The position numbers were made by a program, and so were the translations under genes. This document shows, piece by piece, positions 1-64,000 of a DNA stretch of 64,000 nucleotides. The notes under the pieces are model-generated. The model was not told the DNA's origin. It did no database searches and saw only the letters and a list, made by a program, of their open reading frames with translations. The DNA is from Accumulibacter sp. (GTDB lineage: Bacteria; Pseudomonadota; Gammaproteobacteria; Burkholderiales; Rhodocyclaceae), in contig NZ_JAMTDQ010000078.1 of assembly GCF_023806635.1 (NCBI RefSeq), positions 1-64,000 of the forward strand. Direction: 5' to 3'. The number at the start of each line of letters is the position of its first letter. Within the stretch, counting starts at the first letter, position 1.

Positions 1-1008
1 CCGACAGGTCGCGCAGCGACTCGGGCGTGCCGCCCAGCCGCTCGACGAGCTGGCGACTGAGCGCCAGGCTTTCGCGGTACACCGCCTCGGCCTGCGTCCA
101 GTCGCCCTGCGCCTGTGCGACGCGGCCGAGATTGTTGAGCGACACCGACAGGTCGCGCAGCGACTCCGGCGTGCCGCCCAGCCGCTCGACGAGCTGGCGA
201 CTGAGCGCCAGGCTTTCGCGGTACACCGCCTCGGCCTGCGTCCAGTCGCCCTGCGCCTGTGCGACGCGGCCGAGATTGTTGAGCGACACCGACAGGTCGC
301 GCAGCGACTCCGGCGTGCCGCCCAATCGCTCGACGAGCTGGCGACTGAGCGCCAGGCTTTCGCGGTACACCGCCTCGGCCTGCGTCCAGTCGCCCTGCGC
401 CTGTGCGACGCGGCCGAGGTTGTCGAGCGACACCGACAGGTCGCGCAGCGACTCCGGCGTGCCGCCCAGCCGCTCGACGAGCTGGCGTCTGAGCGCCAGG
501 CTTTCGCGGTACACCGCCTCGGCCTGCGTCCAGTCGCCCTGCGCCTCTGCGACGCGGCCGAGGTTGTCGAGCGACACCGACAGGTCGCGCAGCGACTCGG
601 GCGTGCCGCCCAGCCGCTCGACGAGCTGGCGACTGAGCGCCAGGCTTTCGCGGTACACCGCCTCGGCCTGCGTCCAGTCGCCCTGCGCCTGTGCGACGCG
701 GCCGAGGTTGTCGAGCGACACCGACAGGTCGCGCAGCGACTCGGGCGTGCCGCCCAGCCGCTCGACGAGCTGGCGACTGAGCGCCAGGCTTTCGCGGTAC
801 ACCGCCTCGGCCTGCGTCCAGTCGCCCTGCGCCTCTGCGACGCGACCGAGGTTGTTGAGCGACACCGACAGGTCGCGCAGCGACTCCGGCGCGCCGCCCA
901 GCCGCTCGACGAGCTGGCGACTGAGCGCCAGGCTTTCGCGGTACACCGCCTCGGCCTGCGTCCAGTCGCCCTGCGCCTCTGCGACGCGACCGAGGTTGTC
1001 GAGCGACA
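1..1008 (-). repeat. Seven near-identical 144-bp tandem units encoding TPRs
   Basis: Unit starts recur at 1, 145, 289, 433, 577, 721 and 865, with a partial unit beginning at 1009. Each unit is 144 bp (48 codons), so any unit gain or loss keeps the frame. Units differ at only a few positions, for example Asn/Asp before the LGRVA motif, Gln/Glu after it, and one Ser/Thr-type change around 487. Identity this high points to recent expansion or gene conversion. The array continues beyond the left edge. Confidence 0.95.
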
Positions 1009-1777
1009 CCGACAGGTCGCGGTCGCTCGAACCATCGGGTTTCGCCTGGGCACGGCGCCTGGCCAGCGCCAGTGCGCCGCGGGCAACATGCTCGGCGTCG
1101 CCGGGCCGTCCGGCGGCGAGCAGTTCCTGGCTGGCTGTCCAGGCAGTCGGCAGGAAGGCCTGCTCGGCTGCCGATGCGGTCGCCATCCGTTGCCATTCGG
1201 CAAATGCCGGCAGCGAAACGTCCGCTGCCAGCGGCGTTGCCAACGGCTCCACGCCAACCGCTACGGGCGTCGGCACGGCGTCGGGCAGCCAGCGCAGCTC
1301 CTCGCTGAGGTCCCGCTTGTGCCAGATGTCCGGGGCCATGGCGCGCGTCTCGGCACGGAAACGCGCCGGCAGGACCAGCACCAGCGGCCGCTTCAGGTCG
1401 CGCTCGAGGAGGAAGCGGCGTTCGTTGAGGCGCGCGAGGAACAGCGTGCGGGCGCGGTTCCACTGCGCGTCACCGGGATGGCGCTGCATCGCGTACCACA
1501 CACCGCCCGGCTGCGCCGACAGTTCGGCAAGATGGCCGACCAGCACGTCGACCGCCGCCTCCGGGTCCCGCACGAAGCTGTCTTTCGCTTCCTGCCGATG
1601 CAGCGCCCGGCCCTGCATCGCCAGCCGCTGATCCAGCCAGTCGGCGAGTTGCAGCGAGGGGCCGACGTCGGCGAACACGAAGACCAGCGAGAAGCCATCG
1701 TGCTGCCACTCCAGGTGACGCAGCAGACTGACGGCAACGCGTTCGGTCGGCGCGTCAAGCGCCAGTGCGGGCGACAT
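1..1777 (-). CDS. Tetratricopeptide-repeat protein, C-terminus beyond window edge
   Basis: Reading the minus strand from the ATG at 1777 gives an open frame to the left edge, so at least 592 residues are present and the end is missing. The first 250 or so residues form a non-repetitive domain (starts MSPALALDAPTERVAVSLL; later a run of basic and aliphatic residues ending in APDIWHKRDL) that I cannot assign, although its layout resembles the degenerate NTPase-like heads of other ATPase-linked TPR proteins. From about residue 256 it consists of 48-residue units with a TPR-like helical pattern (LNNLGRVAQAQGDW, then AVYRESLALSRQLVERL). TPRs scaffold protein contacts. The start codon lies 23 nt inside the upstream ATPase gene, so the two are translationally coupled and probably work together. 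Function unknown; an NLR-like sensor or scaffold is possible but unproven. Confidence 0.8.
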   Translation of the reverse strand, partial: MSPALALDAPTERVAVSLLRHLEWQHDGFSLVFVFADVGPSLQLADWLDQRLAMQGRALHRQEAKDSFVRDPEAAVDVLVGHLAELSAQPGGVWYAMQRHPGDAQWNRARTLFLARLNERRFLLERDLKRPLVLVLPARFRAETRAMAPDIWHKRDLSEELRWLPDAVPTPVAVGVEPLATPLAADVSLPAFAEWQRMATASAAEQAFLPTAWTASQELLAAGRPGDAEHVARGALALARRRAQAKPDGSSDRDLSVSLDNLGRVAEAQGDWTQAEAVYRESLALSRQLVERLGGAPESLRDLSVSLNNLGRVAEAQGDWTQAEAVYRESLALSRQLVERLGGTPESLRDLSVSLDNLGRVAQAQGDWTQAEAVYRESLALSRQLVERLGGTPESLRDLSVSLDNLGRVAEAQGDWTQAEAVYRESLALRRQLVERLGGTPESLRDLSVSLDNLGRVAQAQGDWTQAEAVYRESLALSRQLVERLGGTPESLRDLSVSLNNLGRVAQAQGDWTQAEAVYRESLALSRQLVERLGGTPESLRDLSVSLNNLGRVAQAQGDWTQAEAVYRESLALSRQLVERLGGTPESLRDLS

Positions 1778-3068
1778 GGGCGTCGACCAGCTCGCGCAAC
1801 AGCGGATGCACGTCGTACCAGTCACTGCCATTGCGGTAGTTGAGCACCAGGCGGTTGTCGAGGAAGTGCGCCAGTGTCGGCAACTCGCTGTCCTTCTCGA
1901 GACAGGTGTCGTGGGTCCTGGCGATGCGCTGCAACCAGAGCAGGTGCTCGCCCGGGATCGGCAGCATCTCGCTGCGCGCCGCATTCTCGGCCGCCTTGAC
2001 GGCACTGGGCGACAGCGGCAGTTGCGACTCGTCGCGGACCGCCGGTAGACAGAGCCGGATCAGGCGGAAGAATTCGCGCAGGTCACCGCCGGAGCTGATC
2101 GCCAACTGGTCGAGAGCCGTCTGCTGGAACAGCCGTGACCAGTCGGGATGGCGCTTTGCGACGACGGTGCGCAGCACGGCCAGCCCGTCGGGATCGGGTT
2201 CGCGGCTGCGGTCCCTGAAGACGTGCGTGCTGACCAGCCGGCGCGGCACCGCACCGCCCATCAGAGCGCCGGCGCCGGGGCCGAGTACCGACAGGTATGG
2301 TGGAATCGTATAGACGATGTGCAGCAAGGGCACGCGCAAGAGTTCGGCGTGGCCGAAGAAGAGATTGCGGACGCTCTCGTAGACGGCCATGGCCTCGCTG
2401 CCGACACCGCGAATCCGCTCGACCGAATCGATCAGCAGGACCACCTTGCGCGCCGGGTCAGACTCTCTCTCGCGAACGAAAAGCACCGCCTCGGCAAGGA
2501 AATCGTGCGCCTCGCGCGCCAGTTGCGCCACATGACCGCGAGCTGCTTCCTGCACGCGCTGCTTGAAATCCGGATCGCTCTTCAGGGCTGCCTTGATGTC
2601 CACCCCCGGCAATCGGGCGGCGAATTCCCTGATCTCGACTTTGCTCTGCATGAACTGACGGAAGCGGTCCCAGTAGCTGCGATTCCCCGGCGACGCACCG
2701 TACACCGCCTGCACCCTCTCCGACATCGCGCCTGCCACCGAAACCAGGAAATCGCTGATCTCGACCTCCTTGGTGAGCAACAGGAACTCCGACAGGTCGG
2801 CGTAGAAGACCACCGTGCCGCCATCCTCGAGGCGCTTCTTGAGGCGCTTGAGCTCGGTGCTCTTGCCGGTACCGCGCTGGCCGGTAAACAGGCACACGCC
2901 ACCGCCATCCTGCCATTCGATCTCGGTGGCGATCTCCTCGACCGCATCGCTGAAGCCCTGGCAGTTGACCTGCGCCACATAGACCGGATCACCGGGCTCG
3001 AGCACACGATCGGCCAGTGCGTTGTACAGCGTCTTGAGTTGTTCGCGGGCTTCGGCGCTAAGGGCCAT
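1755..3068 (-). CDS. P-loop ATPase, partner of the TPR protein
   Basis: A 437-residue soluble protein. It has a Walker A motif GQRGTGKS at residues 63-70 and a Walker B-like strand VVLLID ending at Asp214, so it should bind and hydrolyse ATP. The N-terminal stretch (residues 1-50) resembles the lead-in of AAA/STAND ATPases that precede TPR or CHAT effectors; the C-terminal third is helical, with a possible winged-helix region (HFLDNRLVLNYRNGSDWYDVHPLLREL). The start is the first ATG, with GGAG nine bases upstream. A good sigma70-type promoter sits about 110 bp upstream, and the stop overlaps the next gene. The specific role is unknown; a regulatory NTPase switch controlling the TPR protein is the simplest inference. 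Confidence 0.75.
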   Translation of the reverse strand: MALSAEAREQLKTLYNALADRVLEPGDPVYVAQVNCQGFSDAVEEIATEIEWQDGGGVCLFTGQRGTGKSTELKRLKKRLEDGGTVVFYADLSEFLLLTKEVEISDFLVSVAGAMSERVQAVYGASPGNRSYWDRFRQFMQSKVEIREFAARLPGVDIKAALKSDPDFKQRVQEAARGHVAQLAREAHDFLAEAVLFVRERESDPARKVVLLIDSVERIRGVGSEAMAVYESVRNLFFGHAELLRVPLLHIVYTIPPYLSVLGPGAGALMGGAVPRRLVSTHVFRDRSREPDPDGLAVLRTVVAKRHPDWSRLFQQTALDQLAISSGGDLREFFRLIRLCLPAVRDESQLPLSPSAVKAAENAARSEMLPIPGEHLLWLQRIARTHDTCLEKDSELPTLAHFLDNRLVLNYRNGSDWYDVHPLLRELVDAHVARTGA

Positions 3069-3180
3069 CGATCAGTCTCCGTGCAGCCCTGCAGCCTGAG
3101 CCATCGACCGAGGAGTGCCCTGGGCAAACGCAAGGCACGGGAATTTCGGCAAGGATAGGAAATTCAACCGCCATGGCGCG

Positions 3181-3210
3181 AGTATCTTCGCTCCACCCGC
3201 CGCTCGTCAA
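3181..3210 (-). promoter_or_regulatory. Sigma70-type promoter for the ATPase/TPR pair
   Basis: On the minus strand TTGACG (3210-3205) and GATACT (3186-3181) are separated by 18 bp, close to the sigma70 consensus. Transcription would start near 3174, leaving a leader of roughly 105 nt. The rest of the 3069-3397 gap holds only this promoter and the hairpin behind pstB1. Confidence 0.5.
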
Positions 3211-3360
3211 TCCTGGATTTCCGCCTTGTTCCCCGGCGCCCGCGGAATCTCGCCATCCTCCCCGTGCCTGAGGGCGTTCAGAGGCGTCATTCCCGGACAC
3301 CGCCATCGACACGATGCCCGCTCACGCACGATGGCCGGCGCGATTCTCCCGCAACGACGG

Positions 3361-3388
3361 CGCGCCCGCGTCCCGCGACGCGGGCGCG
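3361..3388 (-). terminator. GC-rich hairpin behind pstB1
   Basis: A perfect 12-bp stem (3361-3372 with 3377-3388) around a CCGC loop lies 10 bp past the pstB1 stop. There is no T-tract, so it may be a transcript-stabilising hairpin or a Rho-assisted end rather than a canonical terminator. Confidence 0.4.
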
Positions 3389-3397
3389 CGACGCCGC

Positions 3398-4204
3398 TCA
3401 GCCGTAGCGCCCCTCGATGTAGTCGGCCGTCTCCGGATGCACCGGGGTGACGAACATCTCCTCGGTGCGCCCGTGCTCGACGACCCGGCCCATCAGCATG
3501 AAGACGCACTCCTCGCTGGCGCGCCGCGCCTGCGCCATGTTGTGGGTGACGATCAGGATGGTGTACTGTCCGCGCAGTTCCCAGAGCAGTTCCTCGACCG
3601 CTTCGGTTCCCTTGGGGTCGAGCGCCGAGCAGGGTTCGTCCATCAGCAGGACCTTCGGCTTGACCGGCAGCAGGCGGGCGATGCACAGCTTCTGCTGCTC
3701 CTCGAGCGACAGTTCGGTCGCCTTGCGCTTCAGGCGGTCCTTCACCTGATCCCAGAGGAGAACCTGCCGCAACGATTGCTCGACGATCTCGTCCGGCGTT
3801 CCCTGCGCCACCTCGCCACCGCCCTTGGCGTGCAGCCGGTGGCTGAAGAGGATGTTGTCACGGATCGAGATCGGCAATGGGTTCGGACGCTGGAAGACCA
3901 TCCCGACCTGCTTGCGTACCTGCACCAGTTCGACCTGCGGATCGTAGATGTTCTCGTTCATGACGTGAATGCTGCCCTCGATGCGCACGTAACCGAGGCG
4001 CTCGTTGATGCGGTTGACACTGCGCAGGAACGTGCTCTTGCCGCAGCCCGAAGGGCCGATCATCGAGGTGATCAGTCCTTCCCGGATGCGCAGATCGACG
4101 TCGTAGAGCGCCTGGAAGGTACCGTACCAGAGATTGAGCTTCTCGCTGGCGATGGCATGGCGGGGAATCGGCTGCATCAGTGCAGCGGTCTGTTCGTTGT
4201 TCAT
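3398..4204 (-). CDS. pstB: Phosphate ABC transporter ATPase 1 with degenerate signature motif
   Basis: A 268-residue cytoplasmic ATPase that powers phosphate import through PstCA. Walker A GPSGCGKST (50-58), Q-loop Gln105 in VFQRPNP, Walker B LLMDE (Glu190), D-loop SALD and H-loop His221 in VTHNM are all intact. The ABC signature is not: PstB proteins have LSGGQQQRL, but here residues 165-172 read LSLEEQQK, so both glycines are gone. A PstB homodimer made of this chain would have two defective sites. It is the last gene of the operon, 67 bp after a second pstB with the opposite set of defects. I infer that the two form an obligate heterodimer. Length and overall alignment leave no doubt about the PstB family. 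Confidence 0.93.
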   Translation of the reverse strand: MNNEQTAALMQPIPRHAIASEKLNLWYGTFQALYDVDLRIREGLITSMIGPSGCGKSTFLRSVNRINERLGYVRIEGSIHVMNENIYDPQVELVQVRKQVGMVFQRPNPLPISIRDNILFSHRLHAKGGGEVAQGTPDEIVEQSLRQVLLWDQVKDRLKRKATELSLEEQQKLCIARLLPVKPKVLLMDEPCSALDPKGTEAVEELLWELRGQYTILIVTHNMAQARRASEECVFMLMGRVVEHGRTEEMFVTPVHPETADYIEGRYG

Positions 4205-4271
4205 CTTGCGTGGGTTCCGTGTCCTTGGTGGGCTGGCGCCGGCGTCGCGGCGGCGTGCCGGCGCCAGCTGG

Positions 4272-5087
4272 CTAGCCGAAGCGGCCTTCGACGTAATCGC
4301 GCGTTCGCTGGTCCTTCACCTCGCCGGTGAACAGGTCTTCGGTGACGCCGATCTCGACGCACTCGCCGCCGAGAAAGAAGGCCGTGCGGTCGGCGAGACG
4401 CCGCGCCTGCTGTACGAGGTTCGTGACGAGGATGATCGTCACTTCCTGGCGCAGTTCCTTCAGCACGTCCTCGATGCGCATCGTCGTCACCGGGTCGACA
4501 GCGATCGAGAACTCGTCGAGCATCAGCAGATCAGGCTCCTGCGACAGCGCGCGGGCGATCGTCAGGCGCTGCTGCTGGCCGCCGGAGAGCAGGCTGCCGA
4601 GCGCGTTCAGACGGTCCTTGACTTCGTCCCAGAGCGCGGCGCGGGTCAGGCAGCGCTGGACGATGACGTCGAGTTCGGCCTTTTCGTTGATCCCGCGCAG
4701 GCGTGGCGACAACGCGACGTTGTCGTACACCGTCATCGGCAGGCCGACCGGCAGCGGGAAGACGACGCCGATGCGGCTGCGCAGCGCATAGACGTTGTTT
4801 AGGTGGCGAGTGTCGCGGCCGGCGAAATGGATCTCGCCCTCCACCCGCATGCCGCTGGTGAACACATCCATGCGGTTGATCGCCTTGAGGAACGAGGTCT
4901 TGCCGGCGTTCGCCGGGCCGATGATGCCGAAGATCTCGTGCTCGCGAATCGACAGGCTGACGTCGCGCAGCGCCACATCGCTACCGTAGCGGATCGTCAG
5001 GTTGCGCACCTCGAGCTTGTTCGGGACGGCGGCGACCGCCTGCTGGCTGGCGTCTGTGGTCGCCGCCCGGGTTGCGAGCTCTACCAT
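4272..5087 (-). CDS. pstB: Phosphate ABC transporter ATPase 2 with degenerate Q- and H-loops
   Basis: A 271-residue PstB paralogue. It keeps Walker A GPANAGKTS (57-65) and a perfect signature LSGGQQQRL (167-175). The Q-loop Gln is replaced by Pro111 (VVFPLP), the DEPTSALDP segment reads DEFSIAVDP, and the H-loop His is replaced by Asn223 (VTNLVQQA). The last two are the catalytic switch positions. Its intact signature would complete the catalytic site of the PstB1 Walker face, while its own Walker face would meet the broken PstB1 signature. The start is the ATG at 5087, which overlaps the pstA stop by 7 nt behind a purine-rich GGGGGAAGAAG. A longer upstream reading to 5429 is rejected because it overlaps pstA. 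Confidence 0.92.
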   Translation of the reverse strand: MVELATRAATTDASQQAVAAVPNKLEVRNLTIRYGSDVALRDVSLSIREHEIFGIIGPANAGKTSFLKAINRMDVFTSGMRVEGEIHFAGRDTRHLNNVYALRSRIGVVFPLPVGLPMTVYDNVALSPRLRGINEKAELDVIVQRCLTRAALWDEVKDRLNALGSLLSGGQQQRLTIARALSQEPDLLMLDEFSIAVDPVTTMRIEDVLKELRQEVTIILVTNLVQQARRLADRTAFFLGGECVEIGVTEDLFTGEVKDQRTRDYVEGRFG

Positions 5088-5971
5088 TTCTTCTTCCCCC
5101 TGAGCCACATGCGGAAGGCGATCGAGACGCTGTTCATGGTCAGCACGAGACCGATCAGAACCAGCGCGACGCCGAAGGGAACGTGCTCCTCGATGCCCGG
5201 TACCTGCGTCGCGGTGACGAAGAGGTGCAGCGACAGGGCCATCGTCTGGTCGAAGACGCTCTGCGGCAGGAACGGCGTGAAGAAGACGGCGCCGGTGAAC
5301 ATGATCGGCGCCGTCTCGCCGGCGGTGCGCGAGACTTCGAGAATGACGCCGGTGAGGATGCCGGTCAGAGAGTTCGGCAGGACGACGCGACGGATCGTCT
5401 GCCAGCGTGTCGCGCCCATGTTCCAGCACGCCTCGCGGAACGCCTGCGGCACCGCCTGCAGCGACTCGCGCGTGGCGACGATGACCACCGGCATGGTCAT
5501 CACCGCCAGCGTCAGGCTGGCGGCGAGGATGCTGGTGCCGAACTTGAAGAAGATGACGAAGGCGCCGAGCCCGAACAGTGCATGGACGATCGACGGCACG
5601 CCGGCGAGATTGATGATCGCCAGGTTGATGATGCGGGTGAACCAGTTGTCGCCGGCGTACTCGCTGAGATAGATCGCCGCGAAGATGCCGATCGGCACCG
5701 ACAGCAGCAGGGCGACGGTCACCAGCCAGACGGTGCCGAGCAGCGCCGGAAAGATTCCGCCAGTGCGCATGCCGTCGGTCGGCGCCGAGAACAGGAACTC
5801 CCAGGAAATCGCTCCGCCGCCCTTCGCCACCAGCGTGCCGAGGATCAGCAGCACCGGCGTGATCAGGAGCAGGGTCATGAGCCCGAAGAGCAGTCGATAG
5901 CGTCGCTGCACGCTCTCGTTGTGCCGGTTCAGGTCGCTCGCCTGAAACAGCGCGGGGTTGGCCGTGTTCAT
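5081..5971 (-). CDS. pstA: Phosphate ABC transporter permease PstA
   Basis: A 296-residue inner-membrane permease with about six hydrophobic helices. The cytoplasmic coupling loop is typical of the family: EACWNMGATRWQTIRRVVLP (about residues 181-200) has the EAA pattern that docks on PstB. It pairs with PstC to form the phosphate channel. pstA lies 5 bp behind pstC and overlaps pstB2. Length is normal and no defect is seen. Confidence 0.95.
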   Translation of the reverse strand: MNTANPALFQASDLNRHNESVQRRYRLLFGLMTLLLITPVLLILGTLVAKGGGAISWEFLFSAPTDGMRTGGIFPALLGTVWLVTVALLLSVPIGIFAAIYLSEYAGDNWFTRIINLAIINLAGVPSIVHALFGLGAFVIFFKFGTSILAASLTLAVMTMPVVIVATRESLQAVPQAFREACWNMGATRWQTIRRVVLPNSLTGILTGVILEVSRTAGETAPIMFTGAVFFTPFLPQSVFDQTMALSLHLFVTATQVPGIEEHVPFGVALVLIGLVLTMNSVSIAFRMWLRGKKKW

Positions 5972-5976
5972 TGTGC

Positions 5977-6927
5977 TTAACCTTTGCGGATGCCGCGCAC
6001 GATCAGATCGGCGCTGAGGTTGATGATGAAGGTGATGAGGAAGAGAAAGATGCCGATGGTGAACAGCACCTGGTAGTGCTCGCCGCCGACGACCGCTTCA
6101 CCGAGTTCGGCGGCGATCGTCGCGGTGAGTGCGCGCACAGAATCGAAGATGCTGCTGGGTATGTTGACCGCATGGCCGGTGGCCATCAGCACCGCCATCG
6201 TCTCGCCGAAGCCGCGGCCGACACCGAGCAGGACACCGCCGAGCAGGCCGTTCTTCGCCGCCGGCAGCACCACCTTGTAGATCACCTGCCAGCGCGTCGC
6301 GCCCATCGCCTCGGCGGCTTCGCGATAGCGGTCGGGAACGGCCTTCAGGGCGTCCTCGGCGATCGAGGTCATGATCGGTGCCGCCATCAGGCCGAGGATG
6401 ACGCCGGCGTTGAGCACGGAAAGGCCGACCGGCACGTCGAACCACTTGATGAGCAGCGGATTCATGATCACCAGGCCGATGAATCCCCAGACCACCGACG
6501 GGATCGCCGCCAGCAGCTCGACCAGCACCTTCAGCGCCTCGCGCGTCTTGCCAGTGGCAAACTCGGCGATGTAGATCGCGGCGCCAAGCGAGAATGGCAC
6601 CGCGACCAGCATCGCCAGCCCGGTGACGCTCGCCGTTCCGGCGATCAGTGCCAGGATGCCGTGTTCCGGATCCTCGGCATCGCTCGGCGACCAGTAGGGC
6701 GTCAGGAAGAACTCGCGGAAATCCATCTTCTCGAAGACGAAGCCGATTCCCTCCCTGGTGACGAAGAAGAAGATGCCGAGAACGAAGAGGATGGCCGAAA
6801 TGCCGCAGACGAAGACGAGGCCGGCGATCAGCTTGTCGACGTACCAGTCCGCGTTGCGGCGGTCGAAATTCCCGGCGACTGCTGCAGTGGTGGCGCGATT
6901 GCTCAGCGCCTGCGTACCGGTGTTCAT
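5977..6927 (-). CDS. pstC: Phosphate ABC transporter permease PstC
   Basis: A 316-residue permease with six predicted transmembrane helices and the EAA-type loop EAAEAMGATRWQVIYKVVLP. The ATG at 6927 was chosen because AGGAGG lies about 10 bases upstream and the codon directly follows the phoU stop; an ATG at 6948 would start inside phoU. PstC and PstA together form the membrane pore for phosphate delivered by PstS. Confidence 0.95.
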   Translation of the reverse strand: MNTGTQALSNRATTAAVAGNFDRRNADWYVDKLIAGLVFVCGISAILFVLGIFFFVTREGIGFVFEKMDFREFFLTPYWSPSDAEDPEHGILALIAGTASVTGLAMLVAVPFSLGAAIYIAEFATGKTREALKVLVELLAAIPSVVWGFIGLVIMNPLLIKWFDVPVGLSVLNAGVILGLMAAPIMTSIAEDALKAVPDRYREAAEAMGATRWQVIYKVVLPAAKNGLLGGVLLGVGRGFGETMAVLMATGHAVNIPSSIFDSVRALTATIAAELGEAVVGGEHYQVLFTIGIFLFLITFIINLSADLIVRGIRKG

Positions 6928-6928
6928 C

Positions 6929-7990
6929 TCAGCTGCCCTCCTCGCCACGCAGGACGCCCATCAGGTTGCTGACGCGCAGGGCGATCTCCCGGCCGAGCGC
7001 CCGCAGGTCGGGCGGCGCGCCAGCGGACCGGCCGACGTCCCAGTCGAGCGCCACCGTGTGGAAGGGAATCTGCTCGACGTAGGACTTGACCGCTCCCTGC
7101 AGGCTGACGATGATCTGGTAGGTGGCGAGTTCCTGGTGGTGTGCCGGCATCGCCTGCGGCTGGTGGCCGCCGAGATCGATCCCCAGCTCCTGCAGCAAGG
7201 CGATCGCCTGCGGATCGGCGACACCGGCAGTCCGGCCGCGGCTGTGGTACTCGCCAACTTCGGGGAAGTTCTTGCGCGCGATCGCCGCGGCAATCGGCCC
7301 GAACAGGCTGTTGTCCTCGTCGAGGAAGAGGATGCGGAAGAACTTCGGTCCCTTGGCCTGGCCGGTGACCGCGAAGACCGTGTCCTCACAGATGTTCTTC
7401 GCCTGGTCGGAAACCCGCTCGAGCGAGTTGAACACCGTCAGGTAGGCGAACAGGTCCTGGATGTTGAAGTGATCGCCCTCGCCGAGCAGGTCGCTGAACG
7501 CCATGTCAAAGGTCCGCTCGACCTGGTCGGCGATGACCATCGTCGCCTTCGCCTTCTCGGCGTTGCCTTCGAGGAAGGCATCGACGGCCTGCTTCAGCAT
7601 CTGCCGCGACTCGTTCGCCATCAGTTCGATCTCGCGCGCCATCAGCCCCTGCGGGCGACCGAGACGCACCGCCTCGCGGCAGATGGTGACGGCGTAGTCG
7701 CCGATCCGCTCGAGCGCGACGTTGGTGTGGACGACGGCCCCCATCAGGCGCAGGTGGCTGCCGGTCGGCAGGTGCACGCCGATGAACGCCATGCGCATGC
7801 GATCCAGCTCGTTGCTGACGGCATTGATCCGGTTGTCGGCCAGGATCGTGGCGTAGGCCAGCGGGTCGTCGTCGGCGAGCAGCGCGTGTACGGCGTCGGC
7901 GAGTGCCTTCTCGACGAGGCCGGCGAGCAGGGCCAGCTGTTTCTTGATCTGGGACAGGTCTCTTTCGAGACGTTCTTCGTAGTGACTCAT
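6929..7990 (-). CDS. phoU: PhoU fused to an inactive LMW-phosphatase-like domain
   Basis: A 353-residue protein, versus about 235 for ordinary PhoU. Residues 1-210 are two PhoU three-helix repeats, each with the metal-site ExxxD motif (E94-R-I-G-D98 and E191-R-V-S-D195). PhoU restrains PstSCAB and the PhoR kinase when phosphate is plentiful. Residues 216-320 match the low-molecular-weight phosphatase/arsenate reductase fold: strand FFRILFL, helix IAAAIARKNF, then ADPQAIALLQELGIDLGGH. The family P-loop C-x-G-N-x-C-R-S is replaced by DEDNSLFGP, so both the catalytic Cys and the Arg are absent. The tail probably senses or binds a ligand or protein rather than acting as an enzyme. Its position between pstS and pstC is unusual, since phoU is often last. 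Confidence 0.88.
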   Translation of the reverse strand: MSHYEERLERDLSQIKKQLALLAGLVEKALADAVHALLADDDPLAYATILADNRINAVSNELDRMRMAFIGVHLPTGSHLRLMGAVVHTNVALERIGDYAVTICREAVRLGRPQGLMAREIELMANESRQMLKQAVDAFLEGNAEKAKATMVIADQVERTFDMAFSDLLGEGDHFNIQDLFAYLTVFNSLERVSDQAKNICEDTVFAVTGQAKGPKFFRILFLDEDNSLFGPIAAAIARKNFPEVGEYHSRGRTAGVADPQAIALLQELGIDLGGHQPQAMPAHHQELATYQIIVSLQGAVKSYVEQIPFHTVALDWDVGRSAGAPPDLRALGREIALRVSNLMGVLRGEEGS

Positions 7991-8069
7991 CGCGGTCTTC
8001 TTCCTCAGGCGCGGGAACACGGGCGCCGGCGGTGCGCCGACAGCGTCGGCGCACCGCCGCCAACGGGAC

Positions 8070-8945
8070 TTACTTGCACTTCACCTTCTTGATCGGCGCG
8101 TAGCCTTCCTTCTCGATGATGCACTGGCCGGCGTCGCTCTTGATCCAGTCCATGTACTTCTTCACCTCGCCGGTCGGCGCGCCGTTGGTGTACATGAACA
8201 GCGGCCGGGCGATCGGATAGGTGCCGTCGAAGGCCGTCTGCTCGGTCGGCTTGACGCACGGCTTGCCGGCCTCCGGTGCGACGCAGAGCGCCTTCATGTG
8301 GTCGGTGACGTAGGCGAGACCGCTGTAGCCGATCGCGCAGGGCGTCTTCTCGACGAGGTCGGCGACGTCCTTGGAACCATGCAGGTCGAGCGTCCCCTGG
8401 CGGAACTTGCCCTTCTCGCCGAGCACCGCCTCCTTGAAGTAGGCGTAGGTGCCGGAGTTGTTCTGCCGGCTGACGACGACGATCTCGCCCTTGCAGCCGG
8501 GAATGGTGATGCCGAGGTCGGCCCACTTGGTGGCGCCGCCGTCACGACCGTAGATCTTCGCCAGGTCGGTGACGGTGATCGAATCCTTCGGGAAGTTCTT
8601 GTGCGCATAGATCGCCAGCGCGTCGTAACCGATGATGTGCTCGACCGGCTGCCGGCCCTTCGCCTGCGCAGCCTGGAGCTCCTTCGCCGACATCTTGCGG
8701 CTCGAGTTGGCGATGTCGACGGTACCGTTGATCATCGCCGCGATGCCGGTGCCCGAACCGCCACCGGAGACCGCCACCGCCACGTTCGGATTGATCTTGC
8801 CGTACTGTTCGGCGAGCGACTGCGCGGCGTTGACCAGCGTGTCGGAGCCCTTGTTCTGGATTTCGGTCCGGGCGGATGCGCCGGCGGCGGCCGTCACGCC
8901 AAGGGTCAGGACGGCAAGCTTGCACCACATCGAGCGAGAGTTCAT
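8070..8945 (-). CDS. pstS: Periplasmic phosphate-binding protein PstS
   Basis: A 291-residue precursor. A signal peptide spans residues 1-25 (basic start, hydrophobic core, cleavage near ASA-RTEI). The mature start has the PstS pattern NKGSDTL, and GGGSGTG and SRQNNSGTY are the classical phosphate-cradling loops. It captures phosphate in the periplasm for PstCA-PstB. It is the first gene of the pst operon, with GGAGAAAG just before the ATG. Several paired cysteines near the C-terminus (PCAIG, ALC, KPC, QC, KCK) are more than usual and may form disulfides. Confidence 0.95.
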   Translation of the reverse strand: MNSRSMWCKLAVLTLGVTAAAGASARTEIQNKGSDTLVNAAQSLAEQYGKINPNVAVAVSGGGSGTGIAAMINGTVDIANSSRKMSAKELQAAQAKGRQPVEHIIGYDALAIYAHKNFPKDSITVTDLAKIYGRDGGATKWADLGITIPGCKGEIVVVSRQNNSGTYAYFKEAVLGEKGKFRQGTLDLHGSKDVADLVEKTPCAIGYSGLAYVTDHMKALCVAPEAGKPCVKPTEQTAFDGTYPIARPLFMYTNGAPTGEVKKYMDWIKSDAGQCIIEKEGYAPIKKVKCK

Positions 8946-8992
8946 CTGTCTTTCTCCGGGTATCGTTGGATTGCTGGAATCGTCGCCTGCCG

Positions 8993-8999
8993 ATGACAG
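8993..8999 (-). promoter_or_regulatory. Single Pho-box half-site upstream of pstS
   Basis: Minus-strand CTGTCAT, identical to the PhoB half-site, lies 48 bp before the pstS start. No good second half is found 11 bp to either side (AGGCGAC and GATGGGC are poor), so this is weak support for PhoB control, which is expected for any pst operon. Confidence 0.25.
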
Positions 9000-9212
9000 G
9001 ACGGCCCATCATTGCAGGCTTTCGCGCGGCTGAAAATTCGGGCAACGACGTAAGCGATGCTGCCAGCGTCGGCCGCCAGGCGGCGCGCGCAGACCGCCGG
9101 CGCAGCGGGCATTCCGGACGCCCGTAAGGGCAACCCGTACGTAGTCTTCCCTATTCCCAAAGTGCCGCGGCGGCGGCAGAATGGGCGCTCGATCAACCCG
9201 CGACGGCCCATC

Positions 9213-10796
9213 ATGCCGAAATCGGCGACCCGACGACCCGGTTGGCGTGACGCACTGCTGCTCGTCGGCGGCTACGTTGCCCTCGACTGGGCGAGTCACA
9301 TCCACCGCCTGCACGGACTCGATGTCACGCCCTGGAGTCCGGCACCGGCGCTTGGCCTGCTCTTCCTCGCCCGTTTCCGCGGCCGCGTCGCGCCGCTGCT
9401 GGCGCTCGCGATATTCGTCAGCGACGCCTGGGTGCGCGCACCGCAGCTTCCCTGGCTGCTCGCCTGCGGCCAGGCCTTGCAGCTCACCGCCGGCTACTGG
9501 CTGATCGCCGAAGTCCTGCGACGCCGGATCGGCAGCAAGGGAGTCTTCGCCAACCGGCCGGGGCTGATCACCTGGGTGACGATCATCGTCGTCGGCAGCC
9601 TGCTCAACAGCGTGCTGCTGATCGGCGGGCTGACCCTCACCGGCCATCTGCCGCAGGCAGCCGTGGGCGAGACGCTGCTGGCGCACTGGCTGGCGGACGT
9701 CACCGGCATCCTGATCTCGATGCCGCTGCTCGCGATGCTGCTCGACGAGCGCAGCCGTGGCCGCCTGCGCCAGCTGCTGCTCGGTCGCGAATCGCTGAGC
9801 CTGCTGACCACCGGCGGCGTTCTCGTCCTCACCTTCTTCGCCGGCGAAATGAGCGAGCTGCGCTACTTCCCGGCCCTCTTCCTGCCGATCGCCTGGGCAG
9901 CCGCCCGCCAGGGGCTCGCCGGCGCCGTGCTGACGATCGGTCTGACGCAGGTCGGCGTCGTCGTCGGCACCTACCTGCTCGGTCTCTCGCCGCTGGCGCT
10001 GATCGAACTCGAGGTGCTGATCCTGGTGCTCGCACTGTCTGGCTTCTTCATCGGCGTCGTCGTCGATGAGAAGCAACGGGTGAGTGCCGAGTTGCAACAG
10101 ACGCTGCGGCTGGCAGCGGCGGGCGAGATGGCCGGGGCGCTGTCACACGAGCTGCATCAGCCGCTGACGGCGCTGCTCGCCTACACGCGCGCCTGCCAGC
10201 AACTGCTCGCACAGGGCGAAGCGGGCGACCGGCTGCGCGACGTCATCGATCGCGTCGTCGCCGAATCGCAGCGCGCCGCCGACGTCGTCAGCCGCCTGCG
10301 CGATTTCTTCCGCACCGGCACGACGCGGCTCGAGCGCATCTGGCTGCGCGAGCTGCTGTCCTCGGCAGCTGCCCGCTTTGCCACCCAGGCGCGGCAACAG
10401 GGCATCGAGCTGTCGCTGCTGCCGGCGCCGCCCTGCGCCCTGTTCGCCGACCGGCTGCAGCTCGAGGTGGTGCTGCGCAACCTGCTCGCCAATGCCTTCG
10501 AGGCAGCTGCCGAGAGACCGCCGGCAGAGAGACTGGTGCGCCTGTCGGCAGAGCCGGAAGGCACCGCGCGTGTCTGCATCACCGTCGAGGACAGCGGTCC
10601 GGGGATCAACGAGCAGATGGCGGAGCACCTGTTCGAGGCATTCCAGTCGTCGAAGGCCAGCGGCCTCGGACTGGGCCTGGCGATCAGCCGGGCAATCGTC
10701 GAGGCGCACGGCGGCGCCCTGTGGGCCGAGGTCGCCGACCGCGGCCTGTTCCGCCTGACGCTGCCGATCGAGGAGGCAACGGGCGATGCCGCATAG
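9213..10796 (+). CDS. MASE1-type membrane sensor histidine kinase
   Basis: A 527-residue kinase. Residues 1-290 hold about eight hydrophobic segments in the MASE1 arrangement (HIHRLHGLDVTPWSPAPALG near the start is typical). Then come a dimerisation/phosphoacceptor helix with SHELHQPL (His312), and an ATPase domain with an N-box (LRNLLANAFEAA), DSGPGI and GLGLGLAISRAIVEAHGG. It should phosphorylate the FixJ/NarL-type regulator encoded directly behind it with an 11-nt overlap. The start is the ATG at 9213, because the upstream 52 codons are arginine-rich and untypical. The signal is unknown; similar pairs govern oxidation pathways or redox responses. Confidence 0.88.
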   Translation: MPKSATRRPGWRDALLLVGGYVALDWASHIHRLHGLDVTPWSPAPALGLLFLARFRGRVAPLLALAIFVSDAWVRAPQLPWLLACGQALQLTAGYWLIAEVLRRRIGSKGVFANRPGLITWVTIIVVGSLLNSVLLIGGLTLTGHLPQAAVGETLLAHWLADVTGILISMPLLAMLLDERSRGRLRQLLLGRESLSLLTTGGVLVLTFFAGEMSELRYFPALFLPIAWAAARQGLAGAVLTIGLTQVGVVVGTYLLGLSPLALIELEVLILVLALSGFFIGVVVDEKQRVSAELQQTLRLAAAGEMAGALSHELHQPLTALLAYTRACQQLLAQGEAGDRLRDVIDRVVAESQRAADVVSRLRDFFRTGTTRLERIWLRELLSSAAARFATQARQQGIELSLLPAPPCALFADRLQLEVVLRNLLANAFEAAAERPPAERLVRLSAEPEGTARVCITVEDSGPGINEQMAEHLFEAFQSSKASGLGLGLAISRAIVEAHGGALWAEVADRGLFRLTLPIEEATGDAA

Positions 10797-11406
10797 AAGC
10801 AATACCGTCTTCATCGTCGAGGACGACCCGTCGGTGCGCGACGCGCTGGCGCTCCTGCTCGGCCTGAACGGTCTCTCGGTGGTGCTCTTTGCCGACGCCG
10901 AGAGCTTCCTGGCGGCGCGCCGTCCCGACTGGTACGGCTGCCTGCTGGTCGACATCCGCATGCCGGGAATGGACGGTCTGACGCTGCAGAAGCGCCTGCG
11001 CGAGAGCGGCTCGTGGCTGCCGGTGATCGTCATGACCGGCCACGGCGACGTCGAATCGGCGCGCCAGGCCTTCCGCAGCGAGGCCGTCGACTTCCTCGAG
11101 AAGCCGATCGATCACAGCCGGCTGCTGTCGGCGATCGAGGACGCCTTCGCGCGACAGCATCTGCGGCAGGACGATGCCGAACGCGACGCCGCCGTCGCCA
11201 ACCTGCTGCAGACGCTGACCCCGCGCGAGCGGGAGGTCATGGCGCAGGTGGTCGCCGGCCGGCACAATCGCGAGATCGCCCGCCAGCTGGCCATCAGTCC
11301 GCGCACCGTCGAGGTGCACAAGGCGCGACTGCTGGCCAAGCTGCAGGTCGGCAGCATCGCCGACCTCGTCCGCCTCAGCCTGCGTGCCGAGAATGATCGC
11401 CGCTGA
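10786..11406 (+). CDS. FixJ/LuxR-type response regulator
   Basis: A 206-residue two-domain regulator. The receiver domain (1-125) has acidic EDD at 12-14, phosphoacceptor Asp56 in VDIRMPGMDG, Thr in VMTGHGD and Lys in EKPID. A LuxR-type HTH follows (about 143-200: LTPREREVMAQVVAGRHNRE, then SPRTVEVHKARLLAKL). ATG overlaps the kinase stop, so the pair is co-translated. Targets are unknown. A TACGTA palindrome at 9138-9143 upstream of the kinase is a possible binding core. Confidence 0.92.
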   Translation: MPHRSNTVFIVEDDPSVRDALALLLGLNGLSVVLFADAESFLAARRPDWYGCLLVDIRMPGMDGLTLQKRLRESGSWLPVIVMTGHGDVESARQAFRSEAVDFLEKPIDHSRLLSAIEDAFARQHLRQDDAERDAAVANLLQTLTPREREVMAQVVAGRHNREIARQLAISPRTVEVHKARLLAKLQVGSIADLVRLSLRAENDRR

Positions 11407-11455
11407 ATTCCGGCAGCCGCGGCCGTCGCCGCTGCGCAGTCTTCGCCGCGCGCGA

Positions 11456-11896
11456 CTAGTCGTCGATCGCATGCATCCGCTGCACCACCGCCGCGAGGAC
11501 GGCCGTCGACCAGCCGAACATCAGCATGCCGGTCATCGCCTCGAAGCCACCGAAACCGGCCCAGCCGTCGGGCAGCTTGCGCACGCCGACGCCGAGCGTC
11601 GTGTAGTACTCCATCGAGTAGTACATGGCGATCTCGGTCGTCGGCACCAGATCGAGCAGCCGGAAAGCGACGGCCCAGACGACGATGCCGGAGAAATGGG
11701 TCAGCACCATGACGCCGACGACGCCGACGGTGAACAGCGTGCGCGCACCACGGTCCCTCTCCCGCTTCAGCAGCGGCTTGCCGAAACGCTCGAAGCTGTT
11801 GCGCACCAGGCCCATGCCGACCCCGTGCAGGGCGACGGTCAGCGCCATCGGCCCGAGCGCTGCCAGGATCTGCGTCAGATACTCGAGATCGACCAT
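11456..11896 (-). CDS. Small K+-channel-like membrane protein
   Basis: A 146-residue protein with three hydrophobic helices and a pore-like stretch (YSMEYYTTLGVG, about residues 95-106) that resembles a K+ channel selectivity filter (TTxGYG) with changes. This layout matches the two-helix potassium-channel family of bacteria. The start is the ATG at 11896; the preceding 21 codons lack support. It is convergent with the response regulator (49 bp apart). Ion selectivity cannot be judged from sequence alone, because the filter ends GVG rather than GYG. Confidence 0.6.
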   Translation of the reverse strand: MVDLEYLTQILAALGPMALTVALHGVGMGLVRNSFERFGKPLLKRERDRGARTLFTVGVVGVMVLTHFSGIVVWAVAFRLLDLVPTTEIAMYYSMEYYTTLGVGVRKLPDGWAGFGGFEAMTGMLMFGWSTAVLAAVVQRMHAIDD

Positions 11897-12002
11897 CCCC
11901 GTCCGCGGCCTCCGCTGCAATGCGTGACTGGCGACACCGATGGTGCCCGCCGGCAGCACGCAGTTGCCGGCGGGCCACCGGTCATGGTTCCTCGCGCCCG
12001 GC

Positions 12003-12740
12003 TCAGGTGGCGGACGTTTCCTTGTCCTTCGCTTCCTTCACTGGCTTCGCCGGGCAATAGGTGTCGTACAGGGTCTGCATCCGGCGCAGCTTGAGCACGC
12101 CGTGGAAGACCGTCACCAGCATGGCGATCACCAGCAGCGAGACGAAGCTCTTCTCGAGGTCGTATGCCCCCTGCCGATTGGCGACCGTCGCGGCGACGAT
12201 CAGCGCGACGATGCCGAGGTTGATCGCCCAGTTGAGCGGCCGCGAAACGACGAAGTGCAGGGTGCCGATGCCGGCAAGCTGATAGAGCATGAACGGCAGG
12301 ATGGCGATGGCCGGGATCAGCTCGGAGGCGCCCAGCGACACATTGACGGCTCCCGGCGCCATGGCGTGCAGCAAGCGGCTGTTCGCCAGCTCGTGGAACA
12401 GCGAGGGGATCGCGCAAAGGATCGGCACGACCGAGAGCAGCTCGAGAATCAGCGCGCCGCTCCAGGTGCCGATGCGCGACGAGTGGTCCGACCCCTCCTC
12501 GTTCGACTGGGCGCCGATGAACAGCCCGCCGACGATCGCCGCGATGCTCGACAGCATCAGCAGCTCGACCGAAATCCCGAAACCGGCCGGTTCGCCGGTC
12601 TTGATCAGCAGCAGGGCAAGGAAGCCGGGGGTGTAGAACATCACGCGCACCAGCCGCGCCCAGACGCGCGCATCGCGCTCCGGCGGCAGGACAGGCAACG
12701 CGACGCCGTTGGTGCCGATCGTCGCTCTTTCCTTGGACAT
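12003..12740 (-). CDS. Unknown multi-pass inner-membrane protein
   Basis: A 245-residue protein starting at the ATG at 12740, with a near-perfect AGGAGG ten bases upstream. A short cytoplasmic N-terminus is followed by about six hydrophobic segments and a charged tail (KPVKEAKDKETSAT). A polar loop between helices 2 and 3 has acidic and serine residues (GAQSNEEGSDHSSR). I do not recognise the family. It is 106 bp upstream of the channel-like gene on the same strand and may be co-transcribed with it. Confidence 0.7.
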   Translation of the reverse strand: MSKERATIGTNGVALPVLPPERDARVWARLVRVMFYTPGFLALLLIKTGEPAGFGISVELLMLSSIAAIVGGLFIGAQSNEEGSDHSSRIGTWSGALILELLSVVPILCAIPSLFHELANSRLLHAMAPGAVNVSLGASELIPAIAILPFMLYQLAGIGTLHFVVSRPLNWAINLGIVALIVAATVANRQGAYDLEKSFVSLLVIAMLVTVFHGVLKLRRMQTLYDTYCPAKPVKEAKDKETSAT

Positions 12741-13146
12741 GTCGAAGCCTCCTGGCAGAGAACAAGAGAAGGGCGGCAGGATAGCACGAAACCCTGGCCA
12801 TTTCAGGCCCCGGCATGGCCTTCGAGCCCTCGACGACGAAGCGTGCGACGATGCCGTTACGGCGCGCCGGCCAGTCCCGCAGCACCGCATTGCCGGCGCC
12901 GAAAACGCTGCGCCGGAAGGCCAGCGCGAGATCGTCGCGGCCGCAGCTCCGGCCCCGCGAAGAGATGCCAGAGCAGTGCGCATGGGCGTTCGACAAGCCT
13001 CCGTCGCTGCGGATATACTGCCGCTCGACGAACCCTTGCCGGCGGCACGGCGGTCACCGCCGGCCAGAGACGGCGTCCTCGCCGACCGTCTCCGACAGCG
13101 GCGCAGGGGCCGCAGCGATACCCTTCCTTTTCGCCAGGAGCGCCAG
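12741..13146. other. Divergent intergenic region (406 bp)
   Basis: No gene is supported here: frames through it are arginine/alanine-rich antisense-type reading. It contains the promoter at 12990-13019 for the plus-strand sensor; I see no repeats. Confidence 0.5.
12990..13019 (+). promoter_or_regulatory. Sigma70-like promoter of HAMP sensor
   Basis: TCGACA (12990-12995) and TATACT (13014-13019) are separated by 18 bp, about 130 bp before the GTG start at 13147. Confidence 0.4.
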
Positions 13147-14871
13147 GTGGACAAGCTATCGAGCAGATTGCGGATCGGCGAGAAGATCGGTCTCGGCTTT
13201 GCACTCGTCGGCCTGCTGCTCGTCGGTGTCATCTGGCACTACCACCAGACGCTGCGCTCGGTGATCGACGACTACCAGCAGTTGCAGCGGGTCTTCGAGG
13301 TCCGCAAGTCGCTCGCCGTCGGCATCGAGATCGAGATGGCGGCCGCGCGTGACGCCGAAAAGAGCTTCCTGCTGCTGCATCAGGAGCGCTTCGCCGCGGA
13401 CTTCGATCAACACCTGCAGGCGATGCGCGAGAAGGTGAGCGCGTTGGGTACCGTCGATGAGCAATCGCAGCGCACCGCCGGGCAACTGCAGGCGCTGATG
13501 GACGTCTACCAGCAGCGTTTCACCGCCGTCGCCGAAGCGTGGCGAGCGATGGGCCTGGACGAGAACTCGGGCATCCAGGGCGCCTTCCGGCAGAAAATCC
13601 ATCGCCTGCACGAACTGTCGGCGCAGTACAACGTCGACCGCCTGCTCACCACCCTGCTGCAGATTCGCCGCAACGAGAAGGATCTGGCACTGCGCCAGGA
13701 CGCCGCTTACCGCGACAGTGTGCGCCGGCTGCTGCTCGAGTTCCGCCAGCTGGTGGACACTTCGGAACTGCCCGCGGCGACGCGGCAGAAGCTGCTGGCC
13801 GAGTTGGCGGCCTACTCGAAGAGCTTCGACAGCTACGCCGTGAGCGCCCTCAAGCCGGGCTACGACGGCGCCGGCAGGGGGCCGTTCCGGGACGCCGCGC
13901 AACGCATCGAGGCGATTCTCCGCGAGCACTATGTACCCAATCTGGAGACCAACATCCTCAAGCTGCGGCGCCGCGAGAAGGACTTCCTGCTGCGCGGCGA
14001 TGAGTCTTACCCGCCGATGGTGGTGGAAATCGCGCGCGCGATCCGCGCGCAGATCGGCGAGTCCGCCCTCGCCGAAAACGACAAGGCGCAATTGCTGGCC
14101 CTGCTGCGCGATTACCAGCGCAGCTTCCTCGTCCTCGTATCGCAACGAGCCAGCATCGCCGCCCTGACCGCCGAGATGAACGCCGCCGCCGACCAGGTGG
14201 CGCCACTGATCGAGGCCAACGTCGCGCAGGCCAACGAGACCATGGTCAGACGCGCGCGCGAGATCGACGACGATGCGCAGGCCAGCGTCCGGCTGGGCCT
14301 GATCGTCGCCGCGTCGACGCTGCTCCTCGCCGCCCTGCTGGCGCTCGGCATCACCAGCCGCATCGTCCGCCCGGTGCGCCGGATGGCCGGGCTCCTCGAC
14401 GACCTGGCGTACGGCACGCCGACCGAGCGCGTCCCGACCGTAGCCGGAGGACGCAACGAGATCAATGCCATGGGTGAGTCGCTGAACGCGCTGCTCGATC
14501 ATCGCGCCACCTTCCTCGGCTGGTGGAAGGCGTCGATGGACGAGCTGATCGCACGTCGCGCGCTGCTCGCCAGCACCGGCGACGAGGAACGCGACGAAAC
14601 GCTCACCGAGCTGCGCGCCGCCAGCATCGTCAAGGTGCAGAAGCTGAATGCGATCCGCAGCCGCCTGCTGCAGCACGCACACGGCATGGTCGAGGTCGGC
14701 CGCCGCCTGTGCGCTGCCGGCAGCCTGCCGACAGGCGACGCCAGGAAGCTCGAACATTCGGCGCAGGCGATGGCGTCGCTGCTCGACGTGCTGGCGGTCG
14801 AGGAGGCGACGCCGGGTGCTGCCGCGAACAGCATCGCCGGCAGCACCGACGACCGCAGCCGCGGCGCGTAG
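13147..14871 (+). CDS. HAMP-domain membrane sensor without recognised output
   Basis: A 574-residue protein beginning at a GTG preceded by AGGAG. Transmembrane helix 1 spans about residues 15-35 (GFALVGLLLVGVIWHYH). A long helical periplasmic region (about 36-380) has repeated EKSFLLLHQERF-, RRNEKDLAL- and RRREKDFLLRGDES-like motifs, the pattern of helical-bundle ligand sensors of chemoreceptors. Helix 2 (LIVAASTLLLAALLALGI) leads into a HAMP linker (RIVRPVRRMAGLLDDLAYG). The last 130 residues contain no kinase, GGDEF or methyl-accepting signalling tip. It may act through a partner or be a truncated chemoreceptor, although codon use is normal to the stop. Confidence 0.75.
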   Translation: MDKLSSRLRIGEKIGLGFALVGLLLVGVIWHYHQTLRSVIDDYQQLQRVFEVRKSLAVGIEIEMAAARDAEKSFLLLHQERFAADFDQHLQAMREKVSALGTVDEQSQRTAGQLQALMDVYQQRFTAVAEAWRAMGLDENSGIQGAFRQKIHRLHELSAQYNVDRLLTTLLQIRRNEKDLALRQDAAYRDSVRRLLLEFRQLVDTSELPAATRQKLLAELAAYSKSFDSYAVSALKPGYDGAGRGPFRDAAQRIEAILREHYVPNLETNILKLRRREKDFLLRGDESYPPMVVEIARAIRAQIGESALAENDKAQLLALLRDYQRSFLVLVSQRASIAALTAEMNAAADQVAPLIEANVAQANETMVRRAREIDDDAQASVRLGLIVAASTLLLAALLALGITSRIVRPVRRMAGLLDDLAYGTPTERVPTVAGGRNEINAMGESLNALLDHRATFLGWWKASMDELIARRALLASTGDEERDETLTELRAASIVKVQKLNAIRSRLLQHAHGMVEVGRRLCAAGSLPTGDARKLEHSAQAMASLLDVLAVEEATPGAAANSIAGSTDDRSRGA

Positions 14872-14879
14872 AACGCCGG

Positions 14880-15623
14880 TCAGCCGCCCGGCTGCACCGG
14901 CAGATCGCGCCAGCGACCGTCGACGAGCCCTTCGATCGGCCGGAAACCCGCCTTGTAGGCCATCTTGCGGCTGTCGCGAATCCAGTAACCCAGATACAGG
15001 TAGGGCAGCTCGTTGGCCGCGCACTGGGCGATCTGCCAGACGATGTTGTAGGTGCCCAGACTCGCCGCCGGCAGCGTCGGGTCGAAGAAGGTGTAAACAG
15101 ACGACAAGCCGTCGCTGAGCACATCGACGATGCTCACCATGCGCAGAACCCCGGCATCGCTGAATTCGATCAGGCGCGTATCGACCCGGCTCTGCAACAG
15201 GAAGTGGGTGTATTGCTCGTGGCTGTCCTGGTCCATGCCGCCACCGGCATGGCGCGCCGACTGATAGCGCAGGTAGAGCTGGTAGTGCTCGTCGCGAAAG
15301 GCGAGCGGCAACTCGCGCGCCTGCAGGCCGCCGTGCAATCTGAGGCTGCGGCGCTGGCTGCGCGATGGCGCGAAGCGATCAACCGGCACCCGCACCGGAA
15401 TGCACGCCTGGCAGTGGTCGCACTTCGGCCGGTAGGTGAAGACGCCACTGCGGCGGAAGCCACCGCGCACGAGTTCCCCATAGACCTCGCTGCTGATCAG
15501 GTGGCTCGGCGTCGCCACCTGCGAGCGCGCCGATTTCCCCGGCAGATAGCTGCAGGCATACGGTGCCGTCGAGTAGAACTGCAGCAGAGAGAAAGGCAGA
15601 TTGGAATCGTTGAGTCGCGACAT
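14880..15623 (-). CDS. bpt: Aspartate/glutamate leucyltransferase (N-degron)
   Basis: A 247-residue bacterial ATE1-like enzyme that transfers leucine from Leu-tRNA to N-terminal Asp or Glu, marking proteins for ClpAP. Characteristic motifs are the N-terminal [13 protein letters not shown], a [14 protein letters not shown] cysteine block and the C-terminal [20 protein letters not shown] plus PIEGLVDG. The start at 15623 (MSRLND) is usual for this family, and length is normal. It follows aat after 4 bp, so the operon holds both bacterial N-degron transferases. Confidence 0.95.
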
Positions 15624-15627
15624 TCGT

Positions 15628-16335
15628 CTAGGTCCACGGTTGGCCGGCGGCATCGACCGGCCAGTGGCCGGGCTCCCACGCCTGGCTGACGAGGCTTCGC
15701 AGGCGCTCGAGGAAGATCGTCCGCGGCATCTCGCGAGCGCCGAGCGAAGCCAGGTGCGGGGTGCTCATCTGGCAATCTATCATGCCGAATCGCTCCTCTT
15801 CAAGGAAGCGGGCGAGGTGGGCGGCGGCCACCTTCGAGGCATCGGCAGCAAGCGAGAACATCGACTCACCGTAGAACATGCGACCGATCGCCAGTCCGTA
15901 GAGACCGCCGACCAGCTGGCCGTCGCGCCAGGTCTCGACCGAGTGGGCGATGCCGAGCTGGAACAGCTTCCAGTACGCATCCTGCATCGCCGGCGTGATC
16001 CACGTACCGCCCTGACCGGCGCGCGGCACCTCGGCACAGGCGCGGATGACGGCCACGAAATCGCTGTCCAGCCGCACCTGGAAACGCCCCGAGCGGAGGC
16101 AGCGGCGCAGCGAGCGCGAGATGCGGAACTCCGTCGGCAGCAGCACCATGCGCGGGTCCGGGCTCCACCAGAGGATGGGCTCGCCGGGTGAGAACCAGGG
16201 AAAGATGCCGCGCTGGTAAGCAGTCAGCAGCCGCGTCGGCGACAGGTCGCCGCCGGCACAGAGCAACCCGTTCGGCTCGCGCAATGCCCGTTCCAGCGGC
16301 GGAAAGGCCGCGCCCCGCTCGAGCCACGGGATCAT
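15628..16335 (-). CDS. aat: Leucyl/phenylalanyl-tRNA-protein transferase
   Basis: A 235-residue enzyme that adds Leu or Phe to N-terminal Lys/Arg for ClpS/ClpAP degradation. Diagnostic motifs: [60 protein letters not shown] and [14 protein letters not shown]. The ATG at 16335 overlaps the stop of the upstream ABC ATPase gene (ATGA), indicating one transcript. Confidence 0.97.
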
Positions 16336-17441
16336 CGAGCGAAACGGATCGGCTGCCGGACGTCGGCCACTTGCCGGGCCGGCGTCTTGAAGGCGACGAC
16401 GTGATCGACGTCGAGGCGGATGCCGATCCGCTCGCCGATCGCGTGGTCGTGATGCGAGGGCACCAGCGACAACACCTCGACGCCGCTGGCAAGACGCAGC
16501 GAGTACAGGATCTCGGCACCGCGGAAGGCCTTGTGGCGGACTTCCGCGCGCAGCGCTGCCTGATCGTCGTGAACCACGTCGTCCGGACGCAGCAGGACCT
16601 CGACGCCACAACCCTTGCCGCAGGCGGCACATCCCTGGCTGCATTCGAGCGGCAGGCGCGATTCGAGCACTCCGAGTTCGACCCGCACCCGGTTCTGGTC
16701 AACGACGACACCCGGCAGAAAGACGCCCTGGCCGACGAAGTCGGCGACGAAGCGGCTGCATGGCTGGTGATAGACGCGATAGGGGGTGTCCCACTGCTCG
16801 ACCCGGCCTTCGGCCATGACGCCGACCTCATCCGCCATGGCAAAGGCCTCGTGCTGGTCATGCGTCACGAGGACGGCGGTCGTCGCCTCGCGCCTGAGGA
16901 TCCCACGCACTTCCAGCGACAGGTGCTCGCGCAGATCGACGTCGAGGTTGGAAAACGGCTCGTCGAGCAGGATCAATCGTGGCCGTGGCGCCAGCGCCCG
17001 TGCCAGCGCCACGCGCTGCTGCTGACCGCCGGAAAGTTCGTGCGGGTAGCGCCTGCCATGGCCGCTCAGGCCGACCAGATCGAGCAGTTCATCGACCCGC
17101 TGCTGCCGCTCCCTGCCGGCAGCAGCAGCGAGACCGAAGCCGACGTTGGCGGCGACCGTCAGATGCGGAAACAGCGCGTACTCCTGGAACACCATGCCGA
17201 TCCGCCGCCGCTCCGGCGGCAGCCGGTACCCGGCGCGGCTGAGCACCTCACCGTCGACGCGGATCTCGCCGGCAACGATGTCCTCGAAACCGGCAATGCA
17301 GCGCAAGAGGGTCGTCTTGCCGCAGCCGGAGGGGCCGAGCAGGCAGGCGATGCTCCCCGACTCGACACGGAAACCGACCGCATCGACCACGGTATGCGAT
17401 CCGTAGCGCTGGACGACGCCCTGCAGTTCAAGCTGTGCCAT
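16332..17441 (-). CDS. fbpC: Iron(III)-type ABC transporter ATPase with cysteine cluster
   Basis: A 369-residue ATPase with Walker A GPSGCGKT (36-43), Q-loop Gln86, signature LSGGQ (136-140), Walker B LLLDEP and H-loop His194. These are all intact, so it should power the permease encoded divergently. The C-terminal regulatory domain carries an unusual C-x3-C-x2-C-x3-C cluster (Cys267, 271, 274, 278), which could bind a metal or Fe-S centre and sense iron. The start at 17441 gives the normal family N-terminus (MAQLEL); longer readings run into the shared promoter. Assignment to ferric rather than other anion/metal import rests on the similar permease and binding protein and on Fur-like sites. 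Confidence 0.85.
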   Translation of the reverse strand: MAQLELQGVVQRYGSHTVVDAVGFRVESGSIACLLGPSGCGKTTLLRCIAGFEDIVAGEIRVDGEVLSRAGYRLPPERRRIGMVFQEYALFPHLTVAANVGFGLAAAAGRERQQRVDELLDLVGLSGHGRRYPHELSGGQQQRVALARALAPRPRLILLDEPFSNLDVDLREHLSLEVRGILRREATTAVLVTHDQHEAFAMADEVGVMAEGRVEQWDTPYRVYHQPCSRFVADFVGQGVFLPGVVVDQNRVRVELGVLESRLPLECSQGCAACGKGCGVEVLLRPDDVVHDDQAALRAEVRHKAFRGAEILYSLRLASGVEVLSLVPSHHDHAIGERIGIRLDVDHVVAFKTPARQVADVRQPIRFAR

Positions 17442-17529
17442 CAGAACCCGCTCATCAGTTGACCAACCCTGCGCCGCGCCGGCCGCGCGCCGCCGACGGC
17501 GGCAGGGAGCCCGAAACCAGCGGCCCGTC

Positions 17530-17546
17530 AATTATAATTCTCATTC
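17530..17546. promoter_or_regulatory. Fur-like box and -10 in divergent fbpC/fbpB promoter
   Basis: AATTATAATTCTCATTC resembles the Fur consensus of NATWAT-like hexamers and stands out as an AT-rich island in GC-rich DNA. It contains TATAAT (17533-17538), a possible -10 for the plus-strand permease gene, so bound Fur would block transcription. It lies in the 117-bp gap between the two divergent genes. Confidence 0.55.
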
Positions 17547-17558
17547 ACCCGCCGAGCC

Positions 17559-19193
17559 ATGACCAGCCGCCACCTCAACCCCCTGCTCCTTGTCGCCGTC
17601 GCCATTGCCGCGCTCGTCGGCATGCCCGTCGTCAGCGTCCTGAGCAACGTCCTCAGCGGCGGTACCGGCGACACCTGGTCCCATCTGGCGGCGACGGTGC
17701 TGCCGGATTACGTTGCCAACACGCTGCTCCTGTGTGTCACCGTCGGCATCGGCGTCATCGTCGTCGGCGTCAGCAGCGCGTGGCTGACGGCAATGCATGA
17801 GTTTCCCGGCCGGCGGGTCTTCGCCTGGGCGCTGGTGCTGCCGATGGCGATGCCGGCGTATGTCCTGGCCTATGTCTACACCGATTTCCTGCAGTTCGTC
17901 GGTCCGCTGCAGACCTGGCTGCGCGACACCTTCGCCTGGAACAAGGGAGACTACTGGTTTCCCGAGATTCGCAGTCTCGGGGGAGCGGCGGCGATGTTCG
18001 TCTGCGTCCTCTATCCATACGTCTACCTGCTGTCCCGAACGGCATTCATCGAACGCAGCGGCGGCATGCTCGAAGCCGCCCGCACGCTCGGTCTCGGGCC
18101 CTGGCAGAGCTTCTTCCGCATCTCGCTGCCGCTCGCACGACCGGCGGTCGCCGCCGGTGCGACGCTGGCCCTGATGGAGACGCTCGCCGACTATGGCACG
18201 GTCTCCTATTTCGGCGTCCAGACCTTCACCACCGGCATCTACCGCGCGTGGTTCTCGCTCGGCGATCGCGTCGCGGCGGCACAGCTGTCTGCCGCACTGC
18301 TCGCCTTCGTCGTCGTGCTGCTGCTCGTCGAATGGCGCTCGCGCGGCCGTTCGCGCTTCCACAACACGACCGGCCGCCGGCGTCAGCTCGCCGAGCGACG
18401 GCTGTCGGGCTGGCGCGCGGGGCTGGCCACTGCCGCCTGCGCGCTACCGCTGGGCATCGGCTTCGTCCTGCCGGCTTGCCTGCTGCTGCGGCTGACGCTG
18501 GCCGACAGCGAGATGCCGGTCGGCGCACAGTTCGTCACCCTGGCGCGCAACAGCTTCCTGCTCGCCGGACTGACGGCCTGCGTCGCGCTGGCGCTGGCGG
18601 TCCTTCTCGCCTACGGCGCCCGCCTGGCGAAGGGGATCGTGGCGCCGACGCTCAACCGCCTGGTTGGCCTCGGCTACGCCGTCCCCGGATCAGTCATCGC
18701 CGTCGGCGTGCTGATTCCGGTCACCAGGCTCGACCACTGGCTGGCGGCAACCTGGCAGAACTGGTCGGGAGAGAATCCCGGGCTGCTGCTCACCGGCGGC
18801 ATCGCGGCGCTGGTCTACGCCTACCTCGTCCGCTTCCTCGCGGTGGCACTGCAGTCCGTCGGCAGCAGCCTGGGCAAGATCACCCACAGCATGGACGATG
18901 CGGCGCGCAGCCTCGGACTGGGACAGACGGCGACACTGCGCCGGGTGCACCTGCCGATCCTGCGCAGCAGCCTGTTCACCGCCGCCCTGCTGGTCTTCGT
19001 CGACGTCATGAAGGAACTGCCGGCGACGCTGGTGATGCGCCCCTTCGACTTCGACACCCTGGCGACGCAGGCCTACACGCTGGCGGCCGACGAGAGACTG
19101 GCGGAAGCGGCGCCGGTCTCGCTGGCCATCGTCCTCGTTGGCCTGCTGCCGCTGATCGTCCTCTCGCAACAGATCTCGCGTCGCCGCGGCTGA
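17559..19193 (+). CDS. fbpB: Iron(III)-type ABC transporter permease
   Basis: A 544-residue permease with two fused halves of about six helices each, as usual for FbpB/SfuB. EAA-type coupling loops appear twice (EAARTLGLGPWQSFFRISLP and DDAARSLGLGQTATLRRVHLP-type). It carries ferric iron through the inner membrane for the FbpC ATPase. It starts at 17559 just behind the Fur-like site. The binding protein gene is convergent, 35 bp beyond its stop. Confidence 0.88.
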   Translation: MTSRHLNPLLLVAVAIAALVGMPVVSVLSNVLSGGTGDTWSHLAATVLPDYVANTLLLCVTVGIGVIVVGVSSAWLTAMHEFPGRRVFAWALVLPMAMPAYVLAYVYTDFLQFVGPLQTWLRDTFAWNKGDYWFPEIRSLGGAAAMFVCVLYPYVYLLSRTAFIERSGGMLEAARTLGLGPWQSFFRISLPLARPAVAAGATLALMETLADYGTVSYFGVQTFTTGIYRAWFSLGDRVAAAQLSAALLAFVVVLLLVEWRSRGRSRFHNTTGRRRQLAERRLSGWRAGLATAACALPLGIGFVLPACLLLRLTLADSEMPVGAQFVTLARNSFLLAGLTACVALALAVLLAYGARLAKGIVAPTLNRLVGLGYAVPGSVIAVGVLIPVTRLDHWLAATWQNWSGENPGLLLTGGIAALVYAYLVRFLAVALQSVGSSLGKITHSMDDAARSLGLGQTATLRRVHLPILRSSLFTAALLVFVDVMKELPATLVMRPFDFDTLATQAYTLAADERLAEAAPVSLAIVLVGLLPLIVLSQQISRRRG

Positions 19194-19228
19194 CACGGAC
19201 GGCGCGCCGGCGCCGCCACTGGCTGCCG

Positions 19229-20254
19229 TCAGCGATGACCCACGCGATCGAAAATCAGTTGTGCCTTGGCGCGGTAGGTTGCCAGCGAACCGACCGGCAA
19301 CCTGTCGGCCTTGAAGGCGCCGAGCTTCTCGAGTGCCGGATTGCCGACCTTGACCCCGGGCACCACCGGCCATTCGTTGTTGCCATCGGCAAAGTAGCGC
19401 TGTGCTTCGTCACTGGCGAGGTACTCGAGGAACTTGACTGCCGCTTCCCGGTGTGGCGCCGTCTTCAGCATGCCACCGCCGGAGACATTGACATGCGTCC
19501 CGCTGCCGTTCTGGTCGGGCCAGACGACACCGATCCGCTCGCTGGTCCTGCGGTCCTCCGCCTTGTCGGAGCGCATCAGGCGCGCCAGGTAGTAGGTGTT
19601 GGCGAGCGCGACGCCGCATTCACCGGCAGCCACCGCGCGAATCTGGTCGGTGTCGCCGCCCTTGGGTGCGCGCGCGAAATTGGCAACCACCCCGCGCGCC
19701 CACTCCTCGGCCTTCGCCTCGCCCTGGTGCGCGATGATCGACGCCAGCAGCGACAGGTTGTAGGGATGCGAGCCGGAGCGTGAACAGAGCTTGCCCCGCA
19801 GCCCCGGGTTGGCCAGGTCGGCGTAGTTCTGGACCGTCTGCGGATCGACGACGCCTTTCGCGTAGACGATGACGCGCGCGCGCAGCGAGAAGGCGAACCA
19901 GTCGTCGGTGCGCAGGTGCGCCGGGATGCGCGTTTCGAGCAGCTTCGAGCGCACCGGCGCCAGCAGGCCCATCTCGTGCGCCACCGCCAGACGGGCGGCA
20001 TCGACCGTCAGCAGGACGTCGGCCGGACTGTTCGCGCCCTCGTTGCGAATCCGCTCGAGCAACTCGTCCTCCTTGCCCTCGATGCGTTTGACGGTGATGC
20101 CCGTCTGCCGCGTGAAGTTGCTGTACAACGCCTCATCGGTCTGGTAGTGGCGGGCCGAGTAGAGGTTGAGGACTTTCTCCTGCGCCTGTGCGCCAGCCAG
20201 CGAGACGGTGGCCAGGGCGACGGCGAGGAAGGAACGCAAGAGCGGGAAGTGCAT
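19229..20254 (-). CDS. fbpA: Periplasmic iron(III)-binding protein
   Basis: A 341-residue precursor with a signal peptide (MHFPLLRSFLAVALATVSLA, cleavage near AQAQ-EKVL). The mature start VLNLYSARHYQTDEALY is typical of the FbpA/FutA ferric-binding family, and the YY pair in LANTYYLARL supplies the tyrosine iron ligands. It delivers Fe(III) to FbpB-FbpC. The start at 20254 has GGAGG nine bases upstream; a longer reading to 20386 would cross the promoter. Convergent with fbpB. Confidence 0.9.
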   Translation of the reverse strand: MHFPLLRSFLAVALATVSLAGAQAQEKVLNLYSARHYQTDEALYSNFTRQTGITVKRIEGKEDELLERIRNEGANSPADVLLTVDAARLAVAHEMGLLAPVRSKLLETRIPAHLRTDDWFAFSLRARVIVYAKGVVDPQTVQNYADLANPGLRGKLCSRSGSHPYNLSLLASIIAHQGEAKAEEWARGVVANFARAPKGGDTDQIRAVAAGECGVALANTYYLARLMRSDKAEDRRTSERIGVVWPDQNGSGTHVNVSGGGMLKTAPHREAAVKFLEYLASDEAQRYFADGNNEWPVVPGVKVGNPALEKLGAFKADRLPVGSLATYRAKAQLIFDRVGHR

Positions 20255-20300
20255 GGTGCTGCCTCCGGAGTGGGCGATGAGAACATGTTTCCAGGCGCCG

Positions 20301-20344
20301 ATGATAGCAGCGGCCGGCACGCGTGTAAATGCGAATCGTTCTTG
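20301..20344 (-). promoter_or_regulatory. fbpA promoter overlapped by a Fur-like site
   Basis: On the minus strand TTTACA (20329-20324) and TATCAT (20306-20301) are 17 bp apart, about 50 bp before the fbpA start. An imperfect Fur-like sequence (TAAATGCGAATCGTTCTT, plus strand 20326-20343) covers the -35 region. Confidence 0.5.
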
Positions 20345-20352
20345 TTGGTTCC

Positions 20353-20381
20353 GAAAAAAAAGCGACGGCCACCGTCGCTTT
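20353..20381 (-). terminator. Rho-independent terminator of the NlpC/P60 gene
   Basis: A perfect 10-bp stem (20359-20368 with 20372-20381, loop CCA) is followed on the minus strand by eight T residues, 24 bp beyond the stop of the gene at 20405. Canonical intrinsic terminator. Confidence 0.88.
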
Positions 20382-20404
20382 CGCAACTTCCGGCGCGAGC
20401 CGGA

Positions 20405-20914
20405 TCAGCGCGTGAGGAGCCGGCGGGCGCCGTTGTAACGCTGCACCCAGTAACTCTGCCGCATGTCGTCGACGCGGATTGCGGCACCGGTGCGCGGCGC
20501 GTGCAGGAAGCGGTTGTCACCGAGATAGATGCCGACATGCGAGAAGGCATGCCGCATGGTATTGAAGAAGACGAGGTCGCCGGCCTTCAGTTCGTCGCGG
20601 TCGATCACCGAACCGACTTCGCTCTGCTCGCGCGCGCTGCGCGGCAGCAGGATGCCCATGGCTTCCTTGAAGACGATCTGGACGAAGCCACTGCAGTCGA
20701 GCCCGGTATCCGGATTCGTACCGCCGAAGCGGTAGTTGATGCCGATCAGCTCGAAGCCCTTGAGGATCAGATCCTGCGCGCTGTTGCTGTAGCGCTCGAG
20801 CAGCGACGGTTCCTCGAGTGCCACCTGCGCTTCGCTGGCGTGGACGGAGCCGAACCCGGCGGTACTCAGCAGGGCGGCGCTCAAGACGGTGCGGAGGAGA
20901 TGTTTTCTGAGCAT
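20405..20914 (-). CDS. Secreted NlpC/P60 peptidoglycan endopeptidase
   Basis: A 169-residue precursor with a signal peptide (MLRKHLLRTVLSAALLSTAGF). The NlpC/P60 domain fills the rest: catalytic Cys74 in DCSGFV, His126 in FSHVGIY and His138 in FLHAP, the Cys-His-His triad of gamma-D-Glu/diamino-acid cleaving cell-wall hydrolases. GDLVFFNT is also typical. The start at 20914 was chosen for its signal peptide, although the ribosome site is weak. A perfect terminator follows. Confidence 0.9.
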   Translation of the reverse strand: MLRKHLLRTVLSAALLSTAGFGSVHASEAQVALEEPSLLERYSNSAQDLILKGFELIGINYRFGGTNPDTGLDCSGFVQIVFKEAMGILLPRSAREQSEVGSVIDRDELKAGDLVFFNTMRHAFSHVGIYLGDNRFLHAPRTGAAIRVDDMRQSYWVQRYNGARRLLTR

Positions 20915-21274
20915 GGGACCGGAATTTATGTGAAAAAAGTCACACTGTAAACCCCCTTTGGTCAAATGTCGCTCTCCGGAAGCGCCCCACCGCCGCCACT
21001 CAGGAGCACCAATCGAAGGAGAAAAGCAGCCGGCCGCCTGCTCCACGGGAGCATCGTGCGGCATCCGCGCTGGCCGCTTCACTGTCGCTGGCATCGGTCC
21101 ACGCCACTGTTCTGCCCGCAGGCGGGCAGCCGGCGCCGGCACGAGGCACGCTCAGGCACGCTCGGAAGAGGACCGTACCTACCATGGTTTGTGTTTATAA
21201 TCGCCGCTCTGCCAGCCCATTGCCGGGATGTCGCAGGCGCAACCGTCGCAACCGATCCACTTCATGGAGTGCGC
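20915..21274. other. Divergent intergenic region (360 bp)
   Basis: No coding frame is convincing. Contains TATAAT at 21196-21201 (plus), listed separately, and an AT-rich stretch at 20926-20950 (TTTATGTGAAAAAAGTCACAC) that likely carries the minus-strand promoter. Confidence 0.5.
21196..21201 (+). promoter_or_regulatory. Consensus -10 element upstream of acuI
   Basis: TATAAT lies 73 bp before the ATG at 21275. No good -35 hexamer is found 16-18 bp upstream, so an activator or extended contacts may be needed. Confidence 0.4.
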
Positions 21275-22270
21275 ATGAACCCCTTCAAGGCTTTTCTGAT
21301 CGAGGACCGCGACGGTCGCACGCACGCTTCTCTGATCCGGATGGATGCGGCGCAGTTCGATGCCGGCGAAGTGACGATCCGCGTCGCCTACTCGAGCGTC
21401 AATTACAAGGACGCTCTGGCCGCGACCGGTGCTGGCCGGATCATCCGTCGTTATCCCTGCGTCGGCGGCATCGATCTTTCCGGAACCGTCACCGACAGCA
21501 GCGACCCGCGCTTCCGGCCGGGCGACGAGGTGATCGCCACCAGCTTCGACATCGGTGTCGCCCACCACGGTGGTTACGCCGAGTATGCCCGCATCCCTGC
21601 CCGCTGGGTCGTGCCGCTGCCGGCCGGGCTGTCCCTGCACGACGCCATGGCCCTCGGCACGGCGGGCTTCACCGCCGCACTCGGCGTGGTACGGATGGAA
21701 GAGAATGGCCTGCGGCCCGACAAGGGCCCGGTCGTCGTCAGCGGCGCGAGCGGCGGCGTCGGCAGCCTGGCGATCGACATGCTGGCCGCGCGCGGCTATC
21801 AGGTGACCGCACTCACCGGCAAGGAGACCGAGCGCGACTATCTGCTGCGGCTCGGCGCCAGCGAGGTGATGCTGCGCGCGCAACTCGACACGACGCGCAT
21901 CCGGCCGCTCGACCGGACACTCTGGGCGGGCGCCGTGGACAACCTGGGCGGCGACGTGCTGGCCTGGATGGCAAGCACGATGCGTCAGGGCGGAACGATC
22001 GCCAGCATCGGTCTCGCCGCCAGCCACGAACTGAAGACGACCGTGATGCCCTTCATCCTGCGCGGCGCCTGTCTGCTCGGCATCGATTCCGGCTACATCG
22101 GCGAGCCGTACCGCAGCGGCGTCTGGCAGCGCCTGGCGAGCGACCTGCGGCCGCAGCACCTGCAGCAGATGACGCGCACCATTGCCTTCGACGACCTGCC
22201 ACAGGTCTTCGATGACTTCATCCGGGGCCATGCGCATGGCCGCGTCGTTGTCGCCATTGCTGGCAGCTGA
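21275..22270 (+). CDS. acuI: Acryloyl-CoA reductase / YhdH-type quinone oxidoreductase
   Basis: A 331-residue medium-chain dehydrogenase/reductase lacking the zinc ligands. Motifs of the YhdH/AcuI subgroup are clear: VAYSSVNYKDALAATG near the start, CVGGIDLSGTV, ALGTAGFTAAL, then an NADPH-binding VVVSGASGGVGSLAIDML. AcuI reduces acryloyl-CoA to propionyl-CoA. This fits a propionate-CoA ligase gene two genes downstream, so both enzymes feed propionyl-CoA. The start at 21275 gives the conventional N-terminus; longer readings run into the promoter region. Confidence 0.85.
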   Translation: MNPFKAFLIEDRDGRTHASLIRMDAAQFDAGEVTIRVAYSSVNYKDALAATGAGRIIRRYPCVGGIDLSGTVTDSSDPRFRPGDEVIATSFDIGVAHHGGYAEYARIPARWVVPLPAGLSLHDAMALGTAGFTAALGVVRMEENGLRPDKGPVVVSGASGGVGSLAIDMLAARGYQVTALTGKETERDYLLRLGASEVMLRAQLDTTRIRPLDRTLWAGAVDNLGGDVLAWMASTMRQGGTIASIGLAASHELKTTVMPFILRGACLLGIDSGYIGEPYRSGVWQRLASDLRPQHLQQMTRTIAFDDLPQVFDDFIRGHAHGRVVVAIAGS

Positions 22271-22304
22271 GGCGATCAGCAGCGATCGGGACACGTCAGG
22301 CGCG

Positions 22305-23447
22305 ATGGAAGATCCAGCCCAGAGCCCGCGCATCCTGATCGTCGACGAATCGCGCATGGCCCGCGCGGCCCTGATCAAGCGTGTCCGCGAACGCTACGGC
22401 TTTCGCGAGGAGGTCAATGGCGAGGCTGCCTGGCAGGCCCTCGTGCTCGACCACTCGATCCAGCTGGTGATCTGCTCGCTGACGCTGCAGCTGCTCGAAG
22501 GTGACGGGCTGCTGGTCAGGGTACGCGCCTCGCGACTGGCGCGACTGCGGCAGATGCCGGTCCTGGTGATCGCCGGTGACAACCAGGAGGCCAACCAGAG
22601 GGCGCGCGAGCTCGGGGCGTCGGATCTCGTCAGCCGCAGTATCGACGGCAACGAGCTGCTGTCGCGCATCGCCACGCTGATCGATCTTGCGCAGGTGGAA
22701 AGCGAGCTTGCCCGGCAGGCGACGAACCCGGCGCAGCACCCGCTGACCGGGCTGCCGACGCGGCAGCACATCGAGCTGCAGGCGGCGAGCGCCCTCACCC
22801 ATGCCCTTCGGCACGACGCTCCGGCGAGTATCCTGGTCATGGGCTTCGACCGCTTCGACGCCCTGCGCATCGAACACGGCGACGACCTGGCCGGCAAGCT
22901 GCAGCAGAGGCTGGCCAGCATACTGGCGCAGAAGGTACGCAAGGAAGACACCCTCGGCCACTATTCGGACGGCGAGCTGGCGGTCGTTTCGCCGGGCACT
23001 CCGTATCCGGCGTGCGAGGCTTTCGCCAATCGCCTGCGCGAGGCCTTCGCCGTCGCCCACATCGCGGTGCACGGCCAGCGACTGACCCTGTCCGTCAGCG
23101 TCGGGGTCGCCAACACGCCGGTCGATCGGGCAGTATCGGCCACGTCGTTGCTCGCGCTGGCGGGCGAGCGACTGAAGACGGCCCGCCAGGCGGGCGGCAA
23201 CCGGGTCCTGGCCTGCGTCGACCAGGCGCAGACGCGGGCGCCGGTGCCCCGGCTCGGGCACGCGATCGACCTCATCCGCGCCGGGCACGCCGATGCAGTG
23301 GTCCCGCATCTGGCGCAGCTCGGCAGGGAAATACTGCCCTTTCTCGAGTTGCTGGAAAGGGAGTGGAAGTTGGGCCTGCCTCTGGCAGGCATTCGTGAAC
23401 GCATGCTGGAACGGGAGCGCGATTCCGAAGACACCCGGCAGGCATGA
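22305..23447 (+). CDS. Degenerate REC-GGDEF protein
   Basis: A 380-residue protein starting at 22305 (MEDPAQSPRILIVDES). Residues 8-125 form a receiver fold, but the phosphoacceptor Asp is replaced by Ser58 (VICSLTLQ). Residues about 145-305 form a GGDEF fold with HPLTGLPTR at its head, yet the catalytic GG(D/E)EF is SDGEL, so neither phosphorylation nor cyclic di-GMP synthesis is expected. The last 75 residues are helical and unassigned. It may act as a binding or scaffold module. It lies between acuI and prpE and is probably co-transcribed with them. Confidence 0.75.
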   Translation: MEDPAQSPRILIVDESRMARAALIKRVRERYGFREEVNGEAAWQALVLDHSIQLVICSLTLQLLEGDGLLVRVRASRLARLRQMPVLVIAGDNQEANQRARELGASDLVSRSIDGNELLSRIATLIDLAQVESELARQATNPAQHPLTGLPTRQHIELQAASALTHALRHDAPASILVMGFDRFDALRIEHGDDLAGKLQQRLASILAQKVRKEDTLGHYSDGELAVVSPGTPYPACEAFANRLREAFAVAHIAVHGQRLTLSVSVGVANTPVDRAVSATSLLALAGERLKTARQAGGNRVLACVDQAQTRAPVPRLGHAIDLIRAGHADAVVPHLAQLGREILPFLELLEREWKLGLPLAGIRERMLERERDSEDTRQA

Positions 23448-23491
23448 AAACCATTGGTGCAGGTGGTACATCTTTTTGGAGAGGGAGTCAC

Positions 23492-25390
23492 ATGACGACA
23501 GTCAAGGAATTTCACAAGCACTCGATCGACAATCCGGAGGAGTTCTGGGGCGAACAGGCGAAGCTGGTTTCGTGGCACAAGCCGTTCACCAAGGTGCTCG
23601 ATTTTTCCCGGCCGCCGTTTGCCAAGTGGTTCGTCGGCGGCGAAACCAACCTCTGCTACAACGCCGTCGACCGGCACGCCGAGAAGCGCCCGAACGACCG
23701 CGCACTGGTCTTCATCTCGACCGAGACCGACCAGGAAGTCGTCTACAGCTTCGCCGAACTGAAGAAGGAAGTCATGCGCACGGCGGCGATCATGCAGAGC
23801 CTCGGCGTCGGCAAGGGCGACCGCGTCCTGATCTACATGCCGATGATCGCCGAAGCGCTGTTCGCCATGCTTGCCTGCACACGCATCGGCGCCATCCACT
23901 CGGTCGTCTTCGGTGGTTTTGCCTCCGGCTCGCTGGCGACGCGCATCGACGATGCCGCACCGAAACTGGTGGTCTCATCCGACGCCGGCATGCGCGGCGG
24001 CAAGGCGGTACCGTACAAGGACCTGCTCGACGAAGCGATCACGCTCGCCCAGCACAAGCCGGCCAAGGTGCTGATGATCGATCGCGGGCTCGACAAGGAC
24101 TTCAACAGGGTCGAAGGTCGCGACGTCGACTACGCAACGCTGCGCGCGCAGTTCATGGATGCCGAGGTGCCGGTCACCTGGCTCGAATCCTCCGAGCCGT
24201 CGTACATCCTCTACACTTCGGGCACCACAGGAAAACCGAAGGGCGTGCAGCGCGACACCGGTGGTTACGCCGTCGCCCTCGCCTCGTCGATCAAGAACAT
24301 CTACTGCGGCAACGAAGGCGAGACCTACTTCGCGACCTCCGACATCGGCTGGGTCGTCGGCCACTCGTACATCGTCTACGGCCCGCTGATCGCCGGCATG
24401 GCGACGATCATGTACGAGGGAACGCCGCTGCGCCCCGACCCCGGCATCTGGTGGCAGATCGTCGAGAAGTACAAGGTCAGCGTCATGTTCTCGGCGCCGA
24501 CCGCGGCCCGTGTCCTGAAGAAGCACGACCCGGCGTACATGCACAAGTACGACCTGTCGAGCCTGCGCCACCTGTTCCTCGCCGGCGAGCCGCTCGACCA
24601 GCCGACGCACGAATGGATCATGGGCGAACTCGGCCGACCGGTGATCGACAACTACTGGCAGACCGAGACCGGCTGGCCGATCCTGTCGGCGATGCCCGGC
24701 GTCGAGAAGACCGAGATCCGCTTCGGCACGCCGAGCTTCCCGGTCTATGGCTACAACCTGAAGATCTTCCGCGAGGACGGCACGGTCTGTGATCCCGACG
24801 AGAAAGGCATCGTCGGCATCCTGCCGCCGCTGCCGCCGGGCTGCCTGTCGACGGTCTGGGGTGATGACGCGCGCTTCGTCTCGACCTACTTCACGCTCTT
24901 CCGCGAGCCGCAGGTCTACTCCTCGTTCGACTGGGGCATCAAGGACAAGGATGGCTACCACTACATCCTCGGCCGCACCGACGACGTCATCAACGTCGCC
25001 GGCCACCGCCTCGGCACGCGCGAGATCGAGGAGGCCATCCAGGGCCACTCCGCGATCGCCGAAGTCGCCGTCGTCGGCGTTGCCGACCAGCTCAAGGGGC
25101 AGATGCCGATGGCTTTCGCCGTCGTCAAGAGCGCCGACAGCATCGCCACGCCCGAGTTGGCGGCAGCGCTCGAGAAAGCCGTCATGAAGCAGGTCGACGA
25201 CAGCCTCGGCGCCATCGCCCGTCCGAGCCGCGTGCACTTCCTGACCGTGCTGCCGAAGACCCGCTCCGGCAAGCTGCTGCGGCGCTCGATCCAGGCGCTC
25301 GCCGAAGGCCGCGATCCGGGCGACCTGACGACGATCGAGGACCCGACCGCCCTCGAGCAACTGCAGCGCGCGCTCGGCACGAAGGCCTGA
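23492..25390 (+). CDS. prpE: Propionate-CoA ligase
   Basis: A 632-residue AMP-forming acyl-CoA synthetase of the PrpE branch. It carries the adenylation P-loop YTSGTTGKPKGVQRDTGGYAV, the NYWQTETGWP core, GRTDDVINVAGHRLGTREIE and the acetylatable lysine in KTRSGKLLRR. It turns propionate, ATP and CoA into propionyl-CoA, a common volatile fatty acid route in activated-sludge bacteria. The start ATG at 23492 follows GGAGAGGGAG. An intrinsic terminator lies 35 bp past the stop. Confidence 0.95.
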   Translation: MTTVKEFHKHSIDNPEEFWGEQAKLVSWHKPFTKVLDFSRPPFAKWFVGGETNLCYNAVDRHAEKRPNDRALVFISTETDQEVVYSFAELKKEVMRTAAIMQSLGVGKGDRVLIYMPMIAEALFAMLACTRIGAIHSVVFGGFASGSLATRIDDAAPKLVVSSDAGMRGGKAVPYKDLLDEAITLAQHKPAKVLMIDRGLDKDFNRVEGRDVDYATLRAQFMDAEVPVTWLESSEPSYILYTSGTTGKPKGVQRDTGGYAVALASSIKNIYCGNEGETYFATSDIGWVVGHSYIVYGPLIAGMATIMYEGTPLRPDPGIWWQIVEKYKVSVMFSAPTAARVLKKHDPAYMHKYDLSSLRHLFLAGEPLDQPTHEWIMGELGRPVIDNYWQTETGWPILSAMPGVEKTEIRFGTPSFPVYGYNLKIFREDGTVCDPDEKGIVGILPPLPPGCLSTVWGDDARFVSTYFTLFREPQVYSSFDWGIKDKDGYHYILGRTDDVINVAGHRLGTREIEEAIQGHSAIAEVAVVGVADQLKGQMPMAFAVVKSADSIATPELAAALEKAVMKQVDDSLGAIARPSRVHFLTVLPKTRSGKLLRRSIQALAEGRDPGDLTTIEDPTALEQLQRALGTKA

Positions 25391-25424
25391 GCCAGCGCAG
25401 CGGCGCTGCCGGCGAGTCGCCGGC

Positions 25425-25458
25425 AAGGCCTGCCCCCGCCAGGGGCAGGCCTTTTTTT
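25425..25458 (+). terminator. Rho-independent terminator after prpE
   Basis: A perfect 12-bp stem (25425-25436 with 25442-25453) around a five-base loop runs into seven T residues at 25452-25458. Confidence 0.93.
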
Positions 25459-25637
25459 GTCGGGCCCGCCAGCGCGTACTCGCCCGACGAGGGCAAGGGC
25501 CAGCCGAACGGCAGGCCAGCCATTGGCAGCGGGCGAAGGACCCGATCAGCGTCGCGACGCCTGCCTGGCCGACGTCCGAACGGCAGTGATGGGAAGACTT
25601 CCCGGCAAGCCTGTGGAGTTGTAAAATGACGGTCGAA

Positions 25638-25693
25638 AAGTGCCGATTGATGATCATTTCACAGTTTACCGGCACTTCTTGACCTCTTATAGA
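25638..25693 (+). promoter_or_regulatory. hipBA promoter with inverted-repeat operator
   Basis: AAGTGCCG (25638-25645) and its exact complement CGGCACTT (25670-25677) form an inverted repeat centred near a TGATCA core (25651-25656). TTTACC (25665-25670) and TATAGA (25688-25693), 17 bp apart, form a promoter that overlaps the right arm, as expected for HipB autorepression. Confidence 0.6.
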
Positions 25694-25698
25694 AATCC

Positions 25699-26031
25699 AT
25701 GACGGCGCACAGTTTCTCAACCCCGAACGAACTCCAGGAACTCCTGGGCGAGCGCCTGAAGCGCTTGCGGCTGAATCGCAATCTGGATCAGCGCAGCACG
25801 GCCGAGAAAGCCGGCGTTTCGGAAAAAGCCCTGCGCAACCTGGAGTCGGGCCGGGGCTCGACGGTCGAGACCCTGCTGCGCGTCTTGAAAGCGCTCGACC
25901 ACCTGCAGGGACTCGACATGCTCGCCCCCGAAATCAGCGTCAACCCGCTCGACCTGCTCCGCAAGCCGAAGGCGCGAATCCGTGCGACGCCGCGCGCCCG
26001 GTGGGTCAGCAAGCCGCTCAACGAAGGCTGA
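25699..26031 (+). CDS. hipB: HipB-type antitoxin / repressor
   Basis: A 110-residue protein with a Cro/C1-type helix-turn-helix at residues 16-75 (GERLKRLRLNRNLDQRSTAE, then VSEKALRNLESGRG). It should bind the inverted repeat just upstream and neutralise HipA, whose gene begins 3 bp after its stop. The basic C-terminal tail (KPKARIRATPRARW) could contact DNA or the toxin. Codon use matches the chromosome. Confidence 0.9.
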   Translation: MTAHSFSTPNELQELLGERLKRLRLNRNLDQRSTAEKAGVSEKALRNLESGRGSTVETLLRVLKALDHLQGLDMLAPEISVNPLDLLRKPKARIRATPRARWVSKPLNEG

Positions 26032-26034
26032 TCG

Positions 26035-27333
26035 ATGGATACCCCGGTCATCGAAGTCCGCCTCTGGGGCCAACGTGTCGGCGCAGTGGCGCCCGATCCG
26101 CGGCTCGGCTGTTACGTTTTCGCCTTCGATCCCGCTTGGCGGAAGACCGGCATCGAACTGGCGCCATTGACCATGCCGCTGCAGGACACCCGCCAGAGCT
26201 TTGCCTTTCCGGAGCTTGCCGAACCCAGCTACAGACGCTTGCCGGGGCTCCTTGCCGATGCCCTGCCCGATGCCTTCGGCAATGCCTTGATCGACGCCTG
26301 GATGAGTGCCCGGGGTGTCGACAGATCGGCCGTCACCACGCTCGACCGCCTGGCTTACATGGGCAGGCGCGGCATGGGCGCGCTCGAGTTCAGGCCGGCG
26401 CGCGGTGCGCATCGCGAGAGCGCCGAGCCGCTGCAGATGAAGAACCTCGTCGAGGCAGCCCGCCGGGTGGTGCACGGCGACCTCACTGGCGATGTGCAGG
26501 CGCAGGCTGCCCTGGCCAACATCATCCGGGTTGGCACCTCCGCCGGTGGCGCGCGCGCCAAGTCCGTCGTTGCCTGGAACCCGAAGACGCAGCAGATTCG
26601 CAGCGGCCAGTTCGACGCCGCACCCGGTTTCGAGCACTGGCTGCTCAAGTTCGATGGCGTCGGCAACGACCTGGAGCTTGGCGCACCGGCTGGCGGGGCC
26701 GCCTACGGCCGCATCGAATATGCCTATCACCTGATGGCGCAAGCCGCCGGCATCCACATGTCCCCCTGCCGCTTGCTGCTCGAAAGCGGCCGTGCCCACT
26801 TCATGACCCGCCGCTTCGACCGCGACGTGGTCGACGGCCAGAGCATCAAGCACCACGTCCAGACGCTCTGCGCCATGAGTCACCTCGACTACAAGCAGCG
26901 GGCCACGCACGCCTATGCCCAGCTCTTCATCACCATCGCCCGGCTCGACCTGGGCGACGACGCCATCGGCCAGGCTTTCCGTCGCATGGCCTTCAACGTC
27001 ATGGCGAAGAACTGTGACGACCACAGCAAGAACTTCGCCTTCCGCCTGCAGCAGGGCGGCGCCTGGGAGCTGGCCCCGGCCTACGACGTGACCCACGCCC
27101 ACAACCCCAGGGGCGAATGGACGTATCAGCACCTGTTGAGCGTCAACGGCCGGTTCGCGGGCATCACGCGTGCCGATCTGCTGGCCGAGGCCGACCGCTT
27201 CGGCGTCCGGAGGCCGCAAGACGCGCTCAAGGAGGTTCGCACCGCCCTCGACCACTGGCCGGACTTCGCCAGACAGGCCGGCCTTGGCGAGAAGGCGATC
27301 GCCGCAATCCACGGCGACTTCGAGCCAGCATGA
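26035..27333 (+). CDS. hipA: HipA-type serine/threonine kinase toxin
   Basis: A 432-residue HipA kinase. The Ser-containing glycine-rich loop RVGTSAGGARAKSVVAW matches the segment that HipA autophosphorylates. The catalytic core NVMAKNCDDHSKNFAF and metal-binding AYDVTHAHN are both intact, so the kinase looks active. HipA kinases stop translation, classically by phosphorylating glutamyl-tRNA synthetase; the target here is not known. Convergent with the Res gene (60 bp apart). Confidence 0.92.
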   Translation: MDTPVIEVRLWGQRVGAVAPDPRLGCYVFAFDPAWRKTGIELAPLTMPLQDTRQSFAFPELAEPSYRRLPGLLADALPDAFGNALIDAWMSARGVDRSAVTTLDRLAYMGRRGMGALEFRPARGAHRESAEPLQMKNLVEAARRVVHGDLTGDVQAQAALANIIRVGTSAGGARAKSVVAWNPKTQQIRSGQFDAAPGFEHWLLKFDGVGNDLELGAPAGGAAYGRIEYAYHLMAQAAGIHMSPCRLLLESGRAHFMTRRFDRDVVDGQSIKHHVQTLCAMSHLDYKQRATHAYAQLFITIARLDLGDDAIGQAFRRMAFNVMAKNCDDHSKNFAFRLQQGGAWELAPAYDVTHAHNPRGEWTYQHLLSVNGRFAGITRADLLAEADRFGVRRPQDALKEVRTALDHWPDFARQAGLGEKAIAAIHGDFEPA

Positions 27334-27393
27334 ACATCGTGGCCTCCCCGGACCACCGCAAGATTCTCGAAACCGGGCGACGAACGCGCGGAA

Positions 27394-30120
27394 TCAGTCC
27401 TGTCGAACCAGCGATGGGGATAGCTTCTCCTCGATCCACTCCCACCGCTTGTCCTTGACCATGACGAAGCGACAGCGCCCCTCGGACAGGTTCGCCCACA
27501 GGCCGCCGATCAACCGGTCGTCCTCCGCGCCGGCCCAGCGATCCGCGCCCTTGTACTCGACGGCCAGGATCGGGCCGGGCTGGTCTGCGCTACCCGGAAG
27601 CTGACACAGGAAGTCCGGGTAGAAGCGCCCGTCGGCCTTCTGCAGGAAGAACGAAGTGCCTGCGCGCCGAACGAGGTTGCGCAGCCAGAAACAGATGCGC
27701 CCCTGCTGCGCCTGAACGTCCAGCCAGCAGGCACACTCGAACTCCTCCTTGCTGTCGAAGTCGCCGAGGCGTCCATAGAAGTGCTTGCGGAAGGCGAAGT
27801 GCCCGAAACGGCCGTCGTAGTCACGGCTGGGCGCGTAGCCTTGGCGCGGGAACTCGAAGGCGCATTGATCCGTCACCGCGACGCGCGACGCTGCGGCATC
27901 ACCGAACAGCGCCTGCTGGAACGCCTTGCCCACCGCCTGCCGGCGCAGATCGCGGATGCGCGCTTCCAACAGGTTGCGCAGCAGGAACTTCTGCAGATTG
28001 GCACGGGCGAGCGTGAAGCCCTCGCGGCGCAGCAGTTCGCTCAGCCACTTGGCCACGAAGGCTTGCTTGCTGGCGTGGGTGAGTGAAGGCTCCGGCAGGT
28101 TCCGGCACAGCCACGTTGCGAGACGCACCTCATCCCAGTGCTGAGGCGGATAGACGAGGCCCAGATCGCGCTGCAGGTCGGGCAGGAAGCGCGAGATGAC
28201 CTGGCCGCTGGCGTCATCGACATCGATCTCGCCGCCCTCGGAGACCTTGAGGCCCGCGCCCAATGCCGTGATCTCGGCGCCATTCGGCGCGGCGTCGTAC
28301 GTTGACAAGTCCCACGGATAGTCCAATAGCTCCGGGTCGTCGAACAGTTGCAGCTCACCCTGCACGCGCAAGGCCAGTTGTGGCGCGCGGAAGCGCTCCC
28401 CCAGTTCGGCCGCTGTCTGGAAGAAATCAGTGGCCGTGGTACGGCTGATCGCGGCTGCCTCGACAATGGCCGCGGCCGCCGAATCGCTGCTGACCGAGGC
28501 CTTGAGCACATCAGCCTCGTCCTCGGTCAGCGGCGTCGTGATGGTCAGCGTGTTGAGCCTTCCATCCCAAGTGACCTTGTCGCGCACCGGCTTGGGCACG
28601 CTCTTGAGATCGGGTTTCTCGGTCAATGTGATCGCCAACGGCCGAACGACGACGCGCCCGGCGTGACCATCCAGGTCCAGCCGGCCCTGCCCTGACTTGG
28701 CGGCGGCGACGAACTCGGCCACCTCGCGTCGCTCGAACCCTGCGCCTGCCACCAGTCGGTCTCGCAGCGCGCCTGCCGTGTCGGCGAAGTTGTGCGACAC
28801 CACGAAGGCATAGGATTGATTCAACGCCGTGGCCTGCCGATGACTGGCGCCGGGTTGGCGCAACACGCGCCCGAGCAACTGCTCCACCGCCGTGGCCGAC
28901 GAGAGCGAGGCCACGCTCACCAGGATGTAGGCGAAGGGGCAGTCCCAGCCCTCGGCCAGCGCCTTCTGGGTGATGACGAAGTTCACCGGGCAGGCCGGGT
29001 CGGCAACGCCCAGCTTGTAGTCGGCGTCGATCTGCTGCAGCCCCTTTTCCTCGCCGGTGGCGACGACGATCTCTCTGGCCGGGATGCCGTGGTTGGTCAT
29101 CAGCTCGTTCTTCACGCGCAGGGTGTGCAGTGTCTCCACCCCCGAGCGTCGTGGCTCCGCCTGAATCAGGACCAGCGGTCGCAGGTAGGAGCTGCCCGCG
29201 CGGCGTTCCTCATCGGCCAGCTCGTGCAGGGCGTTGCGCCGGCCAACGGCGTCGGCCAGACACTGCTGCCAGTTCGGCTCGGTCGCCAGCACGACGGGCA
29301 GCTTGATCATTTCCTCCGCCTTCAACTCGGCGGCGGAAACGCTGTGCAGGACGTTGCTCGGCGTACGTTCGAGGTCGGGCGTGGCGGTCAGCTCCATGAC
29401 GCCGCCGGGGCCGAAGCGCGCCAGCATGTCGAAGGCCAGTTCCGTGCGGCTGTTGTGCGCCTCGTCCACCACCACGAAGGGCCGGCGCAGGCGCAGTACG
29501 TTGGCCAGCGAGCAGGGAGTCGTGCGCTCGGCGCCCTCACCTTCGCTCAACAGGCCGTCGCGCTGCGTGCGCGACAGGTTGTCGAAGTGGTGCATCAGCG
29601 CGCCGCTGCTCTGGTAGACCTTGCGCGACTCCTCGTCCTCCACCTGAAATGCCTGCCGCGTGGCGACGACGATTGCGGTCGAGGTGTCCAGCGTCGCGCG
29701 GGTCACGCTCCTGGCCTCGTCGAGGTCCATCACCGTGATGGGCCCGGCTTCGCGCAGCGCCGTGTGATACGGGTGCAGGCGGTCGCGCAAGGAGCGCAGG
29801 GTCTGCTCGCGGATGGCTTTGCTCGGCACCAGCCACAGGATCACGCTGTGCTCGCAGCGCAGCAGGTGCATGTTGACGAGCGCCACGCTCCTGGCGGCCA
29901 GCCAGGTCTTGCCGCCGCCGGTGGGCACACGCAGGCAGAAGTACGGCATGTCGGGCGGAAAGCCCGACAGCGGGTTGTATGCGCTGCCACGACCCCACAG
30001 GCGCTCCGTGGTGGCGGTGAAGGCGATCGCCGGCGACGGCAGCTCGTGGCAGGCCTTGAAATAGGCCTCGACGCTGTCGAGCACCTGCTGCTGGTAGGTC
30101 TTGGGGGCGAACGTCGTCAT
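27394..30120 (-). CDS. res: Type III restriction enzyme Res (helicase-nuclease)
   Basis: A 908-residue SF2 helicase. Motif I VPTGGGKTWLAA, motif II VVVDEAHN, motif III ELTATP and motif VI EQLLGRVLRQPGA are intact. A C-terminal PD-(D/E)xK-like nuclease is visible as FYPDFLCQL then ILAVEYKG. It should translocate on DNA and cut when sites are unmodified, with the Mod subunit encoded upstream. The start ATG at 30120 overlaps the small gene's stop (ATGA). It is the last gene of a five-gene operon and is full length. Confidence 0.88.
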   Translation of the reverse strand: MTTFAPKTYQQQVLDSVEAYFKACHELPSPAIAFTATTERLWGRGSAYNPLSGFPPDMPYFCLRVPTGGGKTWLAARSVALVNMHLLRCEHSVILWLVPSKAIREQTLRSLRDRLHPYHTALREAGPITVMDLDEARSVTRATLDTSTAIVVATRQAFQVEDEESRKVYQSSGALMHHFDNLSRTQRDGLLSEGEGAERTTPCSLANVLRLRRPFVVVDEAHNSRTELAFDMLARFGPGGVMELTATPDLERTPSNVLHSVSAAELKAEEMIKLPVVLATEPNWQQCLADAVGRRNALHELADEERRAGSSYLRPLVLIQAEPRRSGVETLHTLRVKNELMTNHGIPAREIVVATGEEKGLQQIDADYKLGVADPACPVNFVITQKALAEGWDCPFAYILVSVASLSSATAVEQLLGRVLRQPGASHRQATALNQSYAFVVSHNFADTAGALRDRLVAGAGFERREVAEFVAAAKSGQGRLDLDGHAGRVVVRPLAITLTEKPDLKSVPKPVRDKVTWDGRLNTLTITTPLTEDEADVLKASVSSDSAAAAIVEAAAISRTTATDFFQTAAELGERFRAPQLALRVQGELQLFDDPELLDYPWDLSTYDAAPNGAEITALGAGLKVSEGGEIDVDDASGQVISRFLPDLQRDLGLVYPPQHWDEVRLATWLCRNLPEPSLTHASKQAFVAKWLSELLRREGFTLARANLQKFLLRNLLEARIRDLRRQAVGKAFQQALFGDAAASRVAVTDQCAFEFPRQGYAPSRDYDGRFGHFAFRKHFYGRLGDFDSKEEFECACWLDVQAQQGRICFWLRNLVRRAGTSFFLQKADGRFYPDFLCQLPGSADQPGPILAVEYKGADRWAGAEDDRLIGGLWANLSEGRCRFVMVKDKRWEWIEEKLSPSLVRQD

Positions 30121-30341
30121 GGCTTGCCCTGATAGGGGGCGGGGAGCTCCTGCACGGCCTCGGCGGGCTGCCATCCCGGCGCCTGCGGCGTGAGTGTCTG
30201 CACCACACCCCGGTGGCTGATGACGATGGCGGTGCCGGTCTGCAGCGCAAACGCGCGCGCGCTCTGCGCGGCGCGCTGCAGCGCACTCCCCGACAGGCGC
30301 AGGTCGGCATCGCGGGCGGTTTCAATGGGTCGCGGGTTCAA
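30117..30341 (-). CDS. Small conserved-looking protein of the type III R-M operon
   Basis: A 74-residue protein of unknown function. Its start codon overlaps the zeta-like kinase stop (ATGA) and its own stop overlaps the Res start, so it sits in a tightly coupled translation chain and is very likely real. The N-terminal half is helical (SALQRAAQSARAFALQTG), then a strand TAIVISHRGVVQTL and a proline-rich end. It could be an antitoxin-like partner of the kinase or an assembly factor for Res; there is no direct evidence for either. Confidence 0.65.
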   Translation of the reverse strand: MNPRPIETARDADLRLSGSALQRAAQSARAFALQTGTAIVISHRGVVQTLTPQAPGWQPAEAVQELPAPYQGKP

Positions 30342-30862
30342 GGCTTCTCGCTCCAGTCGAGCAGCACGGGCTGAGCGCCCGCGTTGTCATACAGCGCCCA
30401 GGCGTCGACCAGCGGCGCGTACAGGCGTTCGAAGTGTTCCAGGCCGGCGGCAAAACGTCTTCGGATCGCGATCTCCGGAACGTGGTGTCCGCCCTGCCGC
30501 ACCCGCTGCGCGACGCGCGCGATGGCCGCCTCGGGGGTGTCGAGTTGCAGGAAGATCAGCTTCACGCGGTAGCCCGCCGCCTGCCAGGCGCGGATGTGGC
30601 GCAGGTAGCCGCGCCCGGCGAGCGTGGTCTCGAAGGCAAAACTCTCGTGGGCCGCGAAATGCCGGGCCAACTCCTGCAGCATCAGACGGCCGGCCTGCAG
30701 GGCAGCCGTCTCGGGTGCGAACGGCGCCAGTCCAGCCGCGATCAGGTCGGCGTTCACGAACACCGGGCAGCCCGCCTCATTGGGCAGGAATTCGCGGGCG
30801 AAGGTGGTCTTTCCCGCGCCATTGGGGCCGGCGATGATGATGACCTTGAGCCCAACGGGCAT
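30338..30862 (-). CDS. Zeta-toxin-like P-loop kinase
   Basis: A 174-residue P-loop kinase of the zeta/AAA_33 type. Walker A is GPNGAGKT (about 11-18), then NADLIAAGLAPF and FETTLAGRGYL, the substrate-side motifs of zeta toxins, which phosphorylate UDP-N-acetylglucosamine. A basic RVRQGGHHVPEIAIRRRF segment is the usual arginine-rich lid. It starts 2 bp after mod and overlaps the next gene. In type III R-M operons such kinases are known neighbours of mod and res; the target is not established. No epsilon antitoxin is visible. Confidence 0.8.
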   Translation of the reverse strand: MPVGLKVIIIAGPNGAGKTTFAREFLPNEAGCPVFVNADLIAAGLAPFAPETAALQAGRLMLQELARHFAAHESFAFETTLAGRGYLRHIRAWQAAGYRVKLIFLQLDTPEAAIARVAQRVRQGGHHVPEIAIRRRFAAGLEHFERLYAPLVDAWALYDNAGAQPVLLDWSEKP

Positions 30863-30864
30863 CG

Positions 30865-32466
30865 CTACAAGTCCAGCGCGTAAGGGGTTTGCTTGAAGGT
30901 GATGCCCTCGCGGGCCGCGCGGCCACCCATGCGGTTGGCAGCGGCGTAGATCACTTTGGGGCCGGCGAACTTCGGCAGCACATCGAACACGGGGCCGGCG
31001 AGCACGTTGCCGCCGGCAACCGAACGGTCCATGAGGATGCCGTTGTAGAGCAGGTAGACGGCGCGGCCCTCGTGCACCCCGAGCAGTGGCGAATCGGCGG
31101 CGCCCGCGTAGCCGGTGCCGGTCTCGGCAAACCAGACGAACTCTGCCAGTTGAGCGAAGCACACGTCGCGGCGGATCTGGCCGTCGGCGTCGAACAGAGG
31201 CTCCGCCGAGAGGCGGCAGAACTGGAAATCGCCGCCGAGACCATCAATCGCCTCACCCTTTGGGCCTTGGAAGCCTTGAGCAACCCGCTTCACTCGTTCC
31301 GCAGTAACAGGTGCCGCTATATCGCTGCTCATTTCCACGAGGATGAACCTCCGACAGCCCCCGTCGGCGCTGTTGAGGCGCAGGGATGCGTGACCGGTGG
31401 TGCCGGACCCAGCGAAGCTGTCCAATATGAGCGAATCCTCATCCGTGGAGATTTGCAGCAGACGCTGGATGAGCCGAGAAGGCTTGGGCGTGGTGTCGAA
31501 GTTGCTGACGCCTCCCAAGATGCCCATGAGTTCCTTGGTTGCCTCGTCTGTATGCCCCACTTCTTCGTGTGTCCACCACGTCCAAGGCACTACCCCTTCG
31601 ACCTCGCTCAGGTAGCGGATGACGTTTGGTTGTGAGTTTCCGTTCTTCCCGAAGTAGATGCGCCCCTCGGCTCTGAGCCTGTTGAATGTCGCTTCCGCCA
31701 GGCCCCAGCAGCGACCGGGACTCGGCTTGAATTTCTTCCCACTCGGGGCTGTGATGACATAAAACTGGTCCTCGGTCGCGTGTCCGGCTTGCGCAGTCAT
31801 GGGAATGGGTCGCCAACGACCCTTGGGGTCGTTATTCGGGTTGCGGTAGACCTTGGCCTGCTTCTCATCGATGGGAACCTTGTTGCGCGTGTCCTTGAAC
31901 TTCAAAGGGTTCATCGCGTAAACGAGCAGGTACTCATGCACATCGCCAATGGCTTCTCGGTTCTCACGGGAATAGCGCTTCTGCCAGACGTTGCACGCGA
32001 TGAACTTTGACGCTCCAAAAACCTCATCCATCAACGCGCGAAGCAGGTGTACCGCTGCATCGTCAATTGACACCCAGATGACACCGTCGTCGCGCAGGAA
32101 CTGCTTCAGCAACACCAGTCGCGGATACATCATGCAGAGCCAGCGGTCGTGCCGGTCCAGCGTCTCGCCTTCCTTGCCGACCACCACGCCCAGCCACTTG
32201 CGGATCTCCGGGCTGTTGACGTTGTCGTTGTAGACCCAGCCCTCGTTGCCGGTGTTGTAGGGCGGGTCGATGTAGATGCACTTCACCTGGCCGGCATAGC
32301 GCGGCAGCAGTGCCTTGAGCGCGTGCAGGTTGTCGCCCTGCACGATGAGGTTGCCGCTTCCGCTTTCGCCGCAGGAGAGGTCGGGCACCGGCTCCAGCAG
32401 GCGGAAGGGCACTTCCTTGTGATGCCTGACGACGGCTTCCTTGCCGATCCAGTTCAATGTGGGCAT
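30865..32466 (-). CDS. mod: Type III DNA methyltransferase Mod
   Basis: A 533-residue adenine-N6 methyltransferase of the beta class: catalytic DPPY at 67-70 (CIYIDPPYNTGN) precedes the AdoMet-binding DSFAGSGTTGHA (about residue 350). The segment between is the presumed target-recognition region, and its DNA (about 31420-32100) is visibly less GC-rich than the rest, as is common where recognition domains are exchanged. It supplies sequence recognition for Res and protects the host. The start codon lies inside the upstream HTH gene by 13 nt. Confidence 0.92.
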   Translation of the reverse strand: MPTLNWIGKEAVVRHHKEVPFRLLEPVPDLSCGESGSGNLIVQGDNLHALKALLPRYAGQVKCIYIDPPYNTGNEGWVYNDNVNSPEIRKWLGVVVGKEGETLDRHDRWLCMMYPRLVLLKQFLRDDGVIWVSIDDAAVHLLRALMDEVFGASKFIACNVWQKRYSRENREAIGDVHEYLLVYAMNPLKFKDTRNKVPIDEKQAKVYRNPNNDPKGRWRPIPMTAQAGHATEDQFYVITAPSGKKFKPSPGRCWGLAEATFNRLRAEGRIYFGKNGNSQPNVIRYLSEVEGVVPWTWWTHEEVGHTDEATKELMGILGGVSNFDTTPKPSRLIQRLLQISTDEDSLILDSFAGSGTTGHASLRLNSADGGCRRFILVEMSSDIAAPVTAERVKRVAQGFQGPKGEAIDGLGGDFQFCRLSAEPLFDADGQIRRDVCFAQLAEFVWFAETGTGYAGAADSPLLGVHEGRAVYLLYNGILMDRSVAGGNVLAGPVFDVLPKFAGPKVIYAAANRMGGRAAREGITFKQTPYALDL

Positions 32467-32696
32467 GGCGCCTCGCGAGCTTCAGTGCTTGCGGGCGGCG
32501 CCGCCGCCCGTGCCTTGTCCAGCATCCGCGCCCCGGCGCGCACCGTGTCGTCCACCTCGGACAGCTTGAACTTCCTCTGCCGCCCGACGCGATGCGCCGG
32601 CAACTCCCGGTGCTTGCGCCAGCGGTAGACGGTGTCCTCGGTCACATCGAGATGCCGGGCGACCAGCTCGACGAAAATCCATGGTTCTGTGGTCAT
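32454..32696 (-). CDS. Excisionase/MerR-like DNA-binding protein
   Basis: An 80-residue protein with a helix-turn-helix of the excisionase family (VARHLDVTEDTVYRWRKHRE, then LPAHRVGRQRKFKLSEVDD, the wing). It starts at the ATG at 32696 and is the first gene of the R-M operon, so a role in controlling operon expression is likely. The same fold also serves as recombination directionality factor, but no integrase is in the window. Confidence 0.75.
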   Translation of the reverse strand: MTTEPWIFVELVARHLDVTEDTVYRWRKHRELPAHRVGRQRKFKLSEVDDTVRAGARMLDKARAAAPPASTEAREAPCPH

Positions 32697-32999
32697 GACG
32701 TCCGCGCTGCCCAATCGGATGCGTCTCAAGTCGATCAAAAATGGATGCGAGTCTATCAGGTGGAATCGCGTTTCCCAACATGACTCGCGGCAGATCCCGA
32801 TCCGCCAGGATCGTGCGACATCGAGCCAGGCTGCGCCATCGCCGTCAGGACTCGACGAGCGATCCGACCGGTCTCGTGGTTCGCTCGCGCCTGGTCGCTC
32901 GGGATGGCCGAGAAGGCGTTTTCCCAACCTGCAACGGGTTGACCGCGACGCGGCTGGGGTCGAACGGGGCGATGACCCGCCGCCCCGACGGCGAGTCGA
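32697..32999. other. Gap between the R-M operon and menD (303 bp)
   Basis: No gene is supported. The 32700-32760 part is AT-richer than its surroundings and probably carries the minus-strand promoter of the R-M operon (TTGATC around 32737-32732), but no clear -10 is seen. The rest shows nothing recognisable. Confidence 0.4.
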
Positions 33000-34736
33000 T
33001 CAGGGCATCGCCGGCAGGCCGCCGGCAACAGCCGCCGCCTCCTGCCAGAAAGCCCGGTGCTGCGCGACGCTGCGCCGGCGATCGATCGGCACCTCCAGCA
33101 GCGTCGGCCCGCCGCGCTGCAGCGCGCGCCGCAGCGCGCAGGCGAACCCGCCGAGCGATGCACAGCGCTCGCCGGCAACGCCGAAGGCAGCCGCGGCGGC
33201 GACGAAATCGAGCTTCTGCGGCGTCAGCCAGGCGCGCTCGAACTCCGGCAGGGTCGCCATCGGCAGGTACTCGAAGATGCCGCCACCGCCATTGTTGATG
33301 ACGACGACGACGATGTCGCGACCGCCGGCGGCGGCCAGGGCAGCCAGGTCGTGCTGCAGCGTCAGATCGCCGAGCAGCGCGACGCACGGGCCCGTGCTGG
33401 CGACGCCGAGGGCGGTCGACAGGTTGCCGTCGATGCCGCTGACGCCGCGATTGCCGAAGAACTGCAGCACTTTCTCGCCGCCGCCCGAGAACGCATCGAG
33501 ATCGCGGATCGGCAGCGAGTTGCCGCAGAAGACGCGATGACCGGCGGGCAACTCGTCGAGCAACGCCGGAATCAGCGCGCCCTCGAAGTCGTCCCGCGAA
33601 CGCCAGGCGGCAGCGAGCGCGGCCACCTGCCGCTCGGCGTGCAGGAATGCTCCGCGCCAATCGGGCGCCGCCGCCCGCAGCGGCATCGCCTGCCAGTCGT
33701 CAAGGACCGCCAGCGGATCGCCCTGGATCAGCACGGCGGCACAGTGCAGCGGGTCGCGCCAACGGCCGTCGGCGGCGAGGACGATCTGCCGCGCGTCGCG
33801 GTTCGCGCGCAGCCATTCCTGCAGCGTCCGCGTGACGGGAAAGCTGCCGCAGCGCAGCAGCCATTCGGGTCGCCTGGCGGCAAGCGGCGATGGCGGGCGC
33901 AGGAAGGCGTCGTAATGGACGCAGATACGGCTGCGATCGTGGCCGCCGAAACGCAGGTTGGACAGCGGTTCGGCGAGCAGCGGACAGTCGAGCTGCCGCG
34001 CCAGCGCGCAGACCGCTGCGGCGAAAGCAGGCGGGTTGTCGTCACCGCCGCAGACGATGACTCCTGGCCGGCCGCTGATCGCCGCCCCGCTGTCCGCCAC
34101 CAGTTGCCGGTCGGGCAGCAGGCGTGGCCGGCCCACCGCCAGGACCGCCGGCCCACCCGTGACGTCGCCGGTGGCCAGCGCGCCGGCCGGCAGCAGCGGC
34201 TCGCGAAAGGCGAGATTGAGCTGCACCGGGCCGGGCAGCGGCGAGCAGCATTCGCCCAGCACGCGCCTTGCCAGACTGCGCAGGTAGTCGACCGCGAAGT
34301 CGGGCGCCGGTGGCCCGGGCGCATGACAGGCGCGCAGGTGGGCGCCGAACAGCCGCTGCTGGTCGATCGTCTGGCTGGCGCCCCAACCGACCAGCTCCGG
34401 CGGCCGGTCGGCAGACAGCAGCAGCAGGGGGACCGCGGCGAGGTCGGCCTCGACGACCGCCGGCAACCAGTTCGCCACTGCCGAACCCGATGTCGCAAGC
34501 AGCGCCACCGGCCGCCGGGCTGCCTTGGCGATGCCGAGTGCAAGGAAGGCGGCGCTGCGTTCGTCGACCAGGACATGGCTGCTGATCGCTGGCTGGCGCA
34601 GGAAAGCCAGCGCCAGTGGGCTCGAGCGCGAGCCGGGCGAGAGGACGAGGTCGCGCAGGCCGGCCGCGCGCAGGCCATCGACCAGAGCCTGCGCGTAACG
34701 CAGGTTGAGCAGGCCGTGCGCTTGCGGCTGCGTCAC
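33000..34736 (-). CDS. menD: SEPHCHC synthase MenD
   Basis: A 578-residue thiamine-diphosphate enzyme of menaquinone synthesis, joining isochorismate and 2-oxoglutarate. It has the MenD N-terminal LSPGSRSSPLALAF, DERSAAFLALGIAKA with the catalytic Glu, and a ThDP/Mg motif GDLTLQHDLAAL followed by VVINNGGGGIFEYLP. The start is a GTG (34736) overlapping the menF stop (GTGA); the long upstream reading lies over menF. Last gene of menE-F-D. Confidence 0.95.
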   Translation of the reverse strand: MTQPQAHGLLNLRYAQALVDGLRAAGLRDLVLSPGSRSSPLALAFLRQPAISSHVLVDERSAAFLALGIAKAARRPVALLATSGSAVANWLPAVVEADLAAVPLLLLSADRPPELVGWGASQTIDQQRLFGAHLRACHAPGPPAPDFAVDYLRSLARRVLGECCSPLPGPVQLNLAFREPLLPAGALATGDVTGGPAVLAVGRPRLLPDRQLVADSGAAISGRPGVIVCGGDDNPPAFAAAVCALARQLDCPLLAEPLSNLRFGGHDRSRICVHYDAFLRPPSPLAARRPEWLLRCGSFPVTRTLQEWLRANRDARQIVLAADGRWRDPLHCAAVLIQGDPLAVLDDWQAMPLRAAAPDWRGAFLHAERQVAALAAAWRSRDDFEGALIPALLDELPAGHRVFCGNSLPIRDLDAFSGGGEKVLQFFGNRGVSGIDGNLSTALGVASTGPCVALLGDLTLQHDLAALAAAGGRDIVVVVINNGGGGIFEYLPMATLPEFERAWLTPQKLDFVAAAAAFGVAGERCASLGGFACALRRALQRGGPTLLEVPIDRRRSVAQHRAFWQEAAAVAGGLPAMP

Positions 34737-36160
34737 GCGCTGGCCGCCCGTTCGGCAAGCGGCCGGCGGCAGCGTGCGTGCCGCAACGCGTCGGCGATCA
34801 CCGCCAGCTTGACCTCGGTCTCGGCCAGCTCCTGCGCCGGATCGGAACCGGCAACGATGCCAGCGCCGGCAAAGAGTTCGGCCTGCCGGCCTTTGATCCG
34901 CGCGCAGCGCAGCGCGACGACGCTGTCGCCATCCCCGCTGCGATCCAGCCAGCCGATGCCGCCGCTGTACCAGGCGCCGCGCCGTTCGCCGTGCGCCCGC
35001 AGCCAGCGGCCGGCGGCGGCCACCGGCCAGCCACCGACGGCCGGCGTCGGATGCAGGGCGGCGAGCAGTTCGAAGAAGGCCACACCCGGCTGCAGGCAAC
35101 CGCGAACCGTCGTCCGCAGGTGCTGCAGGCCGCCGGAATGCAGCACTTCGGCCGGCTGCGGTGCCGACAGGGCGCTGCACGCGGGCGACAGCGCGGCGCA
35201 CACGGCGTCGACCACCACCTGCTGCTCGCACCGGTTCTTGGCGTCGAGCAACGATGGCGATGCTGCCCTGCCGCTGCCGCCAGCATGCCAGGCGGTGCCG
35301 GCCAGCGCGTCCACCTGCACCGCACCCCGCCGCAGGACCAGCAGGCGCTCGGGAGTGGCGCCGACGAAGCTCTCGCCCGCGTGGGCGATGCCATAGATCG
35401 TGCACCCGGGATGCCGGTCACGCAGCGTCGCGAGCAATGGCGCCAGGTCGATCGCGTAGCCGGTGGTCCAGCGCCGGCTGCGCGCCAGAACGACCTTGTC
35501 CAGGCGACCCTCGCCGATCGCCCGCAGCGCGGCGGCGACACGGGCCATGAAAGCCTGCTCGGCAAGTGGCCCGAGCGTCTCCGGCAGCAGCAGCGGTGGC
35601 GACCGCGACGGCCGCAGCGAACGCAACGGCAGAGCGTCGAGCCACCCCGCGACTGCCGTCTCGCCAGCGGCAGCGACGCAACTGAAGGTCGCCGTACGCC
35701 GCCCGCCAGCACTCTGCAGGAGGATCGCCGGCACCACCAGTCGAGCGTTCGGCCAGCCGTCGGCGCCCTCACCGGCGAAGGCGAAACCGAAGTGCGCCAA
35801 CGGGCTGCTTCCGGTCGACTGCGGGTCGTCGTGCCGCCAGACCGCCTGCAGCCCGGCGAAAGCAGCCTGCAGGGCGGAAAAGCGCGCCTCGCCGGTGCTC
35901 CGGAAGTCGATCACCCGACCGATCGCCAGGCGGTACTCGCGGCCGCCGGCGGTGGCCGGCGCAGCCCACCAGTGGCAGGCAGTGCGCGCCAGGTCGACGC
36001 CGGGCCAGGCGCCGTCGTCGACACCGAGCCAGTCCTCGTCGCCGCCACCCAGGTCGAGGCTGATGCTCAGTAGGTCGTTGCTGCGCGCACCGACGAGCAA
36101 GGCGCGCAGCCGGTGGCCGAGCAAGGCGATCTGCGCCGCGTCGAGCAGCCGGCGTGGCAT
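34733..36160 (-). CDS. menF: Isochorismate synthase MenF
   Basis: A 475-residue chorismate-binding enzyme converting chorismate to isochorismate, the first committed menaquinone step. The C-terminal half holds the conserved KVVLARS, GATPERLL, ALAGTA, KNRCEQQVVVDAV and GWLDRSGDGDSVVALRCARI motifs. Its ATG overlaps the menE stop by one base, and its stop overlaps menD. The N-terminal half is divergent, as usual. Confidence 0.92.
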   Translation of the reverse strand: MPRRLLDAAQIALLGHRLRALLVGARSNDLLSISLDLGGGDEDWLGVDDGAWPGVDLARTACHWWAAPATAGGREYRLAIGRVIDFRSTGEARFSALQAAFAGLQAVWRHDDPQSTGSSPLAHFGFAFAGEGADGWPNARLVVPAILLQSAGGRRTATFSCVAAAGETAVAGWLDALPLRSLRPSRSPPLLLPETLGPLAEQAFMARVAAALRAIGEGRLDKVVLARSRRWTTGYAIDLAPLLATLRDRHPGCTIYGIAHAGESFVGATPERLLVLRRGAVQVDALAGTAWHAGGSGRAASPSLLDAKNRCEQQVVVDAVCAALSPACSALSAPQPAEVLHSGGLQHLRTTVRGCLQPGVAFFELLAALHPTPAVGGWPVAAAGRWLRAHGERRGAWYSGGIGWLDRSGDGDSVVALRCARIKGRQAELFAGAGIVAGSDPAQELAETEVKLAVIADALRHARCRRPLAERAASA

Positions 36161-37533
36161 CAGCCATCCTCCGCAGCCAGGCGACGCAGTGCCGCCCGTT
36201 CGAGCTTGCCCATGGCGTTGCGCGGCAGGCGGTCGACGCAGCGGAATCGCCGCGGCCGCCTGGCGGTCGGCAGATGTTGCCGCGACCAGTCGCGCAGCAG
36301 TTGCAGGTCGGGCTGTCCGACCACCAGCGCCAGCAGCGAATCGCCCCATTCCGGGTCGCTGGTCGCCGTCACCGCCACGTCACGGACCCCCGGACACGCG
36401 GCGAGGCAGTCCTCGACCTCGGCGGGATGGACATTGACACCGCCACTGACCAGCAGCTCGTCGGCGCGGCCGCGGATGCTGAGGCGACCAGCGGCATCGA
36501 TGTCGCCGAGATCGCCGGTGATCAGCCAGCCGTCGGCCAGGCCGAGGCCCGGGCGCCGCTGCGGATTGAGGTAACCGGCCATCACCTGCGCACCGCGCAG
36601 GCAGATGCGCCCGTCGGCAGCGATGCGCACGGCGAGTCCGGGCAGCAACTCGCCAACCAGCCCGGGCCGCCAGCCCAGCCCGGGCTGCAGCAGCGTCGCC
36701 GCCTGCGCCGCGCTCTCGCTGAGACCCCAGCTCGGGCGGATCGGCCAGCCAGTCGCCAGCGCCCGCTCGCAGAGTGGCCGGGACAGGGCGCCGCCGCCGA
36801 TGAGCGCATGTCGCAGGCTCGCCGGCGGCGGTCGGCCGCCGGCAACGTCGAGCAGGCGCGCCAGCATCACCGGCACCAGCGAGATGTGGCTGACCGCCTG
36901 TTCGTCGATGTCCCGCCAGACTTCCGGCGCCGAGAAGCGGCTGTGCAGCAGCAGCGTGGCGCCGGCACGCAGGCAGCGGTAGAGCAGCGCGATGCCGCCG
37001 ACGTGGTGCAGCGGCAGGCAGCCGAGCCAGGTGTCGCCGGCGGTCAGCGGCAGGCGCCGCTGCGACGCGGCGACCGCGGCGGCGAGGTTGCCGGCGGTCA
37101 GCATCACCGCCTTCGGCTCGCCTTCGCTGCCGCTGCTGGCGATGACCAGTGCCAGCCCGTCGGCGTCGACGGCGGGTGCCGGCGGTGCCCGATCCGGCGG
37201 CCAGTCGCCGGAGGGTGTGCGCAGGCAGTGCAATCGCCCGCCTGCCAGCTCCTGCAGGCGTGGCCAGGCGGCAGCGGCGGTCAGTGGGTCGAGCGGCAGC
37301 AGCGCCGCCCCCGCCGCCGAGCAGGCCACGGCAGCCAGCGCCAGATCCGGTGCAGCGGCGGCACAGCCGACGATCCCGCCAGCAGCGATGCCGCTGCGCC
37401 GCAGGCAGGCTGCGCCCCGTCCGGCCAGTGCCAGAAGCTCTCCGTACGCCCATTCGCCAGCCGCCGTGCGCAGGGCGCAGGCGTGCGGATGTTCGCCCGC
37501 AGCCTCGGCCAGCCAGGAGGCGAGCAGGCTCAT
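36160..37533 (-). CDS. menE: o-Succinylbenzoate-CoA ligase MenE
   Basis: A 457-residue adenylate-forming ligase making succinylbenzoyl-CoA. Motifs: adenylation loop VIASSGSEGEPKAVMLTAGN, LPLHHVGGIALLYRCL, GLSESAAQ, ITGDLGDIDAAGRLSIRGRADELLVSGG and the C-terminal lysine in RNAMGKLERAALRR. The loop has SSGSEGEPK, the MenE-type variant. Identity is also supported by fusion into one operon with menF and menD. Confidence 0.9.
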   Translation of the reverse strand: MSLLASWLAEAAGEHPHACALRTAAGEWAYGELLALAGRGAACLRRSGIAAGGIVGCAAAAPDLALAAVACSAAGAALLPLDPLTAAAAWPRLQELAGGRLHCLRTPSGDWPPDRAPPAPAVDADGLALVIASSGSEGEPKAVMLTAGNLAAAVAASQRRLPLTAGDTWLGCLPLHHVGGIALLYRCLRAGATLLLHSRFSAPEVWRDIDEQAVSHISLVPVMLARLLDVAGGRPPPASLRHALIGGGALSRPLCERALATGWPIRPSWGLSESAAQAATLLQPGLGWRPGLVGELLPGLAVRIAADGRICLRGAQVMAGYLNPQRRPGLGLADGWLITGDLGDIDAAGRLSIRGRADELLVSGGVNVHPAEVEDCLAACPGVRDVAVTATSDPEWGDSLLALVVGQPDLQLLRDWSRQHLPTARRPRRFRCVDRLPRNAMGKLERAALRRLAAEDG

Positions 37534-37635
37534 TGGCGACCGGAGCTGCGCTCGTTCATGCCGCGCATGTTACGCAACACCCGCGGCCCGCAGCTTTGCT
37601 GCCGATCAAGAATCGGCCGCGCCCGCGATTCCCGT

Positions 37636-38928
37636 CTAGCCGCCGACCCGGATATCGATGGCCGTCGCCGGACCGTCTCCCGGCGGCGTCCTCGGCACCG
37701 GCTGGCCCTCGAAATAGAGCCCGATCTGACGCTCGCGACGCAGCTTCAGGCCGCGATGCTCCTTGCCCATGACCAGGGTCCAGCGCCGCAGTTCGGCCGG
37801 GACGCGGTCATGCTCGCCAGCATTGATCAGCTTCAGCAGGGTCGAGTTCTGCAGCTTGGTCGCACCGACGTTGTAGGTGAAGTCGCAGAGCGCGGCGTAC
37901 TGGCCGTCGCTGAGCTGGGTCTTCACCAGGCTCATCACCGCCCGCTGCGCGCGCCGCAGGTTTTCGGCCAACATCGCCTCCGCCTGCGCCTCGCTGATGC
38001 CGCGGCGCAGCGCCGCTGGCTCGGCGCCGGAGCAGGCTTCCTGCCGCACCACGTGCCCGTAGCCGATGCTGCAATGGTTGTCGGCGTTGGTGTAGAGGCG
38101 GGGCACGAAACCTTCCGACAGCCGCGTCAGGCGCTGGCCCTTCTCCGGGATGCGGCGCAGCCAGGCCCCCTTGGGCAGCGCCAGGTCGATCTCGCCTTCG
38201 AGCAGCAGACCCGGCGTCAGCCGCTCGGCGGGCGGCGGCGAACCGGTCGCCGGCGCCAGGCTCGCCACGTCGCAGGTGCCAGCGGGCGCGCACACCAGCA
38301 AATAGGAGACCCCGCCCTGCAACGGAGCCGTCCGTGGCAGGCCGGTGAAGCTCCGCGCCGCCAGCTTCTCGATCTGCGTACGGGCTGCCGGCAGCAGGCG
38401 CGCGAACGCGTCGTCCGCTGCCGACGCTCCGTCGGGTCCGCTGCCACTCGGCTGCAGGTCGAGTGGCTCCTGACTGAGAAAGGCGGCCAGCAGCGTCACC
38501 CCGGCAGGCTTCGCCAACAGCTCCGGCGACTGCGGTGGCTCGCCCGGAATGCGGAATGTTCCTGCAGCCACTCGGTTGTCGGTCTGCTGCCGATTCGGAA
38601 AGATCAGCGTCGCGACATCGTCCGGGCCGACACTGACGAGGTTCAGATGACCGGCGCGCGGCACGTCGATGCTCAGCGTCACCGGCTCGCCTTCGCGATA
38701 GGTCGCCCTGCCCAACCTCACGGCCAGCCCACCGGCAAGGTTGGCAGCATCCTCGATGCTGCGACGGAAAGGCTGCCGCGGGAGCGGCGCTGCTGCAGCG
38801 GCCGCGGTCTCAGCCGCCGCCACCGCCGCAACCGGCGGCGGTTCCTGCGCCCGAGCGGCATCCGCCGACAGCAGCAGAAAGGCGCCGATGGCGCCGGTTA
38901 GTGCCTCCCGGCCGACTACTGATCTCAT
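37636..38928 (-). CDS. Secreted DUF4384-GH24 lysozyme fusion
   Basis: A 430-residue precursor starting at 38928. A signal peptide (GAIGAFLLLSADAARAQ) is followed by an alanine-rich linker, then a beta-rich region (75-235) resembling DUF4384: YREGEPVTLSIDVPRAGHLN and VGPDDVATLIFPNRQQTDNRV. Residues about 262-415 are a phage-type (T4-like, GH24) lysozyme: catalytic Glu272 in SEGF, IGYGH at 288-292, LSDGQYAALCDFTYNVGATKLQNSTLLKLIN. The T4 Thr26 position is Ser. It should cut peptidoglycan in the periplasm or outside. I know no standard name for this combination. Confidence 0.8.
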   Translation of the reverse strand: MRSVVGREALTGAIGAFLLLSADAARAQEPPPVAAVAAAETAAAAAAPLPRQPFRRSIEDAANLAGGLAVRLGRATYREGEPVTLSIDVPRAGHLNLVSVGPDDVATLIFPNRQQTDNRVAAGTFRIPGEPPQSPELLAKPAGVTLLAAFLSQEPLDLQPSGSGPDGASAADDAFARLLPAARTQIEKLAARSFTGLPRTAPLQGGVSYLLVCAPAGTCDVASLAPATGSPPPAERLTPGLLLEGEIDLALPKGAWLRRIPEKGQRLTRLSEGFVPRLYTNADNHCSIGYGHVVRQEACSGAEPAALRRGISEAQAEAMLAENLRRAQRAVMSLVKTQLSDGQYAALCDFTYNVGATKLQNSTLLKLINAGEHDRVPAELRRWTLVMGKEHRGLKLRRERQIGLYFEGQPVPRTPPGDGPATAIDIRVGG

Positions 38929-38973
38929 TCTTGACCCCTCCTTGCAGGCATGCAGTTCGCGCGCACCGGCGCA

Positions 38974-38999
38974 AGTATAGCTACACATGGCGCCATGTG
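38974..38999 (-). promoter_or_regulatory. -10 with adjacent 16-bp perfect palindrome upstream of the lysozyme fusion
   Basis: Minus-strand TATACT (38979-38974) lies 46 bp before the start codon at 38928. CACATGGCGCCATGTG (38984-38999) is a perfect palindrome covering most of the spacer, well placed for a repressor. The -35 region is poor. Confidence 0.5.
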
Positions 39000-39152
39000 C
39001 GGACGTTATGCCCTCGCGACGCCGCACTCGAGCCGGCGACCGTCGCCGTCGTGGCAGCGAGCGCACACGACAGCCGGGACAGTAGCCCCCGTTCCGGCGG
39101 TACGTCCGGTTTTGTAGCATAATCGCGCGCACACCCCGGACCTGAGGCCTGC

Positions 39153-41072
39153 TTGATCCACTTCGTCCCCCCACAGCGCTATGACTCGATGAAGGCAACG
39201 GGCAAGTTGCCTTCACCCAAGGGTGTCGCCTTCTCGATCATCAAGCTGCTGCAGCGTGACGATTTTCGCGTCCCCGATCTGGTGCAACTGGTGCAGTCCG
39301 ACCCGGCGATCGCCGGCCGCCTGCTGAAGTTCGCCAACGCCGCCGCCTTCGGCCGCACGCGACCGATCGTCTCCCTGCAGCGGGCGATCGTTGCCCTCGG
39401 CGCGTTCCGCGTGCGCGAGCTGGTGATCAGCCTGTCGGTGATGCATACGCACAGCAGCGGGCAGTGTTCTGCCTTCGACTACGGTGCCTTCTGGGGACAC
39501 TCGCTGGCAACTGCCATCGCCTGCCAGGAACTCGCCCAGTTTGCCCAGATCTCGAGCGAGGAGCTATTCACCATCGGCTTGCTGGCGCGCGTCGGCGAGC
39601 TGGCGATGGCCTCGCTCTACCCGGAAGAATACTCCGTCATCCTGCTCAAGGCGAAAGAAGGCGGCGCCAGTCTCGCCAGCCTCGAACGCGATTGCCTGGA
39701 GATGGACCACCAGCAGCTGGGCGCGACGATGCTCGCCGAATGGGGTCTGCCGGACTTGCTGATCCAGGCCGCCTACCATCACGAACAGCCGGACCTCGCA
39801 GGCTTTCGCGACGGCTCGCGGGTGCAGACGCTGACCCACTCGCTGCACTTCGCGCGCGCGCTGGCGGAAGTCTGCATGGCCGAAGAGGATGCGCGCTGGA
39901 GCCTGCTGCCCGGCCTCCTGACTCGTGCTGCGCGACTCGGCATCAGCGGTGACGCACTGAACGACATGGCTGACCGGACGGTCCGTCGCTGGCGCGAGTG
40001 GGGCGCCATGCTGCAGGTGCGCACGCACGAGATGCCCCCTTTCGCCGAGATCCTGGCGGCCAGCCCGCCCAGCCGGCGGGTCAGCCCGGCCACCCAGGAA
40101 CCGGACGGCAGCCTCGGCGCGCCGCGCCTGCACGTGCAACTGGTCGGCATCCCGGTGGCGGAACTGCCGACGCTGATGCAGCAGATCGAAAGCCTCGGCC
40201 ACCAGCCTGTGCTGGTCGACAGCCACATCGACGACCTCAAGCAGGTCCTCCGCGAGCCAGCCCAGATCGTCATTGCCGACATGGCCATGCCCGGACTGAA
40301 ACCGGCGGTCTTCTGCCGCATCCTGCGCCAGACGCCGGCGGGCAAGGAGAGCTACGCACTGCTGCTCGCCTCGCCGGGCAGTGAAGCACACGTCCTCGAA
40401 GCCATCGACGCCGGTGCCGACGACGTCCTCGTCAAACCGGTGGGCATCCATACGCTGCGCGTCCGCCTCAACACGGCGACGCGCATGCTGCTGCTGCGCG
40501 AAGAAATCCAGCGTGAGCGACGCGGCATCATGCGCTCGACCGACGAATTCGCCGTCACCCACCGCCGCCTGCTGCGGGACGCGCTGACCGACGCCCTGAC
40601 GCAGCTGCCGAACCGTCGCCACGGCCTCGACTATCTCGCCTCGGAGTGGGCATTCGCCCAGTCCAACGGGCTGCCGATGGCCTGCCTGCTGCTCGACATC
40701 GACCACTTCAAGCGCATCAACGATGGCTACGGACATGCCGCCGGCGATGCCGTCCTGCGCCAGCTCGCCGACCTGCTGAAGCGCGCCTCGCGCGTCGAGG
40801 ACCTGGTCTTCCGCTACGGGGGTGAAGAGTTCGCTGCTGTCCTGCCGAATGCAAGCATCCGCGCTGCGGCGCAGATCGCCGAGCGCATCCGCACCGTGGT
40901 CGAGAAGTACGCCTTCATCTGGGAGCAGCAGGCGATTCCCGTCACCCTCAGCATCGGCGTCGCCAACCTGTCGAGCGGCTCCAGGGACAGCCAGGAGCTG
41001 ATCGAGGCGGCGGATGCCGCACTCTACGAAGCCAAGCGCGGCGGACGCAACCGCGTCGTCGTCGCCGCCTGA
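39153..41072 (+). CDS. HDOD-REC-GGDEF signalling protein
   Basis: A 639-residue cytoplasmic protein. Residues 15-215 form an HDOD domain (LVQSDPAIAGRLLKFANAAA, later YHHEQPD). Residues about 330-450 form a receiver domain with Asp in VIADMAMPG and Lys in VLVKPVG, then a short coiled linker. The C-terminal GGDEF domain (about 470-639) has DALTQLPNRR, LDIDHFKRINDGYGHAAGD and an intact YGGEEF, so it should make cyclic di-GMP. The start is TTG at 39153 with GAGG six bases upstream; an ATG 36 bp on (39189) is the alternative. CATAAT at 39116-39121 is a likely -10. Confidence 0.88.
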   Translation: MIHFVPPQRYDSMKATGKLPSPKGVAFSIIKLLQRDDFRVPDLVQLVQSDPAIAGRLLKFANAAAFGRTRPIVSLQRAIVALGAFRVRELVISLSVMHTHSSGQCSAFDYGAFWGHSLATAIACQELAQFAQISSEELFTIGLLARVGELAMASLYPEEYSVILLKAKEGGASLASLERDCLEMDHQQLGATMLAEWGLPDLLIQAAYHHEQPDLAGFRDGSRVQTLTHSLHFARALAEVCMAEEDARWSLLPGLLTRAARLGISGDALNDMADRTVRRWREWGAMLQVRTHEMPPFAEILAASPPSRRVSPATQEPDGSLGAPRLHVQLVGIPVAELPTLMQQIESLGHQPVLVDSHIDDLKQVLREPAQIVIADMAMPGLKPAVFCRILRQTPAGKESYALLLASPGSEAHVLEAIDAGADDVLVKPVGIHTLRVRLNTATRMLLLREEIQRERRGIMRSTDEFAVTHRRLLRDALTDALTQLPNRRHGLDYLASEWAFAQSNGLPMACLLLDIDHFKRINDGYGHAAGDAVLRQLADLLKRASRVEDLVFRYGGEEFAAVLPNASIRAAAQIAERIRTVVEKYAFIWEQQAIPVTLSIGVANLSSGSRDSQELIEAADAALYEAKRGGRNRVVVAA

Positions 41073-41078
41073 GCGCTC

Positions 41079-41166
41079 GTGAGGAAATCGTCGCGGGCAG
41101 GCCGGGATGGCAGGCGCGAGCGAGCGAAGGTCGAGACCCATCAGATGGATCGGCGAGGAGTGAGCG
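41079..41166 (+). repeat. 88-bp interspersed repeat, copy A
   Basis: Pairs with the inverted copy at 42341-42428: an ungapped alignment of the two 88-mers differs at roughly a dozen positions. Both begin GTGARGAAATCGTCGCGRGC and end GGCGAGGAGTGAGCG. It begins 6 bp after the HDOD-GGDEF stop. The 15-bp GC-rich ends and conserved length suggest an extragenic repeat family rather than a gene. Confidence 0.8.
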
Positions 41167-41753
41167 CGTTTCCGTGCTGGCCCGAGACCTTCCCGTCGAC
41201 CCGTTGCCTTGCGGGCACGCAGGCGGGACCGGCGTGGTCGGTCGACCAGCAGTTCCTCGGTTTCGCGCCGCAACTGCAGCCCGACCAGATGTCCCGGCGA
41301 GTCCGCCGGAAGCGCACGCGCGGCGCGACGGGTGACGCCCTGATCGCCCTCGAGGCGACGGACGAGCTGCCGCCGGGCGACCGCCTGCTCGGCGAACTGC
41401 AGCTACCGACCGCGACGCGTCTCTGCCATTGCGCCGCCGCCAGCGCGCCGCAGCTTGCCGAGCTGCCGTCGCGCATGGCGAGCTGGGTCAACCGCTCGCA
41501 GACGCACGCCGCTGGTGGGCCACGGCAACTGGCGAGCGAGTGTCCGCTCGGCTACCTCGAGCTGATCCGTGCGCTGGCGGCGCGCGACATCGCGCTCGCC
41601 AATCGGCCGCTCGGAGTGGCCCGCTACCAGTGGCTCGCCGACCCGAGCGGCGGCACCACCGACCAGGCGCGCAGCGATCTACATGGCGCGGCGACGCAGG
41701 CCCTGGCGGCGCTGCCGCCCACCGGCGTCGCGCTCCCGGCGACGACGGGCTGA
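41160..41753 (+). CDS. Hypothetical protein, possibly 5'-replaced by the repeat
   Basis: About 197 residues from the GTG at 41160, which lies within the end of repeat copy A and is preceded by GGCGAGGA. Third codon positions are overwhelmingly G or C throughout, which supports real coding. Recognisable segments are few: RVRRKRTRGATGDALIALEATDEL, a WVNRSQTH segment and a well-formed helix YLELIRALAARDIALANRPLG. I do not recognise a family. The reading frame extends back through the repeat to 41079, so the genuine N-terminus may have been lost or replaced by the repeat. Confidence 0.5.
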   Translation: MSAFPCWPETFPSTRCLAGTQAGPAWSVDQQFLGFAPQLQPDQMSRRVRRKRTRGATGDALIALEATDELPPGDRLLGELQLPTATRLCHCAAASAPQLAELPSRMASWVNRSQTHAAGGPRQLASECPLGYLELIRALAARDIALANRPLGVARYQWLADPSGGTTDQARSDLHGAATQALAALPPTGVALPATTG

Positions 41754-41789
41754 GCCGGTCGTGAAGTGCCGGCGAACGGCTGGACGGCG

Positions 41790-42264
41790 ATGACGGCTGC
41801 CCTCTTCGACCGCAGCGAGCCCGATGCAGCCAACGGCTTCCAGCAGGCAAGCGCACGCCTCATCGTCGCCAGCCATGCACGCCTGTTGCACCGCGAGCTC
41901 CTGCCGGGCCGCACGGCGGACGATCTCGGGCGGCGGCTCTACGGCGCGCCCTTCATCGTCCTGGCGCATGATGCAGCGCCCGATCCGCTCTTCTTCTACG
42001 CCAACCTCGCCGCGCAGGAACTGTTCGCGATGTCGTGGCGGGAGATCGTCCGCCTGCCGTCGCGACTTTCCGCCGAACCGCTGGCGCGCGAGGAACGGCA
42101 GCGGCTGCTCGATCGCGTTGCCCGCGACGGCTTCATCGCCGATTACGGCGGCGAGCGGCGAGCGCTTCCGCATCTCCGGCGCGACGGTCTGGAATCTCGT
42201 CACCGACGCGGCGACGTGCGTCGGGCAGGCGGCGACCTTTGCCAGCTGGGAGACCCTGCGCTGA
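41790..42264 (+). pseudogene. MEKHLA-domain protein, frameshifted
   Basis: From the ATG at 41790 the frame reads LGRRLYGAPFIVLAHDAAPD, PLFFYANLAAQELFAM and LPSRLSAEPLAREERQRLLD, the hallmarks of the MEKHLA (PAS-like) family. At IADYGG (about 42150) the frame is lost. The expected continuation, GERFRISGATVWNLVTDAA then GQAATFASWETLR, is found in the next frame up to 42264. The junction is the tandem GCGGCGAGCGGCGAGCG, where slippage or a short deletion is easy. Either a real pseudogene or a base-calling error. Confidence 0.75.
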
Positions 42265-42340
42265 TCGCCGGCTGCCGCCTTGGGCGGCTCAGAGGTTGTG
42301 AATAAATCTACTGCGCGACCGATCTGCTGCGTTGCCCAGT

Positions 42341-42428
42341 CGCTCACTCCTCGCCTATCCACTTGATATGTCTCGTCGTTCGCTCCATCGCGCCTTGCAT
42401 CTCGGCCTGCTCGCGACGATTTCTTCAC
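42341..42428 (-). repeat. 88-bp interspersed repeat, copy B (inverted)
   Basis: Inverted partner of the copy at 41079-41166, ending 6 bp before the stop of frmA. Together the copies bracket 1.35 kb that includes the hypothetical gene and the MEKHLA pseudogene. Confidence 0.8.
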
Positions 42429-42434
42429 AACCTC

Positions 42435-43547
42435 TCAGAACAGGATCACCGAACGGATGCTCTGGCCGGCGGCCATCAGCTCGAAGGCCCGGTTGATGTC
42501 CGCCAGACCCATCGTGTGGGTGATGAAGGTGTCGAGAGGAATCTCGCCCCGCTGCGCGCGCTCGACGTAGCCCGGCAACTCGGAGCGGCCGCGCACACCA
42601 CCGAAGGCCGAGCCCCGCCAGACGCGTCCGGTCACCAGATGGAAGGGCCGCGTCGAGATCTCCTCGCCGGCGCCCGCGACACCGATGATCACCGACTCGC
42701 CCCACCCCTTGTGACAGCATTCGAGGGCGGCACGCATGACCGAGACGTTGCCGATGCATTCGAACGAGTAATCGACACCGCCGTCGCTCAGTTCGACGAT
42801 CACTTCCTGGATCGGCCGTGCGTGTTCGGCCGGATCGATGCAGTCGGTGGCACCGAGCTGTCGGGCGATGGGAAACTTGGCCGGGTTGGTGTCGATGGCG
42901 ATGATGCGCGCGGCACCGGCCATGACGGCGCCGATGACGACCGACAGGCCGATGCCACCGAGGCCGAAGACGGCCACTGTCGCTCCCGGCTCGACCTTGG
43001 CGGTGTTGCGCACGGCGCCGATGCCGGTGGTGACGCCGCAGCCGAGCAGGCAGACCTTCTCCAGCGGGGCATCGCGGGCGATCTTCGCCAGCGAGATCTC
43101 CGGCAACACGGTGTACTCGGAGAAGGTCGACGTCCCCATGTAGTGGAAGATCGTCTGGCCGTGCCGCGAAAAGCGGCTGCTGCCATCCGGCATCAGTCCC
43201 CTGCCCTGCGTCGCGCGGATCGCCTGACAGAGGTTCGTCTTGCCCGAACGGCAGAACTTGCACTTTCCGCATTCGGGGGTATACAGGGGAATGACATGGT
43301 CGCCGACGGCAACCGAGCTGACGCCCGTGCCGATCGCCTCGACGATGCCGCCGCCCTCGTGTCCGAGGATGCTCGGGAAGACGCCTTCCGGGTCGGCCCC
43401 GGAGAGCGTGAAGGCATCGGTATGGCAGACGCCCGAGGCGACGATGCGCACCAGCACCTCGCCCTGACGTGGCTCGGCGACATCGACCTCAGTGATTTCC
43501 AGGGGCTGCCCGGCAGCCCAGGCAACCGCAGCACGCGACTTGATCAT
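42435..43547 (-). CDS. frmA: S-(hydroxymethyl)glutathione dehydrogenase (class III ADH)
   Basis: A 370-residue zinc alcohol dehydrogenase. Catalytic zinc ligands lie in [12 protein letters not shown] and GHEGGG, the structural zinc in the [15 protein letters not shown] cluster, and an NAD-binding motif [45 protein letters not shown] and [17 protein letters not shown] mark the class III enzyme, which oxidises the formaldehyde-glutathione adduct and reduces nitrosoglutathione. The start at 43547 has GGGAGGGT upstream. No S-formylglutathione hydrolase gene is nearby. Confidence 0.95.
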
Positions 43548-43655
43548 CAGTGACCCTCCCACCAGTTGGCGCCGCCGGCAGGCGGCAATCGGTCCCCGCT
43601 GCCGGGCAAGCTCGTGCCGTGCCGCCGGCTGTCCACAGCAGCCGCGGCGCGGCCG

Positions 43656-44105
43656 TCAGTGCAGATCACCCGCCTTCACCCGCTGCAGACGGAACACCTC
43701 GATTCCCTCGTCGAGCAGTTCCTCATATTCCTCGGCAGTGGCGACGCCACGAATCGAACGCTCGGGCGCCTCGACGTAATGAATCCGCCGCGCTTCCGCG
43801 GCGAACTCGTCGCCGACATCCTCGCACTGGGCAAGCAGCATCTCCGTCAGATGGCGAAGGGCCGGCAGCGACCCGGCACCGCCACCGACTGCCGGCGCAG
43901 CGACCGGCGGTGGACGGCGAGGCGAATCCGCCTGCGTGCCGGAACGTCCGAGATGCACCGTCGACGGCACGCGCCGAATCTCGACCGAGCCACAATGCGG
44001 GCAACTGACGAGACCGGCTGCCAGCTGGCTGTCGAAATCCTCGCGTGACTGGAACCAGCCCTCGAACTGATGGTCGTGCCGGCATGCAAGGTCAAAGATG
44101 ATCAT
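43656..44105 (-). CDS. DUF1178 family zinc-ribbon-like protein
   Basis: A 149-residue protein beginning MIIFDLACRHDHQFEGWFQS, the diagnostic start of DUF1178, with a CPHCGS pair and a preceding cysteine in LACRH suggesting zinc binding. The C-terminal half (LRHLTEMLLAQCEDVGDEFA, then ATAEEYEELLDEGIEVF) is also typical. Function is unknown. It lies directly downstream of two tRNA genes on the same strand and 42 bp from tRNA-Leu; an upstream extension runs into those tRNAs and is rejected. Confidence 0.9.
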   Translation of the reverse strand: MIIFDLACRHDHQFEGWFQSREDFDSQLAAGLVSCPHCGSVEIRRVPSTVHLGRSGTQADSPRRPPPVAAPAVGGGAGSLPALRHLTEMLLAQCEDVGDEFAAEARRIHYVEAPERSIRGVATAEEYEELLDEGIEVFRLQRVKAGDLH

Positions 44106-44146
44106 CGGGACCCGGAGCGCGAAGCGCGCAACAAGAGACGTGGACG

Positions 44147-44233
44147 TGGTACCCGGAGCCGGGGTCGAACCGGCAAGGCCGCAAGGCCGAGGGATTTTAA
44201 GTCCCTTGTGTCTACCAATTCCACCACCCGGGC
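44147..44233 (-). tRNA. tRNA-Leu (anticodon TAA)
   Basis: The minus strand folds as a class II tRNA: acceptor GCCCGGG pairs with TCCGGGT, an anticodon loop CTTAAAA gives TAA, a long variable arm with CCTTGCGGCC follows, then TTCGA in the T-loop and encoded CCA (44149-44147). Length is 87 nt with CCA. Confidence 0.95.
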
Positions 44234-44243
44234 GCCGCAGGCC

Positions 44244-44249
44244 ATTATA
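44244..44249 (-). promoter_or_regulatory. Consensus -10 for tRNA-Leu
   Basis: Minus-strand TATAAT sits 11 bp before the 5' end of tRNA-Leu, in the 70-bp spacer between the tRNAs, so the Leu gene may have its own promoter. Confidence 0.45.
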
Positions 44250-44267
44250 CCTGCCCCGAAATGGAAG

Positions 44268-44296
44268 AAGGGAAAGCGCCTGCGGCACTTTCCCTT
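44268..44296 (-). terminator. Hairpin between the two tRNAs
   Basis: A 13-bp stem with one mismatch (44268-44280 with 44284-44296, loop TGC) lies just 3' of tRNA-Gly on the minus strand. There is only a weak pyrimidine run after it (CTTCTTCCATTT), so it is a possible terminator or processing site. Confidence 0.4.
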
Positions 44297-44303
44297 CGCA
44301 ATC

Positions 44304-44379
44304 TGGAGCGGGAAAAGAGTCTCGAACTCTCGACCTATACCTTGGCAAGGTATCGCTCTACCAACTGAGCTATTCCCGC
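44304..44379 (-). tRNA. tRNA-Gly (anticodon GCC)
   Basis: A 76-nt cloverleaf on the minus strand: acceptor GCGGGAA with TTCCCGC, D-arm AGCTCAGTTGGTAGAGC, anticodon loop TTGCCAA giving GCC, T-loop GTTCGAG and encoded CCA. Confidence 0.97.
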
Positions 44380-44784
44380 GTACAACGCCTGCCTGCGCCC
44401 GGAAAAGGCGCCTCGCCGATGGCCGCACCGCCACCGCCGGACAGGAGCGGCACGGATTATCCACAGGCGGGACAGCGCTGTCAACCCCTCGACACCCCGC
44501 GACGGCCCGCCCGCCCTCCCAGTTGGACCGCCGCCGATGCGCGTCTTGCCCTGGCCCGCGATGGCCGCAGCGGCACGCGGCTGGCGTAGCGAAGACGGAG
44601 CACGTGCACCAGCCCGATGCGGGCCCCACCACCGGCCGCGGCAACGGGCAGGCGCCCGATCCCGCGGCCGCGGCGTGCAGATGCAAGACGGCGGGTGTTT
44701 GGGCATAATGCCGTTCCGGGGGGAAGTTGGCAGCCGTCAGCAGCCCTTGACGTCACCATCAGCGAATCGAAAGGAGAAGTACCG
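44380..44784. other. Gap between tRNA-Gly and csgG-like gene (405 bp)
   Basis: No supported gene. It holds CATAAT at 44704-44709 as a plausible -10 for the lipoprotein gene, and the upstream tRNA promoter on the other strand, for which I cannot name clear hexamers. Confidence 0.45.
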
Positions 44785-45651
44785 ATGCCCTTGCCCAGTC
44801 CGCAGCGTTCTGCACGGGTCGCACTTGCCACCACCGCCGGCCTGCTGCTCGCCGGCTGCGCCCAGATGCAGATGGGCTCGCCCGACGCGAAGACGACCGC
44901 CACCGGTTCCGCCGCTGGCTCGACCACCGAGAACGCCAGCAGCCAGCTCGAGAAATGTGCCAGTTCGCTCGGCACGGTGGCCGTCTACGAGGACACGAAC
45001 GCTCCCTGGTACGGCATCCTGACCGGGCAGATGAAACTGGGATCGACAAGCCCGGTGCTCAAGCTGCTGATCCAGCAGTCGAACTGCTTCGTCGTCGTCG
45101 ACCGCGGCCGGGCGATGAACAACATGATGCAGGAGCGCGCCCTCGAGCAGAGCGGCGAGCTGCGCCGGGGCTCGAAGTTCGGCAAGGGGCAGATGGTCTC
45201 GGCCGATTACACGATGAGCCCGACGATCACCTTCAGCAACAACAACGCCGGCGGCATGGGCGGTGGCCTGGGCGGCCTGAGCCGTGGCGCCGGGGTACTC
45301 GGCGCGGTCGCCGGCGCGGTGAATGTCAAGGAGGCGAGCACGCTGCTGACCCTGGTCGACAACCGCTCGGGCGTGCAACTGGCGGCAGCCGAGGGCAGCG
45401 CGCGCAACATGGATTTCGGCGCCATGGGGGCGCTTTTCGGCGGCGGCTTCGGTGCCGGCGGCGGTGGTTATACGAACACTGCCGAAGGCAAGGTGATCGT
45501 TGCCGCCTTCACCGATTCCTACAACAACCTGGTGCGCGCGGTGCGCAACTACAAGGCACAGGAAGTCAAGGGCGGTCTCGGTACCGGCGGCAACCTGGGC
45601 GTCCAGGGTGCCCAGGAAGCGCAGGGCGGCAAGGGCAAGAAAACGAAGTAG
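44785..45651 (+). CDS. CsgG/HfaB-like outer-membrane lipoprotein
   Basis: A 288-residue precursor. The lipobox LLLAGC lies at about residues 25-30, so it is lipidated. The body resembles CsgG-type secretion/assembly lipoproteins: VLKLLIQQSNCFVVVDRGRAM, DYTMSPTITFSNNNAGG, a glycine-rich loop (GGMGGGLGGLSRG) and the long GALFGGGFGAGGGG segment. The family usually forms oligomeric outer-membrane pores or anchors for curli or surface layers. The start has AAGGAG eight bases upstream. No curli genes are in the window, so its substrate is unknown. Confidence 0.8.
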   Translation: MPLPSPQRSARVALATTAGLLLAGCAQMQMGSPDAKTTATGSAAGSTTENASSQLEKCASSLGTVAVYEDTNAPWYGILTGQMKLGSTSPVLKLLIQQSNCFVVVDRGRAMNNMMQERALEQSGELRRGSKFGKGQMVSADYTMSPTITFSNNNAGGMGGGLGGLSRGAGVLGAVAGAVNVKEASTLLTLVDNRSGVQLAAAEGSARNMDFGAMGALFGGGFGAGGGGYTNTAEGKVIVAAFTDSYNNLVRAVRNYKAQEVKGGLGTGGNLGVQGAQEAQGGKGKKTK

Positions 45652-45722
45652 GCGCGGGCACGGCGACGGCGCTCCAGCCTCCGCGTATCGCGACAGCTGC
45701 CTCAAAGACCGGCAGGCCAGTC

Positions 45723-46412
45723 ATGCCAGACGATGCGGCGGGCGGCAGGACCGCATCCCGGCCGCAGCGGCCGGCCGCCCCTGCGGCCGCCGCCGAACAC
45801 GCGGCCGCAGGGTGCCGGCTGTTCCTTGCCGTCTGGCCGGCGGTCGCCGAAAGGGACGCACTCCTGCACCGGCAACAGCAGTGGTCGTGGCCACCCGGGG
45901 CGGCAGCGATCGCCGGCGAGCGCCTGCACCTGACGCTGCACTTCCTCGGTTCGCTGCCACGGCAGCGACTGGCGGAGCTGGGCAACGGCCTGCAGGTCGC
46001 CTTCGAGCCATTCGAACTCGTCCTCGACCGCGCCGAGATCTGGCCGAACGGCCTCGTCGTGCTGCGTTCGGGGTCGCCGGCGGCTGCGCTGCAGGCCTTG
46101 CACGGCCGCCTCGGCGACGCACTGCGGTCGCTCGGCCTGATCCCCGAGAGGCGCCGCTTCCGGCCGCACGTGACGCTGGCCCGCCGCGCCGCCGGCAGCA
46201 TCCCGCCTGTCGCCGCCGCCGAAGTGCGCTGGCAGGTGAACAGCTACGCGCTGGTCGAATCGCTGGCCAGCGGCGCCGGCGGCTACCTCGTCCACCGGCG
46301 CTACGGCTGCGGCCACCGCGCCGCGCCGGGGGGCGACGATGCCTTCTTGACGAACGGGGAAACACGGCCCAATGCCGAGCTTTCACCACCGCTGCGCGAC
46401 GCCAGCGGCTGA
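45723..46412 (+). CDS. thpR: RNA 2',3'-cyclic phosphodiesterase
   Basis: A 229-residue 2H-phosphoesterase. Its two HxTx motifs, HLTLHFLG (near residue 76) and HVTLARR (near 151), flank the active site. RLFLAVWP is the usual first strand. It hydrolyses 2',3'-cyclic phosphates of RNA to 2'-phosphates. The N-terminus before CRLFLAV (about 35 residues, alanine-rich) is longer than typical, so the true start may be later than the ATG at 45723. It begins 72 bp behind the lipoprotein gene. Confidence 0.88.
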   Translation: MPDDAAGGRTASRPQRPAAPAAAAEHAAAGCRLFLAVWPAVAERDALLHRQQQWSWPPGAAAIAGERLHLTLHFLGSLPRQRLAELGNGLQVAFEPFELVLDRAEIWPNGLVVLRSGSPAAALQALHGRLGDALRSLGLIPERRRFRPHVTLARRAAGSIPPVAAAEVRWQVNSYALVESLASGAGGYLVHRRYGCGHRAAPGGDDAFLTNGETRPNAELSPPLRDASG

Positions 46413-46422
46413 AGGAGTGCCG

Positions 46423-47403
46423 ATGTCGCACGCTCGTGCGGTCAGCCTGATGATCCTGGTCACCCTGCTCTGGAGCATCGCCGGGGTCGTCGCGCGCCAC
46501 CTCGACAGCGTCCACAGCTTCGAGGTCACCTTCTGGCGCAGCCTGTTCAACGCCCTCGCCCTCGGCTGCGCGCTGAGCCTGCTGCGCGGCCGGCGATTGT
46601 GGCGCAGCCTGGTCGACGGCGGCTGGCCGCTCTGGTGCTCGGGTGTCTGCTGGGCAGTGATGTTCACTGCCTTCATGCTGGCGATCACGCTGACCAGCGT
46701 CGCCAATGTCCTCGTGGCGATGGCCATCGGGCCCCTGATCACCGCCCTCTTCGCCCGCCTGTTCCTGCAGCACCGGCTGCCGGCCCGCACCTGGCTGGCG
46801 ATTGCCGCGGCCGGCGCCGGCATCGCCTGGATGTTCGGCCAGGAAGCCGGCACCGGCCTGTCGCTGACCGGCAGCATCGTCGCGCTGGCGGTGCCCGTTG
46901 CGGCGGCGCTCAACTTCACCACCCTGCAGCATGTCGGACATCGCCGCCGCAGCGAAGACGCGGCGGTGCCGCAGGACATGCTGCCGGCGGTCTTCATCGG
47001 CGCCGTGCTCTCGGCCGCGTGCACCCTGCCGCTCGCCCATCCGCTGCAGGCAACGCCGCATGATCTGGCGTTGCTGGCGCTGCTTGGCGTCGTCCAGTTG
47101 GCGATTCCCTGCCTGCTGGTGGTGCGCCTGTCGCGCGAACTGGCGGCTCCCGAGATTGCCTTGCTCGGACTGCTCGAAGTCGTCTTCGGCGTCACCTGGG
47201 CCTGGCTCGGTGCCGGCGAGCAACCGAGCGGCAGCACGCTGACCGGTGGCGCGCTGGTTCTCGCGGCGCTGGTCGGCAACGAAGTGCTGGCGCTGCGCGG
47301 CCTTGCCGGCAACGCGCCGCCGCGTTTCGCCGGCGGCTCGCCGGCCGCCCGGCGCGACGGGACCGGAATTCGCTTCCCTGCTGCCGGCGATCGCCACCTG
47401 TAA
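46423..47403 (+). CDS. EamA-family drug/metabolite transporter
   Basis: A 326-residue membrane protein with ten hydrophobic helices, made of two EamA repeats (ILVTLLWSIAGVVARHL, and about residue 155 SIVALAVPVAAALNF). The end of the second repeat (LLGLLEVVFGVTWAWLGAGEQPSGSTLTGGALVL) is typical. It presumably exports a small metabolite; the substrate cannot be predicted. GAAGGAG lies 7 bases before the ATG, and thpR ends 10 bp upstream. Confidence 0.88.
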   Translation: MSHARAVSLMILVTLLWSIAGVVARHLDSVHSFEVTFWRSLFNALALGCALSLLRGRRLWRSLVDGGWPLWCSGVCWAVMFTAFMLAITLTSVANVLVAMAIGPLITALFARLFLQHRLPARTWLAIAAAGAGIAWMFGQEAGTGLSLTGSIVALAVPVAAALNFTTLQHVGHRRRSEDAAVPQDMLPAVFIGAVLSAACTLPLAHPLQATPHDLALLALLGVVQLAIPCLLVVRLSRELAAPEIALLGLLEVVFGVTWAWLGAGEQPSGSTLTGGALVLAALVGNEVLALRGLAGNAPPRFAGGSPAARRDGTGIRFPAAGDRHL

Positions 47404-47414
47404 GGCGGCCCGGC

Positions 47415-48017
47415 TCAGGCAGCCATGTATCGCCCCGGTCGATGGTTGATCGCCAGCGTCAGGTTCAGCGTCGCCGCGCCAAGCAACGAGACGAGGATTC
47501 GCTCGAGCGGCAGCATGGCCAATGAAGCAGCGATGATCGCCAGATCGATCGCCAGCTGGAGGTAGCCCGCACGCCAGCCGAAACGCTCCTGCAACCAGTG
47601 CACGACGATGTTCAGCCCACCGAGGCTGGCCTGGTGACGGAAAAGGATGATCATCGCCATGCCGGCCAGCAGTCCGCCCATGACCGCGGCGTAGAGCGGG
47701 TCGACGCCGGCGAAGCTGACGCAGCGCGGCAGCAGGTCGGTGGCCAGCGACAGCAGGGTGATCGCGCACAGCGTCTTGACGGCAAAGGCGTGGCCGACCC
47801 GGAACCAGGCGAGCGCCATGAACGGCAGGTTGATCGCCAGGAACAGGGTGCCCAGACTGATGCCGCTGGCGTAGTGGGCGAGAAAGGCGAGTCCGACCGT
47901 GCCGCCGGTGATCAGCCCGGCCTGCTTGAGCAGGCCGAGGCCGAGCGACCCGACGAGGGCTGCCGCCGCCAGCGCCTGGACGTCCTCGAGCAGGCTGTGG
48001 CGCGGCGCAGTTTTCAT
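47415..48017 (-). CDS. YitT-family membrane protein
   Basis: A 200-residue protein with about five hydrophobic helices. The YitT/DUF161 features are LKQAGLITGGTVGLAFLAHYASG near the start and HQASLGGLNIVVHWLQ later. Some YitT proteins move organic acids, but the family is not well characterised. Convergent with the EamA gene (11 bp). Confidence 0.8.
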   Translation of the reverse strand: MKTAPRHSLLEDVQALAAAALVGSLGLGLLKQAGLITGGTVGLAFLAHYASGISLGTLFLAINLPFMALAWFRVGHAFAVKTLCAITLLSLATDLLPRCVSFAGVDPLYAAVMGGLLAGMAMIILFRHQASLGGLNIVVHWLQERFGWRAGYLQLAIDLAIIAASLAMLPLERILVSLLGAATLNLTLAINHRPGRYMAA

Positions 48018-48046
48018 CGGCGGCAGCGGCGCCGGCGGCTGGCGGC

Positions 48047-49177
48047 TCAACGAGGACGTCGCCGCGACAGGTCGAGCCCGATGCCGCCGGCATCGCTGGC
48101 GGGGTAGCTGGCAGCGTAGCGGTAGCGGCGCTGCAGGGCGCTCGACGACCACATCTCGTTGAACTCGCTGCGGTAGTTGAAGTGCAGGCGGACGTCGCCG
48201 CCGCCGTCACGCAGCACGCGTGCGATCGCCTCGCCATCGGGATGGCGGAACTGCTTGCCGTTGCTCGACACCAGCCAGTCGCGACAGTGCAGGGCGCGCA
48301 CCAGTTCGCTGCTGGTGTTGCCACGGCTGCCATGATGCGACAGCTTGCAGGCGTCGACGGCCAGGCGGCCACCGCCGTTGCCGGGCAGCCGCGCCAGCGA
48401 AGCGAGCAGCACTTCGGCGAAGGCATCGCCGGTGAGCAGTGCGCGGCGCCCGGCGTACTCGGCCAGCAGGGCGATGCTCGAGCCGTTCGGACGTGCGCGA
48501 TCGGCCCTGTAGGGCCGCGCCGCGAGTTCCTCCGGATCCGGGTCGCCGAGCAGATCGTCCGCCTCCGGCGTGGCATCGTCCTCATCGAGACGACCGGCGT
48601 CGTCGGCAGTGGCGACGCCGGGGACGATTCCCGCCTTGCGACACGCCGCCTCCCAGGCCGGCCGGAGCGCGTCGAGCTGCTCCTGGTACGGCGACAGCAG
48701 GGTCAGCCGCATGCCGCCCGGCAGGGTCAGCTGCGGCAGCGGTCCGCTTTTCGGCACCAGCAGCGCGCCACCATGCACGACGGCATTCCAGCGCTGGCGA
48801 CCGTGGGCGACGATCAGGTCGCTCAACTCCTCGCCCTGCAGCGGCCCGAGCGTGTCGTCTGCGGCAGCCGGGACGACGCCGCCCGGGCTGAGGTGCATGT
48901 AGCCGTTGAACCAGATCTCGCCGAAGCTGACGCCGAGGCGGGCACTCTCGCGCAGGAGGGCGAGCGTGCCGCCGATGTGGTCGTTGTCGACGTGCGTCAC
49001 CAGCAGCAGCTCGAAGTGGCGCTGGCCCTCCGGCAGCGCCAGGATGCGCTCGCGGATGCGCGGGTAGACCGCCGCCGTGCCACAGTCGATCAACAGGCGA
49101 TTGATCCGCCGCCCTTGACCGTACTCGAGCCAGATCGCGTCGCCGTACTCGGCCGGCAACAGTTCGATGCGATACAT
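48047..49177 (-). CDS. MBL-fold hydrolase (ComEC/Rec2-like), CHAT partner
   Basis: A 376-residue soluble metallo-beta-lactamase-fold hydrolase. The metal motif HVDNDHIGG (His62, Asp64, Asp66, His67) is intact, as is ALLTGD further on, and SHHGSRGN supplies the later His ligands. It resembles the hydrolase part of ComEC/Rec2, with no membrane segments. Such proteins cut phosphodiester or other ester bonds. The start at 49177 is 34 bp downstream of the CHAT gene on the same strand, so they form an operon. Substrate unknown; nuclease or nucleotide hydrolase activity is a guess from the fold. Confidence 0.82.
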   Translation of the reverse strand: MYRIELLPAEYGDAIWLEYGQGRRINRLLIDCGTAAVYPRIRERILALPEGQRHFELLLVTHVDNDHIGGTLALLRESARLGVSFGEIWFNGYMHLSPGGVVPAAADDTLGPLQGEELSDLIVAHGRQRWNAVVHGGALLVPKSGPLPQLTLPGGMRLTLLSPYQEQLDALRPAWEAACRKAGIVPGVATADDAGRLDEDDATPEADDLLGDPDPEELAARPYRADRARPNGSSIALLAEYAGRRALLTGDAFAEVLLASLARLPGNGGGRLAVDACKLSHHGSRGNTSSELVRALHCRDWLVSSNGKQFRHPDGEAIARVLRDGGGDVRLHFNYRSEFNEMWSSSALQRRYRYAASYPASDAGGIGLDLSRRRPR

Positions 49178-49211
49178 GTCGTCACTCCTCGTCGGCGCTC
49201 GTGGCGCCGCT

Positions 49212-52082
49212 TCACAACCGCCAGCCGACGTCGCCATAGGCGGTCAGGCTCAGGGCGAAGCCGTCACCACCGGCAAGCAGGCGCCGCCGCGTGGCGAGAA
49301 AGACCTCGCCGAAACTCTCATCGCCGCCAGCCGCCGCCTGCAGCGCCGCCAGCAATTCGGCGACGAAGGTGACGGCGCGCCGGCCGCGGATCGTCGCCAG
49401 CGTGCCGATCACCAGGGCGGCGCGCTCGCGCTTGAACGCCTCGACGAAGTTGAGGAAAGGCACCTCGCTGAGTTGCGTGCTGCAGCCGAGCAACAGCACC
49501 ACCGGCGCCGCCGCGGCCGGCCCGGCAACGTACGAGCTCTCGAGTTCGGGACGGGTCAGCAGCACACCGCCGATCTCCAGCCCGCTGATCCCGGGATGCG
49601 CCGGGTCCTCCTGCGAATGCGGCAGCAGCAGGAGCAGCGACGGCGAATCCGCGGCGATCGCCCGCTCCCATTCGGCCCAGTCGCGCACCGTCCGCGCGCT
49701 CTTCGCGGACTGGCGGACGGCGTCGAGGAGGCCGCCGGGGTCGCCGAGATCCTGCGCCCGCACCCGCTTGCTGGCGCCGACGAGCACCGAACGCAGGACA
49801 TCGAGGCGATCGCCACCAGGCCGCGGCAGGCTGATCGTGTAGTCCGCTGCGCTCGTCGCCGCCATTTCCGGCTGCCGCTCGATGACGCAGCTAAGCCCCC
49901 AGAAACGCAACGGACAGTGGACGCTGCGATCGTCGCGGTGCGCACACTGCTCATGGCTGCCCTCGCCGAGCAGCGCCGCGCGTGCGTTCGGACAGAGGGT
50001 CGCGCCGGCCTGTGGCAGCGGTGCGGCGTAGAGAATCTCGACCGGCAGCCAGGCACCGGCACGCGCCTCGACGATCTGGATGCGCGCCCCCTCGGGCACC
50101 CGGCCCTGCAATGGCGCCGGCATCGCCTTCAGGAGCGAACGCCCGTAACGCGCGAGTGCGTCGAAGAGCTGCAGCAAAGCCGGATCGTCGAGCGAGCCGC
50201 GCGCGGCCGTGAAGCTCGCCTCGGCGGAAAGCAGCGCCTTGACCTCGTCGACCAGCCGGTCGATGCCGAGCGGCTCGCGGAAGCTGACCTCGCTGCCGAC
50301 GACGGTGGTGAAGCCCGCCTGGCCACTCGCCGCGTGATTGACGACGATGGCGGCATCGAATGGCGGCGCCGCCGGTGACGGGTCGAAGGACGCCGCCACC
50401 CGGTTCTCGACGGTCAACGCCAGTCGTCCGTCGGTTCCGGCGAGCGGCGAGGAAAGGATCAGCGTCTGCAGGATCCGTGTCTCATGGACGATCAGGATGC
50501 GAGCCCGGTACTCGTCACGCACCCCATGCGTGCGGAAGCTCAGGCGACAGGCCTGGCTGTCGCCCTCCGCCGGCAGGAACAGGCGCCCCTGCTGCGGCGT
50601 GTGCAGGCGGCCGCTGGCGCCGCGTACCAGCGGAACGAAGAAGAGGTCGAGCCAGTGACCGGCGTCCGATGGTGGCAGACGGCCACTCGGAAAGACCTCC
50701 GGGGCGCTGAGCACCTGCGCCCGCGGCAGCCCGATGTCGAGATCGATGACGTAGGCCCGGTCAACCGCCAGGCGATCCTCGACGCGCAGCGGCCGGGCCG
50801 CGTCGCTGACGTCGATGACACAGCCGTTGAGCCGCCGCTGCTCGCCGACCCCGCTCGCGGCATCGCCGGCGCCGTCGCGGGCCGCCGCCTGCGCCGTCAG
50901 TTGTTCCCCGCGCGATCCGCCGAGTCGACCCGCGAGCGCACTGCGCAGGCGAGCCAGTTCGCTGGCTTCACCGGCATCGTCCGCCCACGAGGTGCGTGCC
51001 GTACTGGCGGCCAGCGACCGTGCCAGCGCCGCCACCTCGTCGCCGAGCGGCCCGCCGCTGCCGTCCGCCGGCGACCGTGCGCTGGCTCCGCCGACCGGTG
51101 ACCGGGCTGACGACAGCAGCCGATCGACCTGCTGCGCCAGCCGCTGCGCCACCGCCGACAGGCGAGCTTCGCTTGCCAGCCGGCGCGAGGCGATGAGCAG
51201 CGCCGGTTCGCCGCCGGCCTCATCCTGCGCCGCCGGCAGCGCCCGCTGCAGCGCAACGTCGAACGGCAGATCGCGGGCGAGGTGCGCCAGCAGCGATTCG
51301 ATGGACTCGCCCTGCCGCTCGCGCTCGACCGCGGCAACGCCGACGCCACCCGCCGACACCTCGGCGCACAGGGCAGCGGCGAGCGGCAGGATGCGCTCGC
51401 CAACGGTGCCGGCGCCACCGAGCACCAGCACGCTGGCGGCGCGCAATCGTCGCGTCGACTGTAGCACCCGCGCCAGGCCGCGCCGCAGATCCTCCGGCAG
51501 CAACAGCAACTGGCAATCCTCGCCGGGCGCGACGATGCGCAGCAGCTCGGGCCAACGGCTGGCCGCCAGCGCGGCCGCCAGATCCGCGGCGCGCGTGTCG
51601 CCGACGATGGCGATGCGCAGCGGCCAGTCCCAGCAGATCGCTCGCTGCGGCCCGTCGAGACGCAGGTAGGCCGAACTCGCGAGATCGCCGCCATTGCCGA
51701 GGAGCAGTCCGAACAGCCACGGCAGCTCCGGCATCATCGACCAGCGGTCGGCGCCGGATGGCGGCTCGATCTCGAGCCGCAGCAGCGGGCGCCCGCCATT
51801 GCCTGCTGCCGGCCGGGACTCGCTGAAGCCCTGCCAGGCAGCGACGAATTCCTCTGCCGGCGGCAGAGCGAGGCCACCGTCGGCGATCGCCGACAACACG
51901 GCAGCGAGACGCTCGAGCCGCAACACGGCGATTTCGCCAGCGGCGGCGCCCAGGCTGCGCGCGGCGGCGAGCGGGGGCGCATGCTCGCGCCCGACACCGA
52001 GCAGGGCCGCGGCGGCGACGGCACGGGCGAACGACTCCTGCGGCAGAGCGGCACCCCAGGCCCCGAACAGCGATCGGCTCAT
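49212..52082 (-). CDS. CHAT-domain caspase-like protein
   Basis: A 956-residue soluble protein. The C-terminal 250 residues match the CHAT (caspase-like) fold: His822 in LLLPHSQED and Cys867 in LLLGCSTQLSE form the catalytic dyad. Residues about 150-330 (RIAIVGDT, SVLVLGGAGTVGERILPLAAAL, LPFDVALQRALPA) look like a second, degenerate CHAT-like unit without the dyad. The middle (430-720) is mixed beta-rich and may be the sensor. The start has GGGAGGGAA upstream. CHAT proteases are often effectors in abortive-infection or signalling systems. No TPR or NTPase partner is adjacent; the only co-encoded gene is the MBL hydrolase. Confidence 0.78.
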   Translation of the reverse strand: MSRSLFGAWGAALPQESFARAVAAAALLGVGREHAPPLAAARSLGAAAGEIAVLRLERLAAVLSAIADGGLALPPAEEFVAAWQGFSESRPAAGNGGRPLLRLEIEPPSGADRWSMMPELPWLFGLLLGNGGDLASSAYLRLDGPQRAICWDWPLRIAIVGDTRAADLAAALAASRWPELLRIVAPGEDCQLLLLPEDLRRGLARVLQSTRRLRAASVLVLGGAGTVGERILPLAAALCAEVSAGGVGVAAVERERQGESIESLLAHLARDLPFDVALQRALPAAQDEAGGEPALLIASRRLASEARLSAVAQRLAQQVDRLLSSARSPVGGASARSPADGSGGPLGDEVAALARSLAASTARTSWADDAGEASELARLRSALAGRLGGSRGEQLTAQAAARDGAGDAASGVGEQRRLNGCVIDVSDAARPLRVEDRLAVDRAYVIDLDIGLPRAQVLSAPEVFPSGRLPPSDAGHWLDLFFVPLVRGASGRLHTPQQGRLFLPAEGDSQACRLSFRTHGVRDEYRARILIVHETRILQTLILSSPLAGTDGRLALTVENRVAASFDPSPAAPPFDAAIVVNHAASGQAGFTTVVGSEVSFREPLGIDRLVDEVKALLSAEASFTAARGSLDDPALLQLFDALARYGRSLLKAMPAPLQGRVPEGARIQIVEARAGAWLPVEILYAAPLPQAGATLCPNARAALLGEGSHEQCAHRDDRSVHCPLRFWGLSCVIERQPEMAATSAADYTISLPRPGGDRLDVLRSVLVGASKRVRAQDLGDPGGLLDAVRQSAKSARTVRDWAEWERAIAADSPSLLLLLPHSQEDPAHPGISGLEIGGVLLTRPELESSYVAGPAAAAPVVLLLGCSTQLSEVPFLNFVEAFKRERAALVIGTLATIRGRRAVTFVAELLAALQAAAGGDESFGEVFLATRRRLLAGGDGFALSLTAYGDVGWRL

Positions 52083-52257
52083 CGTTCCCTCCCTGCCAGA
52101 CCTTCGTCATCGCCATGCGGCCGCCAGGGCACCGGCAGCCGCGCTCCCGCCTGCCGCCGGCCCTGGACTGCGCTGTCACCCGGCGGCGGCACGCGGCAGG
52201 CCAGATTATGCGGCAAATCGACGATCGTGCGCGCCGGCCACCACCGCCGGCAGCCAG

Positions 52258-52881
52258 ATGTGGCAACGCCAGAAACGAGAAATAGTCCCTGTCGGAGCGG
52301 ACGCGCTCCCCTATACTCGCCGCGCTCCTCGAAGACCCGGAGCGGCTGTTCTGTTCCTCGCCGGGCTCCTCGCGCTGCCCCGCTGCCTGCGCTGGATCGA
52401 CCGCCGTTGGACAGTGCCGACGACGGCCGATCGATCGCTGCCGGCCGCGCTCCTCGCCCGCCTGCAGGCGGTCATCGGCGTGCTGCGCGGCATCGGCGAG
52501 ACCGACCTGCTGCTGGCGCTGCTCCTGTCGATCGCCTTCCAGTTGATCGACATCGTCGTCGTCCAGACCATCGGCCGCGGGCTCGCCATCGACCTCGGCC
52601 TGCCGACCCTGCTGGTGACGATGCCGCTGGTCTACCTGGCGACGGTGCTGCCCCTGTCACCGGGCGGTCTCGGTGTACGCGAGGGAACGATGGCGCTCGT
52701 CCTCGCCCAGTCCGGCGTCAGCTCCTCGGCCGCCGCCCTGGTGGCACTGACGGTCTTCCTCAATCGCGTCCTCGTCGGCGCCGTCGGCGGCCTCGCCCAT
52801 CTCGCCGGCGGCAGCAGGCTGGCGGACGCCAGCGGCGGCGGCCAGCGCAATCCGCCTGCCGGCGGACGGCCGGGCGACTGA
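52258..52881 (+). pseudogene. Flippase-like membrane protein, 5' half missing
   Basis: The sequence from about 52320 on matches the second half of lysylphosphatidylglycerol-synthase-type flippases: ALLLSIAFQLIDIVVVQTIG, then ATVLPLSPGGLGVREGTMAL and VFLNRVLVGAVGG. A normal member has about 300-330 residues and eight or more helices; here only about the last 190 are recognisable and an ATG (52258) gives 207. The missing half coincides with the divergent start of the CHAT gene, 175 bp away, consistent with the CHAT-MBL pair having replaced it. Confidence 0.6.
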
Positions 52882-53110
52882 AGCGACGGCGGCTGCCGGC
52901 AACGGCAGCGAGCCATGCGGCGGCGCCGCGTCGTCGTGGGCAAGCGACCGGCGCCAGGCTCCTGCGCCCGCCTGCATCCCGGTCGTCGCAACCGCCCGGA
53001 GGACGCGGTCGCGCCATGCCGCTCGCGGCCGCCAGCCGCCAACGGCAACAAATGTTGCAGTGCAGCTTGCCAGACCCGAAATCCGCCTGTATGGTCACGC
53101 CTCGCCGTTT

Positions 53111-53126
53111 ATATCGTATACGATAT
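53111..53126. promoter_or_regulatory. 16-bp perfect palindrome, probable GntR operator
   Basis: ATATCGTATACGATAT is a perfect palindrome 16 bp before the regulator start. Its core TCGTATACGA fits the TNGTNNNACNA pattern of FadR-type GntR repressors, suggesting autoregulation and control of the liv genes. Confidence 0.65.
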
Positions 53127-53141
53127 TCGGAGTTTAGCCCC

Positions 53142-53840
53142 TTGCCGACGCCTTCAGCCCTCGAGTTGGTCGCTGCGCAGAAAGTGCCTCGCCTGAGCGC
53201 GTCGGATCATGTCGCTCAGACGCTGAAAAAGGCGATCGTCGATGGCCTGCTGCCGGCCGGAGAACTGCTGCGGCAGGACGAGATCGCCGCCCACTTCCAC
53301 GTCAGCAAGATTCCCGTTCGCGAAGCGCTGAAACACCTCGAGGCCAAGGGCCTCGTCACCTTCCTGCGCAACCGCGGCGTCGTCGTCGCCTCGCTCTCGG
53401 CGGCGGAGATCAACGAATACATGGAGATCCGCGCGCTGCTCGAGGCCCGCGCGGCACGCCTGGCGGCACCGCTGATCAGCCAGCCGACGATCGACGAGGC
53501 GCGCCAGCACCTGGAGGAATTCTCCCGCGCCGGTGACGGCCGCCGCTGGGGCGAGCTGAACTGGCTGTTCCACTCGACGCTCTATGCGGCAGCCGCGCGC
53601 CCGATCCTGCTCGGCGAGATCCGCTCGCTGTACAACCGGGTCGAGCGCTACGTGCGCGCCCTCCTTTCGGTCACCACCGAAATGCCGAAAACCAGGCAGG
53701 AACACGCCGAGATCCTCGACGCGTTCGCCCGCCGGGACCCCGACGCGGCGGCAGAACTCACTCGGGCGCACGTGCTCGATGCGGGTGCGTCACTCGTCAC
53801 CTATCTCAACGACCACCGTAACCAAGGAGGAAACACATGA
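53142..53840 (+). CDS. FadR-type GntR transcription regulator
   Basis: A 232-residue regulator. A winged HTH at residues 18-85 (HVAQTLKKAIVDGLLPAGEL, then HFHVSKIPVREALKHLEAKG, then VTFLRNRGVVV) precedes a helical FCD ligand domain (EIRALLEARAARLAAPLI, later EHAEILDAFARRD). The start is TTG at 53142, since the nearest upstream in-frame ATG (53091) lies across the palindromic operator. Its stop overlaps the livK start (ATGA). It presumably responds to an amino acid or organic acid handled by the following genes. Confidence 0.85.
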   Translation: MPTPSALELVAAQKVPRLSASDHVAQTLKKAIVDGLLPAGELLRQDEIAAHFHVSKIPVREALKHLEAKGLVTFLRNRGVVVASLSAAEINEYMEIRALLEARAARLAAPLISQPTIDEARQHLEEFSRAGDGRRWGELNWLFHSTLYAAAARPILLGEIRSLYNRVERYVRALLSVTTEMPKTRQEHAEILDAFARRDPDAAAELTRAHVLDAGASLVTYLNDHRNQGGNT

Positions 53841-54934
53841 AGAAGCACATCCTGGCAGCCAGTCTCGGGCTGCTCTCACTCGCCGCCACCAGCGTCTACG
53901 CCGACATCGTGGTCGCCATTGCCGGCCCGATGACCGGCCAGTATGCCTCGGCCGGCGACCAGATCCGCAAGGGCGCGGAAATGGCGATCGCCGACATCAA
54001 CGCCAAGGGCGGCGTCCTCGGCCAGAAGCTGAAACTCGAGGTCGGCGACGATGCCTGCGACCCGAAGCAGGCGGTCTCGGTGGCCAACACGATGGTCAAC
54101 AAGAAGATCAGCTTCATGCATGGCCACTGGTGTTCGAGCTCGACGATCCCCGCTTCCGACGTCTACAACGAGGCGCAGATCCCGATGGCGACGGTCTCGA
54201 CCAACCCGCAGGTGACCGAGCGCGGACTGAAGAACATCTTCCGCATCATGGGCCGCGATGACCAGCAGGGACTGGTCGCCGGCACCTTCCTCGCCGAGAA
54301 CTTCAAGGGCCAGAAGATCGCCGTTGTCGACGACAAGAGCGCCTACGGCAAGGGCCTCGCCGACGAGATCGCCAAGGCGATGGAAGCCAAGGGCGTCAAG
54401 CCGGCACTGCGCGAGTCGATCACCGCCGGCGAGAAGGACTACTCGGGCCTGGTCAGCAAGCTCAAGGCGGCCGGCGTCAGCGTCATGGCGTTCGGTGGCT
54501 ACCATACCGAAGTCGCCCTGATCCTGCGTCAGGCGCAGCAGGCGGGACTGAAGCTGACGGTCATGGGCGGCGACACGATGACCAATTCGGAACTCGTCAC
54601 CGCTGCCGGCCCGGCTGCCGACAACGTCATCTTCACCTTCGCGCCCGACCCGCGCAAGAACCAGGCGGCTGCCGGCGTGGTGAAGAAGTTCCGTGACGCC
54701 AAGGTCGAGCCCGAGGGCTACGTGATGTATGCCTACGCCGCCATGCAGCTGTTCGCCGAAGCGGCCACCAAGGCCAAGAGCACCAGGTATGCCGACATGG
54801 AGAAGGCGCTGCGTGAAGGCAGTTTCGACACCGTCATCGGCAAGCTCAGCTTCGACGGCAAGGGCGACAACAAGCTGCCGGGCTTCATGGTCTACCAGTG
54901 GAAGGGCGGCCAGTACGACTACGTCAAGAAGTAA
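53837..54934 (+). CDS. livK: Branched-chain amino acid ABC substrate-binding protein
   Basis: A 365-residue precursor with a signal peptide (MKKHILAASLGLLSLAATSVYA, cut before DIVV). The mature chain has the Leu/Ile/Val-binding hallmarks AIAGPMTGQYASAGDQIRKG, DDACDPKQAVSVANTMV and HGHWCSSSTIPASDVYNEA. The AGGAGG upstream is perfect. The matching permease and ATPase genes livHMGF lie 5 kb downstream behind putA and a low-GC insert. Which amino acid is bound cannot be decided. Confidence 0.93.
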   Translation: MKKHILAASLGLLSLAATSVYADIVVAIAGPMTGQYASAGDQIRKGAEMAIADINAKGGVLGQKLKLEVGDDACDPKQAVSVANTMVNKKISFMHGHWCSSSTIPASDVYNEAQIPMATVSTNPQVTERGLKNIFRIMGRDDQQGLVAGTFLAENFKGQKIAVVDDKSAYGKGLADEIAKAMEAKGVKPALRESITAGEKDYSGLVSKLKAAGVSVMAFGGYHTEVALILRQAQQAGLKLTVMGGDTMTNSELVTAAGPAADNVIFTFAPDPRKNQAAAGVVKKFRDAKVEPEGYVMYAYAAMQLFAEAATKAKSTRYADMEKALREGSFDTVIGKLSFDGKGDNKLPGFMVYQWKGGQYDYVKK

Positions 54935-54944
54935 GACCTTGGAC

Positions 54945-54984
54945 CGCCGCCGTGTCGCGCCCGGCCGGGCATCGCACGGCGGCG
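54945..54984 (+). terminator. Hairpin after livK without T-tract
   Basis: CGCCGCCGTG (54945-54954) pairs exactly with CACGGCGGCG (54975-54984); the loop contains a further CCCGGCCGGG. It is 11 bp past the livK stop. It probably trims expression of downstream genes rather than ending transcription. Confidence 0.4.
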
Positions 54985-55138
54985 CCCGCATCGCCCCGCC
55001 GCTGCGCCGGCCGCGTCGCAAACAGACCGGCGGCGCGGGCCGCCGGTCAGCAGGCAACGGCGACCACCGGCGGCCGGCGGCACCATGGCCGATCCCGCGC
55101 GACGCCCGCTGGCGTCGGCAACCCGACTGGACAGCAGC

Positions 55139-58100
55139 ATGAGCGAAGCCCACACCCCAGCCCGTACCCGACTCCTGCGCCAGCGGCTGCGCGAGTACCA
55201 CCGCATCGATGAAGCGCGGGTCGTCGATGAACTCGTCGCGCTCGCCCGCTGCAGCAGCTCCGAGCAGCAGGGAATCCACGCCCGGGCGGCACCCTTGGTG
55301 CAGACGGTGCGCGACAGCCGTCTCAAGACCGGCGGCATCGACGCCTTCCTCGCCACCTACGACCTCTCTTCACGTGAGGGCGTCGTCCTCATGTGTCTCG
55401 CCGAGGCGTTGCTGCGCATCCCCGACGCGGCAACCGTCGATCGCCTGATCCGCGACAAGATCGGCAACACCGAGTGGGAAAAGCGACTCGGCGCCTCGCA
55501 CAGTACTTTCGTCAACGCCGGCACCTGGGCGCTGATGCTTACCGGCCGCATCGTCAATCTCGACAACCAGGACCGCAATCTCGGCGGCACGCTGAAGCGG
55601 CTGGTCGCGCGCGCCGGCGAACCGGTGATCCGGCAGGCGGTGATCACCGCCATGCGCATCCTCGGCCGCCAGTTCGTCATGGGGCGCAACATCCACGAAG
55701 CGATCGAACGGGCGCGCGCTGCCGAGAAGGCCGGCTACCGCCATTCCTACGACATGCTTGGCGAGGCGGCGCGCAGCAGCGCCGACGCGCTGCGCTACTT
55801 CGAATCCTACAGCGACGCGATCGCCGCCATCGGCGACGCCGCCGCCGGCCGGCCGGCCTTCGAGGCGCCGTCGATCTCGATCAAGCTGTCGGCACTGCAC
55901 CCGCGCTACGAGGTCGCCAACGAGCGGCGCGTACGCCACGAGTTGCTGCCGGCGGTCAAGGAACTCGCCGTGCGCGCCAGGGCACGCAACATCGGCTTCA
56001 CGATCGACGCCGAGGAAGCCGATCGCCTCGAGATCTCGCTCGACCTCATCGAGGCGCTGGCGCTGGACTCCGAACTCGCCGGCTGGAACGGCCTCGGGCT
56101 CGCCGTCCAGGCGTACCAGAAACGCGCCCTGCCGCTGCTCGACTGGCTGGCCGACCTCGCCCATCGCGGCAGCCGGCGGCTGATGGTGCGCCTGTGCAAG
56201 GGCGCCTACTGGGACGCCGAGATCAAGCTGGCGCAGGAGCGCGGGCTCGTCGACTATCCCGTGTTCACCCGCAAGGTGTCGAGCGACCTCTCCTACCTCG
56301 CCTGTGCGCGCCGCCTGTTTGCCGATCCGCAGGCCTTCTACCCGGCTTTCGCGACGCACAACGCGCACACGCTGGCGGCCGTCGCCGAACTGGCGATCAG
56401 CGCCGGCGGCAGCGACGAATGGGAGTATCAGCGGCTGCACGGCATGGGCGAGGAACTGTACGACCAGATCGTCGGTGAGGACCGATGGGGGCGCGCCTGC
56501 CGCGTCTACGCGCCGGTCGGCAGCCATGAGGACCTGCTCGCCTACCTGGTTCGCCGCCTGCTCGAGAACGGCGCCAACTCATCGTTCGTCAATCGCATCG
56601 CCGACGCCGATCTGCCGATCGACACGCTGCTCGCCGACCCGGTCGACAAGGCCGCCGCACTGACGGACAAGCGGCAGACACGGATTCCCCTGCCGCGCCA
56701 CCTCTTCGGTGCCGAGCGCGCCAACAGCGAAGGACTGGACATGAACGACAAGACGACCCTCGAGGACCTGCGGCACGCGATCGAACACAGCACGCGCGTC
56801 AGCTACGTCGCCGCGCCGCTGATCGACGGCCGGGCGCGTGCCGGCGCCAGCCGAGCCGTGCGCTCGCCGAGCGACCAGCGCGACATCGTCGGCCTGGTGA
56901 TCGAGGCCGGCGAGGACGACGCCCGCCAGGCGCTGACGACGGCGCAGCAGGCCTTTCCGGAGTGGGAAGCGAAGCCGGCCGGCGAACGCGCAGCGGCACT
57001 GATGCGCGCCGCCGACCTGATGCAGGGACGCCTGCCGGAACTCGTCGCGCTGATTGTCCGCGAAGGCGGCCGGACGCAGGCCGACGCCGTCTCCGAGGTG
57101 CGCGAGGCGATCGACTTCTGCCGCTACTACGCCGCGCAGGCGAAGGAAAGGTTCTCCGCGCCGATCCTGCTGCCGGGCCCGACCGGCGAACGCAACAGCC
57201 TCTCGCTGCACGGCCGCGGCGTCTTCGTCTGCATCAGCCCGTGGAACTTCCCGCTCGCGATCTTCGTCGGCCAGGTCGCCGCGGCTCTGGCCGCCGGCAA
57301 CTGCGTCGTCGCCAAGCCGGCGGAGCAGACGCCGCTGGTGGCGGCGCTGGCGGTCGAGCTGCTGCACAGTGCCGGCATCCCGCCGGCGGCGCTTGCCTTC
57401 CTGCCCGGCGACGGGCGCATCGGCGCAGCGCTGGTCGGTGGCCGCGAGTGCGCCGGCGTCGCCTTCACCGGCTCGACCGAGGTGGCGCGCCTGATCGCCC
57501 GCACGCTCGCCGCCAGCGAGGGACCCTTGCTGCCGCTGATCGCCGAAACGGGCGGGCAGAACGCGCTGATCGCCGATTCCTCGGCGCTGCCGGAACAGGT
57601 CGTGCGCGATGTCGTCGCCTCGGCCTTCAACTCCGCCGGCCAGCGCTGCTCGGCGCTGCGCGTGCTGTTCATCCAGGCCGACATCGCCGACCGCGTCTGC
57701 GAATTGCTCGCCGGCGCCATGCAGGAACTGCGCATCGGCAACCCGGCCGACCTCGAAACCGACGTCGGGCCGGTGATCGACGAAGCGGCACGACAGGTGC
57801 TGCAGGCGCACGCGCGCTGGCTCGACAGCTTCGCGCAGCCGATCCACACCTGCAGCGTCGACGAGGAAGCGACGCGGCACGGCACCTTCTTCGCCCCGCG
57901 CGCCTACGAGATCGACAGCCTCGGCCGCCTCGAGCGCGAGGTCTTCGGGCCGATCCTGCACGTCATCCGCTGGCGCGCCGAGGACCTCGACGCCGTCTGC
58001 GCCGCCATCGCCGGGACCGGCTACGGCCTGACGCTGGGCATCCACAGCCGCATCGACGAGACCATCCAGCGCATCACCAGCCGCCTGCACGTCGGCAACA

Positions 58101-58294
58101 CCTACGTCAACCGGAACATCATCGGCGCCGTCGTCGGCGTGCAACCCTTCGGCGGCGAGGGCCTGTCGGGAACCGGGCCGAAGGCCGGCGGCCCGCACTA
58201 TCTCTACCGCTTCGCCTGCGAGCGCACGCTGAGCGTCGATACCACGGCCGCCGGCGGCAATGCCGGGCTGATGGCGCTCGACGAGGGAGAGTGA
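55139..58294 (+). CDS. putA: Bifunctional proline dehydrogenase / P5C dehydrogenase
   Basis: A 1051-residue PutA without the N-terminal ribbon-helix-helix DNA-binding domain. The FAD proline dehydrogenase (about 60-480) shows SIKLSALHPRYE, VRLCKGAYWDAEIKLAQERG and RRLLENGANSSFVNR. The aldehyde dehydrogenase (about 560-1010) has NFPLAIFVGQVAAALAAGN, AETGGQN and catalytic Cys in NSAGQRCSAL. It oxidises proline to glutamate. The start at 55139 (MSEAHTPART) is preferred to an ATG at 55085. It follows livK, so the Liv system may carry proline or an amino acid turned to glutamate. Confidence 0.93.
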   Translation: MSEAHTPARTRLLRQRLREYHRIDEARVVDELVALARCSSSEQQGIHARAAPLVQTVRDSRLKTGGIDAFLATYDLSSREGVVLMCLAEALLRIPDAATVDRLIRDKIGNTEWEKRLGASHSTFVNAGTWALMLTGRIVNLDNQDRNLGGTLKRLVARAGEPVIRQAVITAMRILGRQFVMGRNIHEAIERARAAEKAGYRHSYDMLGEAARSSADALRYFESYSDAIAAIGDAAAGRPAFEAPSISIKLSALHPRYEVANERRVRHELLPAVKELAVRARARNIGFTIDAEEADRLEISLDLIEALALDSELAGWNGLGLAVQAYQKRALPLLDWLADLAHRGSRRLMVRLCKGAYWDAEIKLAQERGLVDYPVFTRKVSSDLSYLACARRLFADPQAFYPAFATHNAHTLAAVAELAISAGGSDEWEYQRLHGMGEELYDQIVGEDRWGRACRVYAPVGSHEDLLAYLVRRLLENGANSSFVNRIADADLPIDTLLADPVDKAAALTDKRQTRIPLPRHLFGAERANSEGLDMNDKTTLEDLRHAIEHSTRVSYVAAPLIDGRARAGASRAVRSPSDQRDIVGLVIEAGEDDARQALTTAQQAFPEWEAKPAGERAAALMRAADLMQGRLPELVALIVREGGRTQADAVSEVREAIDFCRYYAAQAKERFSAPILLPGPTGERNSLSLHGRGVFVCISPWNFPLAIFVGQVAAALAAGNCVVAKPAEQTPLVAALAVELLHSAGIPPAALAFLPGDGRIGAALVGGRECAGVAFTGSTEVARLIARTLAASEGPLLPLIAETGGQNALIADSSALPEQVVRDVVASAFNSAGQRCSALRVLFIQADIADRVCELLAGAMQELRIGNPADLETDVGPVIDEAARQVLQAHARWLDSFAQPIHTCSVDEEATRHGTFFAPRAYEIDSLGRLEREVFGPILHVIRWRAEDLDAVCAAIAGTGYGLTLGIHSRIDETIQRITSRLHVGNTYVNRNIIGAVVGVQPFGGEGLSGTGPKAGGPHYLYRFACERTLSVDTTAAGGNAGLMALDEGE

Positions 58295-58378
58295 AGCACC
58301 AGCCGCGCTGGCAGGTTGCCCGCCCGCGTTCCCTTGTGGCACTCTGCAGCCATCTGATCACTCCATCGGGAGAAAGCC

Positions 58379-58603
58379 ATGTCCGCCACCGTTGAGGAAC
58401 TCGAGGCCGAAGTGCTGCGTCTGCCTGCTGTCCTACGCGCTCGCCTGGTGGAAAAGCTGATCGCCAGTCTTGACGTTGAGCCAGACGTTGAAAACGCCTG
58501 GGCTGAAGAAGTTGAAAAACGCGAGGGAGAGATTGAGAATGGAACGGTGACGCTGCTCCCAGGCGCTGAAGCGCTTTCCCGCTTGCGCGCCGAAATTCAG
58601 TGA
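58379..58603 (+). CDS. Addiction-module antitoxin (Unstab_antitox-like)
   Basis: A 74-residue protein resembling the PF09720 antitoxin family: VEELEAEVLRLPAVLRARLVEKLIASLD, then WAEEVEKREGEIENGTVTLLPGAEALSRLR. Such proteins neutralise RelE/ParE-type toxins. Here the toxin gene, whose GTG overlaps the stop, is only a stub, so the antitoxin is now orphan. Start at 58379 (MSATVEEL); GGGAGAAAG precedes it. Confidence 0.8.
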   Translation: MSATVEELEAEVLRLPAVLRARLVEKLIASLDVEPDVENAWAEEVEKREGEIENGTVTLLPGAEALSRLRAEIQ

Positions 58604-58665
58604 CTTCTTGGCTTCACCCGGAGGCGGAATCCGGGAGCAAAGCCGGCTTTCCATCGCAGAGTTGA
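58600..58665 (+). pseudogene. RelE/ParE-type toxin remnant
   Basis: From the GTG overlapping the antitoxin stop, the frame reads VTSWLHPEAESGSKAGFPSQ and ends at 58665 (21 residues). The WLHPEAE start is the usual opening of RelE/ParE toxins, which have about 95 residues, so nearly all of the toxin is gone. Confidence 0.6.
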
Positions 58666-58673
58666 ACAACATC

Positions 58674-59627
58674 ATGACCCCACAGACGACAGACAAGAGA
58701 CAAGCGGAGTTTGTACAGTGGATGCCGTACATACTCGACGCACTGCGGGAATTGAACGGATCGGCTACGCCGAGAGAGGTTTACAACTCGGTCGCCCGGC
58801 TTGCGCATGTTCCAGATGAAAAGCGATTTGCCAAACTCGGGAGTGGCAGTTTGCGGTTCCCGAATCAGGTCGCCTGGGCTCGTCAATATCTTGTTTGGGA
58901 AGGGCTACTGTCGTCACCAAAACACGGAATCTAGATGCTCACACCATCCAGCCAGTCACTCCACCTCACCTACGATCAAGCACGCGAAATAGCCAGAAAG
59001 TGGGGATCCATTCGTGCCGACAAACGGGCAGAAGCGCCGAAACCTCTGCCAGAATCTGTCGACGATCAGCCGTCTGTAACAAGTCCGCCGAACGGATATG
59101 CTGAAGAGTTACTCGTCCAACTCCAAGCGCTCTCATCCGAATCATTCGAGAAGTTTTGTGCCGATCTCCTCAAGCATCTCGGTCTAGAAAGAGTCAGAGT
59201 CACTGGGGGTACCGGTGACAACGGCATCGACGGCGAAGGATACCTTCCCTTGGGACCAATCGTCACAGCCAAAGTTGCCTTTCAATGCAAACGTTACTCC
59301 GGTCCGGTCTCTTCAGGAGAAGTGCAGGGTTTTCAGGGTGCTGTTGGCGATGCCGAGAAAGGAATCTTTTTCACCACAGGCTACTTCACTGACAATGCTC
59401 GGGATGCTGCCCGCCGTCCGGGTTGCAAACCCATCGAATTGATCGACGGCGATCGCTTGATCGAGCTGCTCGAAAAGTATGAGTTCGGTTTATTGCCAGC
59501 AAGGACCTACCAGATCGATTACAACCTGATGTCGAATTATGAAAAGGACCCAAAGAAGGCAGTCCACCTTCCGCTCGGCAATGACATCCAACGAACGCCT
59601 CGCAAACGACGGACATCTCCGTCGTGA
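58674..59627 (+). pseudogene. mrr: Mrr-type restriction endonuclease with in-frame amber stop
   Basis: Reading from the ATG at 58674, an Mrr-type winged-helix N-terminal domain (YILDALRELNGSATPREVYN, then RQYLVWEGLLSSPKHGI) meets a TAG at 58932-58934. In the same frame it continues LTPSSQSLHLTYDQARE and into an Mrr_cat endonuclease domain: GLERVRVTGGTGDNGIDGEG and VAFQCKRYSG, with the D-x(n)-QxK nuclease core. Family members commonly have a Trp (TGG) at the stop position (pattern GIWxLT), so a single change may be responsible. The second half could restart at the ATG at 58935. DNA is distinctly AT-richer than its surroundings, indicating transfer. Confidence 0.75.
59606..59625 (+). terminator. 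Hairpin at the mrr stop
   Basis: An 8-bp perfect stem (59606-59613 with 59618-59625, loop CATC) overlaps the mrr stop and is followed by a loose T-rich run (TTGTTTCT). Confidence 0.4.
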
Positions 59628-59963
59628 CATCTTGTTTCTACGGTCAGCATTGGCTACTCACTCCCAGTTCAAGACCGTAGGCTTGTTAGCGGAAGTCGTT
59701 CTTGCGCCAGCTGGTAAGAGGGATCCATGGTTATTGCGTGAATTTTGAAGAGCGTTAGCGCACTGAAAGCAGTTATCGATAAGAAATGGGCATTCGTGAG
59801 CAAGAAGCGTTTGGTGCTGTACCGCACTGGGGCAGTTGCAGCTATCCCGAAAGGCGAAGTACTCCTGAGAATCCGGAATAGATTTGCAAGATGCCCGAGT
59901 TACCGCTAGCCCAGTGAAGCCGCGTCACCTGCGGTCACGTCGCATGCAACAAGGAGAAGGATC
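59628..59963. other. Low-GC gap before livH (336 bp)
   Basis: No gene is recognised. The GC content is visibly lower than in flanking liv and putA genes and matches the mrr segment, so this is probably part of the same insert. GC rises again after about 59920. Any livHMGF promoter must lie here; TTGCAG at 59834 with GTACTC 17 bp on is a weak candidate. Confidence 0.45.
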
Positions 59964-63723
<3,760 letters not shown>

Positions 63724-63743
<20 letters not shown>

Positions 63744-64000
63744 GCAGGCAGGCGCGCCGCCACGCTGGCTACCCTTCCTCGTCCTCGCCGTCGGCCTGCT
63801 GGCGATCTCCTTCGGCGCCATCCTGGCACGCTTCGCGCAGGCCGAGGGGCTGCCGTCGCTGGCCATCGCGACACTGCGGCTGGGCCTCGCGGCGCTGATC
63901 ATCACGCCGCTCGCGCTCTGGCAATCGACGCGCACGCTGCGCGCGCTGGGCGCGCGGCAGGCGCTGCTCACCGCCGGCGCCGGCTTCTTTCTCGCGCTGC
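63724..64000 (+). CDS. EamA/DMT-family transporter, C-terminus beyond window edge
   Basis: The first 92 residues of a membrane protein that begins inside the livF gene (ATG at 63724). The visible part has a proline-rich start (MPPGPPEQAGAPPRWLP), one clear helix FLVLAVGLLAISFGAILARF, then AEGLPSLAIATLRLGLAALIITPLAL and the start of a third, matching the first EamA repeat. It is read from the same transcript as livHMGF, so it may export a related metabolite. The remaining two thirds is outside the window. Confidence 0.75.

Follow-up and report, generated by a model that had tools for sequence, protein, structure and literature searches.

How could a phosphate importer be driven by two PstB ATPases if neither of them carries a complete set of ABC motifs? 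The question is raised by a pst operon in the window, by which we mean the whole analysed stretch of 64,000 nucleotides from Accumulibacter sp. In an ABC dimer each ATP site is formed by the Walker, Q-loop and H-loop face of one chain together with the signature of the other chain, as described in the available passages of PMC7756269.

Two PstB-like ATPases and their operon

The operon comprises six genes on the minus strand in the order pstS-phoU*-pstC-pstA-pstB2-pstB1, where phoU* denotes a fusion gene. Coordinates of the genes and of the decisive motif sites are given in Table 1.

Table 1. Genes and motif sites of the pst operon in the window
Feature	Position	Strand	Basis
pstB1, ABC ATPase	3398..4204	minus	motif reading and TIGR00972 profile
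PstB1 degenerate signature LSLEE (residues L165-E169) in place of LSGGQ	3698..3712	minus	codon reading
pstB2, ABC ATPase	4272..5087	minus	motif reading and TIGR00972 profile
PstB2 Asn223 codon at the H-loop His site, VTN(223)L	4419..4421	minus	codon reading
PstB2 intact signature LSGGQ (residues 167-171)	4575..4589	minus	motif reading
PstB2 Pro111 codon at the Q-loop Gln site, GVVFP(111)LP	4755..4757	minus	codon reading
pstA permease	5081..5971	minus	TIGR00974, 263.2 bits, above cut-off; overlaps the start of pstB2
pstC permease	5977..6948	minus	TIGR02138, 279.5 bits, above cut-off
PhoU fused to an ArsC/LMW-phosphatase-like domain	6929..8020	minus	PF01895 match
pstS phosphate-binding protein	8070..8945	minus	TIGR02136, 233.3 bits, above cut-off

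PstB1 contains an intact Walker A motif (GPSGCGKST), Q-loop (GMVFQ(105)RP), Walker B motif (LLMDEP), SALDP segment and H-loop (VTH(221)N); what it has lost is the signature. PstB2 has the reverse pattern. Its signature is intact, Walker A reads GPANAGKTS and the Walker B Asp-Glu pair is present, followed by an altered segment (LMLDEF-SIAVDP, that is DEFSIAVDP), and the glutamine of the Q-loop and the histidine of the H-loop are lost. A full motif set is thus found within neither chain. The initial annotation had described the same intact and altered motifs for both proteins, and the translated open reading frames bear this out.

Both proteins score below the curated cut-off (343.2 bits) of TIGR00972, the NCBIfam equivalog family of PstB, with 317.9 bits for PstB1 and 278.9 bits for PstB2. 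Despite these scores it is the best-scoring family for either chain, and both genes adjoin pstA and pstC in a pst operon, the context that is expected of pstB. The best sequence match in the PDB is E. coli PstB for both (phmmer). In the phmmer alignments the LSGGQ of the PstB chain in entry 9k3x, the E. coli PstSCAB complex, faces LSLEE of PstB1, and the same chain carries Gln and His at the positions of Pro111 and Asn223 of PstB2. The predicted structure of PstB1 has a mean pLDDT of 85.9. The PstB2 model has a mean pLDDT of 64.6, a low confidence, and its top Foldseek match is 9k3x_C with an E-value of 2.8e-23. Fold and operon resemble those of E. coli PstSCAB (cryo-EM entries 9k3x and 9k3s). 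All motifs are intact in E. coli PstB, however, and likewise in the ordinary PstB of the window's own genome and of those relatives that were read, unlike in PstB1 and PstB2.

PstS, PstC and PstA exceed the cut-offs of phosphate families, and we infer that phosphate is the substrate. The PhoU fusion scores 129.9 bits against TIGR02135, just below the cut-off of 130.25, and only weakly against TIGR02689; its start is probably an ATG about 30 bases inside the open reading frame. Arsenate reductase structures match it with an E-value of 5e-4. In the C-terminal ArsC/LMW-phosphatase-like domain the residues LDEDNSLFG are aligned at the catalytic Cys-X5-Arg loop. With this replacement the domain resembles an inactive phosphatase, or else a domain that binds phosphate.

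PstA carries REACWNMGATRWQ as its coupling-helix motif. REACWNMG is found in nearly all PstA relatives with at least 65% identity (Cys in 170 of 174, Trp in 173 of 174, duplicates included), and more distant PstA proteins differ. The motif may mark a co-adaptation of the permease to one of the two ATPases.

Downstream of pstB1 the window contains a gene on the minus strand (1755-3068) with weak matches to AAA/ATPase domains. No homologue of it was found in any of the 87 related loci that were searched (see below), so that it is improbable that this gene belongs to the operon. In the first kilobase of the window, at about 27-1035, a single open frame spans approximately seven near-identical repeats of about 48 residues; the repeat may belong to the DNA rather than to a protein.

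Co-occurrence of the motif losses across genomes

The pair is not confined to the window. Among 25 genomes of the same genus 18 carry PstB1, the same 18 carry PstB2 and the remaining seven carry neither. The key motif residues are identical in every covered row of these 18 carriers; in G003, one of these carriers, a contig end truncates PstB2 so that no more than the last 83 residues are visible. In 16 genomes from other families of the order there was no match above 48% identity. To this we added a scan of one genome per species, in which EHEIFGII and GPANAGKT served as PstB2 patterns for selecting loci; there were 211 matches, and the best 80 were taken. Neither the Q-loop, nor the H-loop, nor the PstB1 signature played a part in this selection. 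These best 80 come from Accumulibacter, Thiodiazotropha, Sedimenticola, Chromatiaceae, Lysobacterales and other Gammaproteobacteria, and also from metagenome-assembled genomes (MAGs) labelled Gemmatimonadetes, Planctomycetota, Rhodothermales and Bacteriovoracaceae, where the labels are depositors' titles and may err. Together with seven loci from a class-wide sample they make up 87 loci, and in all of them a PstB1-type gene adjoins PstB2 (the one in L075 is truncated ahead of its signature).

Samples at higher rank gave a similar picture. In the class sample 8 of 369 genomes, the window's own included, match at 75% identity or more; 31 further genomes match at 43-48%, and the two of these that were read are ordinary. 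In the phylum sample PstB1 is present at 68% identity or more in 23 of 398 genomes (again counting its own), with PstB2 beside it in all but G557, and 89 further genomes match at 48-53%, of which five were read and all are ordinary. The phylum of the Rhodothermales MAG contains the pair in 12 of 247 genomes, of which six represent a deeper branch; one more genome matched, the thirteenth, but with an ordinary PstB. With a deeper-branch PstB2 as the query 124 genomes of that phylum matched; the 29 that were read are ordinary beyond the same six. The corresponding numbers are 25 of 246 genomes for the phylum of the Planctomycetota MAG (31 matches, two ordinary and four unread), 4 of 64 for that of the Gemmatimonadetes MAG and 8 of 173 for that of the Bacteriovoracaceae MAG. 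In these other phyla equivalent motif losses are retained at 45-60% identity. The pair thus occurs in Accumulibacter, in other Proteobacteria and in genomes from four other phyla.

Plasmid records gave 122 and 136 matches and phage records 25, all below 60% identity, and the four that were read are ordinary; the pair was confirmed in none of the scanned viral contigs. Since members of the deeper branch are only 45-50% identical, the plasmid and phage scans exclude the window's branch from such records, but not the deeper branch.

The initial annotation had also suggested that the arrangement could matter for a phosphate-hoarding organism. This does not agree with its absence from 7 of the 25 Accumulibacter genomes and its presence in MAGs labelled Planctomycetota, Bdellovibrionota, Gemmatimonadota and Rhodothermota. 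We rejected a restriction to phosphate hoarders on the basis of this distribution.

For a census of the motifs we compiled 444 PstB-like coding sequences from 257 loci, of which 351 are distinct by their last 150 residues. Among the distinct sequences 144 have lost both Gln and His and kept the signature, and 145 have kept Gln and His and lost the signature. All motifs are kept in 56, all are lost in one (L184), and five are cut. No complete sequence among the 444 has lost the Gln alone, the His alone, or one of them along with the signature. Where a locus contains more than one PstB (189 loci, duplicates included), 182 show a full PstB2-type gene followed by a full PstB1-type gene and five a pair with one member cut. 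The other two are ordinary tandems from a single genome (G991). In none of the 189 does a PstB2-type gene adjoin an ordinary PstB instead of PstB1. A full PstB2-type gene is directly followed by a PstB1-type gene, except for copies truncated at contig ends. Later searches in two phyla yielded 12 loci, 9 of them from new genomes, and all 12 agree with this pairing. The co-occurrence proposed in the initial annotation, of LSLEE with the Q- and H-loop changes in one operon, is what the loci that were read contain, and the independent occurrence that was to speak against it is limited to the exceptions described below. The census includes few matches at 43-58% identity, a range in which unpaired members of the deeper branch could be missed.

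We then compared 142 distinct pairs, defined as adjacent members of both motif classes; the two signature glycines are part of the class definition. Since these pairs were picked for their adjacency, they alone cannot prove the pairing, which is proved by the count over the 189 loci. The PstB1 signature occurs as LSLEE, LSLEQ, LPLDQ, LQLEQ, LSAEQ, LSGEA, LLLEQ and others, and the nine new genomes add LQLEA, LQLEM and LSLEL. Within the 142 pairs its fourth position is always acidic (Glu in 139, Asp in 3) and its third is Leu in 139. The Q-loop site of PstB2 is Pro in 133 pairs or Ala in 9, and the H-loop site is Asn in every pair. The PstB2 signature begins with Leu (141) or Ile (1) and continues as SGGQ. 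Both chains retain the Lys of Walker A (apart from one gap per chain in this column) and the Asp-Glu of Walker B. That the same motifs are lost via different residues argues against a frozen accident. Chance or sequencing error was rejected as well, because the key residues are fixed in the 18 carriers of the genus and equivalent losses are found in other phyla.

Three sequences depart from the pattern. In L180 (G557) PstB1 lies beside a PstB2 fragment of only 15 residues; the contig contains no Ns and the MAG is rated 6% contaminated in 730 contigs, so we keep this locus as an exception. A lone PstB with the signature LSAGQ (L251) was counted among the 145, and the tree described below places it among ordinary PstB. 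The third, L184 (positions 2064-4697), combines a PhoU-ArsC-like fusion, a PstC-like permease and a doubly degenerate PstB-like protein that has lost the start of Walker A, the Q-loop Gln, the signature, the catalytic Glu (Asp instead) and the H-loop His. A separate full pstA or pstB2 was not found within the 5 kb examined. An apparently broken pstB1 (L077, genome G023) was dismissed, as the gene spans 303 Ns there.

Ancestry, selection and genomic context

A tree of 103 sequences unites all PstB2 in a single clade with a support of 100/99. Another branch, supported at 99/92, separates every PstB1, L184 and the deeper members included, from PstB2 together with ordinary PstB. This topology suggests that the asymmetry probably arose once and was then retained. 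The branch that bears on a sister relationship of PstB1 and PstB2, as would follow from one tandem duplication, has a support of 48/81.

Both genes are under purifying selection. Within Accumulibacter dN/dS is 0.114 for PstB2 and 0.072 for PstB1 (Nei-Gojobori, 16 genomes, 120 pairs each); for ordinary PstB we obtained 0.09-0.43 from four sequences (six pairs), a poor control because it spans distant copies. These values bear on the view that the pair as such has no role and that either gene, or both, is a duplicate in decay or a partner of the ordinary PstB. Broken or partial second pstB1-type copies do exist in two Accumulibacter genomes (G010:C1:4280128-4280923 and G019:C69:38132-38545), and many carriers also hold an ordinary PstB. 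Nevertheless, dN/dS of about 0.1, the invariant Asn, the strict pairing and gene order and the carriers that have no other PstB make this explanation highly improbable. Pseudogene decay as such was rejected by dN/dS together with the invariant H-loop Asn.

The search for further PstB genes covered 46 carrier genomes, namely 18 from the genus, 7 from the class sample and 21 from the 80 scanned loci. In 30 of them an ordinary PstB is present besides the pair, so that mixed dimers are possible there. The window's genome encodes one on another contig (381 bits), and G389 and G410, which seem to be the same genome, both have one. The other 16 contain no PstB above the family cut-off, and the pair provides the sole matches at an E-value of 1e-75. 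Among these 16 are G408 (CP059264, titled a complete chromosome) as well as G001 and G258, each rated 100% complete.

All six genes of the operon are present in 70 of the 87 loci, and one order is common to these 70. The PhoU fusion is matched up to residue 357 or further in 69 of these 70, and in L127 only up to residue 254. Deeper and intermediate loci, where long enough, have the order pstS-pstC-pstA-pstB2-pstB1-phoU, as in an ordinary pst-phoU operon. Here phoU follows pstB1 and appears unfused, with matches that stop near residue 220. The alternative form, in which phoU lies between pstS and pstC and is fused to the ArsC-like domain, is found mostly in Proteobacteria. In L249 (positions 35-7666) an ordinary pstS-pstC-pstA-pstB-phoU operon is directly followed by asymmetric pstB2-pstB1-phoU genes, for which the pstC and pstA matches are partial.

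Given this context the asymmetric Pst could chiefly be a sensor or signaling complex with slow turnover, in which a silent site would keep the transporter in a state that the PhoU-ArsC-like fusion reads, while bulk uptake takes place through another transporter. The position of phoU inside the operon would suit such a role, as would its fusion, in the mostly Proteobacterial form, to a domain without the catalytic Cys-X5-Arg, the additional ordinary PstB in 30 of the 46 carriers, and L184, a doubly degenerate relative in an operon of phoU fusion and pstC without a full pstA or pstB2. Nevertheless, 16 carriers have no other PstB above the cut-off, the operons of the deeper branch have an unfused-looking phoU after pstB1, and each pair that was read still has one consensus site. 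An ordinary Pst system is importer and sensor at once, which we count against a role chiefly in sensing. On balance we regard this explanation as unlikely.

A proposed heterodimer with one consensus ATP site

Because the losses in the two chains are complementary, either homodimer would have two flawed sites and no complete consensus site. In a heterodimer three flaws would come together in one site and leave the other as a consensus site. Two nucleotide-binding domains are thus present whose defects are placed such that one consensus and one non-consensus composite site would result, and the co-occurrence of the losses supports an interpretation as an asymmetric pair. In our view the best explanation, with a probability of roughly 0.8, is that PstB1 and PstB2 form an obligate heterodimer in which one ATP site is consensus and the other degenerate.

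Based on the motif patterns we propose the following arrangement. The operon would encode a type I phosphate importer with an obligate PstB1/PstB2 heterodimer. To site A, PstB1 would contribute its Walker, Q-loop and H-loop face and PstB2 its LSGGQ. Every consensus element would be present in this site, and ATP hydrolysis is expected here. Site B would consist of the PstB2 face, in which Walker A still has its Lys and Walker B its Asp-Glu but Gln and His are lost, and the LSLE(E/Q) signature of PstB1. This signature would put an acidic residue at the position of the second signature glycine, where it is expected to face the γ-phosphate. Site B should bind a nucleotide and hydrolyze it poorly or not at all. 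We infer that hydrolysis takes place at one site only, with ATP staying at the other, and that the cost per phosphate is lowered. It is possible, though we would stop short of calling it probable, that an old branch of Pst in several phyla runs on such a split ATP motor, with ATP consumed at one site and the other site permanently occupied or regulatory.

TAP, CFTR and TM287/288 are asymmetric ABC exporters with one consensus and one degenerate site. Most known degenerate ATP sites belong to exporters, where their purpose is still under debate. In the asymmetric exporters the nucleotide-binding and membrane domains are fused; the window's system, in contrast, is an importer that depends on a binding protein and whose ATPase subunits are separate chains. 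A further difference counts against our assignment of a degenerate site: the Walker B Glu is often, though not universally, lost in such sites of exporters, but is kept in PstB2 in 142 of 142 distinct pairs. In Pdr5, as described in the passages of PMC7756269 available to us, the defects are split in the same manner, with Tyr for the H-loop His in one nucleotide-binding domain and the signature LNVEQ in the other. LNVEQ has a Glu at the fourth place, as does LSLE(E/Q) of PstB1.

According to the same passages of PMC7756269, MRP1 with Asn for the H-loop His at its catalytic site retained wild-type-like transport. Asn223 alone therefore need not silence site B, and partial activity at a flawed site is a real rival. 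Both sites might hydrolyze ATP at unequal rates, with substitutions that tune site B rather than silence it. The Walker A Lys and Walker B Asp-Glu of PstB2, conserved in the distinct pairs wherever the columns are covered, would fit such a tuned site. However, the Q-loop, the H-loop and the acidic facing signature add up to three defects in one site, and we consider two active sites improbable.

Two ATPase chains as such are known from other importers. In E. coli DppD/DppF, as here, the two chains differ. In the available text of PMC12136057, however, both are considered catalytic (Glu179 and Glu187) and hydrolysis of two ATP is proposed, unlike in our reading of PstB1/PstB2. Enterococcus faecalis has two adjacent pstB genes, PstB1 and PstB2, in a pst-phoU operon, which are non-equivalent by deletion as reported in the accessible parts of PMC12096839. 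The same parts describe the four ATPase motifs in both of its chains, unlike in the window's pair, and state that an excess of PstB2 alone could replace PstB1, which should be impossible for the pair described here. Two tandem pairs that we read on contigs labelled Enterococcus and Listeria (L258 and L259) likewise have intact motifs, one of them with MSGGQ. According to the importance statement of PMC12096839, no published study had compared what tandem pstB paralogs each contribute; the paper also cites a tandem pair in the cyanobacterium Nostoc punctiforme. We found no description of a degenerate or asymmetric PstB in the open PMC literature, a scope outside which many subscription papers lie. 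PMC11131965 mentions Pst in Accumulibacter; an asymmetric pair is absent from the available passages of this paper and from those of PMC10246721.

If the reading as a split motor in an old branch of Pst is true, an importer has independently reached the design of Pdr5, TAP and CFTR. The transporter would then spend approximately one ATP per phosphate, or its silent site would report the phosphate status to PhoU. The asymmetry lies in two exchangeable chains. Relatives in which both sites are intact occur alongside, in some cases within one genome or, as in L249, in an adjacent operon, and this makes the asymmetry directly testable. Such genes are easily annotated as plain PstB, yet they would represent a distinct functional kind. 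The finding bears on phosphate uptake in Accumulibacter from wastewater and in animal symbionts such as Thiodiazotropha.
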